From a virus, in IMG/VR virus record IMGVR_UViG_3300046009_003669, positions 1 through 33,783 of that record: a stretch of DNA of 33,783 nucleotides; one strand, written 5' to 3'. Position numbers and translations under genes: made by a program. Positions within the stretch are counted from its first letter, which is position 1. Each line of letters begins with the position of its first letter. Shown piece by piece: positions 1 to 33,783 of this stretch. The notes under the pieces were generated by a model. The model was not told the DNA's origin, did no database searches, and saw nothing but the letters and a program-made list of their open reading frames with translations.

Positions 1-1021
1 GAACGAATCCAACCTCGACACCATAGTCAGGGATGGCGATTTGCGCGTTGAGCTGATCGGCAATCATGTTCCAAAAGGGAACACGAACCATGTTGGTGAA
101 GTCTTTGGAGGCCTGTTCGAAGTTGCTGTAAGTCGACTGCGACAATCCCATATGCGTACCGGCAATGATCGGGTGGACTTTGTACGTACCGCAGATGCGC
201 GTCTCGTATTGCCCAAATGTCTCCGATAGCCCCATTTCGTCATAGTCCAGCGCAAGACGTTTGATGTCCTGCACACCCCACAACACACCGACCGAACCGC
301 GTTTGTTGCCACCGTAGCGACGTTTGAACGTGCGCTCCATAACGTCGATCTGTTCGGGGGATGCCTCTTCATTGAGCAGGATAGTAGTCTTCGGCACGGC
401 GTCGTTTTTGTGAACGTTGAATACCGTCGAAGCGGCTTCGTTGAAACCTTCGATGGATTCGCTGGCGAGGGCTACCGGCGAAGCACCACCAAGCGGCTTG
501 CCCGGATCATACCAGAATCCGCGGATGTGCACGACGTCTGCTTTGTCGATCATGTACAGTTTTGCACCGTCCCAATAATGATAAGCAGCCACGTCGCCGT
601 AGCCGTCATCAATAGGGGCGAAGTACTGATCCGAGTACCATCGCATACCGATAACCGCTCCCGATGCGTTGCGTAGCTTGTAACCGTAAGCATTGCCACC
701 TACGCACATCATCGTCAGGATTTCACCGAACACGATACGCCAGTTGTTGCGTGTGAGCATACCGATCACTGGCGCGTCGAAGTCGTAGCCAGTCGGTGTG
801 ATGACACCGATTTGCGCTTCCGGCATCATGAGCGAGTACGTGATCGTGCATGCCTGCGCAATCGGGTTGGACTTCCACATGCGCAAGGCCATAGGGAAAT
901 CGGTCACCGGAGTGAAACTATGCCGCGTCCACATCGTCGTCGTAAGGATGGGCGCAAGGTCGTTGACGGCACGCTGGCCGTCAGGGGAGATGAACTCTTT
1001 GAATCGTTGTATTAAGCTCAT
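1..1021 (-). CDS. Phage portal protein, HK97 type (N-terminal part; runs off left edge)
   Basis: The portal is the dodecameric ring at the capsid vertex through which DNA is packaged and to which the neck attaches. I translated the minus strand from ATG at 1021 (MSLIQRFKEF). It stays open for 340 codons to the window edge. Segments such as HIRGFWYDPGKPLGGASPV, KTTILLNEEASPEQ and GLSQSTYSNFEQASKDF are typical of HK97-family portals. It begins 12 bases after the large terminase stop, the usual order. There is no stop before the edge. In the repeated 27 bp the frame equals that of the open frame at the right edge, so in a circular genome it continues directly into the MuF-type domain as one 773-aa polypeptide. 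The last codon or so at this edge (2-4) may be an assembly error. Confidence 0.9.
   Translation of the reverse strand, partial: MSLIQRFKEFISPDGQRAVNDLAPILTTTMWTRHSFTPVTDFPMALRMWKSNPIAQACTITYSLMMPEAQIGVITPTGYDFDAPVIGMLTRNNWRIVFGEILTMMCVGGNAYGYKLRNASGAVIGMRWYSDQYFAPIDDGYGDVAAYHYWDGAKLYMIDKADVVHIRGFWYDPGKPLGGASPVALASESIEGFNEAASTVFNVHKNDAVPKTTILLNEEASPEQIDVMERTFKRRYGGNKRGSVGVLWGVQDIKRLALDYDEMGLSETFGQYETRICGTYKVHPIIAGTHMGLSQSTYSNFEQASKDFTNMVRVPFWNMIADQLNAQIAIPDYGVEVGFV
4..30. repeat. Terminal direct repeat, left copy
   Basis: A 27-bp sequence here is identical to 33756-33782 at the other end. It lies inside the portal reading frame, and in both copies the frame is the same (…V-G-F on the minus strand). 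The flanks differ: three bases to the left here and one base to the right of the other copy do not match, as expected at error-prone contig tips. The simplest explanation is the overlap of a circular assembly. Confidence 0.85.
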
Positions 1022-1033
1022 GGCGTTGTTTGG

Positions 1034-2215
1034 TTAAAGTAGCACAGCACCGGCCCCCACGGATTTCACCGCAGCGAGCTCAGCGTAAACAAGGGCGTCC
1101 ACCATATCGTCATGGTCGCCCTCAGGGAATGAAAGCAGTTCACGTTCGAACTCAGGAGACAGCCCGCGAACATGAGAGACAAGCAGTTGTTCGTAGCGGG
1201 CGTGGAGCCCCTGAAAGCGTGTGACCTTATCGCGCTCTGGTTTGACGGCGCGAACGGGTAGCGATGTTTTACGGAGTAGCTCTTGCACCACGGCCACTTG
1301 ATACTGCACAGCCTCGATGTTGATGCGCTGAGGGTTCCATTTGGCCGCCATCGAAACTATCATTTGGACGATTTCGTGAAAGCCCTCTTTCCCCCTCCAA
1401 ATGTCCAGCACGTACCTACGGCCAGAGTCTTTGTCATAGCCGATGACGGCGATAGCTGAGTAGTCTGCTGTTTCGGATTTGGATATAGCCAGGTCAACGC
1501 CCATGCCGATCTTCAGGCCCGACGGGACGTGGCCCGCGTCCATGTACGTGATCATCTCGCGTTTGATGAGAGCCCCCTGCACATCAATAAATTCGGCAAG
1601 GTATTCCTGTGCGAACACGGTAGATGGGAGTTCGGTACGTGCCGCCTCGATTTCGTCAGGAGCTATGAACGGGTTGGCAGACGTTGGCAGCTGCCAGTAT
1701 GTCCATCGCTCGTCAGTCTTAGCCCGCTCGGCAAGATGGTAAAAGTAGTTACGGCCCTTCGGTGTCGAGAAGAACCATGCATCGCCCCGATAGTCGGATA
1801 GGGTTGGACGTATGGCCATCGTCCACGCCTCTTCCAAATCGGGAACCATAGCAGCTTCGTCAATGATCACCCGGCCGTACTTCCTACCGCGCACCGCGTC
1901 GAAGTTGTCCAGCGACCACATGTCGAGCTGGCCACCATTGATGTACGTGATGCGCTTTTCTGATTCGTTTGTCTCTGCTATCACGTCTCGGAAGTCGCGT
2001 TTGATCGTGCGCCAAACTTCCATCAGCATCTTGTAAGTCGGTGCGAAGTACGCGGCAGGCTTGCCCGTGGTTATCATGTCACCCAATGCCGCTTCGGCCA
2101 GCACTGTCTTGCCCCACCGACGACCGCAGTTGACTACGTTGAAACGCCTGCGCCCACCCCATACGGTTTGCTGGCCAGAGTGCAGTTCGAACCTGAGATC
2201 AATGCGTTTCGGCAT
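1034..2215 (-). CDS. terL: Terminase large subunit (ATPase/nuclease)
   Basis: This is the DNA-packaging motor: an N-terminal ATPase drives DNA through the portal and a C-terminal RNase H-fold nuclease cuts concatemers. Visible motifs (393-aa form) are Walker A GRRWGKT near residues 31-37, Walker B VIIDEAA near 115-121, coupling motif FSTPKGR near 149-155, nuclease acidic residues in GMGVDLA (Asp about 241) and NIEAV (Glu about 301), and the GDHDDMVDAL segment near 367-376. I chose ATG at 2215 because AGGACGA precedes it; a TTG nine codons upstream (2242) also keeps the frame but has no clear ribosome site. It overlaps the small terminase stop by 17 bases and ends 12 bases before the portal. 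Length and motifs look intact. Confidence 0.95.
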   Translation of the reverse strand: MPKRIDLRFELHSGQQTVWGGRRRFNVVNCGRRWGKTVLAEAALGDMITTGKPAAYFAPTYKMLMEVWRTIKRDFRDVIAETNESEKRITYINGGQLDMWSLDNFDAVRGRKYGRVIIDEAAMVPDLEEAWTMAIRPTLSDYRGDAWFFSTPKGRNYFYHLAERAKTDERWTYWQLPTSANPFIAPDEIEAARTELPSTVFAQEYLAEFIDVQGALIKREMITYMDAGHVPSGLKIGMGVDLAISKSETADYSAIAVIGYDKDSGRRYVLDIWRGKEGFHEIVQMIVSMAAKWNPQRINIEAVQYQVAVVQELLRKTSLPVRAVKPERDKVTRFQGLHARYEQLLVSHVRGLSPEFERELLSFPEGDHDDMVDALVYAELAAVKSVGAGAVLL

Positions 2216-2534
2216 CGTCTTCGTCCTGACGTGCCCCGCCAATCTGTACAGTAATAGATTCCTTGCCTATGGTTTCGATTTGCGACTTTTCGGCCTGTCC
2301 CAGCCGTTGCTTACCTAACCAAATAAGCATTGTCACATTGCCACTCATAGCTAAGTCAAATTGTTTGCGTCGCAAGGATGCGTTGCCCTGGCGTCTGCCG
2401 ATTTCTACTTCGTCTTTAAAACGCCGCGCAATAGTATCATGGGAACAGCCGACGACGTCGGCTATTTCCTCGTGAGTGCATCCAAGCGCAGCAAGTTTGC
2501 GCACCTGATCGGCGTCGATGTCTTTTCTATTCAT
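2199..2534 (-). CDS. terS: Terminase small subunit
   Basis: A 111-aa protein whose N-terminal half is a helix-turn-helix (VRKLAALGCTHEEIADVVGC, then SHDTIARRF), as in small terminases that recognise the packaging site. The central part (KQFDLAMSGNVTMLIWLGKQRLGQ) is the oligomerisation-type segment common in this family, and the tail is acidic (QDEDDAETH). It lies directly before the large subunit and overlaps it, the canonical order. It starts at ATG 2534, overlapping the stop of the Mom-like gene by four bases (ATGA), so it is probably translationally coupled to it. Confidence 0.85.
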   Translation of the reverse strand: MNRKDIDADQVRKLAALGCTHEEIADVVGCSHDTIARRFKDEVEIGRRQGNASLRRKQFDLAMSGNVTMLIWLGKQRLGQAEKSQIETIGKESITVQIGGARQDEDDAETH

Positions 2535-3313
2535 GATGTGAGCGAGCAGGTCGGAGTCGCACCGCCCTCTACTGACTGGATGTCAGGCGCAACGCTGTCT
2601 TTGCTTTGCTCGCGTGGTTTACCTTTATACATACCCGCACCGTGTTTTGCGATCTCGGTAAATGGCAATATAGGAACAGTTAGTCTTTTTTTTGCTTCTG
2701 GATTGATGAAATAGATATATCTCAGTTGGAATCCCGGTATCCATACGCCGCCTGCTTTAATCATTGGTGCAACGCTTGCACCTGAGTACATGGGCAAAGA
2801 ATACCGCTGGCACATTTCGCGTTTGTATGTGTCGCTACTTGTTAGAGTTAAAACGCAAAAGGTATGTCCGTCAGGCATTCTGATAATGCTTTTGTTTTCG
2901 GTTATTTTTGTTAGCACGAAACTCGAGGCCCTGTAAATAGTACCGTCACCGCATTGTGAAGCATCAGAAAACGAAACAATCCACTCGATGTGTGGATAGT
3001 ATTTTTTGATCATACGAAGGGCCACGCCCAACGCTCTAGATTCTGAATTTTTTGGCAGGTTGTCAGTAAAGGCCATGCGATTGAGCTCGAGCATTCCGTT
3101 CCATGCTGTGCCAGAAACTAACGGCAATGTTTTTCTTTTGTCCATCGGCGGGCCGAATTGCATAACACCTTCGAGGCGATCAGAGTTAGGCCGGAAGACA
3201 CCAAAATGCAGCTGACTGTTTGCAGCTGTCCTACCAGAGTAGTGAACAGCCTTGACAAACTTCTTTGCGTCTGTGCTCGTAATTGGCTTGACTATGATTT
3301 CCTTAGCCTTCAT
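2531..3313 (-). CDS. Mom-like DNA modification enzyme (GNAT-fold)
   Basis: This 260-aa protein resembles the Mom family, whose phage Mu member converts adenine in DNA to an N6-carbamoylmethyl form and shields DNA from host restriction. Family-like elements are AVHYSGR at about 22-28, LNRMAF at 77-82, and the core IEWIVSFSDASQCGDGTIYR at about 109-128. The C-terminal 50 residues (KPREQSKDSVAPDIQSVEGG) look unstructured. The start overlaps the ParB-like gene by 11 bases and the stop overlaps terS. The gene is clearly AT-richer than its neighbours: hand counts give 38% GC for 2641-2700 and 37% for 2881-2940, against 58% for 5941-6000. That suggests acquisition from elsewhere. The substrate and modification are inferred from family only. 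Confidence 0.78.
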   Translation of the reverse strand: MKAKEIIVKPITSTDAKKFVKAVHYSGRTAANSQLHFGVFRPNSDRLEGVMQFGPPMDKRKTLPLVSGTAWNGMLELNRMAFTDNLPKNSESRALGVALRMIKKYYPHIEWIVSFSDASQCGDGTIYRASSFVLTKITENKSIIRMPDGHTFCVLTLTSSDTYKREMCQRYSLPMYSGASVAPMIKAGGVWIPGFQLRYIYFINPEAKKRLTVPILPFTEIAKHGAGMYKGKPREQSKDSVAPDIQSVEGGATPTCSLTS

Positions 3314-4154
3314 CGCTGCCGTTGTATGCTTTGCAAATTTTGTACAATGCGTTGCCGTTTCGGTTTTGATTTAGTTCTTCCTCTTTCTGCCTTCTTTCAA
3401 GTAAATCGATTATTCTCTCGGGCGGTTCTGCTGATATCAAATGTTTGATTTGCGCCCATTTTTCCGCCGTTGGGATATCGGGTTGCGATGCTTGGCTTAA
3501 GTAGTGTCCGCCCATGTGACTGTTCGTTGCTTGATCTATTTGTTTTGCTGTAACGCCCTGCGCTCTAAGCCATTCGGTAAACTCGTACTTGTATTCTAAC
3601 GTAACCAGGACGCTTGCTTTTTGTATTGCTTCCAGAATAAGTTGTTCCTGAGTTTCGTGCACTTTGAATGTGATAGTGCGGTACGGGTCTTTTTCGCCAC
3701 TTGGCAGTTCTGGCAATTCGGTTCCCGTAATGTCGTCAAGTCCCAACAATTTAATCAGCTCATCAGGCTCAAAGCCTAGCACCGCAACATCAATGCCGCC
3801 AACGTGCAAATCATCGATCTCGATTTTTAGCAAGTCTTCATCCCACCCCGCATTCAAGGCCAGCTTATTATCTGCTATCACGTATGCCCTTCGCTGTGTC
3901 TCGGTAAGGTAACCAAGACGTATGCACGGGACTTCGGCGAATTGCAGATGCTGAGCGGCCAGTACGCGGCCGTGCCCAGCAATGATCGTGCCCTCATCGT
4001 CGATCAGTACGGGGTTAGTAAATCCAAACTCGCGAATTGATGCGGCGATTTGTTTAACCTGCTCCGCTGAGTGCGTTCGGCTATTGCGAGCATAGGGCGT
4101 CAGCTTATCCAGCGCGACGTATTCAATCTCTCTTTTGTCGGTTTTGCTACGCAT
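3303..4154 (-). CDS. ParB/Srx-fold protein with methyltransferase-like insertion
   Basis: The N-terminal 100 residues form a ParB-like domain (LTPYARNSRTHS…VKQIAASIREFGFTNPVLID, then GTIIAGHGR at 55-63), the fold found in many phage proteins and often fused to adenine methyltransferases. Residues 157-180 (DPYRTITFKVHETQEQLILE) and the tail NQNRNGNALYKICKAY match the usual C-terminal half of phage ParB-like proteins. Between them lie about 80 extra residues, with NSHMGGHYLSQASQPDIPTA at 211-230. These resemble a segment near the end of phage DNA methyltransferases, but no DPPY catalytic motif exists. It overlaps the Mom-like gene by 11 bases and shares its low GC, so it may help target or regulate that enzyme (inference). 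Confidence 0.8.
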   Translation of the reverse strand: MRSKTDKREIEYVALDKLTPYARNSRTHSAEQVKQIAASIREFGFTNPVLIDDEGTIIAGHGRVLAAQHLQFAEVPCIRLGYLTETQRRAYVIADNKLALNAGWDEDLLKIEIDDLHVGGIDVAVLGFEPDELIKLLGLDDITGTELPELPSGEKDPYRTITFKVHETQEQLILEAIQKASVLVTLEYKYEFTEWLRAQGVTAKQIDQATNSHMGGHYLSQASQPDIPTAEKWAQIKHLISAEPPERIIDLLERRQKEEELNQNRNGNALYKICKAYNGSDEG

Positions 4155-4172
4155 TTGGTGATGGCCCCATAG

Positions 4173-4201
4173 TCAATACACAAACCTAGCCTAACATCCA
4201 A
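4173..4201 (-). promoter_or_regulatory. Candidate sigma70-type promoter for the ParB/Mom genes
   Basis: On the minus strand, TTGGAT (4201-4196) and TATTGA (4178-4173) are separated by exactly 17 bases, upstream of the ParB-like start at 4154. Both boxes match the consensus only partly. Its spacer contains one copy of the TGTTAGG repeat, so a bound factor there would block it. Confidence 0.35.
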
Positions 4202-4215
4202 ACGAAAACCTAACA
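4190..4215. repeat. Two direct CCTAACA repeats upstream of the ParB/Mom pair
   Basis: CCTAACA occurs at 4190-4196 and again at 4209-4215, 19 bases apart, flanking the candidate -35 box. The second copy is part of a 20-bp sequence at 4209-4228 (CCTAACAGTGTAGGGATTTT) that recurs with one mismatch, in inverted orientation, at 32437-32456. Possible operator sites. Confidence 0.45.
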
Positions 4216-4500
4216 GTGTAGGGATTTTATCAGGGCTTGAATTATCTGACCTTCGTCAGACTGCGAAGGTAGATCAGCTACGGCGTCGATGCCCATGGTG
4301 ACGGTGATACGATTCCACTTGCAATAACGAGAGATCACCCTGCGTGGCCATCCGAGATGCTCGTTCAGCACAAACCAGGCTATGCGACGGGCACGGGCTG
4401 CGTTATGGGTCTTGCCGTTGTGCGCTTCGTATACGTCCATATCGCATAGCGTGGCAGCGCGTTGCATAATGTCGTTGTATGTGGTTTGGGTTGGTGTCAT
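4210..4500 (-). CDS. Small DnaA domain IV-like protein
   Basis: A 96-aa protein. Residues 30-75 (THNAARARRIAWFVLNEHLG, then WPRRVISRYCKWNRITVTMG) follow the pattern of the DnaA C-terminal DNA-binding domain: an arginine-rich helix, hydrophobic helix, turn, then a segment with T-V-T before the last helix. Small stand-alone versions are common in phage replication regions and may bind origins or act as regulators. It is the last gene of the replication block, overlapping the VRR-NUC gene by four bases (ATGA). The stop codon lies inside the 20-bp repeat at 4209-4228. I am moderately sure of the fold and cannot see a specific binding site. Confidence 0.6.
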   Translation of the reverse strand: MTPTQTTYNDIMQRAATLCDMDVYEAHNGKTHNAARARRIAWFVLNEHLGWPRRVISRYCKWNRITVTMGIDAVADLPSQSDEGQIIQALIKSLHC

Positions 4501-4970
4501 AGCCTATCCCCTATAATTTCCAATGCCTTAACGGCTTCTTCTAAACTCGTGACCACGAGGTATACCATGCCGTACCGATGGCAGCAGTCACGGAACCTAA
4601 CCTGAGATTCAGACAGCCGATTCCGTGTTTCGGGCCGTTTGACTTCCAAGAACACAGCCTTGCCGTTGCGATAGACCACCAAATCCGAGTGCCCAGCAGT
4701 AGCGTTGATGTTTGTCACGCGGTATGATGATAACCGTGTTCCGGACTCTGCCTCCATGGTGCTAGAATTGATCCGCACGACCAAAAAACCGAGCTTTTCG
4801 AGACCGCCAGCGATATTTCGTTGGATGTCCTGTTCACGCAATGGCCTTTTTAGGCCCCTAGCGGCCCCGCTGTTGCGTTTTTCTGCCTTGACCCTAGCCG
4901 AAGTACGTTCGGCACGTTCATCGGCCTCCCAAATCAATTTGTGAAGGTCGTCGTTGTCAGAATTCAGCAT
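4497..4970 (-). CDS. VRR-NUC domain nuclease
   Basis: A 157-aa protein with the VRR-NUC type PD-(D/E)XK core: REQDIQRNIAGGLEKLGFLV near 45-64, GHSDLVVY at 93-100 (catalytic Asp about 96), AVFLEVKRP at 105-113 (Glu109-x-Lys111), and LSESQVRFRD near 119-128. The family includes flap and Holliday-junction nucleases, and stand-alone phage copies usually accompany VapE or other helicases, as here. The N-terminal 40 residues are charged and probably helical. It overlaps the upstream unknown gene by 14 bases and the DnaA-like gene by four. Likely role: processing of branched replication or recombination intermediates. Confidence 0.88.
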   Translation of the reverse strand: MLNSDNDDLHKLIWEADERAERTSARVKAEKRNSGAARGLKRPLREQDIQRNIAGGLEKLGFLVVRINSSTMEAESGTRLSSYRVTNINATAGHSDLVVYRNGKAVFLEVKRPETRNRLSESQVRFRDCCHRYGMVYLVVTSLEEAVKALEIIGDRL

Positions 4971-5520
4971 GGCACGTCCATCGGTTTGTTTCGGGATCGA
5001 CTGACCAAACGAAGCGATCGATATTCGACTTCGTCATCATCGCAATCGTGGACTGACGGTCTCCGATGCTCCGCAGATGATCCGCAGCGGCGAGCACCTG
5101 CTCGGCAGGGATCAGTTCAGCAGGTTGCAAGTCAAAGCCGACCATTTCGAGGATGTCCTCGGTTTGGGGTTCGAAAGCGTCGCCCATCTCGCAGTTGTGA
5201 CGCCTGGCGAACCATGCCCCCCAAATGTCCTGTTCTGGGTTGTTACCCCTGTTATCGGTAAAAACATCATTTCCTATACTACTACTATAGATTTCTTTTA
5301 CAGAGTTATCAAAACTATGTTTTAAGGTATAACAGGGGGTAACAGATGGTGTTAACTGATCCTCGCAAGGCGTTGACAACACAGGGACTTGCGACTCGAC
5401 TACGTAGTTATACGTATCACCACTTTGACCCATAACACTACGGGAAAAATTTTTGTAATCTTTGGGGTCTTGTCCGTATTTCTGCTGAATCCCCGCAATT
5501 TTAGAACGAATCTTGCTCAC
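4957..5520 (-). CDS. Unknown protein in replication block
   Basis: I do not recognise this 187-aa protein. It starts at GTG 5520 with GGAGGGCCAAC just ahead. Residues 1-30 are basic, 45-100 are rich in Ser, Thr and Asn without clear structure, and the C-terminal half (WGAWFARRHNC, then DILEMVGFDLQPAELIPAEQ) looks folded and acidic. The stretch 5250-5470 is noticeably AT-richer than the flanking genes. It overlaps the VapE gene by 20 bases and the VRR-NUC gene by 14, so it is almost certainly co-translated with them and may be an accessory replication factor. No catalytic motif is visible. Confidence 0.7.
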   Translation of the reverse strand: MSKIRSKIAGIQQKYGQDPKDYKNFSRSVMGQSGDTYNYVVESQVPVLSTPCEDQLTPSVTPCYTLKHSFDNSVKEIYSSSIGNDVFTDNRGNNPEQDIWGAWFARRHNCEMGDAFEPQTEDILEMVGFDLQPAELIPAEQVLAAADHLRSIGDRQSTIAMMTKSNIDRFVWSVDPETNRWTCHAEF

Positions 5521-7603
5521 GTTGGCCCTCCACTAGTTTGACCTGATGATTAGCAGACACGACCACTTGATACCCGTGGATGACCTTCTCTTCGTAACGT
5601 TTTGAGGTCTTTAGATGCCCTGCTTTGCCGAGCGATTTGCCCATTGCAGCCACCGTCCGACCATCGACAGATAGGAACCTACCGATACCTTGCAAGATGC
5701 TGGAGATCTCATGTGCAACATCGGTCGCCGTCTTCGGCCGTCCCTCAACAGTCGCCGCCCTAACATAAATCTCGACAAGGTCATCGGTCATCGTGTTCTG
5801 TTGAAACGGCTTGTTGTACTCATTCAACAGGTCTATATCCTCAGCATCTAACCAATAAGGGAAACGCGTGCTGTACAGATGCAAGGCCTGTGCCCATACC
5901 TTGTCGATGGAGATCGCCATGACCTTCGCCATATCGACGTGGCCCCCTAATGCGATCACCGGAAACCGTCTCGACCCCGTTTCATCGCTCAGGAAGTTTC
6001 GCCTATTCACCGAACCGATGTACGACACAATGCGTCTGATGGTCACGAACGCCCTGCCATACGGAGGCCGGACGCGGTCGGAGGCCTTCGTGATGATGCC
6101 TTTCATTGCTTCGGCTTCGCGCTTGTTCATCGACTCGAGTTCGTCGTCGACAGCTATGAACGACGAGCCAAGGACTAGCTTATCGTCCTTCTCCCCTGAG
6201 ATGCTGCCTTCGTAATAATGATTCTTGCGAAGCGCATCAGGGCACAAATACCGAATAAATCGGGTCTTGCCGACGCCCTGAGCACCTTGCAAGATCGGCA
6301 TCAGATGATTCGGGTGATTGTCAATAGCACACGCCACGGCCCCGACCAGCCACTTGCGAATAATGCCATCATTGAACCTACTGATGACCTCAGGAGGGTA
6401 GTGACTGTTGGTATCGACAGGCAGACAAGCGGCAAGCGCTCCGATGTGGTCAGCATCCTCTGGACGCCATTCCGGCAGGTTCTCAAAATAGTCTATAATC
6501 GGGTTGAACCTTGGCGCGAAGTCCGACATCAGGATCTCCCAGATCTTCGTCGACGGTATCTTGATTCCCGAAGCCCGCATCTTGCGTAGGCACGAGTGAA
6601 CATAGTAGTCCGACATCGGTTCCCATTCCTGTTCCCGAACGTCGCGGTACTCGACGCACAGCGTGACGTCGTTATACCGAAACTGCCCACTTGCCAGCAG
6701 CCACGATTCGGCGGCGTCGTATGCCTCGATCGCCGTCGTCGGGGCCTCGCGCATCATGTTCTTTGGTGGCTGGTAGCCGTGCTTCTTTGCTATGTAAATG
6801 ACCGTGCCGATACCGACTTTCGTCAGCCTGTTGGCATATAGCTTGCGATACGGGATGGTAGATGGTGACCACTTCTCTAATGCCGCGCAGACTTCATCCG
6901 TGCATCCGTAGTAGTTGAATACCCCAGCCACCGTCCGTTTCCAGTCGAGGTGCTCCTGATGCGGCGGTACGAAAGCCAACATCTGGCGAAGATCGTCCAT
7001 TGTGAGGTCGCGATCTTTGAACGCTTCGAACTGTACTTCGCTGGCGTGGGCTTCGTCGTCTTCGCCTACCATTTCATCAACTACGGCCTTGCCGATGGTC
7101 TTTCGAAACCATATCGTTTCAGCCTGCGGGTTGCCATACCATATACGCACAGCGTCGCGCGTGTTCGTATCACCTTCGTAGCGTGCGCACAAAACGCTCA
7201 CAACGCGCTTGTATTCCTCAACCCTACGGATGGGCGCGTCGAGAATGAAAACGATCCTATAACGCGGATGTTCCGCCGTGTGGCTTGCCGTGGTGTAAGC
7301 GAACGCAGCATTGGCAGCGAGAAACGGATCGTCCTTTAACGTTTCGAATGCCGTCTTGCCGTGATCGACATCGACACCCACGACCTGCGCAGACTTGAAA
7401 GACGCTACCGTCCTATGGCAGTACTGCGTCTTCTCGTTCGCCACCAGATCAGCGCAGCATATCGCATGGCCCTTGACTGCCAGATGATCGTGCAGGTCAT
7501 ACATGGTCATTTCGACCGACTGCAGGCGATCTGATAGGGCCAAAAAATCTTCACGGGAGGCCTTGCCTATGACCTCCCGTGATACTGTTAGTCTGAATTG
7601 CAT
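5501..7603 (-). CDS. VapE-type primase-helicase (AEP-like N-terminus, SF3-like ATPase)
   Basis: This 700-aa protein is the main replication enzyme. The N-terminal region carries archaeo-eukaryotic primase-like elements: VVGVDVDHG with Asp78 and Asp80, then SHTAEHPRYRIVF at about 107-119. Residues 200-275 match a PriCT-type linker (LTMDDLRQMLAFVPP, then DWKRTVAGVFNYYGC). The C-terminal half is a virulence-associated E ATPase: Walker A GAQGVGKT at 440-447, Walker B SFIAVDDELE at 481-490, and the sensor-like YIGSVNRRNFLSDETGSRRF at about 528-547. It should prime and unwind DNA for phage replication. The start ATG overlaps the stop of a 46-aa membrane peptide gene (TAATG). No separate DNA polymerase was found, so host polymerase is probably used. 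Confidence 0.9.
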   Translation of the reverse strand: MQFRLTVSREVIGKASREDFLALSDRLQSVEMTMYDLHDHLAVKGHAICCADLVANEKTQYCHRTVASFKSAQVVGVDVDHGKTAFETLKDDPFLAANAAFAYTTASHTAEHPRYRIVFILDAPIRRVEEYKRVVSVLCARYEGDTNTRDAVRIWYGNPQAETIWFRKTIGKAVVDEMVGEDDEAHASEVQFEAFKDRDLTMDDLRQMLAFVPPHQEHLDWKRTVAGVFNYYGCTDEVCAALEKWSPSTIPYRKLYANRLTKVGIGTVIYIAKKHGYQPPKNMMREAPTTAIEAYDAAESWLLASGQFRYNDVTLCVEYRDVREQEWEPMSDYYVHSCLRKMRASGIKIPSTKIWEILMSDFAPRFNPIIDYFENLPEWRPEDADHIGALAACLPVDTNSHYPPEVISRFNDGIIRKWLVGAVACAIDNHPNHLMPILQGAQGVGKTRFIRYLCPDALRKNHYYEGSISGEKDDKLVLGSSFIAVDDELESMNKREAEAMKGIITKASDRVRPPYGRAFVTIRRIVSYIGSVNRRNFLSDETGSRRFPVIALGGHVDMAKVMAISIDKVWAQALHLYSTRFPYWLDAEDIDLLNEYNKPFQQNTMTDDLVEIYVRAATVEGRPKTATDVAHEISSILQGIGRFLSVDGRTVAAMGKSLGKAGHLKTSKRYEEKVIHGYQVVVSANHQVKLVEGQREQDSF

Positions 7604-7743
7604 TAGTCCCCCGTTACTGCTTGGTAAACTGTCGAAATAGTGTCGACGACGTGCAATAGTGCATACATCATCGCGAATGTCAAAGCCGCAATCGTGAGGT
7701 AGCCGATGACCTCAGCAACACGGACGGCGATGCGAGCTTTCAC
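7603..7743 (-). CDS. Small single-span membrane peptide (about 46 aa)
   Basis: A short frame begins at GTG 7743 (KARIAVRVAEVIGYLTIAAL…) and ends at TAA 7605-7603. Residues from about 11 to 33 (VIGYLTIAALTFAMMYALLH) form one clear transmembrane helix after a basic N-terminus, followed by a polar tail. The GTG overlaps the preceding gene's TGA (GTGA) and its TAA overlaps the VapE ATG (TAATG), so it fits exactly between two coupled genes. An in-frame ATG at 7755 is an alternative start (50 aa). The GGGGG run just upstream of the GTG could serve as ribosome site. Function is unknown; an early membrane-acting peptide is plausible. Confidence 0.6.
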   Translation of the reverse strand: MKARIAVRVAEVIGYLTIAALTFAMMYALLHVVDTISTVYQAVTGD

Positions 7744-7940
7744 GCATGCCCCCATACAACGTGGTCGTCGTCCTGATCATCGCTATCGACTTCGACTACA
7801 ATCCATTGCGGAAACGGCACGTCCTTAAAACGATTTAGCTGTTCGCACCGCGCTTCGGCGCTGCTAAGGGTAGGGTATTGACTGTGCACAGTGTAGTCGT
7901 CAGCGTTAACGATTTGGTATCGGGCTGGTGCGTCAATCAT
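7740..7940 (-). CDS. Small unknown protein
   Basis: A 66-aa soluble protein (MIDAPARYQIVNADDYTVHS…) with a pattern seen in small phage proteins that read as a short beta-alpha-beta fold: strand RYQIVNAD, helix SSAEARCEQLNRF, strand WIVVEVDS, then an acidic end (DDQDDDHVVWGHA). No function can be assigned. ATG 7940 lies in an ATGA overlap with a ten-codon mini-frame (7969-7937), and the stop overlaps the downstream membrane peptide start. Confidence 0.65.
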   Translation of the reverse strand: MIDAPARYQIVNADDYTVHSQYPTLSSAEARCEQLNRFKDVPFPQWIVVEVDSDDQDDDHVVWGHA

Positions 7941-7965
7941 AGCGTCACCGTTTTGCGTTTGTTGT

Positions 7966-8334
7966 TCATACGGACTCCGTAGTTATCGGCTCCCATGTGG
8001 CGAGCCGGAATTGTGTGTAGTACTCGTGATACTTGGCAGTATATTTTATGACCTCCGTTTCGACCTGGTAACCACGTTTACGCAGCGTCGCGATACACCA
8101 TCTAAGCACGGTCGGTGACATCTTCCATAGCTCCCGAGCCATGACTGTTGACAGCCATTCCCCGGAACGCATGTAGTCGAAGACTTGTTGAATTATGCCG
8201 TGGTTGTTCTTGTGGTCGGCATACAAGTAGATTCTGACGTCGGGTGCTGAGGGCCTTGCAGACTGTGCACGTTCTCGGAACATCGCGGCGGCCTGGTCGG
8301 TGTAGATGAGTCTGGTGGCCCACTTGGTTTTCAT
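7966..8334 (-). CDS. Winged-helix-like DNA-binding protein
   Basis: In this 122-aa protein, residues about 48-95 (IQQVFDYMRSGEWLSTVMAR, then ELWKMSPTVLRWCIATLRKR, then GYQVETEVI) read as a winged helix: three helices with a recognition helix at MSPTVLRWCIATLRKR and a wing strand after it. The N-terminal part is basic. A regulator of early genes or a replication accessory is possible, but no ligand or partner is visible. It starts at ATG 8334 in a GGGAGTAACGCCATGA junction, which provides both a ribosome site and the stop of the previous gene. Confidence 0.65.
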   Translation of the reverse strand: MKTKWATRLIYTDQAAAMFRERAQSARPSAPDVRIYLYADHKNNHGIIQQVFDYMRSGEWLSTVMARELWKMSPTVLRWCIATLRKRGYQVETEVIKYTAKYHEYYTQFRLATWEPITTESV

Positions 8335-8345
8335 GGCGTTACTCC
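8331..8345 (-). repeat. Repeated 15-bp stop/start junction, copy 1
   Basis: On the minus strand GGAGTAACGCCATGA encodes the end of one gene (Gly-Val-Thr-Pro-stop), the ribosome site (GGAG) and the start ATG of the next. The identical 15 bases occur at 8558-8572, at the junction one gene upstream. Confidence 0.8.
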
Positions 8346-8561
8346 CTTGGCTTTGGCGATGGCGGCCTCTGCGAAAGCAATATCACCGTGTTGATCGTAA
8401 CTATCAGGCTCCTCACGTGCAATCGCGGCCGGCAGGATGCGCTGAAGAGCCTCCAGCATTTCAGGGGCGGCGGCGAACAATGGCGTGTACAGTACGTAGT
8501 CACCATTGTTATCTTCGACCATCCTAGGTCCAACCATACCGAAACATTTATATCGTTTCAT
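8331..8561 (-). CDS. Small phage protein with AAPEMLEAL motif
   Basis: A 76-aa protein. ATG 8561 is chosen over a start 23 codons upstream because AGGAG sits about seven bases before it and that ATG overlaps the previous stop (ATGA). The centre reads GDYVLYTPLFAAAPEMLEAL and the end IAFAEAAIAKAKGVTP. This AAPEMLEALQ…AIAKAKG arrangement recurs in many small phage proteins of unknown function. No enzymatic motif is seen. It shares its last residues, GVTP, with the gene upstream because both end in the same 15-bp junction. Confidence 0.75.
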   Translation of the reverse strand: MKRYKCFGMVGPRMVEDNNGDYVLYTPLFAAAPEMLEALQRILPAAIAREEPDSYDQHGDIAFAEAAIAKAKGVTP

Positions 8562-8572
8562 GGCGTTACTCC
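8558..8572 (-). repeat. Repeated 15-bp stop/start junction, copy 2
   Basis: Identical to 8331-8345. It carries the stop of the 123-aa gene, the ribosome site and the ATG of the 76-aa gene. The duplication suggests that one of the two genes was inserted together with, or by recombination at, this junction. Confidence 0.8.
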
Positions 8573-8929
8573 TGTATTGCTGATTTGTTTCACACAAATC
8601 TCGTGATACATCGGTATCCGCTGCATCCACGACTTGTTTCGTTCCCTCTTATTCGGGAGGGTGATCGTCCGTGACGGTGGATGCTTACCAGCCGCCTGCT
8701 TACGTGTTCGGTCAGTGATGCGCACCGCCCAGTAGATCTTACCGTTCGCATTGTAGTGCGCTTCGCCTCTGATGGCCAACCCTTGCCGCAGGTGCTGGGC
8801 TGCGCCTCCGGTGCGTTCGTATAAAAGGATTTCAGCATCTTGAATACCGGCCTGCTTAGCTTCCCGGTAGCGTTCTGCAAATGCCGGATCGGCTGCGGTC
8901 AGCTCTTCAATTTTAGAATCGATCTGCAT
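8558..8929 (-). CDS. Unknown early protein
   Basis: This 123-aa protein is not recognised. The N-terminus (IEELTAADPAFAERYREAKQ) is helical. A segment GEAHYNANGKIYWAVRITDR looks like a beta hairpin, followed by a very basic stretch (RTRKQAAGKHPPSRTITLPN, then KRERNKSW) that could bind nucleic acid. It ends with GVTP inside the repeated 15-bp junction. The gene lies three bases after the next upstream gene. The function is unknown. Confidence 0.65.
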   Translation of the reverse strand: MQIDSKIEELTAADPAFAERYREAKQAGIQDAEILLYERTGGAAQHLRQGLAIRGEAHYNANGKIYWAVRITDRTRKQAAGKHPPSRTITLPNKRERNKSWMQRIPMYHEICVKQISNTGVTP

Positions 8930-8932
8930 GAC

Positions 8933-9391
8933 TCACCTCACGAACGGATTAGTTGCGAGTTGTCCGTAAACGTTGTGGTATTGATACGCACGTGCCACGG
9001 TGTCCTTATCAATACCCAGCGCCTGCAATGCCGTCTGCACATCATTCGCCGCGCGTTGTCTTAGGGCTTCGGTGCGTTCGGCTTCGACACGCCTTCGCAC
9101 CTGTTCCATGAATTCCATGTCTGATATTTGCCCCCGCACTTCGCTAAGCACACGTTGCTCGATAGCCTCGCGCCGTTCTGCTAAGGTCTTGCTACGGGCT
9201 TGCTCGACTTCGGCGGCTACCCTAACCAGAGCCGCAAGCACGTCCCCACCTGGGGGGACGTACTCGTGCGTTGTGGTGTATTTCGTGCCGTCATCGGTTA
9301 GGCTGGGAATGCGTCCCCAGACGTGGCAGTGGCGATCGTTAAGATACTTGTAAAACACTCCGGGCCGGTATGTTTTGAATCCTGTTTTCAT
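8933..9391 (-). CDS. Unknown coiled-coil protein
   Basis: A 152-aa protein starting at ATG 9391, preferred over ATG 9421 because AAGGGG lies at proper spacing just upstream and the longer form would have none. The first 50 residues (TGFKTYRPGVFYKYLNDRHC…) look globular. Residues about 55-130 (VRVAAEVEQARSKTLAERRE, then FMEQVRRRVEAERTEALRQR) are strongly helical, heptad-like and charged, as in a coiled coil. There is no known motif. It follows the SSB-like gene after ten bases and may work with it in recombination, but only position suggests this. Confidence 0.65.
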   Translation of the reverse strand: MKTGFKTYRPGVFYKYLNDRHCHVWGRIPSLTDDGTKYTTTHEYVPPGGDVLAALVRVAAEVEQARSKTLAERREAIEQRVLSEVRGQISDMEFMEQVRRRVEAERTEALRQRAANDVQTALQALGIDKDTVARAYQYHNVYGQLATNPFVR

Positions 9392-9401
9392 AGCTGGCCC
9401 C

Positions 9402-10061
9402 TTAGAACGGTAGCGAGCCATCGTCTTCGTTATCGACGACCGGCACGGTGCTGGTGGTTGGGATAGACGGTGTTTCCTTCTGGCCTGATGTTAGCTTGGG
9501 GCTAACCTTCGCCGCCAGTTCGGCCTCGACAAATACGAGTTGCTTAGTACTGTCAAACATCGTCTGGCCGTTTACCATCATGACTTCGAGGTCAGGCAGT
9601 TGCGTCTTGGTCGGATCAGGACGCATGGACGTGCAATACGGACGCTCCAGTTTGTTACCGTTTTGGTAAACGGTCGCCCCGATGATGGTCTTCTTCGGGT
9701 TGTCGTCTGGGCTGAATGAGTACGGCACGATCTTGATCGCCTGCTTGCCATCGAAGGCCGGGTTGCATAGTGCCAAGATGATGGTCTTGGCGTAACTCGA
9801 TGTGTACTTCATCGTCACAACGTAGCGCTGGTCATCTTCGATGACGATTCGCCACTGCTTGCCGAAGTCACTGTCGGCAGTGCTGATACTTCGCACGATA
9901 CCACTGATAGAATCGGCCACCCACTCGTATACGACGTTACCGTCTTTCGTAGTGCGCGTGGTGGTGGATGCGTTCGGTTCTTTGTATCGCACGCGAAGTT
10001 TGCCCTCCGAGATAGAAACATATACCGCGCTAGTGGTTGGGGTTTCTTGATTCAAACCCAT
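9402..10061 (-). CDS. SSB-like protein with acidic C-terminal tip
   Basis: A 219-aa protein with a beta-rich body (AVYVSISEGKLRVRYKEP, WRIVIEDDQRYVVTMKYTSS, ATVYQNGNKLERPYC) and a Ser/Thr/Pro linker ending in the acidic tip NEDDGSLPF. That tip closely resembles the DD-x-x-PF tail by which bacterial SSB recruits repair and replication proteins. I infer that it coats single-stranded phage DNA and recruits the neighbouring exonuclease or the VapE helicase. The OB fold itself cannot be proven by eye. It starts at ATG 10061 after AGGAGCC, downstream of a terminator-like hairpin (10127-10165). Confidence 0.68.
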   Translation of the reverse strand: MGLNQETPTTSAVYVSISEGKLRVRYKEPNASTTTRTTKDGNVVYEWVADSISGIVRSISTADSDFGKQWRIVIEDDQRYVVTMKYTSSYAKTIILALCNPAFDGKQAIKIVPYSFSPDDNPKKTIIGATVYQNGNKLERPYCTSMRPDPTKTQLPDLEVMMVNGQTMFDSTKQLVFVEAELAAKVSPKLTSGQKETPSIPTTSTVPVVDNEDDGSLPF

Positions 10062-10102
10062 GATGATGGCTCCTGATGGAGTGAATGAAAGGGGGTTATT
10101 TG

Positions 10103-10116
10103 CGGCGTTATCGCCG
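10103..10116. other. Small hairpin upstream of SSB-like gene
   Basis: CGGCG-TTAT-CGCCG is a perfect five-base stem with a four-base loop, followed by the palindrome GTAATTAC. It lies between the terminator-like hairpin and the SSB-like start. Its role is unknown; it could be an operator or a 5' RNA stabiliser. Confidence 0.4.
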
Positions 10117-10126
10117 TAATTACGTC

Positions 10127-10165
10127 AAAAAGTAGCCCCGGCGCGTACACACTACACACCGGGGC
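10127..10165 (-). terminator. Rho-independent terminator after the exonuclease gene
   Basis: On the minus strand GCCCCGG (10165-10159) pairs perfectly with CCGGGGC (10141-10135) around a 17-base loop. It is followed within four bases by five T residues (10131-10127). It lies just after the exonuclease stop and would stop or attenuate transcription ahead of the SSB-like gene. Confidence 0.6.
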
Positions 10166-10170
10166 CGGGG

Positions 10171-11079
10171 TCAGACTCCGGGCGATGTTGATTCGAAAGG
10201 CGCGGTCGTAAGGGGAGCAGACGGGCGGCTTTGCATCGCAGCGGAGTTGTCAAATATACGCGATTGTGTGTTTGCGTACGCTTCTAATATCACCTGATCG
10301 GGGTCGATCTCAACATAGTGCCCATCACCGGGGAGCGTGCCACGAAATAGGAATTTCGACTTCGGCTTGCGTTCGTTGGTGAGCTTGTATAGTTCACTGC
10401 GCAGGCGCGGCACTTCGGGATCGACGTTAAACGTGTTCTCTTTCAAGTTATACGTCGGCGAGCGTCGCCAGTCCTTCGGATGCCAGTTGTAGTGGCGTTC
10501 GACTTGGTACTCCGGCCTCTGCAAGGCCATCTCATTCCACGCCTGACGATACATCTCCGTCTGTACGGCGTGGTCGTCGTAGGACGAAGTCCCGCTCTTA
10601 AAATCGATGATCGACAAATCGCGCTGGCCGGTCTTCGGATCGGTCAGCCAAGCGATCAGGTCACAAGCGCCGGCATAACATAGGTCATCGTGCCATAGCA
10701 TGACTTCAATGCCGAGCGGCTCGACTTTGTAGTCCCTACAAAACTGATCGAAAGAAAGCAAGGCCTTGCTTTGGAAATCCGTCAGCATCGCCAGCTCGAC
10801 GTTGTGCCCCTGCAGATACCGTTCGAAATTCAGGTGCATCTCCGTGCCGCGTTCGGCGGCTTCGTCTCTGAGCTCGTTAGCGTTTTCAATGCCGTGTTTG
10901 GCATACCACGCCATCAGCCCCGGAGGCGTTGGCGATGTGGCCCGAATGATACTTGTGACCGATGGATACCAAATGACCTTCCCGCGTTCGTTTACACGTG
11001 CATATCGACGGTCGCCTGCGTTATGGTCATAGCGGTATAATGGCTCGACGCTGATGGCGTCGTAGATGGTGGGTTTCAT
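10171..11079 (-). CDS. RecB/Cas4-like PD-(D/E)XK exonuclease
   Basis: A 302-aa nuclease of the RecB/Cas4 type. The motifs appear in order: RGTEMH with His82, IEVMLWHDDLCYAGACDLIA with Asp140, LSIIDFKSG with Asp159-x-Lys161, and QTEMYRQAW with the Gln173…Tyr177 motif typical of this subgroup. Such phage enzymes resect double-stranded ends for recombination with an SSB or annealing protein, and the SSB-like gene is the next gene downstream. The C-terminal 30 residues are Ser/Pro/Thr-rich and look disordered. The start ATG 11079 has AGGAGCCACCT ahead. It is separated from the SSB-like gene by a terminator-like hairpin. Confidence 0.88.
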   Translation of the reverse strand: MKPTIYDAISVEPLYRYDHNAGDRRYARVNERGKVIWYPSVTSIIRATSPTPPGLMAWYAKHGIENANELRDEAAERGTEMHLNFERYLQGHNVELAMLTDFQSKALLSFDQFCRDYKVEPLGIEVMLWHDDLCYAGACDLIAWLTDPKTGQRDLSIIDFKSGTSSYDDHAVQTEMYRQAWNEMALQRPEYQVERHYNWHPKDWRRSPTYNLKENTFNVDPEVPRLRSELYKLTNERKPKSKFLFRGTLPGDGHYVEIDPDQVILEAYANTQSRIFDNSAAMQSRPSAPLTTAPFESTSPGV

Positions 11080-11096
11080 AGGTGGCTCCTGTGTGT

Positions 11097-11315
11097 TTAG
11101 TTAAGTTTAGCTCTTTGCGCTTCGTCATCATACCGTTCCCTGCGGTCGGCTTCCGTCACCATGTTCACGACGTCCAGCAGACTGCCGGCCAGTTCCTTGG
11201 GGATGGCCTCCAGTTTCACCAGATGGTTGGCTAGTGTGCACAGCATTGTGTAACTGTTTAGGATAGCCATCTTCTCCTCATGTGAGCGTTCCCGCCATTT
11301 CAGTTCAAAGATCAT
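11097..11315 (-). CDS. Small helical unknown protein
   Basis: A 72-aa protein, almost entirely helical by pattern (HEEKMAILNSYTMLCTLANH, then LVKLEAIPKELAGSLLDVVN) with a charged C-terminus. It has no recognisable motif. It overlaps the small membrane protein gene upstream by four bases (ATGA) and ends 17 bases before the exonuclease start, so it is co-translated with its neighbours. The function is unknown. Confidence 0.6.
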   Translation of the reverse strand: MIFELKWRERSHEEKMAILNSYTMLCTLANHLVKLEAIPKELAGSLLDVVNMVTEADRRERYDDEAQRAKLN

Positions 11316-11536
11316 GGCCGTGCCTCCATCTGAAATACGTCAACGTGAGCGTGCTGAGGCGGCACGTCGGTATAAATCATGCCCAGTAGCAACACGCCAG
11401 CCATGCCCACGATTACGGTCGTGATCACTAGCGAGTAGATACGCTGCTTTGCGGTTCCTCTGAAATACGGCGCAAGTCTGAAATGCTTGCGACCGATAGC
11501 GTCTGTGCACGTCGTGCATTCGATGCCGAGTCTCAT
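11312..11536 (-). CDS. Small membrane protein
   Basis: A 74-aa protein with one strong transmembrane helix at about residues 34-55 (YSLVITTVIVGMAGVLLLGM). The N-terminal part has cysteines at about 7 and 10 in ECTTC and a basic stretch (RKHFRLAPYFRGTAKQR) before the helix, so it probably sits N-in. It starts at ATG 11536 directly after GGGAGCAGACAG, preceded by a seven-unit AC repeat, the same leader type as three other early genes. A frame of 89 codons in another register covers it but is judged a shadow. Confidence 0.62.
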   Translation of the reverse strand: MRLGIECTTCTDAIGRKHFRLAPYFRGTAKQRIYSLVITTVIVGMAGVLLLGMIYTDVPPQHAHVDVFQMEARP

Positions 11537-11566
11537 CTGTCTGCTCCCAAAAGTGTGTGTGTGTGT
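11537..11566 (-). repeat. AC-microsatellite leader of the membrane protein gene
   Basis: On the minus strand, seven AC units (11566-11553) are followed by TTTT, then GGGAGCAGACAG, then ATG. The GGGAGCAGACAG block is identical to that before the gene at 13107. Here there is no conserved hairpin upstream of the repeat. Confidence 0.75.
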
Positions 11567-11605
11567 TATGGGTTGTTATCCCATAACGTGACCAATCTAC
11601 GTAAT

Positions 11606-12280
11606 TCACTGCGGAAATAAAAACGGCAATTCTGCGGCATCCTCACGGACGCGGTGCAGATAGTCGTAGGCTTCGCGAGCATCGGCAAGGGCCTTGCTAT
11701 GATCGGCTATCGTCAGGCCTCCGACGTGGTGGACGTAGGCACGACTGACGAATATACGTGCTCCTGCGGTCGTCATGTCGTGACATTGCACGTTATCCGA
11801 GTACGTATTGCAGTGCGGGAAATCTACCCAAGTCGAGGGCTGGACTACTGAGCATATCGGGGCGATCATCTTGGTTTCACGGATGGCGCTGCCGTCGTTG
11901 TTGCCGATCCACTGCAGGTTCCGCAGAATGTTATCGGCACGGCAAGCGACGTGCCCCCAGTTCGTAATGCCCTGAGCTTCCAATGCGTCGACGTCTTCCA
12001 TTAGGATGCGGTGGGTATCGGGCCGGAATACGATGTCGTCGTTGCAGATAACCACGCGGTCATAGCCAAGGTTGAAAGCCTGATGCACGGCGGCGTTGTA
12101 TGATTCGCCGAATGAAGTTCCTACATTGGGCATCCAGTGATTCGTACCGGCGTACTCACGTTGTGCGTCCGGGTGGCTGATGACCATCGGTATGGTGTGC
12201 AGATAGGCCTGCTTAGATGCGAGCATAACGTCCAGAGTGTTGCGATCGCGTGTGCATACGACGTAACAAGTGAGCTTCAT
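11606..12280 (-). CDS. Glycosyltransferase, GT-A fold (early region)
   Basis: A 224-aa protein that begins like a GT-A enzyme (MKLTCYVVCTRDRNTLDVML). It has the nucleotide-sugar signature VGTSFGESYNAAVHQAFNLG at about 53-72 and the metal-binding VVICNDDIVF at about 76-85, where NDD stands for the usual DxD. The acceptor side (MIAPICSVVQPSTWVDFPHC) shows no family-specific motif. In an early block the substrate could be modified phage DNA bases or a host surface component; the sequence does not decide. It overlaps the 62-aa gene by four bases (ATGA). A second glycosyltransferase of different sequence lies in the tail block at 22077-22820. Confidence 0.8.
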   Translation of the reverse strand: MKLTCYVVCTRDRNTLDVMLASKQAYLHTIPMVISHPDAQREYAGTNHWMPNVGTSFGESYNAAVHQAFNLGYDRVVICNDDIVFRPDTHRILMEDVDALEAQGITNWGHVACRADNILRNLQWIGNNDGSAIRETKMIAPICSVVQPSTWVDFPHCNTYSDNVQCHDMTTAGARIFVSRAYVHHVGGLTIADHSKALADAREAYDYLHRVREDAAELPFLFPQ

Positions 12281-12465
12281 GACGGCCTCCGAGTGTTGAG
12301 GTCTCTCAATTTCGAATCTAATTCTTGGAGCCGGTCGGCGGCTTCAAGTAGAGCGGCCTCAGCTACGCCATCGCCAGTATTAAGAGCGGCGGCGAGAATG
12401 CGCAGGGCTTTGATAAGGGTTTCGGTCGAGCTCCGGCCGGGCGTGTGCTTTGCTTCCGTGCTCAT
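12277..12465 (-). CDS. Small helical unknown protein
   Basis: A 62-aa protein with a polar N-terminus (MSTEAKHTPGRSST), then two helices: LIKALRILAAALN and AEAALLEAADRLQELDSKLR. The AALLEAADRLQEL pattern recurs in small phage proteins of unknown role. It overlaps the 45-aa gene upstream and the glycosyltransferase downstream, each by four bases (ATGA), forming a tightly coupled trio. Confidence 0.65.
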   Translation of the reverse strand: MSTEAKHTPGRSSTETLIKALRILAAALNTGDGVAEAALLEAADRLQELDSKLRDLNTRRPS

Positions 12466-12599
12466 GACTTGCGCCCCTTATCTATCGCCGCGTTGGCGGC
12501 TTTGAGCTTCTGCTCTGCGTCTTTGACGGCTGCGGCAAGGGTCTTGCCAGTGCCGATAATCTTACGACCCCTGCGGTCGAATGTGGTGGCTGTTGCCAT
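12462..12599 (-). CDS. Small basic protein (45 aa)
   Basis: I translated ATG 12599 to TGA 12464-12462: MATATTFDRRGRKIIGTGKT, then a lysine-rich amphipathic helix (LAAAVKDAEQKLKAANAAID) and KGRKS. It is very basic and may bind nucleic acid or an acidic partner. The start follows GGGAGCAGACACC and an AC repeat, and the stop overlaps the next start (ATGA). A 77-codon frame in another register covers the same bases, but the frame here is favoured by the leader, the ribosome site and the overlap. Confidence 0.6.
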   Translation of the reverse strand: MATATTFDRRGRKIIGTGKTLAAAVKDAEQKLKAANAAIDKGRKS

Positions 12600-12653
12600 G
12601 GTGTCTGCTCCCGTGTGTGTGAAAGTTGCGCGTTGTGCAGCCGCGCCCCTGCT
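12600..12653 (-). repeat. Structured AC-repeat leader, copy A
   Basis: On the minus strand: AGCAGGGGCGCG, a nine-base loop, CGCGCAACTTTC, 4.5 AC units (12621-12613), then GGGAGCAGACACC and ATG 12599. GCGCG (12646-12642) and CGCGC (12632-12628) form a perfect five-base stem. Copy B (12852-12916) has the same order and differs by two loop bases, the repeat length and the last few bases. Confidence 0.8.
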
Positions 12654-12659
12654 AAGCTG

Positions 12660-12851
12660 TTATCGCGTTCCGTTCCCTTCGCCATCTGCTGTTTCGGCGT
12701 TATAGATATACTCAAACATGTGACGGTTTGAAGATTGGAATTTTATGTAGGCGCTGTCGAAATACTTTTCAAGCGCTGAAAGTGTGCGCGCTTCGCCAAA
12801 TAACTTGATAAGCTTTTGCGCGACATTGTAATAAGCTGTTAGGCGTGTCAT
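12660..12851 (-). CDS. Small unknown protein (63 aa)
   Basis: The product is MTRLTAYYNVAQKLIKLFGE followed by ARTLSALEKYFDSAYIKFQS and an acidic tail. It is helical, with several aromatic residues, and has no known motif. ATG 12851 is chosen because GGGAGC precedes it and upstream in-frame codons would read straight through the AC repeat (as His-Thr-His-Thr) and back over the previous gene. The gene lies between two copies of the structured AC-repeat leader, as an independent expression unit of the early operon. Confidence 0.65.
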   Translation of the reverse strand: MTRLTAYYNVAQKLIKLFGEARTLSALEKYFDSAYIKFQSSNRHMFEYIYNAETADGEGNGTR

Positions 12852-12916
12852 GTCTGTGCTCCCGTGTGTGTGTGTGTGTGTGTGAAAGTTGCGCGTTATG
12901 CAGTCGCGCCCCTGCT
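12852..12916 (-). repeat. Structured AC-repeat leader, copy B
   Basis: The order is the same as copy A: AGCAGGGGCGCG, a nine-base loop, CGCGCAACTTTC, then 10.5 AC units (12884-12864), GGGAGCACAGAC and ATG 12851. The stem GCGCG/CGCGC (12909-12905 with 12895-12891) is conserved. A second hairpin, CCTGCT (12933-12928) with AGCAGG (12916-12911), spans the stop codon of the upstream gene only in this copy. Confidence 0.8.
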
Positions 12917-12921
12917 GGTAT

Positions 12922-13107
12922 TTACTTAGCAGGTGCGAAAGATGCGTTGTCAAGGTGCTCGACCTTAGCACCGTCGCAAATGAACGCCATCGCTTTGAGT
13001 GCCGACATTGGGAAAACGCGCATTGCGCTACGGCTGTAAGAATAGTAACGCTCGCGGTTTTTCTTGTCGCGCTTGACATAAACCGTGTTCCAAGTTAGCT
13101 TTTCCAT
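12922..13107 (-). CDS. First early gene, small basic protein (61 aa)
   Basis: A 61-aa protein (MEKLTWNTVYVKRDKKNRER, then YYSYSRSAMRVFPMSALKAM). The N-terminal half looks like a beta hairpin with a strongly basic turn (KRDKKNRER); the C-terminal half is mixed. It has no known motif. It is the first gene after the early promoter candidate, so it should be among the first and most strongly made products; small basic first-gene products often target host functions (inference only). The start follows CGGGAGCAGACAG and the longest AC repeat in the window. The stop lies within a hairpin. Confidence 0.65.
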   Translation of the reverse strand: MEKLTWNTVYVKRDKKNRERYYSYSRSAMRVFPMSALKAMAFICDGAKVEHLDNASFAPAK

Positions 13108-13144
13108 CTGTCTGCTCCCGTTGTGTGTGTGTGTGTGTGTGTGT
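13108..13144 (-). repeat. AC-microsatellite leader of the first early gene
   Basis: On the minus strand 11.5 units of AC (13144-13122) precede ACGGGAGCAGACAG and ATG 13107. Because it lies between the promoter candidate and the first start codon, it forms most of the 5' untranslated leader. Dinucleotide runs of this length are prone to slippage. Confidence 0.8.
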
Positions 13145-13158
13145 TGACTGACGTATGC

Positions 13159-13185
13159 AACATAACACTTATTTCAATAATGCAA
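13159..13185 (-). promoter_or_regulatory. Early promoter candidate (extended -10)
   Basis: On the minus strand TTGCAT (13185-13180) is followed, 15 bases later, by TATGTT (13164-13159) preceded by TGT, an extended -10 pattern. The surrounding A/T-rich tract (eight T on the plus strand at 13190-13197) could act as an UP element. It is the only clear gap before the early genes and lies just after a terminator. Confidence 0.5.
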
Positions 13186-13187
13186 AC

Positions 13188-13214
13188 ACTTTTTTTTCAA
13201 ATCGTGAAAAAAGT
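13188..13214. repeat. A/T-rich inverted repeat between terminator and promoter
   Basis: ACTTTTTTTTCA and TGAAAAAAGT form an inverted repeat around AATCG (one arm has two extra T). It overlaps the U-run of the terminator and the upstream edge of the promoter candidate. It could be part of the terminator or a binding site. Confidence 0.5.
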
Positions 13215-13246
13215 TTCAGCCCCCTCCACACTAGGCAGAAGGGGCC
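13206..13246 (-). terminator. Terminator at the end of the structural operon
   Basis: On the minus strand GGCCCC… (from 13246) pairs imperfectly with …GGGGGC (to 13219) to give a GC-rich hairpin with about a ten-base loop. Six T residues follow (13212-13207). It lies 25 bases after the stop of the last gene (13271) and separates late from early transcription on the circular map. Confidence 0.6.
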
Positions 13247-13270
13247 ACGACTCAGCATAAGACTTGCGCC

Positions 13271-13456
13271 CTACGACTTCGTTTCGATTCGCGCTATACT
13301 TGCTATCGCCCGGATGCGATCTTCTGTTATGCCCAGGAGCTTCTGCATTTCGAACTTGCGTACCGGCAGGCCCTCGTGGGCAATGCATCGCCGCAAAGCC
13401 CTTGCGAGCTCCATGTAGTCAGCCATGCGTTGGTCGTTTGCTACGGAACTCATCAT
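13271..13456 (-). CDS. Small helix-turn-helix-like protein
   Basis: A 61-aa protein. Residues 13-55 (YMELARALRRCIAHEGLPVR, then KFEMQKLLGITEDRIRAIAS) read as helices with a helix-turn-helix-like LLGITEDRIRAI. It is the last gene of the structural operon, with its start overlapping the preceding stop (ATGA) and a terminator shortly after. A small regulator is plausible because it ends next to the early promoter, but the evidence is only positional and by pattern. Confidence 0.55.
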   Translation of the reverse strand: MMSSVANDQRMADYMELARALRRCIAHEGLPVRKFEMQKLLGITEDRIRAIASIARIETKS

Positions 13457-13989
13457 GACAATGCCGTCGCTTGCTCAACGAATAACCGAACACGTCCAGC
13501 CGCACCCGTAGCATAGCTTACCGACGACGCCGAATCACTGACGATTGCTAGTAACAAGTTCTGCGCAGATGCTGCGGTCGTCTGACGAATGTAGAGATTC
13601 GGTTTGATGCTGGCCGTCCACTTGGTATCGGTCGTCCGTTTGTAATCGGCTGCGGGAACTTCGAACTGACCTAACAGATACGTCGTATCGGGATTGTAAA
13701 CAGCGCCCGACGACGGGGAAGTACCCGCACCAGCACCGAGCACGTACACGAGTAGCGGATGCTTCTTAATGTCACCCGATGTCGCCGCTGTCTCCTCAAA
13801 ATCGACCTGGCGAATGATCGCGTGTTGATTCGTGGTGGTCATCGCCCGAACGGTCACCAGAGCAGCTACGATTGGATAGTAGCGACTTAGCGACGTAGTG
13901 ATGAGGCCAGACCCAAGGTCAGACCACCCGAGCGCTGATGGATCGGAAAGGATGTTCGCCGCGATCGGCGTGTTAGGTAGGCAAGACAT
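13453..13989 (-). CDS. Structural protein of unknown role (tail end)
   Basis: A 178-aa beta-rich protein with Thr/Ala-rich segments (LITTSLSRYYPIVAALVTVR, TTAASAQNLLLAIVSDSASS, GAAGRVRLFVEQATALS). It follows the C1q-like candidate in the tail operon after eight bases. Such genes at the end of tail modules often encode tail-tip or fibre accessory proteins. No motif allows a firmer call. Confidence 0.6.
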   Translation of the reverse strand: MSCLPNTPIAANILSDPSALGWSDLGSGLITTSLSRYYPIVAALVTVRAMTTTNQHAIIRQVDFEETAATSGDIKKHPLLVYVLGAGAGTSPSSGAVYNPDTTYLLGQFEVPAADYKRTTDTKWTASIKPNLYIRQTTAASAQNLLLAIVSDSASSVSYATGAAGRVRLFVEQATALS

Positions 13990-13997
13990 GATGATCT

Positions 13998-14786
13998 TTA
14001 GATAGTGTTATCGAAATTGTTTCCGCTCGAAGCGCTGTTGATCGTAGCCGAAGTGCAGCGCACCCGAGCCCCCGAGACGTAGCCGTAATAGTTAGCCTCC
14101 CCTGACAACGTGCCAGAGCCCGTGCCGTTTTGATCGTTCAAATATACGCCGATGGACACGGCATCGCCATAGGCCAGCGGGATTAGTGCCGTGCCTTGCA
14201 TGACCACCTCTTCGACGTGCGACTTGTCGTTAAAATGGTTGTTGAACATATCAATGTTGCGGTACACAGTGCCGTTTTTGAGCAGCACCAAACGCGTCTC
14301 TGCTATCTTGTCATTCGGTGAAAATCGCATGGCCACCATAGCAGACACCAGCCAAATACCGCTGATTTCATCGGATGGCCTGAATGCCCAGGCATTGCTG
14401 ACAACCTGGCCCTGCACGCTGCGGATTACTTCGTTAGTGAACTTGAGAATGTTCAGCGCACCTAACGTCGTGCCGTTGGCAGTCCACGCCAGCGAATCGG
14501 AGTTGGTATCCCATTCGAAAGCATGATGCCAATCACTCGAATAATGCTTGGCACGATGTTCGGCGTTTGCCATCGCTGTCATTATCGACCGGGTTGTGGC
14601 CTCGGCTTGCGTAACGTTGATGTTTGCAGTCAGGCGCAGACCGGTGTTGATGATCGTCTGGTAGGTGACGTTCCCAGTCTGGGAACCTGCTATCTCACCT
14701 GAGTACAGCCCGCCTTGCCGGCGCGATTCGAATGCCAGCGATGCGGGGGCCACCTTGCCACGTTTGACGGGATCATTGATTGGCAT
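13998..14786 (-). CDS. Putative receptor-binding protein with C1q-like domain
   Basis: A 262-aa protein. The N-terminal 110 residues should attach it to the tail. The C-terminal 130 residues follow the jelly-roll pattern of C1q/TNF-like domains: GIWLVSAMVAMRFSPNDKIA, ETRLVLLKNGTVYRNI, QGTALIPLAYGDAVSIGVYL and ANYYGYVSGARV, with the typical L-L-K-N-G turn and the A-x-G-D before the late strand. These domains trimerise and often form phage receptor-binding tips. Its position after the hub-like protein fits a tail-tip adhesin. The glycine-rich adhesin at 27099-28235 is a rival for the main host-range role. Confidence 0.55.
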   Translation of the reverse strand: MPINDPVKRGKVAPASLAFESRRQGGLYSGEIAGSQTGNVTYQTIINTGLRLTANINVTQAEATTRSIMTAMANAEHRAKHYSSDWHHAFEWDTNSDSLAWTANGTTLGALNILKFTNEVIRSVQGQVVSNAWAFRPSDEISGIWLVSAMVAMRFSPNDKIAETRLVLLKNGTVYRNIDMFNNHFNDKSHVEEVVMQGTALIPLAYGDAVSIGVYLNDQNGTGSGTLSGEANYYGYVSGARVRCTSATINSASSGNNFDNTI

Positions 14787-14790
14787 TGGG

Positions 14791-16596
14791 TTATCCTATG
14801 TTTCCAGTGGCTGCGAGTAGAAAGAACTTAGTCGAAATCTCCCCAGTCATCCAATTGTGGGATGACGACGTCATTACGGCTTTCGTCCATGCGAGGTTTG
14901 GCAGAACGTCGGCATAGTCTGCCGTGCCCCCAGAGCCGCCCGAATTGGTCGAGAGGTCATATACACCACCGACGTTATTCGGAAGCATTGCAGGCGTTTT
15001 AAGGGCGTTCCACGTGCATTCTATTGTGGCGTTGTCTGGGTTACTGAAGAGGTGCAACAATAGCTGGGTGAGGCCATAGGCCATCGTGGCTTGCGCTTGT
15101 ACGCTGTTGAGTTGCACTCGGTAGTTGCCCTCATTGTCATCATGCTGGACAGGCTGCTTCATTGCTGTTGTGGTGACTTGCACATACGAGCCACCGGGCA
15201 GGTAGTAATAGCGCGTGTTCTCATGCGCCATGACAATCGTGTTCTGGCCTGCCTCCGGACGCTTGAAATAGATGAGGTTCGTCTGGAGTAGCGGCCCGTA
15301 TCGGCCGTCGTCTTCGTCTGCCTTCGGCAAGTACACGGGTGCGTTATGGATGATCGGCTCGACGTTCATCGACCGTGACCCGTCCGTGCCGCGTTTTAGG
15401 CGGACAAGTTCCTTGACGTCTTCGCCGTTCTCCGATTCCCAGCGTACTTCGGCCTTGCCGATGTTGTTCTCACCGCGACCGATCGACGGCCGTTGCATCA
15501 TTTGCGTAGCTGCTATCTGCGCATCGTACCCCGTGCCCGAAGTGTTGCTTGCAAGAGGCGAACCTACGCGCCGGGCTGTGAAATCGACTTGCACCACCGA
15601 CCCCAAACCCGACGGGGTTATCGAAGTAGTGTATTGGCACTTGATCCCCAGCGTCTCGCAAATGTCTCGCATGATGTCGTAGACAGTCACGTCATCACGT
15701 CCCCAGCCGTACTTGTCCTGACGGCCTAGCAAACCCCCGGGGGCGGTGTCGAGTGTGAAGGCGTTACCAATGCCGGCATGACTGACCACGTAAGCAGTCG
15801 CCGATGTCAGCGCCGAACCCGGGTCGCGGTCGTAATCGTCATAGTCTGACGACTTCAGTTCCAATGCAGAGGCAAAGAGCGTCGGGAGATTGTTCACGCC
15901 AAGTGTTAGGAAATCCGTGCCGTGGAAATAGTAGTCAATCAGGTGGTCGCGTACAGCACGCCCCATCCACTCGAGTACGTCCCCGATGGGCATATACAAA
16001 GAACCCGGCCCGTCCTGATACGTGTTACAACCGGTGCGATTCGTCATCAGCACGCCGAATAACTTGTGGTATGCCGGCAGTGGTGTGGATGGATTGCGCG
16101 GGAACAGGGCGTCGCCAGTCGTGAACGCATCGTTCCCGGTGAGGGTTTTCATTGCATGGTACACAACGTCGACGAGCTCCACGTCGTATTCGTACACTTC
16201 GGTTGCCGTAGGTGATACGGTGAATCCGTCCGTGTCATTCTCAACGCCGACGAACTCCGTCGTCCATGTTGCGCCACCCGTGCCGCGATCTGAGTACAGA
16301 ACGAAGATGTTTCGACGGAGCGTCTTTGGCAGTGGCAACACATCCTCACGACCCGAACGAATGTAGGCTTGCAATGCAGACGGCAGGCGGCTGAATGCGA
16401 GTTTGATTTTTAGCGTCTGGGGTTGGATTAGTCCATACGGTAGTTCGTCAAACTCCGTCAGGTGTTCGCCGATTTCGAGCAGGGCGACGTCGTCGACTTC
16501 CGTAGGGGTGTCGTCAATGTCACCATCCCACGGAATGTAGTCCAGACGGATGCGCCAGCCGGTGGGGAGCGTGCGAGAAAAGCGATACTTTGCCAT
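14791..16596 (-). CDS. Tail hub/baseplate-like protein
   Basis: A 601-aa protein in the position usually taken by the tail hub (after tape measure and distal tail protein). The N-terminal third (KYRFSRTLPTGWRIRLDYIP, then LKIKLAFSRLPSALQAYIRS) and the regular strands through FVLYSDRGTGGATWTTEFVG suggest beta-rich tail-tip domains. The middle (DVTVYDIMRDICETLGIKCQ) resembles segments of hub proteins. There is no peptidase or lysozyme motif. The start overlaps the upstream stop by one base (TGATG). The call rests mostly on gene order. Confidence 0.55.
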   Translation of the reverse strand: MAKYRFSRTLPTGWRIRLDYIPWDGDIDDTPTEVDDVALLEIGEHLTEFDELPYGLIQPQTLKIKLAFSRLPSALQAYIRSGREDVLPLPKTLRRNIFVLYSDRGTGGATWTTEFVGVENDTDGFTVSPTATEVYEYDVELVDVVYHAMKTLTGNDAFTTGDALFPRNPSTPLPAYHKLFGVLMTNRTGCNTYQDGPGSLYMPIGDVLEWMGRAVRDHLIDYYFHGTDFLTLGVNNLPTLFASALELKSSDYDDYDRDPGSALTSATAYVVSHAGIGNAFTLDTAPGGLLGRQDKYGWGRDDVTVYDIMRDICETLGIKCQYTTSITPSGLGSVVQVDFTARRVGSPLASNTSGTGYDAQIAATQMMQRPSIGRGENNIGKAEVRWESENGEDVKELVRLKRGTDGSRSMNVEPIIHNAPVYLPKADEDDGRYGPLLQTNLIYFKRPEAGQNTIVMAHENTRYYYLPGGSYVQVTTTAMKQPVQHDDNEGNYRVQLNSVQAQATMAYGLTQLLLHLFSNPDNATIECTWNALKTPAMLPNNVGGVYDLSTNSGGSGGTADYADVLPNLAWTKAVMTSSSHNWMTGEISTKFFLLAATGNIG

Positions 16597-17087
16597 CAGG
16601 ATTTGTGCCTATGAGCGAAAACAACAGCCAATGCCCGCGTGCCGTACTCGGAGTTAACGGATTCTTCCCAGTTGCGAATCGTAACAGGGTAGACAGTGCC
16701 CGCAGTTGACGGGTACGTCCGCGAACCTGCATCGATGCGCAGATACAGATACTTGTAATCGGTCGCCACGTCGGCAAAGGTCACAAGGTCATCAATGTCT
16801 TGCAAGTCCGTTGCGCTTGTGGCGTCGTAGTTAAACGGGAAAGATTCCACGTTAAACGTGCCGCGACGTTGTGCGTAGCTTACGGCATCACCGCCCACGT
16901 CCTCGATTTGTTCGGCGGTGATCTCTGGTTTGACTTCGGGTTTGATGATGAAAATACTTGCACTCGCCGGCGTTGTGAGCGCAGACGTTGCAATGGTGCG
17001 CATAGCATACGCATCGGGTGTTACGCCTGCCGTGGTCATCGTGTTAGAACCGTAGAGCGTCAATTTCCATTTCGCATTTGCGGGCAT
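16596..17087 (-). CDS. Distal tail-like protein
   Basis: A 163-aa protein, beta-rich, directly after the tape measure gene (TGATG overlap) and directly before the hub-like gene (TGATG overlap). Segments such as GTFNVESFPFNYDATSATDL and VYPVTIRNWEESVNSEYGTR fit a tail-tip adaptor. Distal tail proteins occupy this slot in siphoviruses, but I see no definitive motif, so a minor tail protein is equally possible. Confidence 0.5.
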   Translation of the reverse strand: MPANAKWKLTLYGSNTMTTAGVTPDAYAMRTIATSALTTPASASIFIIKPEVKPEITAEQIEDVGGDAVSYAQRRGTFNVESFPFNYDATSATDLQDIDDLVTFADVATDYKYLYLRIDAGSRTYPSTAGTVYPVTIRNWEESVNSEYGTRALAVVFAHRHKS

Positions 17088-20000
17088 CAGTGCATCCTTC
17101 GGACAAGTGAGCGGCGTTGGTCGCGTTGATAAAGGTAACTATCGAATCCTACGTCAAGACTGACGGACTGCTTACCGTAGATACCGTTCGGCATCGAATC
17201 CAGACGTTGACGAATCGCGGCGAGTTCGGCGTGCATGGCGTTGAACTGGCCTGTCGTCACGAGAGCATCCGATGATGCCGTCACCACCGGCGAGAACGTG
17301 CCGTTGTTCATGGCCTCCAAAACGCCGCGATACTTGCGGGTGTTATTGGCATTGACAACGAACTCACCACGGTGCACGATGCCGGCCGGTTCGTACTTGC
17401 CACCGTTGCCAGTATAGCCGCCCTCTGCAAACCCAGATACCGAGGCTTTGGCGGCGGCCACCAAACCGTACAGCGTCGCACTTAGGGCAGCGGCAACAAT
17501 CAAACCAGTGCCAAACGGAGCGGCTGGGTTGGCAAGATTGATACCCGTGATTTGCGCGACCAGCACCGGAATCAACGCCTCCAAAGTGTCCAGCGCTATC
17601 GACAGCGTGGCCTTGCCGTAATCCTCTTGCTCGGTGATGATCTGCGCAAACGCAGCCCCTGCCGTCTGCGCAAGTGCATTGTAAAACTCTGCTGAGGTTG
17701 CCTTGCCCTGAGAATAGGAATCCGCCACCGTCGCCAGGCTTGCAATCTGTTTATTCGTCAGCTCAGTAAACGAGGCGTTCAGTTGTTGCACGACCAGGTC
17801 GAATACCGTCGGCAGTTCCCCGACTGATTCGTTCAGTTTCTTGACGGCGTCCTGGTACGTCAACGTCCCGTCGGCAAGGTTCTTACCGATCTCGTCGATC
17901 GATTCTTTGCTGGCTTGCTCGGGCTTTTTGAAAACTTTTTTCCAGTTGATGTTAGTCACGGCATCGGCGGCGGTCTTGCCAAGGTCTCCGAGAATCTGAT
18001 CAGATAGGGACTGCTTCGGAGGCTCAATCTTGCCGATCGTTATCGGAATACCAAACACCACACCAGCGGCGAGAAGCTGGCGATTGAACTCCTCGGCGCT
18101 GAGAAGCTTTTTGAGAGCGGTGACGATGTTGCCTTTCTTGTCTGGCTTAACTATGGCGGCAATAGCCAAATCCAGAATCTTGCCCTCAGCATCAAGGATG
18201 ATTTCGTTGGCGGTCTTGATGACCTGCGCTTCGTTTTCGTCTTTCGCCAAAGCCAGCGAAGACTTTACTGCAAGTTTGGATTCGGGGTCTTGCGCGGTAA
18301 TGCTCAGGGCTTCGGTGACCTTCGCGATGCGCTCTTCGGCTTGCTTCTTGTCAAACTCTGCAATCTGGAGTTTTACTTCGGCTTTCGACAACGTGCCTGC
18401 GGCTTCCTGTGCTTTCAGTTTATTCTCGAATACCTTGCGTTCTTCCTTCTGCTGATCGGTGAAAGCTTTTAGAGCTTCCTTAGCCTTGTCGAATGCGGAG
18501 GCCTGCTCTTTGGTTTTCTTTGTGTCCTTTTCAGTGGCAGCCGTTGCGGCCTGCGTCGCAGCCGTTGCCTTGTTTGTTGCATCGGTGGCACCTTCGGATG
18601 CAGCCGCTGCGGCCGCTGCGGCCTTGACATTCTTGCCCGTTGCCTCGTTGAAACCACGGCTATAAGCGTTCCCCACGCGCTCACCAAAACCAGTAAACGC
18701 TTTCAATGCCGCTTGGATGTCGAGATTGCCCAGCGCGGCGAAGAACTCCGATATTACCGTCTTGATTTCGCGGAATGCTTCGGTGACGCCGCCGATGGTG
18801 CCTTTGATGTTCGTAAAAGCAGTACGCAAAGTGTCCAGCAGGCCAGCGCCTTTCTGGGTTTCGGCGTTGCTGTCTTTGCTAACTCCAATCCATTCACGGA
18901 TTTTCGTGATAACGCCACCGATCACGACGGCGATGCCTTGCAATGGCGTCAGAAAGAACTCAATAAGAAACTTGCCGACTTCGACCACGATATCGCCGAC
19001 GAATTTCATTACTTCAGCGATACCGGAAAGAAAATCGCTGAACATCTTCATGACGTCCATGCCTTCGCCAAAGGCCCCGTCCATACCGAACGCACGTTTG
19101 ACAGCGTCAATGACAGGTTGTATTGCGCGGATGATTCCGTCAAAAACGGAGTTCATGATGTCGAACACCACGCGCACGGCAGTTGCGGCGAAGTTGATTG
19201 TGTTGACGATGCCCGCGATGATGGCCCCACCGATGAGCATCAGTATCGGCTTGACGATGCTCCACATGTTGCTGAAATGCTCGGCGATGGCTTCGATGGC
19301 AGGGCCTACGGTTCCGCTGACAAGGCCACCGATCAGAGTGAAAGCGTCTTTGAAGCCTTGAAAGATTCCGATCGCCGCGTTACTGATGTCTGCTTTGAAA
19401 CGAGACATCATTTCCGAGAACGTGGCCATGTTTATTTCGGCCTGCACAAATGCTTCGTTCGTACCGGTCACGCCTGCGGTGAATGCTTCAATATTCTTGA
19501 TATTGTCCAGCAAGATGCCAGCCGTCGATGCGTTCTCAGTACCAAAGAGCGTAGCCTTAAAAGCGGCTTTTTCTGCGTCGCTACCAAGTTTGCTGATTCC
19601 GCCCTGCAATTCCGTGAGGGCTGCGGAAAGACCCTTACTTGTGAGGGTTGCACCTAATTGCTCCGCAGACAATCCCACACTCGCCAGCGCATCCGCACCG
19701 GGGCCGCTTTGCTTGATAAGCAAACCAAGGACGTTGCGCAAACCGACACCAGCCTCCGAGCCTACCTTCCCACCTACGGCAAGCGCCTGTATTGCTGCGT
19801 TGGTTTCTTCGAAGGACAGGTTTGCACCCTTAGCGGCAACACCCGCCTGCAGGATAGCTTCGGCCACTTGTGGAATTTCGGCCGCTCCGACCTTTGCAGA
19901 TGCAGCCAGTACGTTAATGAACCGTCCCGATTCTTGCGCAAGTTTCGCAGGGTCGGAAGCGTCGATGCCGAATTGCAACATCGCATTCGACAGCGCGTCG

Positions 20001-20563
20001 ACTGATTCCTTTGCGTCCAGGCCTGCGGCTTTTGACAGGATGTTTACGTTCTCAGTAACGGCGTTCAACGCCTCTGGGGTCTTTGCAAGGTCGGGGCCAA
20101 ACTTCGACAGAATAGTTTGAAACGAACCGAGCTGGGTTGTGGCTTCGCCACCGAAGCGCGATGCGAGTTCCTTCGCCTTATCACCGAATTGCGCGAGGTC
20201 GTCACCGGTGACGCCAGTAACAGCAGACAAAGCCGCCATCTGAGTTTCGAACTCAGCGCCCTTATCCACTACGAATTGAAAGCCTTCTACAATCTTACCG
20301 GCAGCCGCTTGCACGCCAGCGACGACACCACCGCCGATGATGCCTCCAGTAATTCCCGCGCCAATATCTGATAGTGCCGACTTTGCATTCGACTTGAGAT
20401 CGTCGAACGTTGATTTTGCTTTCGTCGTATCGATACCTACGTCAATACTGCCAAGCGATTTTTCGAGGTCTTGCGCCGTAGCCTTGCCGTCGGCCGCCAC
20501 CTTCTTAAGTGACGCCTGAAATGACGACGTGTCTAGTTTCAGCTCATTCGTGAATACTGCCAT
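17087..20563 (-). CDS. Tail tape measure protein
   Basis: A 1158-aa protein, the longest gene. The N-terminal region has the TP901-type tape measure core (FETQMAALSAVTGVTGDDLA, then AEIPQVAEAILQAGVAAKGA, then EAGVGLRNVLGLLIK). It is followed by hydrophobic segments (KPILMLIGGAIIAGIVNTIN), long Ala/Lys/Glu coiled-coil regions (EQASAFDKAKEALKAFTDQQ, then KEERKVFENKLKAQEAAGTL) and a typical C-terminal end (GGYTGNGGKYEPAGIVHRGE). It fixes tail length and enters the cell with DNA. At the family rule of about 0.15 nm per residue the tail would be near 170 nm. Antisense frames of up to 314 codons inside it are shadows of its alanine- and lysine-rich composition. Confidence 0.93.
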   Translation of the reverse strand: MAVFTNELKLDTSSFQASLKKVAADGKATAQDLEKSLGSIDVGIDTTKAKSTFDDLKSNAKSALSDIGAGITGGIIGGGVVAGVQAAAGKIVEGFQFVVDKGAEFETQMAALSAVTGVTGDDLAQFGDKAKELASRFGGEATTQLGSFQTILSKFGPDLAKTPEALNAVTENVNILSKAAGLDAKESVDALSNAMLQFGIDASDPAKLAQESGRFINVLAASAKVGAAEIPQVAEAILQAGVAAKGANLSFEETNAAIQALAVGGKVGSEAGVGLRNVLGLLIKQSGPGADALASVGLSAEQLGATLTSKGLSAALTELQGGISKLGSDAEKAAFKATLFGTENASTAGILLDNIKNIEAFTAGVTGTNEAFVQAEINMATFSEMMSRFKADISNAAIGIFQGFKDAFTLIGGLVSGTVGPAIEAIAEHFSNMWSIVKPILMLIGGAIIAGIVNTINFAATAVRVVFDIMNSVFDGIIRAIQPVIDAVKRAFGMDGAFGEGMDVMKMFSDFLSGIAEVMKFVGDIVVEVGKFLIEFFLTPLQGIAVVIGGVITKIREWIGVSKDSNAETQKGAGLLDTLRTAFTNIKGTIGGVTEAFREIKTVISEFFAALGNLDIQAALKAFTGFGERVGNAYSRGFNEATGKNVKAAAAAAAASEGATDATNKATAATQAATAATEKDTKKTKEQASAFDKAKEALKAFTDQQKEERKVFENKLKAQEAAGTLSKAEVKLQIAEFDKKQAEERIAKVTEALSITAQDPESKLAVKSSLALAKDENEAQVIKTANEIILDAEGKILDLAIAAIVKPDKKGNIVTALKKLLSAEEFNRQLLAAGVVFGIPITIGKIEPPKQSLSDQILGDLGKTAADAVTNINWKKVFKKPEQASKESIDEIGKNLADGTLTYQDAVKKLNESVGELPTVFDLVVQQLNASFTELTNKQIASLATVADSYSQGKATSAEFYNALAQTAGAAFAQIITEQEDYGKATLSIALDTLEALIPVLVAQITGINLANPAAPFGTGLIVAAALSATLYGLVAAAKASVSGFAEGGYTGNGGKYEPAGIVHRGEFVVNANNTRKYRGVLEAMNNGTFSPVVTASSDALVTTGQFNAMHAELAAIRQRLDSMPNGIYGKQSVSLDVGFDSYLYQRDQRRSLVRRMH

Positions 20564-20564
20564 G

Positions 20565-20870
20565 CTACGGCCTCCTTGTCATGCGTTTGTATTTGTTCCG
20601 TTCGATCGACTTTGCCGTTGGCTGATCCCACTTCGTAGCCCGCACGATGGCGATGCGTCGCATAAACTCCGATGCCGACAGGTTGTCGACGAAATCATCT
20701 GGTGTCATTTGCCATGCCTGCGCTGCGTCGTATGCCATGATGACGTCGTGCTCACGTGACGGCATGACGTCGAAGCCCGTGATGCGCTTTGGCAGGGGCT
20801 TGCCGTCCTCGTCTACTGGCTTTGCAGTCAGCACGCGGTACTCGTCATATATGGTGCGCAGTGCCGACAT
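20565..20870 (-). CDS. Tail assembly chaperone candidate, second of pair
   Basis: A 101-aa protein between a 175-aa protein and the tape measure gene, the slot of the G/GT-type tail assembly chaperones. It contains AYDAAQAWQMTPDDFVDNLS, like the second chaperone of other siphoviruses, and a basic C-terminus (RATKWDQPTAKSIERNKYKR). It starts one base after the previous stop (TGAGATG). The frame step is +1, so a classical -1 slip joining the two is not available; coupling by re-initiation is more likely. Confidence 0.55.
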   Translation of the reverse strand: MSALRTIYDEYRVLTAKPVDEDGKPLPKRITGFDVMPSREHDVIMAYDAAQAWQMTPDDFVDNLSASEFMRRIAIVRATKWDQPTAKSIERNKYKRMTRRP

Positions 20871-20871
20871 C

Positions 20872-21399
20872 TCAGAGTTTAGTAACCTCTCGAAATCGTT
20901 TGACGGTTGCGACCACCTCCGTCAGGTCTTGCTCGTCCCAGAATCCGTCAATCGCCATGAGGGCTTTGTCCTGCTCAGTTAGCTGGCTCTGGTCTAAGAT
21001 GGTCTTCAGAATTTCAACGCATGCGTCAATAGCTTCGTCATTGTCCAGCGGGAAATCCGTCGATGGGTTGTTGAGTGCATCCCATATTTCAGGGAATGAT
21101 TCGAGCAGCTCCGACTGAATCTTCTGTGCCACCATGGCTTGCAAGTCACCGTCGCTGATGTTCGGGATTTCTGCGCGAATCATTGCGCGAATTTGCTCAG
21201 CATACTGCGTGTTCTGCCCACCTGTTAGGGTGACGATTTTGGATGCGTTTGGGCTTCGCCGCATGGCGTCCATGAACGCGGTGTTCTGTCCCAAGGCCCT
21301 GAGCACTCCGATTGGTGTTTCCACGGCGCGAATAACCTTCCGTGATACGACGGCCTTGACTGGCACGTCTTTAGGTTCGCCGGCAAAATAGATTTTCAT
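20872..21399 (-). CDS. Tail assembly chaperone candidate, first of pair
   Basis: A 175-aa protein after the tail tube gene and before the 101-aa gene and the tape measure. It has an N-terminal beta hairpin (MKIYFAGEPKDVPVKAVVSR), then helical segments (FPEIWDALNNPSTDFPLDND, then ALMAIDGFWDEQDLTEVVAT). Chaperones in this slot coat the tape measure during tail assembly. The assignment is by order, size and helical, acidic character. The start ATG 21399 has CGGAGCCACA ahead. Confidence 0.58.
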   Translation of the reverse strand: MKIYFAGEPKDVPVKAVVSRKVIRAVETPIGVLRALGQNTAFMDAMRRSPNASKIVTLTGGQNTQYAEQIRAMIRAEIPNISDGDLQAMVAQKIQSELLESFPEIWDALNNPSTDFPLDNDEAIDACVEILKTILDQSQLTEQDKALMAIDGFWDEQDLTEVVATVKRFREVTKL

Positions 21400-21458
21400 T
21401 GTGGCTCCGATGTGAAAAGAAAATGGGGTTTTGTTTCTATATGGTCACCCCGTCAGGA

Positions 21459-21486
21459 GGCGGCTTGCTTCGTCTGCATAGCCGCC
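21459..21486 (-). terminator. Hairpin after the tail tube gene
   Basis: GGCGGCT (21459-21465) and AGCCGCC (21480-21486) form a perfect seven-base stem with a 14-base loop in the 110-base gap between tail tube and chaperone genes. No T-run follows closely on the minus strand. It may attenuate transcription or protect the abundant tail-tube mRNA from decay. Confidence 0.45.
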
Positions 21487-21509
21487 CCCGACACGGAGCC
21501 ACCGTGATT

Positions 21510-22070
21510 TTATCCGTATACGACCGTACCGTATGGCTTGGACGCTGTGAGCGTAACAGGCGTTGACGTGGTCATGAACGAGGTGAGATGCGTAGCAAGC
21601 AGCGTAACAGGGGCTGCGAGTTTGAAGCCTTCAAACTCAAGTGTCACGCGGTTGTATGTTTCGCCTGCTTGCGTCCATCCACCCGAGGTATTCGACAGAC
21701 GAACAGGGAATACACCGACCTTGCGAGCCGCACCCGTCGAACCGTTCGTACCGCCCTTGACGGCTGCGATGTACTTTGTGTTCGAACCTGACGTTTCGTT
21801 CGTGCCGTCCTCGAGGAGGATGTCTTCGACGTTGCCAGCTACCGAGACAGACGATTCAATGAACGTTTGCAGAGCGGCGTTGTCTTCGACGTGCTCGATA
21901 GTGACGTTGTAAGCACCTGAGTCCTGACGTGCTACGTCGGTGCTGATGATGTTGCCGTACAAGTACAGCGCGGGGCTTGCGCCTACCGTTGGTGTCGTGA
22001 CTGTGTCATCGACTGTCCATACGGCGAAGGCGTTACCACCGGCGATGATCCGATTTGCGGAACCTGCCAT
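21510..22070 (-). CDS. Major tail (tube) protein
   Basis: A 186-aa protein with the features of a tail-tube subunit: Thr/Val/Gly-rich strands throughout (ANRIIAGGNAFAVWTVDD, then YNVTIEHVEDNAALQTFIES, then AARKVGVFPVRLSNTSGGWT, then YNRVTLEFEGFKL), correct size, and position after neck and completion genes and before the chaperone pair. A stem-loop follows it, as is common for highly expressed tube genes. The glycosyltransferase at 22077-22820 is immediately upstream, six bases away, making this abundant Ser/Thr-rich surface protein a possible acceptor (inference). Confidence 0.75.
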   Translation of the reverse strand: MAGSANRIIAGGNAFAVWTVDDTVTTPTVGASPALYLYGNIISTDVARQDSGAYNVTIEHVEDNAALQTFIESSVSVAGNVEDILLEDGTNETSGSNTKYIAAVKGGTNGSTGAARKVGVFPVRLSNTSGGWTQAGETYNRVTLEFEGFKLAAPVTLLATHLTSFMTTSTPVTLTASKPYGTVVYG

Positions 22071-22076
22071 GAGATT

Positions 22077-22820
22077 TTATCCTTGGTATTTCTGGAGATG
22101 TTGAGAATCCCGAGCAAGCATTTGCGACCACAACGTAAGCTTACGCTGATCGTCGCATGATGCGTACTCGGTAGAGAGTAGTTTCACATTGCGCTCCAGT
22201 TTGGCTTTCATCTTGTCGGCTGAGATTTCATAGCCCACATGGTGCACAATGAGAGAACAGGGGGCGGCACGGAATCCAGCTTCGTCGATGCTCCATCCGA
22301 TTTGCTCGTGCGCAGCACCCTCGAATTGGAACCCGTAGCCGTTGCGAAACAAGCGTATCGTTGGCACGTGGTAGCGCACGGCGTCGTCAAACTCCGTCCC
22401 CGTATGCGTCTGCTGTGATCCCACACAGCCGCAGATTAGTCCGCCAATGCCTGGCGGGTATTCGGATAGGCGTTTGAAAAAGTCGTGCTGGTGAACCATT
22501 AGTCTGTCGTCGGCATCCAGCCACATGATCCACGGACGTGTTGCCAGTGCAATACATTCGTTGCGCAGATTTGCGAAGTGTAGTTTTGTCTTGACTGTCT
22601 TGTAATATCTGACAACCGTGTTGCCGTAGGTCTTCGTCTTACGATGGACGGTAGGTTCTTCGACTTCGCCGATGCTATTCCACAAGACGACGACCTCGCT
22701 ACCGTTGGGGATGGTGCGAAGTAAATCGAGCATATAGTGGGCATCGGATTCCGATGCGATTACGCAGACGGAAAGCGGCAACCCCTCAGGTTGCAAGGGG
22801 ACTATTTCAGGCGTTGACAT
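22077..22820 (-). CDS. Glycosyltransferase, family-2-like, inside the tail operon
   Basis: A 247-aa GT-A enzyme. The N-terminal Rossmann-like start is LSVCVIASESDAHYMLDLLR. KTKLHFANLRNECIALATRP at about 77-96 leads into WIMWLDADDRL, with DAD at 102-104 binding metal and nucleotide-sugar. EGAAHEQIGWSIDEAGFRAA near 177-196 resembles the GAxHE-type segment of family-2 enzymes that modify repetitive substrates. It starts at ATG 22820 with CGGAG ahead, overlapping the 70-aa gene by 14 bases and ending six bases before the tail tube gene. The position suggests glycosylation of virion proteins, or of the host envelope, during late infection. The donor sugar is unknown. Confidence 0.85.
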   Translation of the reverse strand: MSTPEIVPLQPEGLPLSVCVIASESDAHYMLDLLRTIPNGSEVVVLWNSIGEVEEPTVHRKTKTYGNTVVRYYKTVKTKLHFANLRNECIALATRPWIMWLDADDRLMVHQHDFFKRLSEYPPGIGGLICGCVGSQQTHTGTEFDDAVRYHVPTIRLFRNGYGFQFEGAAHEQIGWSIDEAGFRAAPCSLIVHHVGYEISADKMKAKLERNVKLLSTEYASCDDQRKLTLWSQMLARDSQHLQKYQG

Positions 22821-23019
22821 GTGGCTCCGTAACGATTTTGTGTGGGTACAAAACTACGTTGAAAGCCCCACCCTCGCTATCGAATCTCCCGACATGCACG
22901 TCTTCGACTGATCGCGGCGCTTCGTCCCCGAAGAAGTCAGGGTCGATACGCACGCCAATATCGCCATAGAGTTCGGTGACGTTCTGAAGATGCAGGATAA
23001 GTTCGGAGATAAGCATCAT
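22807..23019 (-). CDS. Small unknown protein in tail region
   Basis: A 70-aa protein (MMLISELILHLQNVTELYGD, then GGAFNVVLYPHKIVTEPHVN) with an N-terminal helix, an acidic centre and a C-terminal strand. It lies between the tail-completion candidate (four-base overlap) and the glycosyltransferase (14-base overlap). The N-terminal pattern, a short helix followed by GDIGVRIDPDFFG, resembles small phage proteins found beside tail genes. No function can be assigned. Confidence 0.6.
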   Translation of the reverse strand: MMLISELILHLQNVTELYGDIGVRIDPDFFGDEAPRSVEDVHVGRFDSEGGAFNVVLYPHKIVTEPHVNA

Positions 23020-23489
23020 GATTGCACGTATGTAAGTACCACTTCGTACATGATCGCCATGTTATCGCCCTTGTCATCTACGTAGCCCGTGACCGATGAC
23101 GTATCGATGCTGTGAATGAGGATGTCGTAGCCGGCGGCTGTCGTCTCTGAAGTTGGCAGTTCAGCAGCCAGCGCGTCGATGCACTTGTCAATCTTCTCGA
23201 CGATGATTCCGTGATTAATTGCTCCGAGGCCTTCGTTCATCGAATCCAAACCGTTTTTGGCGATGGCATAGATACCGATGGTCATGCGTCGCAAGGGGGC
23301 GTGGATGTATGACGATTCCGTCTGCGATGTCTCCACGTCATCCGAAATGATGTTAACGTACACTTCGGTCTTTGTGGCACTACCGACCTGCTCCAAAATG
23401 AACACGCGGCGAACGTCGAAGGTAGGCTCCAGTTCTAATTTGGAGCGCAGCAAGTCGAGCCCGAAGGCGTAGCGGGATGTGGTAGCCAT
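23016..23489 (-). CDS. Tail completion/terminator-like protein
   Basis: A 157-aa protein after the neck protein gene and before the tail tube region, the usual slot for the tail terminator that caps the tube and joins it to the neck. It shows alternating strands and helices (IEKIDKCIDALAAELPTSET, then YDILIHSIDTSSVTGYVDDK, then AIMYEVVLTYVQS), a pattern common in tail-terminator folds. Assigned by order and size; no diagnostic motif. Confidence 0.55.
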   Translation of the reverse strand: MATTSRYAFGLDLLRSKLELEPTFDVRRVFILEQVGSATKTEVYVNIISDDVETSQTESSYIHAPLRRMTIGIYAIAKNGLDSMNEGLGAINHGIIVEKIDKCIDALAAELPTSETTAAGYDILIHSIDTSSVTGYVDDKGDNMAIMYEVVLTYVQS

Positions 23490-23501
23490 TAGCTCAGTAG
23501 T
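23485..23501 (-). repeat. 17-bp stop/start junction repeat, copy 1
   Basis: GCCATTAGCTCAGTAGT (plus strand) is identical to 28231-28247. On the minus strand it reads as the end of one gene (…Leu-Leu-Ser, TAA) overlapping the ATG of the next (TAATGGC). In both places the downstream protein begins Met-Ala. Confidence 0.7.
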
Positions 23502-23938
23502 CTCCGTAACATATCGCGGATGATGTTGCCCAAGTCTTTGTCGTTCATTGCTTTGATGGACGGTTCTATGTACGGCCGTGGCGGTATCGTAGCCGCATGG
23601 TTGCGCCCAGCTTGCCCTCCGTACTCGTGAATCCGAGCGTACGGAATAACTGCTAAGTCAATCCCCCAGACGAACGAATACGTGCCGGCTTTCGCTTCGG
23701 TTTTGCTGACGTTGCCTTTGGCCCTGTAAACCGTTGCGGCTTTAAACAGATTGCCGTTGACAAGTTGCAAGGTAGTGCCCTTCGGATTGCGCGGGTACTT
23801 TGGCGTTCTGTTGGTTTCGCCATAATTGTCAGTTATCCGAGCGGCCAACACGGTCTGCAATCGCTCCGGGTCGAAGGCGTATTCTGCTTCCGTGGGCAGA
23901 CGCGACAGAATCCGTTGCACGTATTGGTCGATGGTCAT
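23489..23938 (-). CDS. Neck protein, HK97 gp10/virion-morphogenesis-like
   Basis: A 149-aa protein with the characteristic segment YARIHEYGGQAGRNHAATIP followed by PRPYIEPSIKAM (about 101-132). This is seen in head-tail joining proteins of the HK97 gp10 / phage virion morphogenesis type: an I-H-x-(F/Y)-G-G motif followed by I-P-x-R-P-(F/Y). It lies between the connector and the tail-completion candidate. It overlaps the previous gene by four bases and the next by one base (TAATG, within a repeated 17-bp junction). Confidence 0.82.
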   Translation of the reverse strand: MTIDQYVQRILSRLPTEAEYAFDPERLQTVLAARITDNYGETNRTPKYPRNPKGTTLQLVNGNLFKAATVYRAKGNVSKTEAKAGTYSFVWGIDLAVIPYARIHEYGGQAGRNHAATIPPRPYIEPSIKAMNDKDLGNIIRDMLRRLLS

Positions 23939-24516
23939 CGATACCCCAACGTAGTATAGGGGCGCAGGCGGCTTTTGAAACGTGCCATGAGGTCACGATA
24001 GACTGTCGTTTGCGTCATGCCGCCTTGGTTTACTGCAATGCTTTGCACACCGAAACGGTTTTCACGTCCGCCAAAGTCCGTCATCTTGAATAACTCGACT
24101 ACGATTTCTGAGGCGATTTCTTCCAAGTCAGCAGGCACGGCGTTCGTTGTGCCGTCGTAACCTACTGTCAGGTTGGCACGATAGAAGACCTTAACGAACC
24201 CGTCGTCTTTGTACAGCGACGTGACGCCGCCGGTGTTGAATACCACGGGGCCGGTGATTGTCGACCATGCGTCGTAGGGGTTGTCCCGCTCTTGGATGCT
24301 GTTCATCACCACGGGGACTGTGTAGTGCAAGAGATGCACACGGTTGCCATCGCCGACGAAGTCATACGCTACGGCCTGCCCAGTGACGGGCTGCTTGCAT
24401 ATGTTGTTGATGATCGATTCCGACTGTGTTATCAGCGACGCAAGACGGCTGTCGTTAGCAGACGATTGGTCATTGATCCAAACCGTCTTCAGTTTGTTTA
24501 CGGTTGTGAGTGCCAT
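23935..24516 (-). CDS. Head-tail connector (adaptor) protein
   Basis: A 193-aa protein starting at ATG 24516 (MALTTVNKLKTVWINDQSSA), chosen over a frame opening 32 codons further upstream because that extension lies wholly over the lysin gene; ATG 24516 overlaps the lysin TGA (TGATG). The segment DSRLASLITQSESIINNICK matches the start of adaptor proteins (gp6-like) that sit under the portal, followed by beta strands and the helix VPADLEEIASEIVVELFKMT. It precedes the neck protein as expected. Confidence 0.75.
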   Translation of the reverse strand: MALTTVNKLKTVWINDQSSANDSRLASLITQSESIINNICKQPVTGQAVAYDFVGDGNRVHLLHYTVPVVMNSIQERDNPYDAWSTITGPVVFNTGGVTSLYKDDGFVKVFYRANLTVGYDGTTNAVPADLEEIASEIVVELFKMTDFGGRENRFGVQSIAVNQGGMTQTTVYRDLMARFKSRLRPYTTLGYR

Positions 24517-24998
24517 CAGATTACATCCTTTACTGCTTTGGTTGCCGGCTTGCCAAATCGTGAGTCGTAGATAGCCTGGTCGCCTTTGTTGAGCTTCGCC
24601 GGCAAAACGCAAGCGATCATATTTTCTTTCCGATAACTTGCGATGTTGACTTCGTTTGACTGATTGCCTCCGAGCACCTTGACTGTCGTCGAAGTGTCAC
24701 CAACACAGAAGCCTACATGATTGCCACCTTTGCGAGTGAAGACCACCAGACAGCCCGGATGCAATGCGCATGACTGGCCATAGGTCGCCCATGACTTTGC
24801 CGCTGCGGACTTTGTGATAGGATACTTGGCTTTGGCCATAACCCAGTTTACGAACGACGAGCACCAGGGCACTTCGTCGGATGTGGCCTTGAGTGTCGTC
24901 GTGGCGTGGTATGCTACAATCTGCGGATGCGCAGAAGCCCCGGCTATTTCCTTGACGCCGCGTTCGCCTTCGGCAATGTCCATCCAGCTATATTTCAT
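24516..24998 (-). CDS. TIGR02594-type peptidoglycan hydrolase (CHAP/NlpC-like)
   Basis: A 160-aa protein starting at ATG 24998 with GAGGTG ahead; a GTG three codons upstream is possible. It matches the small Cys/His lysin family: WMDIAEGERGVKEIAG at 5-20, DEVPWCSSFVNWVM with catalytic Cys46, GCLVVFTRKGGNHVGF with His94, and VKVLGGNQSNEVNI near 107-119. These residues are intact. It should cleave peptide bonds in the cell wall, either as endolysin with the two small membrane proteins upstream or as a virion-borne enzyme. The location between capsid and connector genes is unusual for an endolysin. It has no signal peptide. Confidence 0.85.
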   Translation of the reverse strand: MKYSWMDIAEGERGVKEIAGASAHPQIVAYHATTTLKATSDEVPWCSSFVNWVMAKAKYPITKSAAAKSWATYGQSCALHPGCLVVFTRKGGNHVGFCVGDTSTTVKVLGGNQSNEVNIASYRKENMIACVLPAKLNKGDQAIYDSRFGKPATKAVKDVI

Positions 24999-25281
24999 TC
25001 TGCGCACCTCGCATAGTTAGGAGCGTTTCGTACATCAGATTTTCGAACAGCACCGCCATCGGCTCGTTTACGTCCTGACCTGTCACCGATTCAAACGCGT
25101 GCCACCACTCATGTAGGAATGTCTGCAGACGTTCCCTTTCGGATGTTGCCTTGCCATCGACTGATGATGCGATACGGATGGTGCGCGTTGTAAAGTCGCA
25201 CTCCCCATATCCCGTCATGCCTCGCTTGGCTATCTTGACAGCCCACTTCTGGCCGGCAAGTTTGAATGTCTTAGGGATCAT
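24988..25281 (-). CDS. Small HExxH zinc-peptidase-like protein
   Basis: A 97-aa protein with the zinc-site motif LQTFLHEWWHAFESVTGQ at about 52-69 (His57, Glu58, His61) and a downstream acidic helix (NEPMAVLFENLMYETLLTM) that could give the third ligand. The N-terminal half is a beta hairpin (QKWAVKIAKRGMTGYGECDF, then TTRTIRIA). This layout is like that of very small phage proteins with a minimal metallopeptidase core. The substrate is unknown. The start ATG overlaps the phosphoesterase stop (TGATG) and it overlaps the lysin by 11 bases, so a joint role in lysis or virion maturation is possible. Confidence 0.75.
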   Translation of the reverse strand: MIPKTFKLAGQKWAVKIAKRGMTGYGECDFTTRTIRIASSVDGKATSERERLQTFLHEWWHAFESVTGQDVNEPMAVLFENLMYETLLTMRGAQNEI

Positions 25282-26309
25282 CACCGCACCATCCCGTTGA
25301 TGATTGTGCGATTGTTCACGGCGAATGTCCCGTCACCTTCTAACTCCACAGTAGCAAAGCCGTGGTTCCAGCCGTTTCTAGGGGCGTAGTGAGGGTTTAG
25401 ATCGCATAGGCAACCCACAGACCACCCCGCAATGAAAGACCCGTCTAATGGCTTGCGTATCTGATCTTGGCTAGTCCTGTGCACGTGCCCGACAAGGATG
25501 TTGTCGAGTGCCTTCATTCGGAAGCTCCGCGCTGGCATCACACCACCACCACCATACCACTCGTGGCCATGATCGACCCATAACTTACCAATCGTCATCT
25601 TCGCACGATTGCAGACCCATTCGATGCCGTTGTCACGAATGCCGAGCATGGATTCAATGTCGATAGTCCCCTGCAGTTCGCTGGCCTTGCGTGCAAGGTA
25701 GCGTTGAAACCGCTCCTCGTGGTTGCCCTCACGGTAGATGATGCGGACACCATCGCCAAAGAACTTCCGCAGGTGCTCGAGCATCTTCTTGCCAACGTCA
25801 AGTTCCCACTTCCACGACCGTTTCAATTCTACTTTTTCGTGCGAAGACAGCTGGTAACAATCGAGCATGTCACCATTCAAGATAACCGTCTGCACGCCTG
25901 CGTTTTTCAGCTCTTGCAATGCCGTGAGGTACGCACCGTAAAACTGTCCAGACGCATCACGTCGCAAGTCGTGAAATGGCCAGTGTGCATCTGAGATAAT
26001 GCCGGTCAGCTTACTGGTTACTTCACATACAACATCGTCCCGCAGGTCTCCGATCTCCATTTCGCCATCGATGCCTGGCACGGCCCCGTACGATTCATTA
26101 GACGTCCCCTTGCGAGGATCCCACGCTTCGCCCTGTTCACGCTGGTCTTTGGACTCATCGGGTGTCATGCCATGCCTAGCTTCGAACCCACGCTTGTAAT
26201 GCGCGGCAGCAGCCTTGATAGCCGCTGGGTTTTGATACGTCCCAGCGGCTTTACGCATTTCAATAATGAGGTCGTACTCGTCCTCAGTTAAACGTGGTCG
26301 TACTGACAC
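25281..26309 (-). CDS. Calcineurin-like metallophosphoesterase
   Basis: A 342-aa protein. After an N-terminal region of about 100 residues, helical and basic at first, all the metallophosphoesterase motifs appear: GIISDAHWPFH (Asp107, His109), VILNGDMLDC (Asp147, Asp150), IYREGNHEERF (Asn196-His197), LWVDHGHEW (His247, His249) and ILVGHVHRT (GHVH 274-277). The active site is therefore complete. Phage members act on DNA ends, nucleotides or other phosphoesters; the specificity cannot be read here. It starts at GTG 26309, two bases after the membrane protein stop. The N-terminal part (EYDLIIEMRKAAGTYQNPAA) looks like a small HTH-type extension. Confidence 0.88.
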   Translation of the reverse strand: MSVRPRLTEDEYDLIIEMRKAAGTYQNPAAIKAAAAHYKRGFEARHGMTPDESKDQREQGEAWDPRKGTSNESYGAVPGIDGEMEIGDLRDDVVCEVTSKLTGIISDAHWPFHDLRRDASGQFYGAYLTALQELKNAGVQTVILNGDMLDCYQLSSHEKVELKRSWKWELDVGKKMLEHLRKFFGDGVRIIYREGNHEERFQRYLARKASELQGTIDIESMLGIRDNGIEWVCNRAKMTIGKLWVDHGHEWYGGGGVMPARSFRMKALDNILVGHVHRTSQDQIRKPLDGSFIAGWSVGCLCDLNPHYAPRNGWNHGFATVELEGDGTFAVNNRTIINGMVR

Positions 26310-26310
26310 G

Positions 26311-26658
26311 TCAGGCTTCGCCGTCTTGTGCGAACAATCCGATCAGGAATAGCGTAACCGTGATGATGGCCTCGGATGGGATTGCAATAGCAAAGATCGA
26401 GTTCACTAGGTACGCAACACCACCGATAATGCCGGTGATCGTAGTCTTTGGGTTCTTCATCAGAACGCCCCATGTAATGTGGATAATGTATGGCACAAGA
26501 CGTGCCTTCTGCCAAAGTGATAATTCGATAGGTTCCGTGTCGAGTGTAATCTCATCGGGGCTGACCTCCTGACGATACAAGCGCATCGGCTCGTCAGTCT
26601 GCAGTGGCCGCGCCGGAAACGGTGGGGGCTTGAGTATGGTCGCCTCGTCGTGCCTCAT
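26311..26658 (-). CDS. Holin-like membrane protein
   Basis: A 115-aa protein. The first 65 residues are soluble and proline-rich (ILKPPPFPARPLQTDEP), then two hydrophobic segments: PYIIHITWGVLM (weak, about 56-67) and, more strongly, TGIIGGVAYLVNSIFAIAIP with SEAIITVTLFLIGLFAQDGE, a helix-turn-helix membrane hairpin ending in a short acidic tail. Such a hairpin next to a lysin is typical of holin-like proteins. The distance to the lysin (two genes) and the long N-terminus are unusual. It overlaps the neighbouring membrane/coiled-coil gene by four bases (ATGA). Confidence 0.6.
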   Translation of the reverse strand: MRHDEATILKPPPFPARPLQTDEPMRLYRQEVSPDEITLDTEPIELSLWQKARLVPYIIHITWGVLMKNPKTTITGIIGGVAYLVNSIFAIAIPSEAIITVTLFLIGLFAQDGEA

Positions 26659-26897
26659 CGCGATGACCGTTCTTCCAATCTCACGAGACGTTCGACGATA
26701 TTGATGATCTGACGTGACGTTTCCCGGTCGCTTTGTTGCAGTTGAACGATAGCCTCCGTTGCACCTTTCAATGTTTCGTGCATGGCTAACGATACTTCCA
26801 ACGCGCGGTCGGTTTTGGTAACCAGCGCTTTCAAAAAGTAGCCAACCGTAGCAACTAGCGTCGTAATAATCACGCCGATAAAAAACTCAGGTGTCAC
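26655..26897 (-). CDS. Membrane-anchored coiled-coil protein
   Basis: An 80-aa protein starting at GTG 26897 (TPEFFIGVIITTLVATVGYF), with GAGGAG at good spacing; a longer frame exists but would run deep into the previous gene. One N-terminal transmembrane helix is followed by a coiled coil (EVSLAMHETLKGATEAIVQL, then SRQIINIVERLVRLEERSSR). This layout is common in small phage lysis or anchor proteins and resembles a reversed XhlA plan. With the holin-like gene it forms a putative lysis pair ahead of the lysin. The function is inferred from layout only. Confidence 0.55.
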   Translation of the reverse strand: MTPEFFIGVIITTLVATVGYFLKALVTKTDRALEVSLAMHETLKGATEAIVQLQQSDRETSRQIINIVERLVRLEERSSR

Positions 26898-27099
26898 TCT
26901 GCGTCTCCTCGTTATTCGGTATGGGTCGGTAGAAACGTTGCTCGGCTTCTTCCCACCAATCGCCAATTCCGGCGTTTTCGTTTGCGATCATGACAGTCCC
27001 GTCGTCCGGTGGTTGCCATGTGGCGAGGTTGCCATCCCATAGGCAGGTGTTGTACACCACGTTGTCTTTGACCATTGTGTAGCGCGCTGCTTTCATCAT
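26887..27099 (-). CDS. Small fibre-associated protein
   Basis: A 70-aa protein of the type often encoded after phage fibres: KAARYTMVKDNVVYNTCLWD, then LATWQPPDDGTVMIANENAG, then IGDWWEEAEQRFYRP. The pattern 'strand, strand, WDG, W-x-P-P, IG-x-W, F-x-x-P' recurs in small accessory proteins that follow tail or head fibre genes. It starts in a TAATG overlap with the glycine-rich fibre gene and may assist fibre assembly. No catalytic features. Confidence 0.65.
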   Translation of the reverse strand: MMKAARYTMVKDNVVYNTCLWDGNLATWQPPDDGTVMIANENAGIGDWWEEAEQRFYRPIPNNEETQSDT

Positions 27100-28235
27100 T
27101 AGCTTCCGTAATATTCAATGACAACACATAGACCGTTGCCCCCACTGCCACCAGCTCCTGAGTTCTGTCCATCACGAGAAGCACCTCCCCCACCTCCTCC
27201 TGATGCACGTCCGCCATTCCCGCCGTTGCCTCCTGCGACCGTTGCAGCCAAGTCACCTGGGAATCCTCCTCCGCCTCCAGTTCCTATTGCATTAGTCAAG
27301 GTGTTGTCGATATCGTAGATGTATTTATTAGCAACATCAGTACCATTGCTACCTGATGATCCAGCGATGGCAGCACCACCAGCAGGTCCCGATATTAGAG
27401 TACCTCCGTTGTAAATAGCACCACCACTTCCCCCAGCCGTTGTTGCTATCGCAGTTGTTGACATACCACGTCCGCCACCGCCACCAGACGCAGCCGATGC
27501 ACCAATGAAACCAGTAGTACCATCTGATGTTGTAGTTGAGTTGTTTCGTCCTGATCCACCAGCCCCACCACTCAAGGCATACGGACCGTATGGCGGTGTC
27601 GCTAAAGTTGCTGATCCACCAGACCCACCAGAAACTGCGCTGCTTGCAGCACCACCAGCCCCACCACTACCTCCTTGCGAGAGGACCAAAGAACCAAATG
27701 ATGATCCACCACCCTGAGGACCAGTGTTGCCATTCGTGTTGTTGACAGTCTGTGCAGCACCACCAGCGCCACCAGCGCCGACGGTGATCGCATAACTCGC
27801 ATTGAGTAGTTGAGCTTTTCGAATAAGACGCGTCGCCATTCCCCCACCACCACCACCGGCACCGCCTGAGTTATTAGTTGACGATGGTCCTCTTCTGCCC
27901 GATCCTCCTCCGCCTCCTGCACCAACACAGATTACAAGAGCACCCCAAAAGTTAGAAACCGTCGGTTTCGTCCACGTGTCGTTTGCCGTGTATTCTCGAA
28001 TGACGGGATCTGTTCCCCCACCGCCCGCAGTTGTTAGGTCATACTCCGTACCACCGTCATTCTTGAAATACACCTTCCCGTCTGTCTTTGCATAAATGAC
28101 ACCATAACCAGACGACGGCGTCCCTAGTGATGATGCTTGCTCGGCAAGGATGTTCCCCTGACCTGCAATAAGCTGATCGGCGTCCGGGTGCTCTTGCAAG
28201 TTGCCTGTGGTCGTTATCGGTCTTTTGTTCGCCAT
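27099..28235 (-). CDS. Glycine-rich fibre/adhesin protein
   Basis: A 378-aa protein. The first 70 residues (MANKRPITTTGNLQEHPDAD, then PSSGYGVIYAKTDGKVYFKN) form a module repeated in the adjacent 68-aa gene. It is followed by a linker (EYTANDTWTKPTVSNFWGAL) and about 270 residues dominated by GG, GGGGG and GAGGAGG runs, such as VGAGGGGGSGRRG and AGGSGGAIYNGG. The chain ends in LCVVIEYYGS. The W-G-A…V-G-A-G-G-G-G-G-S pattern matches glycine-rich fibre domains that pack as poly-glycine-II helices, as in tip adhesins of T-even-like phages. It should contact the host. The overlap with its neighbour is one base (TAATG). Confidence 0.8.
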   Translation of the reverse strand: MANKRPITTTGNLQEHPDADQLIAGQGNILAEQASSLGTPSSGYGVIYAKTDGKVYFKNDGGTEYDLTTAGGGGTDPVIREYTANDTWTKPTVSNFWGALVICVGAGGGGGSGRRGPSSTNNSGGAGGGGGGMATRLIRKAQLLNASYAITVGAGGAGGAAQTVNNTNGNTGPQGGGSSFGSLVLSQGGSGGAGGAASSAVSGGSGGSATLATPPYGPYALSGGAGGSGRNNSTTTSDGTTGFIGASAASGGGGGRGMSTTAIATTAGGSGGAIYNGGTLISGPAGGAAIAGSSGSNGTDVANKYIYDIDNTLTNAIGTGGGGGFPGDLAATVAGGNGGNGGRASGGGGGGASRDGQNSGAGGSGGNGLCVVIEYYGS

Positions 28236-28247
28236 TAGCTCAGTAGT
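28231..28247 (-). repeat. 17-bp stop/start junction repeat, copy 2
   Basis: Identical to 23485-23501: the end of the 68-aa gene (Leu-Leu-Ser, TAA) overlapping the ATG of the glycine-rich fibre gene. Confidence 0.7.
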
Positions 28248-28441
28248 GTTTCCGTTCCTGCGTCATTTTTAAAATACAACAGACCATCTGTCTTGACATA
28301 CAACACGCCATAACCAGATGCCGGGGTCGATAGTGAGCTTGCTTGTTCTGCCAACACTAACCCCTGACCACACAACAGACCATCGGCGTCCGGGTGTTCT
28401 TGCAATACGGCCGGTGTTGTGATCGGTCTCTTATTCGCCAT
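28235..28441 (-). CDS. Duplicated fibre N-terminal module (68 aa)
   Basis: The whole 68-aa product parallels the first 68 residues of the glycine-rich fibre that follows: MANKRPITTPAVLQEHPDAD against MANKRPITTTGNLQEHPDAD, and STPASGYGVLYVKTDGLLYF against GTPSSGYGVIYAKTDGKVYF. It then stops at TETLLS where the fibre continues. It overlaps both neighbours by one base (TAATG). It may be a stand-alone attachment subunit or the leftover base of a lost fibre. The reading frame and overlaps are intact, so it is called a gene rather than a pseudogene. Confidence 0.75.
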   Translation of the reverse strand: MANKRPITTPAVLQEHPDADGLLCGQGLVLAEQASSLSTPASGYGVLYVKTDGLLYFKNDAGTETLLS

Positions 28442-28950
28442 TACGCGAGCGTGATAGGTTGCTGTTCTTCGAAGTTGAGCTCAGTAGCTGAGAGCGCTAC
28501 GCCGACCTCTTGCGAGAGATACCCCGATGTTGAAGGAGCCGTTGATACGATTGCGCCCGCAGTTGCACCGCTCAAGTAGTAAAAAGCACCCGGCGTTAAA
28601 CCTGTGAGCCCTGTGATGGTGCCGTCCAGGTACACGGTTGCGTTGTTTGGCGAAGTGACCGCAGACAACACAAAGCCCACAGCACGACGGCCGTTGCTGG
28701 CGTCCGCCTTGCGTGCCTTGACTGTTCCGCTATCGTTCCACAAGTTTACCAGATCACCTGCGCTAAGGTTCTCAGATGTTGCGGCCAGCTTCGTCGTAGC
28801 ACCAACGCCAGTTGGCATCATGGTGCTGTCGAGCTTGCCAGCGCTGTCGAGAGCGACAATCTTGCCAGCAGAGCCCGCGCCTGCTGACGTTGTTGTGCCT
28901 TCGACTTCGGCAAGTTGTCCGCTATTGTTCTTTATGTACTTGTCTGCCAT
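28441..28950 (-). CDS. Fibre/decoration-like protein
   Basis: A 169-aa protein. The N-terminal segment GKIVALDSAGKLDSTMMPTG and the following ENLSAGDLVNLWNDSGTVKA, then ASNGRRAVGFVLSAVTSPNN, then GLTGLTPGAFYYLSGATAGA match a beta-structured domain common in phage fibre and decoration proteins. It sits between the 156-aa related protein and the fibre N-terminal module, three bases after the former. It may be part of a capsid fibre, since the major capsid gene is only five genes upstream. Confidence 0.65.
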   Translation of the reverse strand: MADKYIKNNSGQLAEVEGTTTSAGAGSAGKIVALDSAGKLDSTMMPTGVGATTKLAATSENLSAGDLVNLWNDSGTVKARKADASNGRRAVGFVLSAVTSPNNATVYLDGTITGLTGLTPGAFYYLSGATAGAIVSTAPSTSGYLSQEVGVALSATELNFEEQQPITLA

Positions 28951-28953
28951 TGT

Positions 28954-29424
28954 TTACACCGTTTGAATGAGAGTGTCGACGTCTATTTGAAGTGTCGTCG
29001 CAGTGAGCGCCCGCCCGATGTGGACGATGTAAGCGCCGCCGCTTGGGATTGTCTGTGTTAGCTGGCCGTTCGTGCCAAGGAAAACCGTGCCCTTCGTCCA
29101 CGTCCAATTTGCATCTGTCATGATGCCCGACGTTTTGATCGTAACGCCAGCACCCGAAGACGCCGCATTCGAAGTAATGCCGATCACCTGAGAGTCTGCA
29201 AGAGTATTGTTCGAAGCATACACGGCTTCGCCGCTTACGTTGGATGTTACCGCCCGCAGTGCCGACAGGTTTTCGCCAGCCGTCAATGACACGTCATCGG
29301 AGATAGGCACAAGACCGCCCGATGAAATGTCGAGGGTCACCGATTGATTCACCGTATTGACGTTGACGTTTTGCTCGACAATGTCGATGACAAGCGTTGA
29401 CTGATCAACGTTGACGGTCGTCAT
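28954..29424 (-). CDS. Fibre/decoration-like protein
   Basis: A 156-aa protein with the pattern DVSLTAGENLSALRAVTSNV, then VIGITSNAASSGAGVTIKTS, then TKGTVFLGTNGQLTQTIPSG, then IVHIGRALTATTLQIDVDTL. The same beta-domain outline (AGENLSA…GIT…TSG…VFLGTNG…IGRALTATTL) is found in many phage fibre and head-decoration proteins and also resembles the following 169-aa protein. It overlaps the upstream Ig-like candidate by four bases (ATGA). The precise location in the virion cannot be read from sequence. Confidence 0.65.
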   Translation of the reverse strand: MTTVNVDQSTLVIDIVEQNVNVNTVNQSVTLDISSGGLVPISDDVSLTAGENLSALRAVTSNVSGEAVYASNNTLADSQVIGITSNAASSGAGVTIKTSGIMTDANWTWTKGTVFLGTNGQLTQTIPSGGAYIVHIGRALTATTLQIDVDTLIQTV

Positions 29425-29768
29425 GCCGTCACCTCGTCAAGCACCACCTGCACATAGCCTCGCAATAGCTCACTCGTTAGGCTGCTTGCGGTCTGCTCCA
29501 AACTCCAGAGGTATGTAGTGCCAGCCGTCAGTGCGCTCGTCTGCGCTGCGGACAATGCTACCGAAAATGTACCTTGTGCGGCGTTCACGGTCGTTATCGT
29601 AAAAGATGCTACCAAAGCCCCCGCCGTCGTGCGGATTTGCGCGGCGAATGTATATCCCGTGATGTTCGTAGCTACGCCGTTAGTCTTGTGCGTAAAGGTG
29701 CGGGCAAACCCTGCATTGCGCACAAGGTTAAAGTCCACACGTTCGCCAGTGTTTGACAGGATGACCAT
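29421..29768 (-). CDS. Small beta-sandwich (BppU/Ig-like) structural protein
   Basis: A 115-aa protein whose strands (VDFNLVRNAGFARTFTHKTN, then ITGYTFAAQIRTTAGALVAS, then AQGTFSVALSAAQTSALTAG, then YLWSLEQTASSLTSELLRGY) resemble the N-terminal domain of BppU-like baseplate or fibre-anchor proteins: a G-Y-T-F-A-A-Q-I-R strand and an L-x-A-G-T-x-Y-x-W turn. It is the first gene of the fibre block and follows a strong hairpin after the capsid-associated gene. Confidence 0.6.
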   Translation of the reverse strand: MVILSNTGERVDFNLVRNAGFARTFTHKTNGVATNITGYTFAAQIRTTAGALVASFTITTVNAAQGTFSVALSAAQTSALTAGTTYLWSLEQTASSLTSELLRGYVQVVLDEVTA

Positions 29769-29785
29769 CGTTTGCCTTTGGTATG

Positions 29786-29817
29786 CTGACCACGAGCCCC
29801 GGAGGGCCCGTAGTCAG
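29786..29817 (-). terminator. Strong hairpin between capsid and fibre genes
   Basis: CTGACCACGAGCCC (29786-29799) pairs with GGGCCCGTAGTCAG (29804-29817): a 14-base stem with two mismatches or wobbles and a four-base loop, in the 54-base gap after the capsid-associated gene. There is no T-run after it on the minus strand. It may attenuate transcription so that fibre genes are made in lower amounts than capsid, or protect the 3' end of the capsid mRNA. Confidence 0.5.
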
Positions 29818-29822
29818 AACAC

Positions 29823-30266
29823 TTAGTCCTTGATCAGATTAGCTGCAAGGCCGCGTGTTGTTGCGTCCTTGCCGTAGTCGCCGTTGTACAGCACAGCCCA
29901 AGCCGATCCAAAGGTCCCCGCAGAGCCATCTCCTGCCGTAGCTACCACGTCGAGGTAACGATCGCGACCGGCGAGGTTGATGAAGAAACCGAAGATCTTG
30001 TTATCGTCGGTAGCTGTCGGAAGAGCCGGAGCTCCCGATGCACCGAAGACACAACCCGTAATGTCGGCAGCGCCGGACATTCCCGAATCGTCAGACTCTT
30101 GCACCTTCAAAGCCGCCATGGCGATATCAGTTGCACCGAGTGCGAAGAAGATAGCGACCTTGGCGTAACCAGCTGTGTCGATGGTGTTAGTCGTGAACGA
30201 AGCGTTGTCGACGATAGCCGCAGGAGGCGTAACGAGAACGTGCTTCACGCTTTGCATGATGTTCAT
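29823..30266 (-). CDS. Capsid-associated (decoration-like) protein
   Basis: A 147-aa protein 18 bases after the major capsid gene. It has a Thr/Ala/Gly-rich beta pattern (IDTAGYAKVAIFFALGATDI, then AALKVQESDDSGMSGAADIT, then FFINLAGRDRYLDVVATAGD). Proteins with this outline commonly accompany HK97-type capsid genes and are thought to be decoration or minor capsid proteins. The start ATG 30266 follows CGGGAGAACAAACT. A strong hairpin follows the gene. Confidence 0.6.
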   Translation of the reverse strand: MNIMQSVKHVLVTPPAAIVDNASFTTNTIDTAGYAKVAIFFALGATDIAMAALKVQESDDSGMSGAADITGCVFGASGAPALPTATDDNKIFGFFINLAGRDRYLDVVATAGDGSAGTFGSAWAVLYNGDYGKDATTRGLAANLIKD

Positions 30267-30284
30267 AGTTTGTTCTCCCGTGGA

Positions 30285-31634
30285 TTAAGAGTTGATGGAA
30301 GTGAATGCGATGACAGGGCCAGCAACACGAGCCGAAGCCGTGGCGCTGTAGTTGCCAATATCATGCACGTTGATGTCGATGTACTGCGTAGCCTTGACGT
30401 ACACGCTGTCGGTAGCGAAACCGAGCGACGTGTCCTGTTTGATGGCAGTCGTCATGCGATCGCCGAACGAAGAAGCCTGTGCAAGGTTGCCGAAGTACGC
30501 ACAGATTTGCGAGTTGGCGTCTGCCGTTGGCATGACATCAACATACTCGACTGGGTAGCCAAGGAAGCGCTGGCCGAAAGAACCCGAAAGCTCAGCAGCC
30601 GTAGCGCCACCCGTAGCATATGCGAGGCGCTCTGCAGTTGCGGCGAAGGCTTGCTTCGAGAAGTACCACTTTGCACCAGCCAGGGCGTACGTTGGAAGCT
30701 TAGCCTTGCCCGTGAGGAAGTCACCAATGAGGGCTTCGCTCCAGAGGTTGCCCGTCAGTGTCTGCACACCAGCGGCCTTGACCTTGTCGGCATCCGTCGT
30801 CCATGTTCCGCCACCGTCTACGACGAGCTTCTTGAACTTGCCGTCGAGACCTAGAACACCACCGTAGGTAGATGTTGCGTCGCCGTTGAATCCGGCTTCG
30901 TCTTCCTTCTTAGCGAACTGACGAGCGACCGATTCAGCGAAGCGCAAACCGAGGTTCTGCGTGCTGTTCATGATCAGTTCTTCCGAGAGTTGTGCGTAGG
31001 CATACATCTTCTTGGCGTTCAACGTGACGGCGTCGAAGCTCATGTCTGATGTCTGCAGTGTGCCCAGTTCCGAACCCCAGTATGCGGTGACGTCATCACC
31101 GGCACGGAAGATGCGGATTGACTCGGAGCCCATCGGCTCGACGCGTGAGTTGCGACGGAATGTTCCGTAGGTTTCCTTGAGGCTGATGATCAGCGCCGAA
31201 GTCTCCGTAGGTACGAAGATGCCGCCAGTGGCGTCGTTGCCTTGCGTATGGCTCTTATACTCTGTGCCTGTTACCTCTTGGTACTTGGCACGGGCAGCCT
31301 CTGATGTCAGACCACCGACGAAGAGACCCGTGACGAGGCTCTTGTATTCGGTGTCGCTCAGGTTTGACTTAGCAGCCGAATCGCCGACCTTGACGGTCTG
31401 CGTCTGTGGAAGACGGTTGGTAGGGGTGTTGCTTTGTGCAACACGTGAGGCGTTGGATGCCTTGATAGCTTCGAAGCTCTTGACTTCGTCCAGCTGCTTT
31501 TGCAGGCCTTCGATCTCTGTGTTCAGAGTCTTGGCCGTTGCGACGTCGTCCATCGTCGGCTCCGTCTTAGCGAGCACAGTGTCGAGCTCGGCAGACTTCG
31601 CGCTGATGGCGTCGTTGATGCTTTGGATGTTCAT
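30285..31634 (-). CDS. Major capsid protein, HK97 fold, with N-terminal delta domain
   Basis: A 449-aa protein. The first 65 residues are a coiled-coil scaffold-like delta domain (NIQSINDAISAKSAELDTVL, then TLNTEIEGLQKQLDEVKSFE) that the adjacent protease is expected to remove. The rest has HK97 capsid outlines: GGIFVPTETSALIISLKETY (N-arm and spine), MYAYAQLSEELIMNSTQNLG, then LRFAESVARQFAKKEDEAGF and an ending ARVAGPVIAFTSINS. A lysine/asparagine crosslink as in HK97 cannot be judged by eye. It follows the protease after two bases. It is probably among the most highly expressed genes. Confidence 0.93.
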   Translation of the reverse strand: MNIQSINDAISAKSAELDTVLAKTEPTMDDVATAKTLNTEIEGLQKQLDEVKSFEAIKASNASRVAQSNTPTNRLPQTQTVKVGDSAAKSNLSDTEYKSLVTGLFVGGLTSEAARAKYQEVTGTEYKSHTQGNDATGGIFVPTETSALIISLKETYGTFRRNSRVEPMGSESIRIFRAGDDVTAYWGSELGTLQTSDMSFDAVTLNAKKMYAYAQLSEELIMNSTQNLGLRFAESVARQFAKKEDEAGFNGDATSTYGGVLGLDGKFKKLVVDGGGTWTTDADKVKAAGVQTLTGNLWSEALIGDFLTGKAKLPTYALAGAKWYFSKQAFAATAERLAYATGGATAAELSGSFGQRFLGYPVEYVDVMPTADANSQICAYFGNLAQASSFGDRMTTAIKQDTSLGFATDSVYVKATQYIDINVHDIGNYSATASARVAGPVIAFTSINS

Positions 31635-31636
31635 AG

Positions 31637-32386
31637 TTAGTTGCGTTTTGCGTTAATGACAGCGCGAAGACGCTCCATTTCGAGGAGTGCCTTCGCATTG
31701 GTTGGTGTTGCCGAATCGATCAGAATCTTTAGATCGCCTACGGCTGACGACAGAGTTTCCAGCAGTGTCGAGAGACGCGCCACGTTTGCCGACGATAGCG
31801 TGCGCCCTTCCTTTTTGCGGATGTCGGCGCGTTCGTTCAGCCTCGTAATGACGCGCGTCAGTTCTGACGTTACCGTCTCGACGTCGTCATTGAGTCCCGA
31901 TTTCACACCGAGCACCGCAGTTGCTGGGTTAGCTCCAAACAATACAGGGCTCCACTCATAAAGTCGGCCCTTGACTAGTTCACGAGCACCATCAGGAGCA
32001 TAGGTCTCCTCTATCACCGAGTAACCAATGCTGAATTCATCGATGATGCCTTCTTTGATGTTGCTGAATGTTTCGCGTCCGGCTTGCGTATTCAAATTGA
32101 ATTGGCCTTTGATGTACAGCCCGCCCAAGTCTCGCAGCCCGACAGGCAACATGGGATCACCTGCCATGAGCTCACGGGCTTCCAAGGTCTTAGCTACTGG
32201 CGTATTCCAATCATGCTGCCATACGCCCTTCGGTAGCTTCGTCTTGATGCTTTCGTCAAAGAACCCATACTTGACACGATCGCCGACACTGTCCACGTTA
32301 TTGAATACGGAAACGATGGCCTCGACGATGCCCTCATCGCCTAGCGCTTTCAATTCCGTCTGAAATGATTTACGTTCGATGTTCAT
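31637..32386 (-). CDS. Prohead protease, HK97 family
   Basis: A 249-aa protein with the family motifs: EAIVSVFNNVDSVGDRVKYG at 22-41, PKGVWQHDWNTPVAKTLEAR with catalytic His58 at 52-71, and IIDEFSIGYSV with Ser119. These match the serine protease that matures HK97-type capsids by cutting the delta domain. After residue 170 the chain becomes helical (VTSELTRVITRLNERADIRK, then ALLEMERLRAVIN), probably targeting it to the prohead. The gene lies directly before the major capsid gene, and a long hairpin (32401-32442) lies between it and the MuF-like gene. Confidence 0.92.
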   Translation of the reverse strand: MNIERKSFQTELKALGDEGIVEAIVSVFNNVDSVGDRVKYGFFDESIKTKLPKGVWQHDWNTPVAKTLEARELMAGDPMLPVGLRDLGGLYIKGQFNLNTQAGRETFSNIKEGIIDEFSIGYSVIEETYAPDGARELVKGRLYEWSPVLFGANPATAVLGVKSGLNDDVETVTSELTRVITRLNERADIRKKEGRTLSSANVARLSTLLETLSSAVGDLKILIDSATPTNAKALLEMERLRAVINAKRN

Positions 32387-32400
32387 GCTCTAATCGTCCC

Positions 32401-32442
32401 CGATTTGTTTGCGCAATTCTATGGACAATTGCAAACAAAATC
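32401..32442 (-). other. Hairpin between MuF-like and protease genes
   Basis: On the plus strand GATTTGTTTGC plus AATT pairs with AATTGCAAACAAAATC around a short loop, with small bulges (an extra GC in one arm, an extra A in the other). It is the only gap between portal-MuF and protease genes. It may terminate, attenuate or serve as a processing or binding site; no T-run follows. Confidence 0.5.
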
Positions 32443-32456
32443 CCGACACTGTTAGG
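32437..32456 (-). repeat. 20-bp repeat shared with 4209-4228 (inverted)
   Basis: On the minus strand this reads CCTAACAGTGTCGGGATTTT. The plus strand at 4209-4228 reads CCTAACAGTGTAGGGATTTT, 19 of 20 identical. Both copies cover a stop codon, of the MuF-like gene here and the DnaA-like gene there. Confidence 0.6.
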
Positions 32457-33783
32457 ATTCCACACGACGTGCACGGGTGAAACAACGGCAGTTGACCGCG
32501 TTACCAGCAGATAGCCCCGGGCCGGAAGGGTAGGGGGTGGTTTCGCCACCGACTACGAAGTTGCCCGCAGCATCCTCACGTTCTCCATGCGCGGCCGCGT
32601 GTGCAGGCCTTGCACCCGCCAATGCTACCCATTCCCGTTTGATGCCACCCAGGTCAGCCCAGACTTTCTTCTGGACTGTCCCCGTTGTTGCCGTCGATGT
32701 CGTGCGTGCTATGGCGTCGGCACGTGAGGCCTTCAGGTCTGTGAACTTCGCCTTGAGTAGCTTGGCAAGATCGTCTTCTTTGGCAAGTGGGTTGTCGGCG
32801 ATCAGCTTCTGAACATCGGTTCGTATTGTCCCCACCGATTCGGCGATCTTGTCGCTAGAAATCGTCATGCCCTCACGACGTGCCACAGCGTATTCGCCTT
32901 CGGGGGCGTCGACCTCCTCAGCTGCTAAGGTAACCAGCAAAGACACCAGCTCTTCGCGGCTACCTTCGGTTATGTCCGAAAATTCCTGCTCCCACACGTC
33001 GACACTGAAGTCTTCTATCTTGAGCTGCAAGCTTTTGGTATTCGTGATGCTACGATACAGCTTGTCCAGCGCACGCCCCCAGTCCCTCGCGATCTTCGCA
33101 GACGCTTGGTTCAAAACCTCGTCGTAGGCTTTGGCGTAGACTTGGTCGTCGGGATGGTGCAGCCAAGCCTTCGTCTCCGGGCCAATGACGACCACGGACT
33201 TCATGTCGCCGGCCACCTTGCCTTCGTCTTCGGATTCCATTTGCCCGACGAGTTTCTTCGACCACGTAAAACCCGGATCACCACCCCACAAAGCCCACGC
33301 GATGCGCCCTGCGCTCGGGAACCCGTCCTGACCTGGCGACCATCCCTCGCCCTGCTTATCGACCTCGTGACGTTGGAAGTACGAATACATCCGTCGTGCC
33401 GTATCGGGTGAGATCGTCCTCCCGTTGGACAGATCGCGAGCACGGGCAACACCTATCTCAGTGCCGCCCCTGTTGTACTCACGTCTCCACTCGAGGCCCT
33501 TCGCGGCTTCGTCACGAACGCCTTGTGGTGGTGTGAAGTCGATGTCTTCGTATTGCTTTACGGCAGGCGAAGTACGAAAGGGCGCAGCCTTGACGACCGC
33601 ACCTCCCTTCAGTGAGCGCGTTTGCAGGTTGTCGTCGTCCATATCATCGACGGTGTCCGGCAGGGCTGGCGTGTCTGATGTGTCATTCGTGCCCTGCGTC
33701 GATACCGCTTCGACGGCTACCATCTGGCCGGCAAGGGCCTGGACAGTCGACAGGTCGAATCCAACCTCGACACCATAGTCAGC
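32452..33783 (-). CDS. MuF-type minor head protein, C-terminal part of the portal fusion (runs off right edge)
   Basis: The frame is open from the window edge. The first in-window ATG is at 33723, but codons before it (DLSTVQALAGQ) continue the portal frame. The parts in order are: an acidic linker (DTPALPDTVDDMDDDNLQTR); a domain EAAKGLEWRREYNRGGTEIG, then SPDTARRMYSYFQRHEVDKQ, then PSAGRIAWALWGGD, known as an add-on in phage head proteins; a helical region; and a MuF-like C-terminus with REWVALAGARPAHAAAHGER and AVNCRCFTRARR. MuF-type proteins enter the capsid and can be injected with DNA. As a fusion of 773 residues, each portal subunit would carry one copy. Confidence 0.85.
   Translation of the reverse strand, partial: ADYGVEVGFDLSTVQALAGQMVAVEAVSTQGTNDTSDTPALPDTVDDMDDDNLQTRSLKGGAVVKAAPFRTSPAVKQYEDIDFTPPQGVRDEAAKGLEWRREYNRGGTEIGVARARDLSNGRTISPDTARRMYSYFQRHEVDKQGEGWSPGQDGFPSAGRIAWALWGGDPGFTWSKKLVGQMESEDEGKVAGDMKSVVVIGPETKAWLHHPDDQVYAKAYDEVLNQASAKIARDWGRALDKLYRSITNTKSLQLKIEDFSVDVWEQEFSDITEGSREELVSLLVTLAAEEVDAPEGEYAVARREGMTISSDKIAESVGTIRTDVQKLIADNPLAKEDDLAKLLKAKFTDLKASRADAIARTTSTATTGTVQKKVWADLGGIKREWVALAGARPAHAAAHGEREDAAGNFVVGGETTPYPSGPGLSAGNAVNCRCFTRARRVES
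33756..33782. repeat. Terminal direct repeat, right copy
   Basis: Identical over 27 bp to 4-30. The bases beyond it differ (one to the right here, three to the left at the other end). It places the portal and MuF parts in one frame. Confidence 0.85.

Follow-up and report, generated by a model that had tools for sequence, protein, structure and literature searches.

Layout of the early block and its four AC leaders

The IMG/VR record IMGVR_UViG_3300046009_003669 is a stretch of 33,783 bases from an uncultured phage; the whole stretch is called the window here. Its genes lie on the minus strand and include head and tail genes, a terminase, a primase/helicase and an exonuclease. Downstream of the structural block, which ends at 13453, come a 61-aa gene, then an intrinsic terminator and a promoter-like pair (Table 1). 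A generic promoter scan did not pick up this pair, which was assigned by pattern and position; a pair with the same 16-nt spacing was kept in four phages, reading TTTGCA/TATATT in the nearest relative (L008) and TTGACA/TATATT in two further relatives (G001 and L135). From the pair, a transcription start would be expected near 13152.

Four small genes downstream of the terminator and the promoter-like pair are each preceded by a run of AC units. Their placement after both elements bears out the claim, made earlier from the letters alone, that the four genes belong to the early block. All four runs read AC on the sense strand, GGGAGCA stands between run and ATG each time, and GGAG lies 7-8 nt upstream of the ATG. 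The gaps to the upstream neighbour gene were 163, 70, 60 and 69 nt for AC-led genes 1-4, respectively.

Table 1. Features of the early block, all on the minus strand, in order of transcription.
Feature	Position	Description
Intrinsic terminator	13217..13247	TGGCCCCTTCTGCC-TAGTG-TGGAGGGGGCTG then AAACTTTTTT; closes the structural-gene block
Promoter-like pair	13159..13186	TTTGCA-16 nt-TATGTT; pattern and position
AC run 1	13122..13144	11.5 units, 23 nt; ends 14 nt before ATG 13107
Shine-Dalgarno block, gene 1	13108..13119	GGGAGCAGACAG; gene 13107-12922
Gene 1	12922..13107	61 aa; no family match; unrelated 83-aa gene in its place in L008
Intergenic hairpin	12891..12909	GCGCG-ACTGCATAA-CGCGC (block GCAGGGGCGCG...CGCGCAACTTT); before AC run 2
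AC run 2	12864..12884	10.5 units, 21 nt; ends 12 nt before ATG 12851
Shine-Dalgarno block, gene 2	12852..12863	GGGAGCACAGAC; same 12 letters in leader 1 of G001
Gene 2	12660..12851	63 aa; no significant family match; absent from L008
Intergenic hairpin, copy 2	12628..12646	GCGCG-GCTGCACAA-CGCGC; before AC run 3
AC run 3	12613..12621	4.5 units, 9 nt; ends 13 nt before ATG 12599
Shine-Dalgarno block, gene 3	12600..12612	GGGAGCAGACACC
Gene 3	12462..12599	45 aa; no family match; retained in L008 (96% aa)
Inverted repeat	11565..11587	GTTATGGG-ATAACAA-CCCATAAC; directly before AC run 4; identical in L008
AC run 4	11553..11566	7 units, 14 nt; ends 16 nt before ATG 11536
Shine-Dalgarno block, gene 4	11537..11548	GGGAGCAGACAG
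Gene 4	11312..11536	74 aa; one hydrophobic stretch; no family match
Short version ACACACA	11090..11096	directly before GGAGCC; exonuclease gene 11079-10171; absent in L008

The sequence-only reading had described four AC runs sharing a leader and a ribosome-site block, and the measured run lengths confirmed this. It had placed the run ends 12-18 nt upstream of the ATG, which measurement narrowed to 12-16 nt. Its statement that no other gene carries such a run held for runs of at least 4 units, but short versions were found at the exonuclease gene and upstream of GGAGCC at the gene starting at 22820 (CACACA). GGAGCCA is itself another shared ribosome site of the window; it occurs at 11079 and 22820 after a short AC run, and also at the starts 21399 and 10061, which follow gaps of about 110 nt without AC runs.

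A chance origin of the runs was ruled out by Markov simulations of second and third order, for which the window with the runs removed served as training sequence. These gave an expectation of 0.16-0.19 AC runs of at least 9 nt on both strands, and zero of at least 12 nt in 300 trials.

Searches of PHROGs, Pfam and PADLOC gave no significant family match for the AC-led genes, the single PHROGs match of gene 2 standing at E 0.095. The anti-host role that the sequence-only reading had linked with this region gained no support from these searches and is at most a possibility. The product of gene 4 is a probable membrane protein, judged by eye. The four-leader region showed no Rfam covariance-model match up to E 5, and its DNA had no match among isolated phages; the closest of these showed low protein identity only, and their hosts disagree. 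Between genes 3 and 4, positions 11606-12280 encode a 224-aa protein without a PHROGs or Pfam match, with at least 80 relatives in IMG/VR at 33-43% identity outside the sister contig; by eye only, it is glycosyltransferase-like (NDDIVF).

The elements upstream of the runs differ. Runs 2 and 3 share the GCGCG hairpin, of which a third copy followed by T6 occurs in G001 (18174 downward), run 4 follows another inverted repeat and run 1 follows none. Hairpin and AC run as one functional unit were considered and rejected, as hairpins were no commoner before AC runs than at other intergenic starts (p = 0.38; 41 controls), and we therefore claim no hairpin-AC element.

Leaders and genes in relatives of the window

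The nearest relative (L008, also G002; IMGVR_UViG_3300034106_002537) shows 89-95% DNA identity to the window over most of its length and carries the same promoter and leaders with other run lengths. Run 1 measured 26 nt in L008 and 23 nt in the window, run 3 measured 6 nt (3 units) and 9 nt, and run 4 measured 21 nt (10.5 units) and 14 nt. Both the inverted repeat before run 4 and GGGAGCAGACAG after it were unchanged in L008, and because these flanks are identical, the length of run 4 truly varies. The earlier suggestion that the unit number is variable was thus borne out by counting units in relatives. An assembly artefact is unlikely, since AC leaders of differing lengths stand at corresponding places in two separately assembled relatives.

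These differences, together with a length difference between two other loci (17 nt in L190 and 21 nt in L211) and a predicted openness that depends on the number of units, are what a contingency locus might show, in which AC slippage would set leader length, hence expression, and give mixed levels in populations. Against this, the run 4 difference of 7 nt is no whole number of units, and short runs of 12 nt do not differ between close relatives. Tuning by slippage is a plausible idea, but as the explanation of the leaders we judge it distinctly improbable. Slippage may be one source of the changes in run length; recombination may also have made them.

The genes behind the leaders changed as well. 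L008 has a different gene behind leader 1, and window genes 1 and 2 are missing. The distant relative (G001, also L025; IMGVR_UViG_3300008120_000179) shows 23-75% protein identity with gene order largely shared, and no relative of any AC-led window gene was detectable in it. Its order runs from a structural gene through a terminator and a promoter (TTGACA-16-TATATT) to CACACACACACACAC-GGGAGCACAGAC-ATG and a 53-aa gene, followed by a hairpin block GCAGGGGCGCGTCTGCACAACGCGCGACTTTTTT-CACACACACAC-GGGAGTAGACAG-ATG. The leader block was 88% identical between G001 and the window, against 64-70% DNA identity for most matching structural genes. Since promoter, AC run and Shine-Dalgarno (SD) sequence are kept in G001 in front of unrelated early genes, the leaders outlast the genes. 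The hairpin-AC-SD unit occurs in two copies in the window and one in G001, at 83-88% identity.

On relatives without an AC run, named earlier as a possible objection, the finding was mixed. The third relative (L135) has a promoter with the same spacing and then a degenerate leader, CACACAGACAAGAGCACAGAC-ATG; its first gene is 95% identical to that of L008 and is followed by ACACACACACA-ACACACGGAGGTTTACT-ATG. This first gene is preceded by only CACACAGACAAGAG, with CACACA before a weak SD and no long run. A long AC run therefore appears not to be indispensable, as the near-identical first gene of L135 stands without one.

Comparison of L008 and L135 also showed a 284-bp segment that is 93% identical (coding part 240/252). 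One of its borders lies within the AC run that precedes gene 1, the other in an AC tract beyond the gene's stop codon, while the adjoining genes were 67-76% identical or unalignable. The simplest reading of this patch is that one gene was exchanged recently, the borders of the exchange falling in AC leaders, and from this single event the leaders look like exchange joints. They could be mainly that, short stretches of shared DNA at which phages recombine and trade small early genes as cassettes, with or without an effect on translation: besides the patch, gene 1 is a different gene in the window, in G001 and in L008/L135 although a single promoter-leader is conserved in front of it, and the hairpin-AC-SD unit is repeated. 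We consider this rather unlikely as their main role, as only one exchange event is clear, so short a run is a weak substrate for general recombination, and the joints are perhaps a by-product of conserved leaders, given that any shared intergenic sequence could serve.

Recurrence of AC leaders

IMG/VR was scanned for at least (CA)5.5 followed in order by 0-6 nt, GGAG, 5-9 nt and ATG. At least 119 further stretches matched (AC)n-GGAG-ATG in the forward pattern. Among the matches listed, leader sequences were mostly unlike one another, and 14 loci held two to five AC leaders. A first pattern scan had given 27 matches, mostly coding or chance, with true leaders only a minority. The reversed pattern was found 2 times in the fetched loci and the forward pattern 140 times, a count set aside as evidence because the loci had been picked by the forward pattern. 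Among the IMG/VR matches listed, an upstream gap of at least 40 nt preceded 65/89 AC leaders and 196/505 other GGAG-ATG starts, a comparison with some circularity, as any non-coding tract has to fit into a gap.

The design is met separately in IMGVR_UViG_3300035698_002854 (G054/L143, L263), in which six AC-led genes have closely similar blocks with n = 4.5 to 9, for example GCTGCACTAAAGCAGCA-(AC)n-TGGAGCTACACTA-ATG. Several leaders in L143/L263 also carry hairpin-like GCCCATCCC...GGGGTGGGC, followed by GCTGCACTAAAGCAGC and then by (AC)n-TGGAGCTACA-ATG, a leader family more extensive than that of the window. In another phage group (L037, L054, L055, L060, L063, L074 and L087), AC runs of 5.5-6.5 units reach the ATG or end a few nt short of it (aaaACACACACACACATGGACGC...); with no SD in between, these are perhaps SD-less starts on a CA tract.

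Zero AC-leader matches were found in 49 phage records that had been collected for unrelated purposes, and a search for a longer AC run found none in 149 genomes of the phylum of Leucobacter. Taken with the IMG/VR matches, these results show a design that is recurrent but not general, and no rule for phages at large. The sole host-genome match, in Leucobacter (CACACACACCGCAGGGAGCACACACATG), was isolated and was taken as coincidence.

A candidate translation leader

The AC leaders are real, non-random and recurrent, and judged from their sequence they are most likely translation leaders. We propose, with a probability of about 0.62, that AC run, GGGAGCA and ATG together make a stand-alone translation initiation leader with an unstructured CA-repeat tract. 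The tract would form no structure and would hold both the upstream hairpin and the gene away from the SD. As a CA-rich sequence it would offer a landing or standby site for the 30S subunit, perhaps contacted through ribosomal protein S1, and would raise translation. Such a leader would serve early genes without coupling to the gene upstream, gene 1 standing behind the promoter and the others 60-70 nt downstream of a neighbour. Each run lies between an intergenic gap and an SD-ATG at usual spacing, which fits a translation leader. As counter-points, no AC run precedes the genes at 10061, 21399, 32386 and 4154, although their upstream gaps measure 55-110 nt, and the first gene of L135 has only CACACA before a weak SD.

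RNA structure prediction gave the AC tracts a mean unpaired probability of 0.76-0.96. The predicted cost of opening the region from -38 to +3 was lower with the native tract than with 90-100% of length-matched random tracts, and for every one of the four leaders it was also lower than with (GU)n. For leader 4, (GA)n was predicted to open the site slightly better than native AC. More AC units lowered the predicted opening cost, in part because the tract shifts the upstream hairpin away from the start. The earlier idea of an unstructured standby site is consistent with these predictions, and we take the tract as an enhancer or standby site from its predicted openness together with published effects of ACA and CA sequences.

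In Salmonella, ACA motifs upstream of the SD are translation enhancers, thought to anchor the 30S subunit; replacing all ACA motifs of dppA caused a more than 100-fold loss, and the enhancers tolerate a shifted position (PMC3879156). CA repeats placed after the start codon stimulate expression in a manner that depends on repeat number (PMC4611024). The enterobacterial enhancers (yifK, dppA, gltI; PMC3879156) resemble the window leaders in having an ACA-containing, unstructured, CA-rich stretch just before the SD. However, the described cases concern either individual genes that bear short ACA motifs or repeats that were engineered (PMC3879156, PMC4611024), whereas the window has pure runs of up to 23 nt on several operon genes, kept as the genes change.

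In another role, the runs would be binding sites of a regulator such as a GU-rich antisense RNA, a CsrA-like protein or a MazF-type nuclease cleaving at ACA. Two precedents are discussed in PMC3879156: GcvB base-pairs with CA-rich enhancers upstream of the SD and so silences genes, and ACA is the cutting site of MazF. The region showed no RNA family match, the coding strand lacks a (GT)n run of at least 8 nt as an antisense partner, and nothing in the window phage points to such a factor, so that this role appears highly improbable beside that of a translation leader.

The layout has a closer parallel in the Start-Associated Sequences (SAS/ESAS) of Cluster K mycobacteriophages (PMC3203893), with a similar motif in Cluster EF Microbacterium phages (PMC7302621). 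As in the window, a ribosome-site block is repeated directly before the ATG in one orientation, in the non-structural region only and on genes of different families, with letters beyond the SD conserved; SAS genes mostly follow gaps of more than 50 bp, as do the AC-led genes. About half of the SAS copies have an upstream inverted repeat with a common consensus, thought to bind proteins. In the window, a hairpin is common to runs 2 and 3, run 4 has a different inverted repeat and run 1 has neither; in other AC-leader phages hairpins were no more frequent than at other intergenic starts. The 13-bp SAS consensus is GGGATAGGAGCCC, from which the window block, GGGAGCAGACA(G/C) or GGGAGCACAGAC, departs. 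SAS also lack a dinucleotide run, number 11-19 copies against 4, and have no described length variation. The statement that no regulon built this way has been described thus stands for AC runs in the part of the literature covered, open papers, where no phage operon with AC-run leaders was found, though in layout the window is similar to the SAS. At the tisB standby site (PMC7708055), too, a single-stranded tract ahead of the SD is where the 30S subunit binds first; about 100 nt separate that site from a sequestered ribosome-binding site downstream, whereas the window SD is predicted to be open and the tract nearly abuts it.

The AC leaders thus combine two known things, CA/ACA translation enhancers and mycobacteriophage SAS. 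A broader version of our proposal, that (AC)n-SD is a general plug-in socket of phage accessory operons that evolved more than once in unrelated phages, acting at once as self-sufficient translation start, length dial and exchange joint by which distant phages trade small early genes, is tentative and on balance doubtful. Because the leader persists when its gene is replaced, it is a simple DNA mark that may help to find variable early (accessory) genes of uncultured phages. Natural CA-repeat leaders that differ in unit number also offer material for a long-standing question, how CA repeats ahead of a gene act at the ribosome. Two IMG/VR contigs (L145, L197) carry very long AC runs ahead of an SD-ATG, of 31 and 32 nt in one and 51 nt in the other.

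Follow-up and report, generated by a model that had tools for sequence, protein, structure and literature searches.

A minus-strand operon of small genes with a repeated leader

The DNA analyzed here (the window) is the whole of a 33,783-base virus record, IMGVR_UViG_3300046009_003669, positions 1 to 33,783. Its likely genes lie on the minus strand and include those for a phage capsid protein, a terminase and a VapE-type protein. Two leaders on this strand, 12916-12852 before gene B (ATG at 12851) and 12653-12600 before gene C (ATG at 12599), share a repeated element. The features of this region are listed below from upstream to downstream.

13217 to 13247, minus strand: terminator-like hairpin upstream of the operon
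13159 to 13186, minus strand: probable promoter, TTTGCA ... TATGTT, judged by conservation in L009 and partly in L015
13108 to 13146, minus strand: gene A leader, AC run and CGGGAGCAGACAG, without pseudoknot
12922 to 13107, minus strand: gene A, 61 aa, occupying an exchangeable slot downstream of the probable promoter
12891 to 12915, minus strand: predicted pseudoknot copy 1, GCAG GG GCGCG A CTGC ATAA CGCGC, starting 6 nt past the gene A stop
12852 to 12890, minus strand: gene B leader, A/C-rich, with AACTTTC, an AC run and a GGGAG Shine-Dalgarno-like site
12660 to 12851, minus strand: gene B, 63 aa
12628 to 12652, minus strand: predicted pseudoknot copy 2, GCAG GG GCGCG G CTGC ACAA CGCGC, starting 7 nt past the gene B stop
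12600 to 12627, minus strand: gene C leader, A/C-rich, with AACTTTC, a short AC run and a GGGAG Shine-Dalgarno-like site
12462 to 12599, minus strand: gene C, 45 aa, kept beside the slot in relatives
11565 to 11587, minus strand: hairpin GTTATGGG...CCCATAAC, unrelated to the pseudoknot, ahead of the gene D AC run; same sequence in L009
11537 to 11564, minus strand: gene D leader, AC run and TTTTGGGAGCAGACAG, without pseudoknot
11312 to 11536, minus strand: gene D, 74 aa, conserved in relatives

For genes A and B no match was found in Pfam (E<=0.1) or PHROGs (E<=0.01), and gene C had no PHROGs family. A consensus promoter scan of the window returned 0 promoter-like sites and left the probable promoter upstream of gene A unscored. 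An AC run with GGGAGCA is also present ahead of gene A (13107) and gene D (11536), there without the hairpin of the gene B and C leaders. Other hairpins (GGTAG..CTACC) precede the A/C-rich leaders of distant gene D orthologs (L010 near 7005; L118 near 5000), and the gene D AC run itself (window 11552-11566) is longer in the close relative L009 (3623-3645). Slippage-driven length variation in dinucleotide runs such as this one could tune expression.

A repeat search of the window returned direct repeats at 12613-12653 and 12876-12916, 41 nt each, 95% identical and 263 nt apart; the chance expectation for a pair with 31/33 identity within the window is 7.5e-8. The duplicated leader described in an earlier sequence-only reading is present, then, and far beyond chance, and its GCGCG/CGCGC stem is indeed kept while two bases of what was taken for the loop differ (A/G and T/C). 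There are two copies in the window because the consecutive small genes B and C each carry one. An intrinsic terminator (a GC stem followed by a T run) was considered for the element and rejected, as the terminator scan showed no site at either copy.

Pairing and covariation in the 25-nt element

The same reading had proposed a hairpin with a free nine-base loop. This has to be revised, since the CTGC of the loop is base-paired to the GCAG that precedes the stem, and a 25-nt H-type RNA pseudoknot rather than a hairpin is strongly supported by the comparison of related sequences. In the predicted fold, stem 1 joins nt 1-4 with nt 13-16 (GCAG with CTGC in the window), loop 1 is GG, stem 2 joins nt 7-11 with nt 21-25 (GCGCG with CGCGC in the window) and loop 3 is N-Y-A-A, with a single purine between the stems (A in 132 and G in 24 of 156 contexts). 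At the two positions where the window copies differ, the usual combination among relatives is A with C; the two differences therefore do not covary with each other, and a simple hairpin with covarying loop bases is ruled out. A plain secondary-structure fold of the two copies, by a method that cannot score pseudoknots, was unremarkable (z -0.7 to -1.4).

The first indication of stem 1 comes from mycobacteriophages, in which CCAG/CTGG and CCGG/CCGG replace GCAG/CTGC, so that the bases ahead of the stem pair with the middle of the presumed loop. For unbiased tests of pairing we ran one scan with the stem 1 letters left free and another with stem 2 left free. Counts from the stem-1-free scan are lower bounds and phage groups are sampled unevenly. 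Among all fetched loci (at least 152 distinct contexts), stem 1 paired at 4/4 positions by Watson-Crick rules in 124 of 152 and at 3/4 positions in 22 of 152; when the GCAG/CTGC contexts were excluded, 76 of 104 fetched contexts were still fully paired. At least nine perfect versions of stem 1 were found, namely GCAG/CTGC (48), CCAG/CTGG (32), AGAG/CTCT (11), CGAG/CTCG (11), CCGG/CCGG (10), CAAG/CTTG (6), TCAG/CTGA (3), TGAG/CTCA (2) and ACAG/CTGT (1). The stem-2-free scan gave 66 contexts, of which 41 had GCGCG/CGCGC, 2 had ATGCG/CGCAT, 2 had GTGCG/CGCAC, 2 had GTGCG/CGCGC with a wobble pair and 19 were unpaired; two further perfect versions of stem 2 thus occur besides GCGCG/CGCGC, in 4 of the 66 contexts.

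Covariation was quantified on 45 distinct sequences, made up of 44 of the 65 distinct cores and one additional core; 16 stem-2-free matches without a pairing stem 2 and 5 genome-contig cores were left out. In this set the stem 1 counts are fair (5 unpaired matches were kept), whereas the 100% of stem 2 is a selected figure, its unselected counterpart being the 66-context scan. Paired cells made up 95.1% of 405, as compared to 83.1 in shuffles, while slid versions of the pairing reached at most 58.4%. Double-sided changes numbered 46 (13.3 in shuffles) and the covariation score was 0.295 (0.089 in shuffles), with 0 of 500 shuffles as high in either case, and 6 of the 9 base pairs showed a double-sided change. 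Compensated changes are also visible within single phages: the two copies in PSonyx differ as GCAG/CTGC vs. CCGG/CCGG, and those in EastView9101 differ by compensated changes in both stems. The element therefore has the two interleaved stems of an H-type pseudoknot, with compensatory change supporting each, and the suggestion that it is a structured RNA is borne out.

Not all positions vary. The inner three pairs of stem 2 are invariant in the 45-sequence set and in the 47 paired contexts of the stem-2-free scan, and the pair G4-C13 is nearly fixed (39 of 45 sequences). The invariant centre, which comprises GG, the adjoining G-C pair, GCG/CGC and CAA, goes beyond what pairing requires and speaks for a partner. 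A rival explanation is a sensor of a small molecule or ion, with the element as a riboswitch aptamer of minimal size; H-type pseudoknots are known as riboswitches (SAM/SAH, preQ1) and the invariant nucleotides cluster around the helix junction. The preQ1 and SAM/SAH riboswitches resemble our element in being compact two-stem knots upstream of genes, but they sense metabolites, whereas here the genes are phage genes of many downstream clusters in which no shared pathway was seen, and we regard this explanation as very improbable.

Occurrence, position and neighboring genes

A viral-contig scan for GCGCGRCTGCAYAACGCGC located the core GCAGGGGCGCG[A/G]CTGCA[C/T]AACGCGC in 51 other IMG/VR stretches, nearly all of which share the prefix GCAGGGG. 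In isolated phages a 30-nt query matched 125 records (119 Mycobacterium, 5 Corynebacterium and 1 Mycolicibacterium), and among the matches listed (40 of the 125 named-phage records) 39 of 40 fall in unannotated gaps. Queries with variants matched 145 records and, for the other variant, 178 records, in the latter case with many weak rows inside coding sequence that we took as chance. The records of Fishburne and BigNuz carry the core, and plasmid pCGR1 of C. glutamicum has one element between two genes. At least 156 distinct contexts among the fetched loci have at least 3/4 stem 1 pairs and at least 4/5 stem 2 pairs, so a third occurrence, on which the sequence-only reading had staked its proposal, is amply provided. 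The same element precedes other small genes elsewhere, as had been expected, for instance in L117 (same family as the window phage, exonuclease 46%) and in L134. The idea of a local duplication, with a cassette copied within one phage, is abandoned, as the element is found across many phages.

In species-representative genome contigs the scan returned 6 stretches, one of them convincing by eye; L174, a Chloracidobacterium MAG, has an intact core adjoining a start, and L172 has 3/4 pairs in stem 1. A cellular element was considered and rejected; the other four stretches fail stem 1, and a narrower pattern had no match in any of 396 Actinomycetota genomes. Pattern matches in L006-L008 and L005 look like chance or unrelated sequence. 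An exonuclease-alignment scan of genomes found no relative, and when the window was searched against named phages for close and for distant similarity, only a tape-measure fragment or nothing came up. In Mendokysei the core lies inside annotated gene gp56 (L182 1353-1703), whose start may have been placed too far upstream, and in L204 a minus-strand core at 2940-2964, in the GCTG/CAGT version, is closely followed by what appears to be a tRNA gene.

The element is portable and intergenic, lying a few nt past one stop and followed by an A/C-rich, G-poor leader up to the next start. In the 152 of 156 contexts with a stop found, the knot starts at least 5 nt, and most often 5-12 nt, past the stop codon, and in most of 145 contexts the start codon lies 7-40 nt downstream of the knot. 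A stop at most 60 nt before and an ATG at most 60 nt after the knot were found in 117 of 156 contexts on the same strand, as compared to 2 of 156 on the opposite strand. The final 25 nt before the start contain 41% A, 34% C and 8% G (91 contexts), vs. 31% A, 27% C and 22% G in control leaders from the same contigs (n=993). As 109 of the 156 cores fall in some open frame of at least 100 codons, counted from stop to stop, the term intergenic depends on which stops and starts lie nearest and, in the named phages, on annotation. Such open frames easily arise in leaders poor in T and G, but they may not be harmless.

Recoding pseudoknots have a similar size and a similar spacing after a stop codon. 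The 5-9 nt between stop and knot would fit a recoding signal by which frameshift or stop readthrough fuses two genes, but the start frames relative to the upstream stop are even (47, 43 and 43 of 133) and an intervening stop is present in 26 of the 43 in-frame cases. The absence of a fixed frame relation between the two genes, which sets the element apart from recoding pseudoknots, refutes recoding as a general role, and we give it next to no credence. The same spacing has a bearing on mRNA stability. A start 5-12 nt past the stop in many contexts, and never less than 5, together with a compact and GC-rich stem 2, is what would be anticipated if the knot were a processing barrier, shielding the upstream 3' end from exonucleases or the downstream 5' end after cleavage of the leader. 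A mere barrier would have no need of the invariant GG, GCG/CGC and CAA, however, and the knot is consistently accompanied by an A/C-rich leader that runs up to the start codon, for which reasons this explanation seems improbable to us.

The genes on either side vary widely. Upstream proteins fall into 82 clusters in 152 contexts and downstream proteins into 56 clusters in 145 contexts, and across 141 contexts the knot joins 92 different combinations of upstream and downstream clusters. It is the leader element and not the gene that is shared, as the sequence-only reading had it. Within some downstream clusters the knot is retained with different versions of stem 1 (CAAG and CGAG; CGAG and TCAG). 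In the AGAG group the leader is 68-89% identical although both neighbors are unrelated, whereas in the other large stem 1 groups pairs with differing neighbors have little in common outside the core.

Nine contigs (the window, L009, L109, L010, L011, L112, L116, L118 and L015) were compared at the slot that separates the probable promoter from gene C, which holds different small genes in close relatives (window 12600-13146). The window has genes A and B there and L009 has a gene X, of which L109 has a version with 49% amino acid identity; the slot genes of L112, L116 and L118 form one family, and L010, L011 and L015 have their own slot contents. Over the 120 nt ahead of the slot L118 does not differ from L109, and the two are 87% identical in gene C, yet their slot genes are unrelated. 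Within a lineage, unrelated genes are preceded by one and the same A/C-rich leader, which differs from lineage to lineage: (AC)n-GGGAGCAGACA in the window and L009, CCACCACCACAATCGGAGGACACC in L015 and CAACCACCAACCACACGGAGACC in the L010 group. Among the nine contigs only the window has the pseudoknot at the slot; the other eight relatives (L009-L015, L109-L118) are without it there.

An exchange of small genes at the leaders had been suggested from the window, and such swaps do occur. The further suggestion, that the structured element is the site of recombination, finds no such backing, because the swaps are mostly in relatives without a pseudoknot at the slot. If the element were a recombination joint or the boundary of a mobile DNA, its short identical stretches would allow small genes to be swapped between phages, in line with the freely combined neighbor genes, the conserved AGAG-group leaders and the swaps between leaders in the window's phage family. 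Compensatory changes in two interleaved stems are evidence for RNA and not for DNA homology, and with the family swaps falling mostly at places that lack the pseudoknot we consider a joint quite improbable. As separate observations, GGGGCGCAGCATCCTACACTGCACAACC, which resembles a broken core, follows the stop of unrelated slot genes in L011 (near 5960-5990) and L112 (near 3505), and in L003, a different phage, four starts at 8398-9787 on the minus strand are preceded by ACACACA and a GGGAG/GGGGG site; two of these four share GACGAGGCCAGCACGTCTCACACACA, without a pseudoknot.

Possible role in initiation and relation to known leaders

Taken together, the position of the element, the openness of the leader and the lack of any preference for particular genes point to an element serving downstream initiation, and a role in initiation at the downstream gene is the most likely one. 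On the whole we lean slightly towards a portable 25-nt H-type pseudoknot in polycistronic phage mRNA that acts in cis on downstream initiation. The compact knot would close off the upstream message and leave the A/C-rich leader single-stranded and open to the ribosome, while the invariant centre may contact a common partner, for instance the ribosome or an RNA-binding protein. The position is just as compatible with a function for the upstream gene, at its 3' end or in processing. A Shine-Dalgarno-like site is absent from most metagenomic examples, and the route of initiation must therefore differ between hosts. It is also conceivable, if doubtful, that the elements form a gene-independent phage family of minimal 25-nt mRNA pseudoknots across unrelated hosts, recruiting a universal host component that would most likely be the ribosome; were this so, any gene behind the knot in a phage operon would be translated on its own account.

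The closest order of parts is that of the gene 32 mRNA of phages T4, T2 and RB69, in which, on the account given in PMC3014915, an unstructured leader and then the ribosome site come after a pseudoknot; in T4 the gene 32 protein binds the knot, then covers the leader, and so regulates its own synthesis (PMC3014915). Both are phage mRNAs with these parts in this order, in our case as judged by position and base composition. Going by that account, the T4 leader differs from ours in being A+U-rich with the knot 67 nt upstream, whereas here it is A/C-rich with the knot 7-40 nt upstream in most contexts, and in serving one autoregulated gene, as compared to many unrelated genes and phages. By analogy, a single-strand-binding or other RNA-binding protein of phage or host could nucleate on the knot, spread along the leader and shut the downstream gene. 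The shared order of parts (PMC3014915), the inner stem 2 and loops that are invariant beyond pairing needs and the place of the element one gene after ssb on plasmid pCGR1 are all consistent with such a translational operator. Set against this, 56 downstream protein clusters in 145 contexts do not allow autoregulation of one gene, and, as genes B and C have no PHROGs family, the gene 32 type of autoregulation does not apply here; we hold an operator to be unlikely.

The preferred reading, an element acting on downstream initiation, also invites comparison with the Start-Associated Sequences (SAS) and extended SAS (ESAS) of cluster K mycobacteriophages. According to PMC3203893, SAS is a 13-bp sequence, GGGATAGGAGCCC, at the ribosome site in 11-19 copies per genome; SAS/ESAS are orientation-specific and precede unrelated genes at their starts, with an inverted repeat upstream in about half of the cases, and their mechanism is given there as unknown. 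Like SAS/ESAS, our element is repeated, orientation-specific and placed before the starts of unrelated genes. On the description in that paper, SAS/ESAS differ in belonging to one cluster with 13 bp at the ribosome site and 11-19 copies per genome, whereas the 25-nt pseudoknot lies upstream of the leader, with few copies per genome in many phage groups. The 13-bp SAS sequence beside the start was absent from the leaders read here.

Rfam 15 gave no hit for the window (gathering threshold), for 12580-12960 (E up to 10) or for eight named-phage and plasmid loci (gathering threshold); Rfam models do not score pseudoknots, so that a weak relative could be missed. In the open-licence literature we found no description of the element, and an account in a subscription journal, a supplement or a survey is possible; the pseudoknot element seems not to have been described before. 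If confirmed, it would join the T4 gene 32 leader as a phage mRNA pseudoknot, but one not tied to any particular gene behind it, and it could help to locate gene starts in compact phage operons. With matches in more than a hundred records of mycobacteriophage and corynebacteriophage isolates, its function can be tested at once in laboratory phages.
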